A stretch of 22,486 nucleotides of DNA from a bacterium. Its GTDB lineage: Bacteria; B130-G9. Below, piece by piece: positions 1 through 22,486 of this stretch. A program made the translations under genes and the position numbers. The DNA lies in contig JAGHCW010000218.1 in NCBI GenBank assembly GCA_021160245.1, forward strand, positions 1-22,486, read 5' to 3'. Under the pieces are notes generated by a model. That model worked only from the letters and a program-made list of their open reading frames with translations. It did no database searches and had not been told where the DNA came from. Within the stretch, counting starts at the first letter, position 1; each line of letters starts with the position of its first letter.

Positions 1-546
1 CAACTTGTCCTCGTTCGCAACATTCAGCACCCCACCCGGCGACTTGGCATCTTGATACCAGTCCTTTAGAACGGCAATTGCTGTGTCCCCCGCCGCCGCC
101 TTCGCAAGGGCCATCTGGAACTCATCCTCTTGAGCGCCTCGTCTAATTGTCCGTCCATATCTTGACTCGTTTTGGAGGTCAGCAAGGTATTGCTCCGCCT
201 CGTTCGGATCATTTCCCATAACTAGGTTGAGGCTGACGTTGAAATAGGGGATGAAGCTGAGTGGGATTGACCAGACGAAGCGTGTGCCAAGCAGCGACCC
301 AACCTGCTCGCCAACGGCATCATCGGCTGCCGACTGGATGCCCGACTCGAACTCGTGGAGCTCCGAGACCTGTGAGAGCAGGAGGTCCCTTATGTCGATG
401 CCGATCTCGACACGAGTGGGCGAGGGGCCTCTATTATCCTCGACCCGCTTCTCTATGACGAAGTCGATCCGCGTGGCGCACCCCAAAACCAGAGCGACAA
501 AGATGAGCACGGAGGCTGTCAGGGCGAAAATTCTCGCGCGTCTCAC
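1..546 (-). CDS. Putative lipoprotein, C-terminus beyond window
   Basis: I translated this edge-truncated frame by hand; it stays open for 182 codons to the left edge. It starts at GTG (546-544), preceded by GAGAGG eight bases upstream. The N-terminus is MRRARIFALTASVLIF then VALVLGCATR: a positive n-region, a hydrophobic core and a lipobox-like VLGC, so export and lipid attachment at Cys23 are likely. The mature part is hydrophilic and mostly acidic, with a possible short hydrophobic segment near residues 92-107 (WSIPLSFIPYFNVSLN). I recognise no family. It lies 21 bp downstream of a palindromic repeat and in the same direction as the caspase-like remnant, M16 protease and gyrB. Confidence is good that this is a gene, low on function. 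Confidence 0.7.
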   Translation of the reverse strand, partial: MRRARIFALTASVLIFVALVLGCATRIDFVIEKRVEDNRGPSPTRVEIGIDIRDLLLSQVSELHEFESGIQSAADDAVGEQVGSLLGTRFVWSIPLSFIPYFNVSLNLVMGNDPNEAEQYLADLQNESRYGRTIRRGAQEDEFQMALAKAAAGDTAIAVLKDWYQDAKSPGGVLNVANEDKL

Positions 547-567
547 GACAGGGCCCTCTCAAATATT

Positions 568-663
568 CATAAGAGCTGGGATGATCCACGAAGGTCACGA
601 AGATGCACTAAGATGCTTTTTCCTTCGTATCTCTTCGTGTTCTTCGTGGACGGACCTCTTATG
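568..663. repeat. 96-bp palindromic intergenic repeat, copy 1
   Basis: The element is bounded by CATAAGAG (568-575) and its reverse complement CTCTTATG (656-663). Inside are nested complementary arms: TCCACGAAG (585-593) with CTTCGTGGA (642-650), and CACGAAGA (596-603) with TCTTCGTG (632-639). It matches copy 2 (1223-1318) at 83 of 96 positions with no gap. On the minus strand it begins two bases after the restored stop codon of the caspase-like gene (666-668) and ends 21 bp before the lipoprotein start, filling the 119-bp spacer. It could be a REP/MITE-like element or a 3' RNA hairpin. No T-tract follows, so it is not a textbook terminator. Confidence 0.9.
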
Positions 664-665
664 TC

Positions 666-1203
666 CTAATTGCCGCTCAGGCTCAGCTCCCAAATGCTCG
701 GATCGGCGGTGCTGGTCGTGACGAGGGGGGTGAATGGCCGAGCCAAGGGCCTTCAGTGTGACCTCGGGCATCATGGAATTGAGATACGTGCGCAGCTCGC
801 CGAGGGTAACAGCGCCGTCTCTTGGGCCCGCTCCCTCAAAGCCGTCCGCCTTCTCAGACAGGCCCTCGAGGAGGCAGTGCGTGAACGCGCCGTTTGACCA
901 GGAGGAATCCTCGACAGCAAGCCTATCGGTAATTGAGTCCTGAGCGGGAATTACTGCGGCCTGTTGTGCTGCGTCCGGGTCGGCCTCCGTATTCTCTTGT
1001 GTCATCGTCTCTATCCTCGGAAGACCTCTGATGATTTTCCTGAGCATCTCATCTACAGCGCCAAGAACAGCTCTGTTCAAGTATCTTGCCTCTTTCGCCC
1101 CTGTTCTTGGGGAAACAGAAACACCAGCATACTGAGCCGGGTCGCTATGAGAGTAGTACACCGAGTCATTCATCATCAGTTCATTTGTGGACGTTTTTGT
1201 CAC
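666..1203 (-). pseudogene. Caspase-like (C14) C-terminal remnant with frameshift
   Basis: The reading frame begins at GTG (1203-1201). Its second half carries the C-terminal signature of bacterial caspase-like proteins: NGAFTHCLLEGL, then KADGFEGAGPRDG, VTLGELRTYL and MPEVT. After AIHP the frame is lost at a run of six G (725-730 on the plus strand). Removing one base gives HPLVTTSTADPSIWELSLSG-N and a TAG stop at 668-666, which is the usual caspase ending; without it the frame runs on into the palindromic repeat as far as 595. The N-terminal part (SVYYSHSDPAQYAGVSVSPR and onwards) shows no His/Cys catalytic dyad, and an in-frame stop at 1224-1222 blocks any upstream extension. So this is either a broken gene or a noncatalytic protein with an assembly or sequencing indel. 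Both flanks carry the 96-bp repeat. Confidence 0.6.
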
Positions 1204-1222
1204 GGATAACTCGTCAAGAATT

Positions 1223-1318
1223 CATAAGAGCTGGGGGGATCCACTAAGGTCACGAAGGGGCACTAAGAAGATCTTCCCTTCGTGTCCCTTCGTGTTCTTA
1301 GTGGACGAACCTCTTATG
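1223..1318. repeat. 96-bp palindromic intergenic repeat, copy 2
   Basis: It has the same CATAAGAG / CTCTTATG ends and the same length as copy 1. The inner arms are TCCACTAAG (1240-1248) with CTTAGTGGA (1297-1305), and CACGAAGGG (1251-1259) with CCCTTCGTG (1286-1294). Relative to copy 1, the G-C pair in the outer arm is a T-A pair here and an A-T pair in the inner arm is G-C, so pairing is kept through compensatory changes. It starts four bases after the M16 gene stop (1325-1323) on the minus strand and ends 19 bp before the caspase remnant's GTG. This spacer is also 119 bp. Confidence 0.9.
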
Positions 1319-1322
1319 ATCA

Positions 1323-2585
1323 TCACACCGAGAGATCGAGCTTATCGAGAATCGTCTTGTCCAGATTGCCGACTATCGAGAGAGCCAGTTCGCTTTCCCC
1401 GAAGAGCTTGCGCGCAAGAGCACTGACAGCTTCAGTAGAGACTGCGTCAACTTTCGCGCATATCTCGTCAAGCGACAGTATCTTATCGAAATAAATATGG
1501 CTCTTCGCAAGCCGCAGCACCCGGGCGGAGGTCGACTCAAGCGCGAGCATCATTGCGCCCTTCAGCTGCTCTTTAGTCGCCTCGGTCTCCTCGTTGGAGA
1601 CTCCCTCATTCACCAGAAGTCGCAGCTGGGCCATTATCAGTTTGATGAGGCGCTTCATTTTCTTGGGTCCTGTTGCTGAGTGGATGGCGAAGATACCGGC
1701 GTCCCTCCGTCGCACAGAGAAGGAGCTGATGTCGTAGCAGAGGCCGTGTTTCTCCCTTATCTCTTGGAAGAGACGGCTTGAGGCGCCGCTGCCGAGGAGT
1801 GTGTCTAAAACGGCGAACTCAAAGCGATCGGGGCTCATGTATGGCAAGCCCTCAACGCCGAGGCAGATGTTGATGTGGTCGAACTTTCTCGTATATACGC
1901 CCTTCTTTCCCACGAATTCCGGGGGGCCTGTTTGGAAGAAGTCCGAGTCGTCGCCGGGAGGTATCTTGCCGAAGGCCTCCGACGCGATATCTGCGAAGCG
2001 CTGCGGGTCGATATTGCCACTGCATGCGACGACCATATTCTTGCCTACGTAGTTCCTATTATAGTACTCAAGGATGGTCTCCCTGGCTAGCCTTCTGAGA
2101 AAGGATTGATTGCCCAGAAGCGACATCCCATGCGGGTGTTTGGGCCATACATCCCTCAAAAATTGCATGATACTATTTGATGTCGGATCGTTCGTCTCCC
2201 TGAGTATCTCATCTAGAACGACGGTGCGCTCGAGTTTCATAGCGTCCGGCTCAAAGAGCGGGGTGGAGACAAGGTCGGATAGCACGTCAACACCGATGTC
2301 CATGTGCTTATCGAGGACCTTCACCATGAATACCGTGGATTCGTGGTCGGTCCAAGCGTCCAGCACGCCGCCTATGCCCTCAATCGAGTTGGCTATTTCC
2401 TTTGCTGTTCGCTTTTTTGTCCCCTTGAAGACAAGATGCTCAATGAAGTGCCTAATACCGCCCGTCTTTCCCCAATCCTTCGCAGGTCTTGTGTTGATCC
2501 AAACCGCGATTGAGACGGATTTAACATGCTCAATCGGCTCGCATAATAGGGTAACTCCGTTATCTAGAACGCGCTCATCAATCAC
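1323..2585 (-). CDS. M16 family zinc metallopeptidase (YmxG-like)
   Basis: A 420-residue protein of the pitrilysin/processing-peptidase family, which digests or processes peptides in a closed two-domain chamber. The inverted zinc motif HFIEH is at 46-50 (His46, His50 ligands, Glu49 catalytic base). The distal ligand is Glu126 in RTVVLDEI, where most relatives have EE. The N-terminus (LDNGVTLLCEPIEHVKSVSI) and C-terminal half (ESTSARVLRLAKS, SIVGNL) fit the single-unit bacterial type of about 410-420 residues. No signal peptide is seen, so it is probably cytoplasmic. The start is GTG at 2585, with GAGG seven bases upstream. It sits 80 bp downstream of gyrB on the same strand and could be co-transcribed. 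Its stop is followed four bases later by palindromic repeat copy 2. Confidence 0.92.
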   Translation of the reverse strand: MIDERVLDNGVTLLCEPIEHVKSVSIAVWINTRPAKDWGKTGGIRHFIEHLVFKGTKKRTAKEIANSIEGIGGVLDAWTDHESTVFMVKVLDKHMDIGVDVLSDLVSTPLFEPDAMKLERTVVLDEILRETNDPTSNSIMQFLRDVWPKHPHGMSLLGNQSFLRRLARETILEYYNRNYVGKNMVVACSGNIDPQRFADIASEAFGKIPPGDDSDFFQTGPPEFVGKKGVYTRKFDHINICLGVEGLPYMSPDRFEFAVLDTLLGSGASSRLFQEIREKHGLCYDISSFSVRRRDAGIFAIHSATGPKKMKRLIKLIMAQLRLLVNEGVSNEETEATKEQLKGAMMLALESTSARVLRLAKSHIYFDKILSLDEICAKVDAVSTEAVSALARKLFGESELALSIVGNLDKTILDKLDLSV

Positions 2586-2665
2586 ATCCGATCCTCAACA
2601 GAAGTATAATGGTTAAAGGGGGAACATGGATACCCGGGCCCCGACCGCCAACTGCCAACCTACAA

Positions 2666-5242
<2,577 letters not shown>

Positions 5243-5270
5243 TCATGGCCTTTAATATCAGATTTAGGTC

Positions 5271-5300
5271 GTCCACGAAGGCCACGAAAAGCACGAAGAC
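5271..5300. repeat. Decayed half copy of the palindromic repeat
   Basis: GTCCACGAAGG, CCACGAAAA and GCACGAAGAC follow one another here, resembling the left inner arms of the 96-bp element (TCCACGAAGG, TCACGAAGATGCAC). The matching right half is only vaguely present (TTTCGTCTCCGTCC, 5309-5322) and the CATAAGAG ends are absent. It is probably an eroded or partial family member upstream of gyrB. Confidence 0.5.
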
Positions 5301-5380
5301 ACCCTCATTTCGTCTCCGTCCGGTTGAACAAGTTGAATGGGGCTCATTTGGCGCGTCTTCTTGATTCGAGGCCCAGTCGG

Positions 5381-5545
5381 ATCTTATGTCATACGTGGAT
5401 ACGTCTTACATAGCATTGATCAGGCTTCTAGTATCTATCTGTCGGCAGTTAATATATCAGTCTGTTCTATCGATAAGGATTTCATTGAATATACCTGCTA
5501 TCAAATAGTATGTTGTTTGATGAGAATCATTCACGCCTTTTGAGA
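5381..5545. other. AT-rich noncoding stretch between divergent genes
   Basis: The gap 5215-5555 between gyrB and the nucleotidyltransferase holds no convincing gene. From about 5381 to 5545 base composition drops sharply: 23 of 60 bases are G/C in 5401-5460 and 17 of 60 in 5461-5520, unlike the GC-rich genes around it. It probably carries the promoter of the nucleotidyltransferase gene; TTGAAT and TATGTT, 18 bases apart near 5485-5515, are a weak candidate. A 68-codon open frame here has no family resemblance and no ribosome site. Confidence 0.5.
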
Positions 5546-5555
5546 GCTAACTGAG

Positions 5556-6821
5556 ATGCGCTTCGACAGGGATTTATTTCGACCGGAAGAAGAGCTTTTT
5601 CTGCTGCTGTGCCGCTCGAAGATCGGCCGGGAGCAAAAGGAGCGCGTCGCACGGATATTGAGCGGCCGGCTGGATTGGGCGGTCTTTTCCAGGCTGTGCA
5701 AGCGGTTCAAGCTTAATCATCTAGTCGCATTCAACCTGAAGTCGCTCGCCGGAGACTATGACATTCCGAGCGAGCTTTCCAAGCGATTTGAGGCCATTCT
5801 CTGCTCTGCCATCGTGAGGAACGAGTTCTGCATATTCGGACGTGAGCTGCCGGCGATTCTTCACGCATTTGCGCGAGCGGGAGTGCAGACGATACTGCTT
5901 AAGGGCCCTGTGATGGCTTTGATGCACTATCAGCGTCGGTGTCTGAGGCTTTTTGGGGACCTCGATTTTCTCGTGCGGCGTGAATCGCTTCTTGATGCCG
6001 CCAATGCGTTAATCGCGGAGGGATTCTCGGTGCCGGAGGCGTACAAAGACTGGTCGCTGGCGAAGATTGACGAGGGGAAAACCTATCCCCCGCTGTGCAA
6101 GATGGACATATCGGGACAGAGAATAACCGTTGATCTTCATTGGCAGCTCAGCGAAAAACGCGATATAGATGAGGAGAGCTTCTGGAGCCGGGCCGAGCCT
6201 CTTGAGATCAACGAGGCGCACGGGTTGATTCCCTGCGTCGCGCATCGGCTGTTTCACATCTGTAGCCACGCGGCGGACCATGGTTTCTCACCTTATGTAT
6301 GGGACGGTTCTTCTCTTGCGATGCTTTCTGCGTGTGACATTAACGCGGTCTTAGAGAGTTCGGGCGACGGTCTTGGGTGGGATGAGTTCGTTCGAGTGGC
6401 GAAGTTCTCTGGCGTTCTTGGCCATTGCTATGATTTCCTTAAGCTGTCCGAGCATCTTCTGGGCGCGCACGTCGAAGATACGCAGTATGAGCAGCTCGCG
6501 AAGGGGGCAGCGCACAGGAGTGGCGACCACAAGTGGGCCTCGGTCGCGACAAGATTCTTGCGCCGGAAGCCGGATGATATGATGCGTTATGCGCACAATC
6601 TCTTGTTCCGCCGCGACGTCCGCTTGTCAAAGAGGCTGCGACGTATTCGGCGGAAGTGCTTTCCGCCCGTCAATGCTGTTGCGATATATTACGGGATTTC
6701 TCCCACGTCTTTTGCCAAGTACTTTTACTATGCACGCAGATTGCTCCGCCCTTCGATTCTCATAAAGGGCTTTTGTCTTTCGTTCAGGCTCGCACAAGCG
6801 GTGCTGCGTTCTCTCATTTAG
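5556..6821 (+). CDS. Nucleotidyltransferase family protein (NTP_transf_5 type)
   Basis: A 421-residue protein. TILLKGPVMALMHY (112-125), then LRLFGDLDFLV (130-140) with the acidic pair Asp135/Asp137, then VDLHWQL (192-198), are the hallmarks of the nucleotidyltransferase group Pfam calls NTP_transf_5 (PF14907). Members typically occur among capsule, polysaccharide or peptide-modification genes; the exact reaction is generally unknown. By fold they are expected to transfer a nucleotidyl group using the two aspartates for metal. No signal peptide or clear membrane segment is seen; the basic C-terminus is rich in Arg. The ribosome site is weak (GAGAG about nine bases ahead of ATG). It is transcribed away from gyrB and toward rimP, 231 bp before the chosen rimP start. 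A link to the downstream sugar genes is inference. Confidence 0.8.
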   Translation: MRFDRDLFRPEEELFLLLCRSKIGREQKERVARILSGRLDWAVFSRLCKRFKLNHLVAFNLKSLAGDYDIPSELSKRFEAILCSAIVRNEFCIFGRELPAILHAFARAGVQTILLKGPVMALMHYQRRCLRLFGDLDFLVRRESLLDAANALIAEGFSVPEAYKDWSLAKIDEGKTYPPLCKMDISGQRITVDLHWQLSEKRDIDEESFWSRAEPLEINEAHGLIPCVAHRLFHICSHAADHGFSPYVWDGSSLAMLSACDINAVLESSGDGLGWDEFVRVAKFSGVLGHCYDFLKLSEHLLGAHVEDTQYEQLAKGAAHRSGDHKWASVATRFLRRKPDDMMRYAHNLLFRRDVRLSKRLRRIRRKCFPPVNAVAIYYGISPTSFAKYFYYARRLLRPSILIKGFCLSFRLAQAVLRSLI

Positions 6822-6958
6822 AGTTCGTGGGTAACGGCGGCGGGTAATCTGCGGCGTGCTCTTCCGAATGCTCTTGTCTCGGCCATTCCATTGTTCCTGT
6901 TTTCCTGTTTTCATTCCAGCCTTTTCCGTCGAACGAAAACTCATCTTACCGAAAGAGA

Positions 6959-6987
6959 TTGACAGCGCTTGGTTGTCGGTCTATTGT
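6959..6987 (+). promoter_or_regulatory. Sigma-70-like promoter of rimP-nusA-infB
   Basis: A perfect TTGACA (6959-6964) is followed by a 17-base spacer and TATTGT (6982-6987). The implied transcription start, near 6994, lies after the GTG at 6990 that opens the longest rimP frame, so that GTG is unlikely to be the start codon. The leader to the conserved rimP coding region is then about 60-80 bases. Confidence 0.6.
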
Positions 6988-7052
6988 AAGTGCGCTTCTC
7001 GCGTGTCGGTAGCAGTGGTCTTGGGGATAATCTTTGGGGCTTAAAGTCTAGA

Positions 7053-7574
7053 GTGGGAGGAGAGGAGACTAAAGTAACTGTTAAAGACAAAGTCTGGCTT
7101 CTGTCTAAGCCTATTTGTGAGAGTCTTGGGCTTGAGCTTGTGGATATTGAATATAAGAAGCAGGGCAAGACTAGGCATCTGCGAGTCTTGGTTGACAAGG
7201 TCGGCGGCGTTTCGGCTGAGGACCTGAGGGCTTTGAGTCTTGAGCTCTCTCCGCTTCTTGATTTAGAGGATTTCATTCCTCAACGATATACTCTAGACGT
7301 CTCTTCGCCTGGGGTTGAGAGGCCTTTGAATCGGATTGAGGATTTCGAGCGTTTTCTCGGTCGGCGGGCGGCTGTTTCGTTGTTCGAGCCGATGGGAAGC
7401 GTAAAGAAGTTTGAGGGCAGGATCAGCAAAGTATTGTCGAGCGATGGCGGCTTTTCGGTGGTTTTTGAGCTCTCGGGAGGAGAGCAGATTGATGTGCCGT
7501 TCAGCAGGATTGGGCGAGCGCGTCTTCGCTGGACCACTGAGGAGTTGCTCTCTGGTGTTGCAAGGAACTTGTAG
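7053..7574 (+). CDS. rimP: Ribosome maturation factor RimP
   Basis: Small-subunit (30S) maturation factor of the DUF150/RimP family. Family blocks in order: VWLLSKPICESLGLELVDIEY, QGKTRHLRVLVDK, GGVSAEDLRALS, LSPLLDLEDFIPQ, YTLDVSSPGVERPL, DFERFLGRRAAVSLFEP. It is immediately followed by nusA (17-bp gap), the usual arrangement. The start is uncertain. The longest frame opens at GTG 6990 but the promoter places that ahead of the transcript. GTG 7053 is the only later canonical in-frame start and has no good Shine-Dalgarno. The strongest Shine-Dalgarno (7055-7067) is followed six bases later by GTA (7074), which would give the family-typical short N-terminus TVKDKVW. No ATG or TTG is available in frame. 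Confidence 0.9.
   Translation: MGGEETKVTVKDKVWLLSKPICESLGLELVDIEYKKQGKTRHLRVLVDKVGGVSAEDLRALSLELSPLLDLEDFIPQRYTLDVSSPGVERPLNRIEDFERFLGRRAAVSLFEPMGSVKKFEGRISKVLSSDGGFSVVFELSGGEQIDVPFSRIGRARLRWTTEELLSGVARNL
7055..7067 (+). promoter_or_regulatory. Strong Shine-Dalgarno before rimP without canonical start
   Basis: GGGAGGAGAGGAG is an excellent ribosome-binding sequence just ahead of the conserved RimP N-terminus. In frame after it come ACT, AAA, GTA, ACT, GTT, AAA; none is ATG, GTG or TTG. GTA at 7074 lies at optimal six-base spacing. It may be a rare noncanonical start or a substitution/assembly error of GTG. Confidence 0.55.
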
Positions 7575-7591
7575 GATTAAAGCTGTTTCTT

Positions 7592-8911
7592 ATGAATAAG
7601 CAATTGATTAAGGCAATAGAGTCCCTTGAGTTTGAGAAGGGCGTCTCTAAAGAAAAGTTGATTTCAGCCGTGGAGTCTGCGCTTGCGGCGGCCATCTGCC
7701 GCGATACGGAATCAGCCCAGGAGTACGTTGAGGTCAGAATTGATCCTGAGAACGGCGACATGTTGGTCTATGACGTGAAGACCATCGTTGATGAAGTGGT
7801 CTCGGATAAGAATGAGATAGCGAGGTCTGATCTTGCGTCGCTGCCACCGGAGGTCGTGCAGACTGATGAAGTTGTGAAAGTACCAAGAGAGGTCAGGGAT
7901 TTTGGCCGGATTGCGGCCGGGATAGCGAAGCAGGTCATCATGCAGAAGGTGCGCGAGGCGGAGAAAGAGGCGGTTCAGGCGGAGTATAGTAGCCGCGTGG
8001 GCGAGATGGTGACAGGTATCGTCATTCGCTCCGAGCCTTCTGGCACGGTTTTGGACCTAGGTCGTGCAGAGGGTATAATTCCGAGGCGTGAGCAGCTTGC
8101 TCAGGAGCGGTTTCGATATGGTGATCGCGTAAGCGCTTACGTTCTTGAGGTCGCAGAGAATCGCAATCGGGCACAGGTTATTCTCTCGCGGGCGCATTCC
8201 GGTCTGGTGAGAAATCTCTTCATGGCAGCCGTTGCGGAAGTTGCGAGCGGTCTTGTGGAGATCAAGGACATCACGCGGATTCCGGGCGAGCGCACCAAGA
8301 TGAGCGTCCTTTCACAGGACGAGAGCGTGGATGCGGTTGGCTCCTGTGTTGGCGTTCGCGGCGCGAGGGTTCAGACGGTCATACGGGAGCTTAAGGGCGA
8401 GCTCATTGATATTGTCAATTACGATCCTGATCCTGAAATATATATTCGGAACGCCCTTGTCCCCGCGAAGGTGCAAGCGGTTAAAATTGATCACGAGAAA
8501 AAGACAGCCCGCGCCGTTGTTCCAGACGGAGACTTCTCTCAGGCCGTCGGTCGGCACTGGCAGAATGTCTCGCTGGCAAGCAGGCTGACCGGCTATTCCC
8601 TTGAGGTTCAGAAGGAGTCTGCGGCACGCGAGGAAGAAGGTCGCGGTCTGGAGCTCTTAGAGCATTTCAAAGAGTCGCTAGTTAACGAGGTCGGCTTGGA
8701 CAAAGAGAAGCTCAGTCTCCTTGAGGCGGAGGGGATGCTCTCCATTGAAGCTGTGGCGGCTAGAACTCCGCAGGAGCTAGCCCGTTTACTTGATATCGGG
8801 CCAAAGCAGGCGAGAGCGACGGTTCTCTATGCCCAGAACAAGATGCGAGTGGAGCAGAGGCCTGTGAAGGAGACAGCGGCCGACGCGAAGGACGAGGCGG
8901 TTTCGGATTAG
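7592..8911 (+). CDS. nusA: Transcription termination/antitermination factor NusA
   Basis: A 439-residue RNA-polymerase-associated factor controlling pausing, termination and antitermination. The RNAP-binding N-terminal domain is at 1-130 (start MNKQLIKAIESLEFEKGVSKE). The S1 domain is at 136-201 (VGEMVTGIVIRSEPSG to VILSRAH). KH1 runs about 229-290 with PGERTKMSV and VGSCVGVRGARVQTVIREL (249-267), and KH2 about 295-345. A short C-terminal helix-hairpin-helix-like segment is near 383-415 (LARLLDIGPKQARATVLYA). The usual DPVGACVG reads DAVGSCVG. Only one C-terminal helical unit is seen, not the two acidic repeats of E. coli. It lies between rimP and infB in the classical operon; the ribosome site (AGGA) is distant and weak, so coupling to rimP is possible. 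Confidence 0.97.
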   Translation: MNKQLIKAIESLEFEKGVSKEKLISAVESALAAAICRDTESAQEYVEVRIDPENGDMLVYDVKTIVDEVVSDKNEIARSDLASLPPEVVQTDEVVKVPREVRDFGRIAAGIAKQVIMQKVREAEKEAVQAEYSSRVGEMVTGIVIRSEPSGTVLDLGRAEGIIPRREQLAQERFRYGDRVSAYVLEVAENRNRAQVILSRAHSGLVRNLFMAAVAEVASGLVEIKDITRIPGERTKMSVLSQDESVDAVGSCVGVRGARVQTVIRELKGELIDIVNYDPDPEIYIRNALVPAKVQAVKIDHEKKTARAVVPDGDFSQAVGRHWQNVSLASRLTGYSLEVQKESAAREEEGRGLELLEHFKESLVNEVGLDKEKLSLLEAEGMLSIEAVAARTPQELARLLDIGPKQARATVLYAQNKMRVEQRPVKETAADAKDEAVSD

Positions 8912-8965
8912 TCCCAGGTGGCATTTTTCAATTCACATCGAAATATGAGATTGGTTAGGAGCTAA

Positions 8966-11062
8966 GTGGTTAAGATGCGTGTCTATCTGCTCGGCAAGGA
9001 GCTGGGCGTACCCTCGAAAGAGATACTGGATATCCTCGAGGGGCTCGGCACCCCCGCAGCTTCTCACATGAGCGGCATTGATGACGAGACCGTCGAGCTC
9101 ATTAGGGAGTACTTAGCGGAGAAAGCCGGAGACTCTCGAGCGAAGAAGACGAAAGCCGCGCCCGTCGCAACAACGCCAAGTGCCGCAGAAGAGGCGCCGG
9201 CCGCGGTTGAACCGAAGAAGCCGCAACCGGCGCCGGTCGCTGTCGAGCCGGTCACTGTCGAGCCGATCGAGAAGCCCAAGAAAGACGATGAAAAGGAAAA
9301 GCCCAGAAAGATCGTTATTAGCAGATCGCTTGCGGTGCCAGATTTGGCTGAGAAGCTGGGAGTTGAGTCCGGCCAAGTGATTGACGCGCTCGCAAGAGAG
9401 GGCATTGAGTCGGACGAGAGCAAAGTTCTTGGACTTGAGGTCACGAGACGCATCGCCTCACATCTTGGTGTCGATATTGACGCGGTTGATAAGTCGGATG
9501 ATGCACTCTTCAATATCGAAAGAGAGTCGGAGAAGAATCGTCGGGACGTAGGCCCGAGAGCGCCAGTTGTGACGATTATGGGCCACGTTGACCACGGCAA
9601 GACGACAATTCTCGACGAGATGAGGAAGTCCAAGATAGTCGATGGTGAGGCCGGCAGCATCACACAACACATCGGAGCGTATTATGTCGAGACGCCCCAG
9701 GGCGATGTGGTTTTCCTCGACACGCCAGGGCACCAGGCCTTCACAGCGATGCGAGCTCGGGGCGCCCACGTTACCGACATCGTGGTGCTTGTGGTGGCCG
9801 TGGACGATGGTCTGATGCCCCAGACGGAAGAGGCGATTCGCCATGCCAAGACTGCAAATGTCCCGATAATTGTCGCGCTCAACAAAATCGACAAGGCCAA
9901 AGAAAACGTAGAGCGCGTCAAGCGAAGCTTCGCCCGCTTCGGCCTATTGCCGGAGAAGGAGGGCGGGGAGACGATATTCATCGAGACATCTGCAATTCGG
10001 CGCGTTGGGCTGGAATCACTTCTTGAGATGATAATCATTCTATCACAGATGCTGGACTTAAAAGCGCCTCGTAAGGGCCCGGCTAGGGGCACGATTATTG
10101 AGACAAAACTTGACAAAGGCAGGGGCCCTGTCGCGACGGTTCTTGTTCAAGAGGGTCTTTTGGAGCGAGGCGATACTTTTGTTGCGGGCATGTCTTCAGG
10201 CAAGGTTCGCGCGATGACGGACGATCTCGGTCGGAAGGTTAAAGAGGCGGGGCCATCACGTCCAATTGAGGTGATGGGTTTTGACAGTATGCCCCATGCT
10301 GGGGACGTATTTTACGCGATTCCCAAGGGTCGTAAGGCCAAGGACTATTTGCAGAGTCTGGAGGCTCTTCAGCGTGAGGAGGAATTGAAGAGGGCGCCGA
10401 AGATGCCGGGCGAGCCCTATCTGCCGCCGCTTGAGGATGAGGTGGAGGCCAGGGCGCAATTTAGCATCATCCTTAAGGTGGATGTGTTTGGATCGCTTGG
10501 CGCACTCTCCAATTCCCTTTCAAAGACGGCTAAAGGCGAGGTGGATCTCGAGATCATTCACTCGGGAGTCGGCAGCGTGTCGAAAGCTGACGTATCTCTG
10601 GCGGAGATAGCATCTGCCGAGATCATCGGTTTTGGCATTAAAGTTGAACCACAGATAGCAGCGTTTGCCAAGCAACAGGGCGTCAAGATCAGCCGGTTTG
10701 ACGTGATCTATTCCCTTTTGGACTATGTGGCGACGGCGCTTGTTAAGTTGGAGAAGCCGACTCTGGAGGAGGAGGAGATCGGGCGAGCCGAGATTAGAGC
10801 CATCTTCTCGATTCCTTCAGCAGGTCGTGTAGCAGGCTGTTTCGTTCAGTCCGGAAGGATCGCGCGTGACGGCAAAGCCCGGGTCTTCAGGAACGGTGAG
10901 GAGATTTACAGCGGCAAAATATCATCCCTCAAACGGTTCAAGAAAGACGTTAAGGAAGTGCAGACAAACTTCGACTGTGGAATCGGGCTCCACGGTTTTC
11001 AGGGCTATCAGGAGAAAGACATAATTCAATGCTATAAGCTCGTAGAGAAACGACCGGAATAA
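8966..11062 (+). CDS. infB: Translation initiation factor IF-2
   Basis: GTPase that recruits fMet-tRNA to the 30S subunit and promotes subunit joining. 698 residues from GTG (AGGAG four bases ahead); an ATG lies three codons later. Domains: IF2N at 4-50 (MRVYLLGKELGVPSKEILDIL), a Pro/Ala/Glu-rich linker about 60-110, a second IF2N-like segment 115-172 (SLAVPDLAEKLGVESGQVID). The G domain has G1 GHVDHGKTT (206-214), G2 GSITQHIGAY, G3 DTPGHQAF (252-259) and G4 NKID (306-309). Domains II, III and the C-terminal fMet-tRNA-binding domain complete it. It is shorter than E. coli IF2 mainly through a short linker. It is the last classical gene of the block: no ylxR precedes it in the 54-bp gap, and rbfA does not follow. 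Confidence 0.98.
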   Translation: MVKMRVYLLGKELGVPSKEILDILEGLGTPAASHMSGIDDETVELIREYLAEKAGDSRAKKTKAAPVATTPSAAEEAPAAVEPKKPQPAPVAVEPVTVEPIEKPKKDDEKEKPRKIVISRSLAVPDLAEKLGVESGQVIDALAREGIESDESKVLGLEVTRRIASHLGVDIDAVDKSDDALFNIERESEKNRRDVGPRAPVVTIMGHVDHGKTTILDEMRKSKIVDGEAGSITQHIGAYYVETPQGDVVFLDTPGHQAFTAMRARGAHVTDIVVLVVAVDDGLMPQTEEAIRHAKTANVPIIVALNKIDKAKENVERVKRSFARFGLLPEKEGGETIFIETSAIRRVGLESLLEMIIILSQMLDLKAPRKGPARGTIIETKLDKGRGPVATVLVQEGLLERGDTFVAGMSSGKVRAMTDDLGRKVKEAGPSRPIEVMGFDSMPHAGDVFYAIPKGRKAKDYLQSLEALQREEELKRAPKMPGEPYLPPLEDEVEARAQFSIILKVDVFGSLGALSNSLSKTAKGEVDLEIIHSGVGSVSKADVSLAEIASAEIIGFGIKVEPQIAAFAKQQGVKISRFDVIYSLLDYVATALVKLEKPTLEEEEIGRAEIRAIFSIPSAGRVAGCFVQSGRIARDGKARVFRNGEEIYSGKISSLKRFKKDVKEVQTNFDCGIGLHGFQGYQEKDIIQCYKLVEKRPE
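9236..9265 (+). repeat. 15-bp tandem duplication in infB linker
   Basis: GTCGCTGTCGAGCCG (9236-9250) is followed directly by GTCACTGTCGAGCCG (9251-9265), one mismatch. It encodes VAVEP-VTVEP in the flexible linker between the two IF2N domains, where length variation is tolerated. Confidence 0.8.
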
Positions 11063-11074
11063 GAAAGCTGAACC

Positions 11075-12805
11075 ATGCCTGCTTCAAGGGCTAGAGAGCT
11101 TAACCTCCTGCTCATTCAACCGCCGCTCCCGATCAACGAGCGTCACAAGAGGATCATTCCCCTATCGCTTACCTATATCGCCTCATACGCGAGAGAGCAG
11201 CTCCCGAATGTAAACGTCGAGATTCTTGACGCGCAGGCGGAGAACCTCGACTATGACCAAGTGTGCCGCCGGGTCTGGCAAACGAAAAGGGACGTCATCG
11301 GGATAACGTTCTGGACTCCCCAGGCCACGTTCGCATACACGCTCGCTTCAGCAATTCGGAAGCTCTGCCCAAATGCGAAGACCGTTTTGGGTGGAGTCCA
11401 CACGACAATCTTCCCCGAGGAGGCCGCGAAGCACGCCGATTACATTATCGTCCGCGAGGGCGAGAGACCATTCTGTGAGCTCTTGAGGCGCCTCGGAACT
11501 GGCGAATCGCCTGATGGCATACCGGGATTGGGGTACTGGTCAACGGAGGAGGATGAGCTCAAGTTCTGGCCGGAGAGCGAGTTCATCGAGGACCTGGATG
11601 AATTGCCCTTTCCGGCGTGGGACCTTCTGAAGATGAGATACTACACAACCAATATGCACGTCACAGGTGGGCGGCGAATGCCCGTCGTGGGCTCGCGCGG
11701 TTGCCCTTACAACTGCGTCTATTGCACGTCTCCATTCCTATGGAAACGCAAGGTCAGATACCGGGACCCGGTTAAGGTCGTTGATGAGATAGAGGAGATT
11801 GGTAAGAGGTTTAAAGTCAACCAGATTCACTTCTGGGATGACAACCTCCTTATGGTTCGGGAGTATATCAAAGGTCTTTGCGAGGAAATTATCCGGCGAA
11901 AGCTCTCGATAAACTGGGTCGGCCTCACGCGGGCGTCGCACATGGTTAAGAATCAGGACTTGATGCAGCTAATGAAAGATTCCGGATGCATCGGGATAGA
12001 AATCGGCATAGAGAGCGCGAATCCGGAGACATTCGACAAGATCGACAAGCAGGAGTCGCTCGAGGACATCGTTACATGTGCGAAAGTGCAGTCTGCTGTG
12101 GGCATGTATCCGATGTTCACTTACATGGCCTTCAACCCGGGCGAGACGCTTGCAGGCTATTATTTGCAGGCGGAGTTCATCGACAAGATACTCGACGGTC
12201 TGCCCTGGGCGGAACACTTTCATCCGCTTCCCTATCTCGTTTACGTAGGGCAATTCTGCACGGCGCATCCGGGCACGAATCTCTACTCTCTCGCGTCATC
12301 TCTTGGGATCGTATTGTGCAGGGATTGGTCTGATTACTATCATCACAAAATAAACTTCGTGCCGGACTCGCTTCTAGATGACGTCCCAATACGCAACATA
12401 AAGAAACTCAGGCTCGTCGATAATTGGATATGCCTAAACGCCATGGCCGGAACAGTTTATGAGTTTTACAACGACCATCAATCGGATATGGAGCACAAGA
12501 TAAGACATTTCAGGTATCTCAAATTCGTCAGGGCGTTCTTTGACCAATGCAACGGGAAGCTCACTATCCGGCAGATTTGGCGCGAATTGACCGTATATCT
12601 GAAGATGAACAGCGACGAGGCCTTGCGTCAGACCGCCTTCACTTCGCTTATCCTGGGTCAACTGGGGCTTATAAGGTCCGCCATCTTTCAAAAAGACCTC
12701 GATATCCGTCCAAAAACAATAAACATTCCAATAGGCGCCGCCGGACTAATCAAGTTTGAGGTCTTTCGACGAATCGGCGCCCTTTACGATCTCTTTGGCA
12801 ACTAA
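11075..12805 (+). CDS. B12-binding-domain radical SAM protein
   Basis: A 576-residue enzyme of the cobalamin-binding radical SAM class. N-terminal Rossmann-like region 10-140: LNLLLIQPPLPI, DVIGITFWTPQ (73-83), VLGGVHTTIFPEEA (104-117), DYIIVREGE (122-130). The classic DxHxxG cobalamin motif is not obvious, as in many of these proteins. The radical SAM core starts at about 200, with the 4Fe-4S cluster motif CPYNCVYC (Cys210, Cys214, Cys217), then FWDDNLL and GIEIGIES. The C-terminal about 170 residues have no domain I can name. The substrate is unknown. It follows infB by 12 bp and precedes a glycosyltransferase by 35 bp, suggesting envelope glycan or lipid modification (inference). The Shine-Dalgarno is weak, so it may depend on upstream translation. 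Confidence 0.88.
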   Translation: MPASRARELNLLLIQPPLPINERHKRIIPLSLTYIASYAREQLPNVNVEILDAQAENLDYDQVCRRVWQTKRDVIGITFWTPQATFAYTLASAIRKLCPNAKTVLGGVHTTIFPEEAAKHADYIIVREGERPFCELLRRLGTGESPDGIPGLGYWSTEEDELKFWPESEFIEDLDELPFPAWDLLKMRYYTTNMHVTGGRRMPVVGSRGCPYNCVYCTSPFLWKRKVRYRDPVKVVDEIEEIGKRFKVNQIHFWDDNLLMVREYIKGLCEEIIRRKLSINWVGLTRASHMVKNQDLMQLMKDSGCIGIEIGIESANPETFDKIDKQESLEDIVTCAKVQSAVGMYPMFTYMAFNPGETLAGYYLQAEFIDKILDGLPWAEHFHPLPYLVYVGQFCTAHPGTNLYSLASSLGIVLCRDWSDYYHHKINFVPDSLLDDVPIRNIKKLRLVDNWICLNAMAGTVYEFYNDHQSDMEHKIRHFRYLKFVRAFFDQCNGKLTIRQIWRELTVYLKMNSDEALRQTAFTSLILGQLGLIRSAIFQKDLDIRPKTINIPIGAAGLIKFEVFRRIGALYDLFGN

Positions 12806-12840
12806 TCATGCGCCTCAAGTTTGAGCCTGTAAGCTAGGCC

Positions 12841-14079
12841 GTGGCTAAGATCGCAATTATTGACCTTCTCTTCAACTGGCCGCCGGATGGTGGGGCAAGG
12901 ACGGATATAAGGCAAATTGCCGTCAGTCTCTCCCCAAACCATCAAGTAGCGATTTTCTGTCCGGATTACAGAACAGGCTTTCCAAGAGGGCGCATCGCTC
13001 AAGACCCGGGGGTATTCGTTCGCAAGATACCATTCGAGGACTACGAGTTTCAGCCACGGACGCTAGGCTCGCGGTTCAGGAAAGCGATTGATGAGTTCAA
13101 GCCGGACTGGGTATTTATCGCCGATGGTTGGTATTTCAAACCGTACGTAGCGGCGGCGATGCAGGGCTATCGTCGAATACTCCGCTTTTATGCCCATGAG
13201 TCGCTCTGCCCCAAGTCTCACGGACACTTCATGGACGGTTCGCTCCGCCTTTGCCAACGCAACTGGCTAGAGAACTGGCGGGACTTTCTGCCATGCGTCC
13301 TTTGCGCGCACAAGTGGCTTCACGAGGACCCCCGAGTTGAGCACTTCCGGATACCATTCTTCAGATCGCTCGCGTTCCTTCCGCATTATCCCCGACTCGT
13401 CAAGCGAGTGCTCAGGTCGGTCGATATGATCATTTGCTACAACGAGTTCATCGCCGGCAAGCTGCGTCCATATAACGACAACGTCCAGATCACCCCATCT
13501 GGGATAGACGCCTCAAGATTCCAGGCATCTGACGCGCCTCGTGATGGCGGGCCAATCAGGATATTGATGGCGGGTCGGAAGGGCGACCCCCTCAAGGGCT
13601 ATGACACTCTCTTCCGGGCGGTGGCGCCGCTCGTGCAGAACGGATTCGATATCCGGCTATTCGTAACCGAAGCGCCGGCGAGAGATGAGGGGTTCGTCAC
13701 ATTCACAGGCTGGCTCGATCAGGATGGCCTAGCTGAGCTCTATAGAAAGATGGACATCTGCGTGGTGCCATCCGTTTGGCCGGAACCATTTGGGATAGTG
13801 GCGCTTGAGGCAATGGCCAGCGAAAGGCCGGTGATAGTAACCCGCGTGGGTGGCCTCCAACACATCGTCGCGGATGGAATTGATGGCTTCGTTGTGGATA
13901 GCTTCGATGCTCAAGCATTGCGTGAAAAGATCATAAGGCTGATAAACGAGCCCAATCTGCGCAAGTCAATGGGCACCGCTGGCCGCGAGAAGGTCCTCGC
14001 CAAGTATCAATGGGACCACATTGTAGAGCGGTTCTACGAGCCGATCTTCGCTGATCTGGAAAGCCCGAAACCCGCATAG
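12841..14079 (+). CDS. Glycosyltransferase family 4 protein
   Basis: 412 residues from GTG at 12841. The C-terminal GT-B half has the donor-site pattern EPFGIVALE (Glu315 and Glu323, EX7E), preceded by GRKGDPLKGYDTLFRA (246-261) and followed by GGLQHIVADGIDGFVVD. The N-terminal acceptor half begins MAKIAIIDLLFNWPPDGGARTDIRQIAV, with the glycine-rich loop of GT4 enzymes. A four-cysteine insertion (Cys123, Cys138, Cys152, Cys155) lies between the halves and could bind a metal. It probably transfers a sugar from a nucleotide-sugar to a growing surface glycan; donor and acceptor are not readable. It is in line with the radical SAM gene, and its end overlaps by 46 bp the convergent rhamnosyltransferase-like gene. 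Confidence 0.92.
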   Translation: MAKIAIIDLLFNWPPDGGARTDIRQIAVSLSPNHQVAIFCPDYRTGFPRGRIAQDPGVFVRKIPFEDYEFQPRTLGSRFRKAIDEFKPDWVFIADGWYFKPYVAAAMQGYRRILRFYAHESLCPKSHGHFMDGSLRLCQRNWLENWRDFLPCVLCAHKWLHEDPRVEHFRIPFFRSLAFLPHYPRLVKRVLRSVDMIICYNEFIAGKLRPYNDNVQITPSGIDASRFQASDAPRDGGPIRILMAGRKGDPLKGYDTLFRAVAPLVQNGFDIRLFVTEAPARDEGFVTFTGWLDQDGLAELYRKMDICVVPSVWPEPFGIVALEAMASERPVIVTRVGGLQHIVADGIDGFVVDSFDAQALREKIIRLINEPNLRKSMGTAGREKVLAKYQWDHIVERFYEPIFADLESPKPA

Positions 14080-14927
14080 AAATCGTCGATCGGCATCCTG
14101 TCACCTATGAACCGGTTGAGCAGGTTCCGCTCGTGAACGACCTGTGCCCACATGGGGTCAGTAATCACATCCCGAACATCTGCCACCTTGCCAATCAACT
14201 TGTGGTTTGTGGCCCAGACCGTCAGGAAGCCCCCTGCAAGGTCGGTTCGTTCGATTAAAGATATGAACGGGTTACAGTTGTTCCGAAAGAGCGCGATCTC
14301 CTCACCCTTGAGCGCGTAACCCCAAGCATAATTGACCGCCAACCTCCCCTGCTTCGGCACGAAGCGCAGAATCTGACGACTGATGAACCCGGCCCGCAGG
14401 CGCGACTCGTCCGGAAACCACCCATGGAGGCGCCCAACGAGTGAGCCCTGGGGCTCCGGCTCAGTGGTCGATAGGCACATCTGCACCTGCCTGATGTAGT
14501 CAGAATGGATGGCGTCATCATTGTCCACGCGGCTCGTAATTAGATACTCAGTGTCCCTGTGGAGCCTCTCGCTTATGTAAGCCTTCGCCCGAACGCGCGA
14601 CGGCTCGCAACGCTCTGCGAAGGCCTCGAAAGCGCCCGCGGTGTATAGAGAAACCATCGGACATTCGGGGCCAGGATACCGCTCGATCCGCTCCTTGAAG
14701 CGCTCGGGCGTACCATCGTCGAATACTACCAGCCATTGAAAATCCCCGCACGTTTGAGCTCTTACCGATGGGATTGTGTACTTCTCGAAGAGGCCAAGAC
14801 GGTGCTCCATCCAACTGTCAGGGTCCGCCGTCGGCTTCTGGCCTGACCTATCGGCGCGAACCTCGCTGGTGGCGCTCGAGTAAAGCCCGGTGTTGAATCT
14901 GGTAAGAAGAAAATGCTGGAACTTCAT
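14034..14927 (-). CDS. Putative rhamnosyltransferase (PF11316-like)
   Basis: 297 residues from ATG at 14927, chosen because AGGA lies four bases upstream and because the TTG at 14999 that opens the longest frame overlaps the promoter -35. Family marks: MKFQHFLLTRFNTGLY at the start, DPDSWMEHRLGLFEKYTIPS, then WLVVFDDGTPERF and the metal/nucleotide-sugar motif SRVDNDDAIHSDYI. This is the GT-A-type group annotated as putative rhamnosyl transferase, seen in surface polysaccharide loci. No membrane segment is seen. It converges on the GT4 gene with 46 bp of overlapping 3' coding sequence and is transcribed divergently from htrA. Confidence 0.85.
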   Translation of the reverse strand: MKFQHFLLTRFNTGLYSSATSEVRADRSGQKPTADPDSWMEHRLGLFEKYTIPSVRAQTCGDFQWLVVFDDGTPERFKERIERYPGPECPMVSLYTAGAFEAFAERCEPSRVRAKAYISERLHRDTEYLITSRVDNDDAIHSDYIRQVQMCLSTTEPEPQGSLVGRLHGWFPDESRLRAGFISRQILRFVPKQGRLAVNYAWGYALKGEEIALFRNNCNPFISLIERTDLAGGFLTVWATNHKLIGKVADVRDVITDPMWAQVVHERNLLNRFIGDRMPIDDFYAGFGLSRSAKIGS

Positions 14928-14970
14928 CGCTTCCTGCTCGAGGTGGCTATTTGTCCACTCAGTCGAACTG

Positions 14971-14999
14971 ATAACACCTAAACGTCGGTGGTTTGTCAA
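14971..14999 (-). promoter_or_regulatory. Sigma-70-like promoter of the rhamnosyltransferase gene
   Basis: On the minus strand a perfect TTGACA (14999-14994), a 17-base spacer and TGTTAT (14976-14971). The implied start near 14964 leaves a leader of about 37 bases before the ATG at 14927, and excludes the longer reading-frame start at 14999. Confidence 0.55.
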
Positions 15000-15034
15000 C
15001 CAATTGGATACCTGTCGCAGATGCGGCCTAGCCC

Positions 15035-15062
15035 TTGAAAAAGAGGATGCTTGTGGTAGTTT
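15035..15062 (+). promoter_or_regulatory. Possible extended -10 promoter of htrA
   Basis: TTGAAA (15035-15040), a 16-base spacer and TAGTTT (15057-15062), with a TGG (extended -10) directly before it. It lies about 40 bases upstream of the htrA ATG and faces away from the minus-strand promoter at 14971-14999. The match is modest. Confidence 0.3.
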
Positions 15063-15107
15063 AGACTGAAATTGGAATCGCGGAACGATTTAAAACTAGG
15101 AGATGAG

Positions 15108-16493
15108 ATGCTTCTTAGGCGTATTGCCCTGATTCTTATGATTCTCTCGATCACTGTTGCGCCTGCATTTTGCGAGGATGGCGCCAGCGATGGCCAGGGA
15201 GTTCGTCTGACGCCGATCGTTCTCGCGGTTCGTGAGGCGCAAGACGCCGTTGTGAACATCAGCACGGAACGGATTGTAGAGCGGTCTTATATGTTTGGCG
15301 GCTCGCTTTTTGAGCAATTCTTCCGCGCGCCTCCGATTCCCAGAAGCGAGAAGCAAACGAGTTTAGGCTCTGGCGTGTTGATAGATGACAATAATCATGT
15401 GCTCACGAATGCACATGTCATCCTCAGGGCATCGGTCATTTCGGTTAAGACTTCTGACGGCAAGGTCTATGAGGGTAAGTTGATTGGCTGGGACATTGAG
15501 TCTGACATCGCGGTGGTTGAGGTCATCAGTGATCGTCGCTTGCCCCACGCGAAGATCGGAACGGCGAAGGACCTAATGATCGGCGAGAGCGTGATAGCAA
15601 TCGGGAACCCATACGGGTATTCCCAGACCGTAACGACTGGGGTCGTGAGCGCCTTGGGGCGCGACCTTGATGTGGGCAGCGCGGAGGGCGGGCAAGGGGA
15701 GACCCTCTACGATCTTATCCAGACGGATGCCGCTATTAATCCCGGCAACAGCGGCGGGCCCCTCATAAACATCTTGGGAAAGGTGATCGGGATCAACACC
15801 GCCATTCTAGGTTCCGCCGAGGGGATGGGATTCGCAATCCCCATTGACCGCTCGATGCGAGTGGTCGAGGACCTGATAAACTACGGCGAGGTTCACACTC
15901 CGTGGCTCGGGATATGCACCGAGACGCTTGAGCCGTCAAGGGAACGCTCCTCATGCAAAGCCGCGGACATCAAGACAAACGTCGTAGTTACATTCGTATT
16001 CGCCACAGGCCCCGCCAAAGGAATCGTCCAAGTCGGCGACATCATCGGGAGCATTGGTGGAAGCGAGGTCTCTTCCGCTCAGGAATTTCGCGCCATGCTG
16101 AAGGACAAAAAGACCACAGATAAGATAGAGATCGGCCTCGAGCGAGATGGCGACTCGCGGACAGTTCAGGTTCATGCCAGGCGCTTTCCGCTCAAGGAGG
16201 CCCAAGCCCTCTGCTACGAGTGGCTTGGCTTCTCGGTTGACGAGGTCAGAACGAGGCAGCGGACCCGGTTTGGCGCCGAGAGCGCGTCTTATGTCATCGT
16301 ATCCGAGCTTAAGAAGAAGGGCGCAGCGCACAGAGCAGGCCTTCAAATGGGAGACCTTCTCTCGCAAATAGACGGCCGGGCGCTCAGTAACATATCTGAT
16401 TTCCAGCGGGCTATGATGTTCTCCGGCGGTCGCAGCAGCATATACGTGGAGCTTCATCGTGGGCGGCATATCCTCAGGGGCACGATACCATGA
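15108..16493 (+). CDS. htrA: HtrA/DegP-family periplasmic serine protease
   Basis: Protease/chaperone degrading misfolded envelope proteins. I start it at ATG 15108 (461 aa), five bases after GGAG; the longer frame opens at TTG 15072, without a site. A signal peptide follows directly (MLLRRIALILMILSITVAPAFC). In this numbering the catalytic triad is His103 (TNAHVI), Asp133 (ESDIAVV) and Ser215 (NPGNSGGPL). The trypsin-like domain spans about 35-260, followed by two PDZ domains (about 265-355, with GIVQVGDIIGSIGG; and 365-455, with GAAHRAGLQMGDLLSQIDG), the DegP/DegQ layout. It is divergent from the rhamnosyltransferase gene and 52 bp ahead of the leuC-type gene, with no evident functional link to it. 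Confidence 0.95.
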   Translation: MLLRRIALILMILSITVAPAFCEDGASDGQGVRLTPIVLAVREAQDAVVNISTERIVERSYMFGGSLFEQFFRAPPIPRSEKQTSLGSGVLIDDNNHVLTNAHVILRASVISVKTSDGKVYEGKLIGWDIESDIAVVEVISDRRLPHAKIGTAKDLMIGESVIAIGNPYGYSQTVTTGVVSALGRDLDVGSAEGGQGETLYDLIQTDAAINPGNSGGPLINILGKVIGINTAILGSAEGMGFAIPIDRSMRVVEDLINYGEVHTPWLGICTETLEPSRERSSCKAADIKTNVVVTFVFATGPAKGIVQVGDIIGSIGGSEVSSAQEFRAMLKDKKTTDKIEIGLERDGDSRTVQVHARRFPLKEAQALCYEWLGFSVDEVRTRQRTRFGAESASYVIVSELKKKGAAHRAGLQMGDLLSQIDGRALSNISDFQRAMMFSGGRSSIYVELHRGRHILRGTIP

Positions 16494-16495
16494 TT

Positions 16496-16508
16496 GCACC
16501 TCAGGTGC
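16496..16508. promoter_or_regulatory. Short perfect palindrome between htrA and leuC
   Basis: GCACCTCAGGTGC is a perfect inverted repeat with a single central base, three bases after the htrA stop. It could be an operator half of a leuC promoter region or chance; the loop is too small for a good RNA hairpin. Confidence 0.2.
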
Positions 16509-16545
16509 GCTGGAAGTTCAGTGACGGATTTGAGGTGGAGACAGC

Positions 16546-17796
16546 ATGACAGGGATGACTTTCCCTGAAAAAGTCCTAGCCACAAAAGCTGGGCTTTCGC
16601 GCGTTGAACCGGGACAGATAGTCACGGTTTCGCCCGATTTCCTCATGTCGCACGACAACACCGCGGCAATCTCAAAGACGTTCACGGCGATGTCCGCAAA
16701 GCGGGTATTCGACCCAGGAAAACTGGTGATAATCCTTGACCACTGCGTCCCGGCAGCGAATGAGAAACACGCCCAGAATCACAAGACCATCCGCGAATTC
16801 GTCCGCAGTCAGGGCGTCTCTAATTTCTTTGACATCGAGCACGGCATCTGCCATCAGGTTCTCCCCGAAAACGGATTCGCCTTGCCCGGCGCTCTCATTC
16901 TCGGAAGCGACTCTCATACGACGACGCACGGCGCGTTCGGAGCGTTTGCCGCTGGCATAGGCCGCAGCGAGATGGCATCGATATGGGCAACGGGAACCGT
17001 CTGGCTGAAGGTTCCTCCAACCATTCGTATCGAGGTTTTTGGCCGTCTGACGCCGCCCATCTCCGCAAAGGACATCGCGCTTCACATCATCGGCCAGATC
17101 GGGGCCGACGGCGCAAACTACCGGGCGGTCGAGTTCTGCGGCGAGGCAGTCTCGGGGATGAGCGTTAGCGAGCGGATGGTTCTTTGCAACATGGCTGCCG
17201 AGATGGGCGCAAAGAACGGTTACGTTCCCCCAGACGAGACTACGCTTGCCGGGCTCGCCGGACGGGCGAGGCACGAGTTCGAGATGGTTATATCGGATGA
17301 GGACGCTGACTTTCAGCAACTGCTCACGTTCGACGCCTCGGCCATCAAGCCACAGATCGCGTGTCCCCACACGGTGGACAACGTCAGGCCGGTCTCTGAA
17401 GTTGCGGGGACAAAGATCGACCAGGCCCTGATCGGCACCTGCACAAATGGGCGCCTCGAGGACATCGCAATTGCCGCGTCAATCCTGATGGGCAAGAGGG
17501 TCGCGGTCGGGACAAGATTACTCGTTCTCCCGGCGTCAAGAGCTGTTTACAAAGAGGCTCTAAAGGCTGGCTATATAGCGGACCTAATTGACGCCGGCGC
17601 GGTGATATTGAACCCCGGCTGTGGGCCCTGTCTGGGGGCGCACGAGGGTATCCTAGCCCCGGGCGAGGTCTGTATCAGCACGGCCAATCGTAACTTCAAG
17701 GGCCGCATGGGGTGCAATCAGGCTGAGGTATATCTAGCCTCACCCGCAACGGTCGCAACAAGCGCCATCGCGGGGGTCATTACCCCACCCGATTGA
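16546..17796 (+). CDS. leuC: 3-isopropylmalate dehydratase-type large subunit
   Basis: 416-residue aconitase-superfamily hydro-lyase subunit, length and motifs of the LeuC2/HacA-like type that isomerises isopropylmalate or homocitrate-type substrates. 4Fe-4S cysteines: Cys299 in IGTCTNGR, Cys359 and Cys362 in NPGCGPCLGAHEG. Other family blocks are SHDNTAAI (35-42), ILGSDSHTTTHGAFGAFAAGIG (118-139), GRLEDIAIAASIL and EVYLASPATVATSAIAG. The start ATG is five bases after GGAG; a second ATG lies three codons in. The swivelling small subunit (leuD), required for activity and usually adjacent, is not in this window: the next gene is on the opposite strand. Substrate (leucine, lysine-type or other pathway) cannot be decided here. 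Confidence 0.9.
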   Translation: MTGMTFPEKVLATKAGLSRVEPGQIVTVSPDFLMSHDNTAAISKTFTAMSAKRVFDPGKLVIILDHCVPAANEKHAQNHKTIREFVRSQGVSNFFDIEHGICHQVLPENGFALPGALILGSDSHTTTHGAFGAFAAGIGRSEMASIWATGTVWLKVPPTIRIEVFGRLTPPISAKDIALHIIGQIGADGANYRAVEFCGEAVSGMSVSERMVLCNMAAEMGAKNGYVPPDETTLAGLAGRARHEFEMVISDEDADFQQLLTFDASAIKPQIACPHTVDNVRPVSEVAGTKIDQALIGTCTNGRLEDIAIAASILMGKRVAVGTRLLVLPASRAVYKEALKAGYIADLIDAGAVILNPGCGPCLGAHEGILAPGEVCISTANRNFKGRMGCNQAEVYLASPATVATSAIAGVITPPD

Positions 17797-17810
17797 CCCC
17801 ACACGGGGTC
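17795..17810. terminator. Hairpin between convergent genes (terminator-like)
   Basis: GACCCC-ACAC-GGGGTC is a perfect six-base-pair stem with a four-base loop, overlapping the leuC stop (17794-17796) and ending six bases before the convergent C25 peptidase gene's stop. It could act on both transcripts, but neither side has a T-tract, so intrinsic termination is uncertain. Confidence 0.4.
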
Positions 17811-17815
17811 AGCAG

Positions 17816-20167
17816 TTATTCCACGTAGATATAAGGAAACAGCGGCGACTCGTTGCCATCAACGTCGGTGGCCACAGCTTCAAGCAGGTACTTCCCCGGG
17901 CCAAGCCCGACCTCGCTGGCGTACCAATAGTCGTAGAAGTAGGCATACTTGTTTGAGGAATACTCATCGTTCTTGGTCAGGAACTCGCCCGTCGGGTAGC
18001 CGCCGAAGAACATCTCGACGCTCACAACATTGTCTTCCGAGAGCGGGTGATAGACCTGGAAAGCGATCTGAATGAGCTGCTCCGAGTGAAACTCCGTGCA
18101 GGCAATCCATGAGTTCGCGATGAATGGAGCCTGGTCGTCCTTGCTATCCGGTTTCGCGATGCGCCAGTTGGGGACAAGAGCATCGGGGGTAGAGCGGGCA
18201 CGGCCCGGAACAGGCGAAGTATCGCCGGCCGAGTCGTCCGGTATCTCAACAAATGGCCACTCATTCGAGCGGTTGCCGTCGCAATCTGTCGCCACGATCG
18301 AGACGAGGTAGCTGCCAGAGTCCAAGAAGTGCGGCGGAACATCGACTTCGCACGTATAGAAGGTATCGGCCGCATAGTAGTCGCCGTGGGTTCCATCGTC
18401 GTAAAGCAAAAGCCCTGTCGGGACGGAATCGAGTAGAAGCTCGACGTGCAGGCTTCCGGGGCGGTCCTCCTCGTCAAGGATGTATGCGTTCAAGCAAAAC
18501 GTGCCACCCTCTTCGTAAGAGATGCTCTCATTCGGGTCCTGGTAAACCCAGGCCACGACCGGCGCGTTCCTCGATGGGTTACCTGAGTCGCTGGTCGGCC
18601 TAGAGTAATCGCTCTCGTTGCCGCGGACGTCATAAGCCGTCACGGCGAAATTGAGCTCCTCTATTTCACCTATCTCCTCGTAAGTTATGCTGATGCTGGT
18701 CGCATCGCCAACGTCGATCGGCGAGTCGCCCTGCGGCAATCCCTCACCCTTGAACGGCGGGTAATAGCCCGTCGTGTCGTAGTAGAGCTTGTATCCGGCG
18801 AGGTCATCGGCCTCGGACGCCTCCCAGGTCAATATGATGCCATCGCCCTCATCGTTTTCTGTGCATCGAAGCCTCCAGGGCGGCGCGGGCGGACCCGTGT
18901 CGGGAGGATGAAGCGTCGGGTCACCAAGAAGCGTCAAACCATAAAACCAACTTACATCCTCCTCATCATAAGGGGCCACGTCGGCGAACCAAGCCTTGAA
19001 TGACTCCCCTATGCAATGGCCCTCGCTCATCTTCTGATACATGAGGTCCCCATACATGAGCGAGCCGGACTTCGTCGATCCGATCGAGCAAAGCCCCTTC
19101 GTGTTCTCGCCGAATATGTAATATGCCCCAAAATAGTCGGGCTCCACATAGCGGGCGTTTGAGCATGCAAACGGAACGAAAAACAGGGCGTTGACCTCGT
19201 GGACGGCCAGCTCCTCATTGTAAAAGACCGACGACGCATCATAATAGGAGAAATAATGCGCCTCGGGTCCCGAATGGACCATCACGTCAATCCACTCATA
19301 GCCCTCAGAGAGCTGCTTGGAATACTCCTCCGCATTCGTCCGCCTAACATCCGTTATCACCTTGATGTCATCGTAAAGGCGCCCTACAGCGTCCTCCCAC
19401 CAGGAAGCCGAATCCGCCCAGTCGTCATCGATGAATAGCAGCGCCCTATGAGGCGGGACATCCAGCTGCCCAGTCCGATACTCGTGATTGCGCAGAAGGT
19501 ACCTATTCACGTGCTCCGCCTCATCAAACAGCGTGAGCGGCGAGGCAGTCAGCCTACCCAGAAAGATGTCGGGCATAACGTCGCCTGAGCCGTCCGTATG
19601 CTCATCGAACATCCCGTCGGCGGTCGTGTCGATAAACTCACCGTCGAGGTCCTCATAGTAAAGGTCACACGGGAAATCCTCGTCATCTTCACCGGGTGTG
19701 TCACCATAGATGCAGAACCACGGGACTGGGAAATCCCCAATCAGTAAGCAGCCGGCAAGGCCCTCATCGCTCTCCCACGCCTCAACGAGCGAGGCGCGAA
19801 GGTCTTGGGGCGTCTCGAACGTTGCCTGAGCCAACACAACGCTGAAACCTTCCGCGTTGATGTCCACGGCCAGAACCTGGAGGTTCGCCTCGATCTGAGG
19901 ATAGAGTTTGCTGTTTACAAGGACGAGAATGCGTCCGCTGGACTCGCCCAGAAGCGGGCAGGGGTGAGGCAGAACTGAGAGAACCTCCGTCTCCCGCACA
20001 ATGCGGCTTGAAAGGTAATCCTCGAACGACACAGAATACTCGAAATCAACAGCCTGCCACCTTTTGGCAAGCTCCTTTTGCATCTCATGTAAGTCCGGGC
20101 CCTCGGCAAAAGCCAAACCGGAGCATGAGATCAACAAGATGATTAGTGCGACTGGAAAAGCTCTCAT
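17816..20167 (-). CDS. Secreted C25 (gingipain-like) cysteine peptidase, FN3/Ig repeats
   Basis: 783 residues with a signal peptide (MRAFPVALIILLISCSGLAFA, cleavage after AFA at 21). The peptidase region (about 75-420) resembles gingipains: ILVLVNSKLY, LLIGDFPVPW, DLYYEDLDG (168-176), PDIFLGRL (199-206), catalytic His298 in VMVHSGPEAH and Cys335 in PFACSNARY, ending GLTLLGDPTLHPP. An FN3 domain follows (429-527), then two related Ig-like repeats (about 535-642 and 680-783), each with VExxxxxxPTG and ending in VATDxDGNxS. The protein stops right after the second repeat, with no recognisable type IX secretion tail. The text around Cys335 differs from the usual C-x-T/S-G. SD-like AGGGG is nine bases ahead of ATG. 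It lies downstream of the propeller gene on the same strand. Confidence 0.85.
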   Translation of the reverse strand: MRAFPVALIILLISCSGLAFAEGPDLHEMQKELAKRWQAVDFEYSVSFEDYLSSRIVRETEVLSVLPHPCPLLGESSGRILVLVNSKLYPQIEANLQVLAVDINAEGFSVVLAQATFETPQDLRASLVEAWESDEGLAGCLLIGDFPVPWFCIYGDTPGEDDEDFPCDLYYEDLDGEFIDTTADGMFDEHTDGSGDVMPDIFLGRLTASPLTLFDEAEHVNRYLLRNHEYRTGQLDVPPHRALLFIDDDWADSASWWEDAVGRLYDDIKVITDVRRTNAEEYSKQLSEGYEWIDVMVHSGPEAHYFSYYDASSVFYNEELAVHEVNALFFVPFACSNARYVEPDYFGAYYIFGENTKGLCSIGSTKSGSLMYGDLMYQKMSEGHCIGESFKAWFADVAPYDEEDVSWFYGLTLLGDPTLHPPDTGPPAPPWRLRCTENDEGDGIILTWEASEADDLAGYKLYYDTTGYYPPFKGEGLPQGDSPIDVGDATSISITYEEIGEIEELNFAVTAYDVRGNESDYSRPTSDSGNPSRNAPVVAWVYQDPNESISYEEGGTFCLNAYILDEEDRPGSLHVELLLDSVPTGLLLYDDGTHGDYYAADTFYTCEVDVPPHFLDSGSYLVSIVATDCDGNRSNEWPFVEIPDDSAGDTSPVPGRARSTPDALVPNWRIAKPDSKDDQAPFIANSWIACTEFHSEQLIQIAFQVYHPLSEDNVVSVEMFFGGYPTGEFLTKNDEYSSNKYAYFYDYWYASEVGLGPGKYLLEAVATDVDGNESPLFPYIYVE

Positions 20168-20310
20168 GGCAAGATACCCCTTCTGCGTCCAATTGGGAAC
20201 GTGTTTTGCTCTTATTCCTGCAATCGATCTGTAATCTCCGTAATTCCAGACCTGCTAAGTGGGGTATCATAGTGCCATACTACGCATTCACAATTCAAGG
20301 CTCTCCGTGT

Positions 20311-20425
20311 CGAGTCCCCCCATTTCAGCTTTCATCCTTCATCCTTTCGCCTTCATATTTTCATTCAACCTGCCACTCGCACGAGGCGATGTTGGACGCG
20401 AAGTTCATCGTCCCCGCGTGGGTAA
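20311..20425 (-). repeat. Shared 3' module, copy 1 (end of propeller gene plus 3' heptamers)
   Basis: About 110 bases nearly identical to 21816-21925. On the minus strand it covers the last ~21 codons of the propeller gene, the TGA (20363-20361) and about 50 noncoding bases. The noncoding part contains heptanucleotide units AAGGCGA-AAGGATG-AAGGATG and ends near GGGGACTCG. Confidence 0.8.
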
Positions 20426-21773
20426 AGGCGGAGTAGAAGCGGTACGTGCCTCCGGGCATGCCGGTCAGGTCGAGTTCGAGCAGCGGGTAGTCCTCAAGCG
20501 TCAGGCCGATCGGGACATCGATGCCATTAGCGTATGGGGTCATGGATGGCGTCCAATCGGGGGCGTAGAGCAATGTCCCGTCCGACAACTCGACCGCGAT
20601 GTAGAAGTCGAGGCGCAGGTCCATCTGGAACCAGATGTCCGCCTCAAGCATAGCCTGGCTCAGCCCCTTGAGTTCAGTAGGCTCCGGCTCTTGGGTCGCC
20701 GCCAGCTCCATCATAACGGGTGGCCACGCGTCGGCCCCACCGCGCAGGACTGCCGGTCCGGCGCCTGTTGCGAACCACACGTCACCAGTCGCCTCGTCCA
20801 CCGCTATATCCTCTATACGGGTTGAGCCAAAGTCCAGCCAGCGCCATTGCTCATTTTCATAAAACAGCGCGCCCGCTCCTGTGGCGCCGTTCCACGATCC
20901 ATAGAAAGCAGAGAACCAAACTGCCTCACCGGCCAGAGCCACACGCCAGGCGCTGCCCGTCTTTCCAGGAATGTTGGGGTGCTGAACCGGGGTCCAATCG
21001 CTCCCGTTCTCGCTATAGAATATGTCCGGACCACCATCCAGCGTGCGAAAAACCGTCCGCCAGAACTTGCCTGCCGGAGATATCGCCATGTCCGTGTTGC
21101 CATCCGGGCCGGGCGGGTACGGGTATTCATCGGTCTGGCCCCACTCGACTAGCGGCGGGTTACTCTCTCCTGGCTGCCGCACGACGCCGACTCCATGCGT
21201 CGTCGAAAACCAGAGGTCCCTCTCAGGTCCCATAGCGAATCCATTGATCCAAGCCCATTCCTCAGGCAAACTGTCCCTCCATCGGAAACCCACTCCATTC
21301 TGCCACCCCTCAACGAGGCTTTGCCAGCCTAAATTGCCCTGCCCATAGAAGGATGCGACCCAGATGTCTTCCGCTGAGCTGAAGCCAAGTGCAAGAGCCC
21401 TGTCAAACGCTGCCCCCGACGGGTTATCCCGCATGGGTATGTACTCGAACTCGCCGTTCTCTAAATAGAACACACCATAGTTTGCGCCACCAAGCCAAAC
21501 CCGGCCCGACTGGTCAACGACGAGATCCGTGAGAATGTCCTCAACGCGATAGCCGACCCATTTCAACTCATCAAACCGGTAGACGTTGACGTCTTCACCG
21601 CCGTGCTGCCTAGCGAACCACTTAGCGCCCGTCAGAGGGTCCACTTCTACCTCGTGGACGTTGCCGATGTCCCACCACTCCAGCTGCGGGGATGCCGGCG
21701 GCCAGGCGCCGCAAGAACCTGTCAGAACCAACACAACAGCGATTCCTGCCAGCACTACTCTTGCTGAATCCAT
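20361..21773 (-). CDS. Exported beta-propeller protein with conserved C-terminal domain
   Basis: 470 residues with a signal peptide (MDSARVVLAGIAVVLVLTG-SCGA); SGSC-like cysteine 21 makes lipoprotein processing possible but the box is imperfect. From about 30 to 350 it has blades like those of two-component-regulator propellers: DLVVDQSGRVWLGGANYGVF, GPERDLWFSTTHGVGVV, AISPAGKFWRTVF, DIAVDEATGDVWFATGAG. The C-terminal domain (about 365-470) contains DFYIAVELSDGTLLYAP, LPGGTYR-like GMPGGTYRFYSAFTHAG and ends SNIASCEWQVE; it recurs in the neighbour at 21860. AGGAG lies seven bases before ATG. No histidine kinase or other effector domain follows, so it is not a sensor kinase itself. Function unknown; probably surface or periplasmic binding or adhesion. 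Confidence 0.85.
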   Translation of the reverse strand: MDSARVVLAGIAVVLVLTGSCGAWPPASPQLEWWDIGNVHEVEVDPLTGAKWFARQHGGEDVNVYRFDELKWVGYRVEDILTDLVVDQSGRVWLGGANYGVFYLENGEFEYIPMRDNPSGAAFDRALALGFSSAEDIWVASFYGQGNLGWQSLVEGWQNGVGFRWRDSLPEEWAWINGFAMGPERDLWFSTTHGVGVVRQPGESNPPLVEWGQTDEYPYPPGPDGNTDMAISPAGKFWRTVFRTLDGGPDIFYSENGSDWTPVQHPNIPGKTGSAWRVALAGEAVWFSAFYGSWNGATGAGALFYENEQWRWLDFGSTRIEDIAVDEATGDVWFATGAGPAVLRGGADAWPPVMMELAATQEPEPTELKGLSQAMLEADIWFQMDLRLDFYIAVELSDGTLLYAPDWTPSMTPYANGIDVPIGLTLEDYPLLELDLTGMPGGTYRFYSAFTHAGTMNFASNIASCEWQVE

Positions 21774-21815
21774 ATCCTATCTCCTCATTTTCCTTCTTTT
21801 TTAGGGACCCGAGGG

Positions 21816-21925
21816 CCGAGTCCCCACGATTCATCCTTCATCCTTCCGCCTTCATCCTTTCACTCAACCTGCCACTCGCACGAGGCGATGTTGGACGCGA
21901 AATTCATTGACCCCGCGTGGGTGAA
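21816..21925 (-). repeat. Shared 3' module, copy 2
   Basis: Counterpart of 20311-20425. On the minus strand it covers the last ~22 codons of the truncated propeller gene, its TGA (21862-21860) and about 45 noncoding bases with heptamers AAGGATG-AAGGCGG-AAGGATG-AAGGATG, then GGGGACTCGGCC. A stem GGGACTCG / CGGGTCCC lies just beyond (21803-21823) but is followed by A, not T, in the gene's direction. Confidence 0.8.
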
Positions 21926-22486
21926 CGCCGCGAACCAGCGATACGTTCCTGCAGGCAAGCTTGGGAGGGAGAGGCTGAACAGCTGGTAGTCATCGAGATG
22001 TGTATACGCGGGTATCTCGACGCCCTCCACAAATGGCGCCATCGTTGGCCCAAACGACGGATAGAAAAGCAGCTCGCCCGATACCATCTCAAGGGCGACG
22101 TAGAAGTCAACTGTCCTACTATCGTCGGCGTCCGATATGAGCTCAATCGATACTGTCATCGAATCGCCAGACAAATAATTGCTCTCATTCGTCGCAATAT
22201 ACAGCGAAATCGCCGGGGCCGACTCATCCCTGCAAAGGACCCACACACCTGAACCCCAACTACTAAGACCAGGATTCCCATGCGGAATCCATATATCCCC
22301 CTTTCTGTCCATGATTATGTTAGTAGCACCGTCCCACCCTTTGAATGGGCATACGTACGGTTTCCAATGGTACTGATCAAAGACAGAAATTACAACACGT
22401 GAATCACGGTCAAATCCGCCGCAGACTAACTGCCCACCTTCTGATATGAAAATCGGACCGATTGTGGAGGCAGGATACCCATCAGG
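21860..22486 (-). CDS. Propeller-type protein, N-terminus beyond window
   Basis: The frame is open to the right edge with no need for an internal ATG; 208 residues are visible and the start lies outside. The visible N-terminal part has propeller-blade sequence (GPIFISEGGQLVCGGF, NIIMDRKGDIWIPHGNPGL, SGVWVLCRD). The C-terminal domain (about the last 120 residues) runs SLYIATNESNYLSGDSMTV, DFYVALEMVSGELLFYP, YQLFSLSLPSLPAGTYRWF and AAFTHAGSMNFASNIASCEW-QVE. It is paralogous to the gene at 20361-21773 and 86 bp upstream of it on the same strand, so the pair probably arose by tandem duplication. Confidence 0.85.
   Translation of the reverse strand, partial: PDGYPASTIGPIFISEGGQLVCGGFDRDSRVVISVFDQYHWKPYVCPFKGWDGATNIIMDRKGDIWIPHGNPGLSSWGSGVWVLCRDESAPAISLYIATNESNYLSGDSMTVSIELISDADDSRTVDFYVALEMVSGELLFYPSFGPTMAPFVEGVEIPAYTHLDDYQLFSLSLPSLPAGTYRWFAAFTHAGSMNFASNIASCEWQVE

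Follow-up and report, generated by a model that had tools for sequence, protein, structure and literature searches.

Phased palindromic repeats dispersed across bacterial phyla, with GxxExxY nuclease genes as candidate partners

The two palindromic repeats near the start of a 22,486-nucleotide bacterial contig (JAGHCW010000218.1; here called the window, meaning the whole stretch analyzed) are members of a class dispersed over many bacterial phyla. Our analysis suggests that they are solo, non-autonomous REP-like copies, and that the gene-bearing form of the class is a cassette with a GxxExxY gene, whose product is the likely cognate enzyme. We put the probability of this reading at about one half. 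The window copies were placed in the class by repeat anatomy, because no resident cognate gene was found in their own genome. Such repeats are abundant in some uncultured and environmental bacteria, and almost nothing has been published on GxxExxY, although proteins of this name are widespread. Connecting the two assigns a testable function to the orphan nuclease family and proposes an enzyme for the orphan repeats.

The window repeats and their class

The original prediction described two gap-free 96-bp copies with common ends, and both alignment and BLAST confirmed them (copy 1 as query finds copy 2 at E 5e-28). Their likeness extends about 9 bp further leftward (559-663 vs 1214-1318, 86%). 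On each strand, both copies fold into hairpins of -39 to -51 kcal/mol, with z scores of -5.7 to -7.0 against dinucleotide shuffles. The hairpin arms are arrays of the heptamer CACnAAG in 9-bp phase, inverted across a variable loop (Table 1). No target-site duplication is visible at the flanks of the two copies.

Table 1. Positions of the repeats and adjacent features in the window
Feature	Positions	Strand	Details
Palindromic element, copy 1	568-663	.	Outer stem CATAAGAG/CTCTTATG; inner inverted arms CACGAAG-GT-CACGAAG-ATG-CACTAAG / CTTCGTA-TCT-CTTCGTG-TT-CTTCGTG
Palindromic element, copy 2	1223-1318	.	83/96 identical to copy 1; units CACTAAG-GT-CACGAAG-GGG-CACTAAG / CTTCGTG-TCC-CTTCGTG-TT-CTTAGTG
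Third copy, one-armed, decayed	5270-5298	+	TCCACGAAGGCCACGAAAAGCACGAAGA; divergent spacer, gyrB/NTP_transf_5 gene; BLAST E 0.3
DNA between elements	664-1222	-	One ORF, frame 595-1203, running into copy 1; frameshift possible at 724-730
M16 zinc-peptidase gene	1323-2585	-	Stop 4 bp from copy 2

Both copies had been placed 2-4 bases after a minus-strand stop codon. This holds for copy 2, next to the M16 stop at 1323. Copy 1 lies 3 bp from a TAG on the minus strand (667-669). The middle ORF, read in its intact frame, passes over this codon and runs into the repeat; only under an assumed frameshift at 724-730 would the TAG serve as its stop. A frame change at this G run would restore the stop at 667-669, and the run is either a sequencing error or a sign of a decayed gene. 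One of the two spacers is 119 bp as predicted, and the other is about 119-120 bp depending on the start codons chosen. The middle ORF had been called a caspase-like remnant. It has no Pfam match at E <= 1 even when read through the presumed frameshift, so the label is unproven. In the relatives read, the DNA that follows the M16 orthologue differs from that in the window.

A different kind of repeat lies at the other end of the window. Units of the form TTCATCCTTCATCC(TTTCG)CCTTCAT are found at 20331-20364 and 21831-21862, directly 3' of two paralogous minus-strand genes. They are part of a 168-bp direct repeat (20331-20498 and 21830-21997, 81% identity) that comprises the 3' ends of the two adjacent paralogues and the spacer repeat behind them. 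In the relative G002, the arms that flank an S23/four-helix-bundle gene (L381) consist of the same kind of unit.

The dispersed, REP- or MITE-like family proposed in the original prediction was borne out by further copies in the same genome and in its relatives. The pattern CACNAAGNNCACNAAG has 14 matches in the window's genome, vs 1 for the reversed control, and 15-34 in three relatives from its family, where the control gives 0-1. Half-sites number 12-261 per genome in 12 genomes of several phyla, again against 0-1. Exact two-armed palindromes are present in at least 116 stretches among GTDB species genomes, from Acidobacteria, Deltaproteobacteria, Planctomycetota, Chloroflexi, Verrucomicrobia, Gamma- and Zetaproteobacteria, Nitrospinota, Leptospiraceae and others. 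Cultured carriers include Thioalkalivibrio denitrificans, Desulfobacter vibrioformis and Herpetosiphon aurantiacus. Of about 760 start-to-start distances between CACGAAG units in all fetched DNA, where overlapping loci enter more than once, 633 are 9 bp, 88 are 10 bp and 24 are 8 bp. The window copies have the defining features of the class, namely inverted 7-bp units, 9-bp phase and CACnAAG flavor, and its dispersal is far above control.

Copies of the class are mostly intergenic. Only 21% of 125 lie within predicted ORFs, compared with 87% of random positions, with genes called by a simple longest-ORF caller. BLAST found essentially no repeats on plasmids or phages, where the low-complexity filter may mask matches, and they are present on five IMG/VR contigs only. 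At nine T. denitrificans loci (L238, L265, L269, L274, L276, L279, L282, L287 and L289), a CGCnAAG palindrome is nested in long-loop CACGAAG palindromes. The nested palindrome sometimes contains a GTAGGTTGGGGTGAGG palindrome in turn.

Units, phase and inverted order are constrained, pairing is not

Differences between the arms of the two window copies had been read as compensatory, and as a sign of selection on the fold or of palindrome maintenance. The two-sequence consensus fold (33 pairs) does contain exactly two double changes that keep pairing (23:78 GC>TA and 36:65 AT>GC), with none broken. On the fold of copy 1 itself, two are kept and three are broken. These changes are weak evidence, because at least two such changes arise in 2-8% of simulations with 13 random substitutions. 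Across many copies, no covariation beyond chance was found. In the window's family, variable unit positions match between arms in 5/10 cases, no more than in shuffled arms (0.45), and spacer bases never match. In GTDB genomes with at least three copies, spacer pairing is 0.385, vs 0.422 after shuffling within genomes. An apparent excess of spacer pairing over pooled genomes vanished under this shuffling and was discarded. The two arms of an element match no better than arms from other elements of the same genome, in a test where arm picking sometimes took inner registers. In two orthologous copies (genomes G001 and G002), changes in the left arm have no partner, and one unit was lost by a 10-bp deletion. 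Copies decay after landing, without compensation. These results show that the constraint is on unit sequence, phase and inverted order rather than on pairing, which points to recognition of the units and not to an RNA fold.

These observations bear on two other explanations. A 3' RNA hairpin, selected for its fold as an mRNA stabilizer or terminator-like element at the ends of minus-strand genes, would account for the position of both copies 3-4 bp from minus-strand stop codons, for their very stable folds and for the two compensatory pairs. Divergent spacers are also mildly under-used (14 of 81 typed intergenic copies vs 91 of 290). The arms of the class lack covariation, however, and the changes in orthologues are uncompensated. 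An excess of G.U over A.C on the sense strand (15 vs 10) is not significant, the numbers being too small. In addition, Rfam has no match for the window repeat, and the third copy lies in a divergent spacer. We therefore do not favor a dedicated 3' RNA element and consider it improbable. Templated (quasipalindrome) correction, which would maintain the palindromes with no cognate enzyme, is more improbable still. It would explain the symmetric changes between the window copies. It does not fit the one-sided changes and single-unit loss in orthologous copies or an own-arm match no higher than the match to other arms, and it leaves the identity of the units across phyla unexplained.

GxxExxY genes between inverted arrays

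Palindromic, intergenic, high-copy repeats could be ordinary REP elements mobilized by RAYT/Y1 tyrosine transposases, and Y1_Tnp domains are indeed present in 14 of the 15 genomes examined. Only 1 of 30 Y1 loci, however, has a CAC-AAG array within 1.5 kb, and the Y1 loci with inverted flanks carry palindromes of other kinds. One genome with 29 pattern matches has no Y1 match. In the window's own genome, the single Y1 ORF is truncated and IS200-like, and its flanks are free of arrays. The GTAG tag is found near the palindrome base in 2 of 117 elements and in neither window copy. The CGTC tag is found in 2 of 234 arms of the class; the window copies have CGTCCAC at one foot. The search for an associated RAYT proposed in the original prediction thus gave no association with the arrays. 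RAYT/Y1_Tnp was rejected as cognate enzyme, and mobilization as ordinary REPs has, in our estimate, little chance of being correct.

Proteins annotated GxxExxY often start or end with translated versions of such units. We located GxxExxY genes (PF13366/TIGR04256) in the genomes already examined, to which a class-wide sample of Acidobacteria was added. To score bracketing, the 220 bp upstream were aligned to the reverse-complemented downstream flank of equal length, with a cut-off of at least 16. Matching inverted flanks were found at 82% of 71 GxxExxY loci, compared with 4.8% when downstream flanks were swapped and 6-8% of 632 other ORFs. In an enlarged set of 107 loci, 74% are bracketed. Each locus has one unit flavor in both arms, which may be CACnAAG, CACnGAG, CGCnGAG, CGCnAAG, CGCAGATT or others. 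In the relative G002 (C81), two complete CAC-AAG palindromes flank a GxxExxY gene, the same layout as in the window. The suggestion that the window repeats belong to an element that brackets a gene was in this respect a useful hint, since the same arrays bracket GxxExxY genes elsewhere; mobilization of the element is inferred. At two loci from different genomes (L291 and L292), homology spans from arm to arm and ends there, as would be expected for a mobile cassette. The GxxExxY cassettes have ends like those of the solo elements and are their candidate parent.

Four of the Acidobacteria cassettes (L316, L336, L362 and L407) all lie 3' of the same upstream gene, with C-termini like ..TDG..VRTFTGR. 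This suggests either an old common site or a preferred target.

GxxExxY is a small predicted nuclease of the PD-(D/E)XK superfamily, with a Pfam PDDEXK_3 match at E 5e-44. Residues E23, D62, E72-x-K74 and Q86-x3-Y90 are conserved at 94-99% in 110 proteins, and dN is well below dS (for example 0.028/0.289 and 0.119/1.06). This shows that the gene is under purifying selection and that the nuclease motif residues are conserved. A likeness to Cas4 (E 0.035) is merely suggestive. We found no solved structure of a GxxExxY relative and confirmed no viral GxxExxY. An AlphaFold model from a two-sequence input was too poor (pLDDT 46) and was discarded.

The window's genome, a 95%-complete MAG, contains two GxxExxY genes, both with arms of the CGCAGATT type. 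No CAC-AAG-armed GxxExxY was found in this MAG. The CAC-AAG copies in the window therefore appear to be relics, or rely on a gene missing from the assembly.

Arm flavor follows the GxxExxY protein. On a tree of 56 proteins, flavor changes 17 times, vs 28.6 when shuffled, and none of 500 shuffles was as low. Flavor is common to 83% of pairs of near relatives from different genomes and to 19% of distant pairs. Divergent GxxExxY genes within one genome have a common flavor in only 16% of pairs. When syntenic loci were collapsed to 27 independent sites, 12 changes remained vs 15.2 (p = 0.024). The signal on the tree thus comes mostly from vertically inherited loci and is weak after the collapse. 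Vertical loci are still informative, because their non-coding arms keep the flavor while synonymous sites saturate.

Repeat number also correlates with the gene. The 149 Acidobacteria genomes fall into three groups: 18 with a CAC-AAG GxxExxY (median of 49.5 CACGAAG half-sites), 40 whose GxxExxY genes are all of another or unclassed flavor (median 5) and 91 with none (median 1). The first group differs from the second at p 5e-5 and from the third at 2e-10, with kinship and assembly gaps ignored. For five genomes, the automatic rule gave an unclassed or truncated result, and they were placed by visual inspection of the flanks: G006, G090, G093 and G128, which make up 4 of the 18 in the CAC-AAG group, and G138. 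At least 10 repeats are present in 6 of the 91 genomes with no detected GxxExxY, which as MAGs may be incomplete. With kinship ignored, these data show that repeat number in Acidobacteria correlates with the presence of the cognate-flavor gene.

GxxExxY genes are not the only ones found between such arrays. Phased inverted arrays with a score of at least 20 flank 15 of 22 S23/four-helix-bundle genes (PF05635, L368-L397), with units of other kinds (TTCAAGA, GTAGCCA, CAGTTGG and GATCAGG). To our knowledge, S23/four-helix-bundle proteins have no known nuclease fold or motif. Since S23 genes are also bracketed by phased arrays, bracketing need not mean processing. The S23 arrays are possibly a parallel system.

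The main alternative to a GxxExxY-driven element is that the palindromes are passive targets. They would spread by other means or arise by replication slippage, their loops would be permissive landing sites, and GxxExxY would be cargo. This is unlikely in our judgment, but it is kept alive by the nested palindromes of other kinds in T. denitrificans loops, GTAGGTTGGGGTGAGG included, and by the S23 genes within other arrays. Unrelated DNA is also present in loops of relatives, and REPs are known to land in palindromes (PMC3733652). A passive target does not account for an arm flavor that follows the GxxExxY protein rather than the genome, or for a repeat number that tracks the cognate-flavor gene. 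Furthermore, no gene family recurs within about 4 kb of closed palindromes, GxxExxY included, which argues that GxxExxY is not just common cargo there.

Proposed mechanism and known systems

In the reading that we prefer, elements that carry a gene are cassettes with a GxxExxY gene set between the arrays. The protein would recognize the array as a single-stranded hairpin or a cruciform, and would nick or process it. Palindromes with matching units would then be copied into new intergenic sites or transferred there, much as RAYT acts on REPs, and the solo copies would drift and decay after landing. Binding, cleavage and mobilization by GxxExxY, and an origin of the window copies in such activity, are inferred. 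A broader proposal is that an unrecognized REP/RAYT-like system exists in bacteria of many phyla, in which GxxExxY, and not an HUH transposase, recognizes and spreads modular palindromes of 9-bp-phased units, with units matched to each nuclease subfamily and S23 genes maybe forming a third, parallel system. We offer it tentatively, with somewhat less than an even chance.

We found neither the repeat sequence, nor a mechanism for it, nor its pairing with GxxExxY in the literature covered, and a prior description is possible in the subscription journals, most of which lie outside that scope. The main text of the RepRanger paper contains no such motif. For GxxExxY, only two mentions were found, both incidental.

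Several known elements resemble the class in part. Like MITEs, the repeats are short, non-coding and dispersed, with inverted termini; the window copies have no visible target-site duplication. S23/IVS four-helix-bundle elements have been described (for example PMC4990558). As in the cassettes, they have a small ORF set between phased inverted arrays, and both are found in the same genomes. Their array units, TTCAAGA, GTAGCCA and GGATGAA, are unlike the CACnAAG class. REPs tagged with CGTC occur in several phyla, with stems of 8-9 bp and no dedicated RAYT known (PMC3733652). The class resembles them in being palindromic, present in several phyla and without a known dedicated RAYT, but it has two to three 7-bp units and the CGTC tag is nearly absent from its arms. 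In TIRtrons (TIRYT), RAYT-like genes are flanked by long TIRs (PMC3733652). As in these, the cassettes have a single small gene between terminal inverted repeats, which also form solo families; the enzyme superfamily and the repeat grammar are different.

The closest likeness is to REP/REPIN-RAYT systems (REPtrons). In these, dispersed palindromes, a few nuclease genes flanked by them, and joint variation of enzyme and repeat mark a non-autonomous element and its enzyme (PMC3116915, PMC3733652, PMC8266576). The class described here likewise combines high-copy intergenic palindromes, few palindrome-flanked nuclease genes, co-variation of enzyme and repeat, and decayed solo copies. The stems are longer and more modular than REP stems, because the arms are phased 9-bp heptamer arrays. 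Unlike in REP/RAYT, the GTAG tag is absent, and the predicted nuclease is of the PD-(D/E)XK_3 type (GxxExxY) and not HUH/Y1. The REP/RAYT-like arrangement is thus seen here with an unrelated nuclease, and spreading would proceed by GxxExxY cutting. If this is true, the REP/RAYT arrangement of a palindrome population plus a gene for a small nuclease had more than one origin, and the enzymes involved are unrelated.
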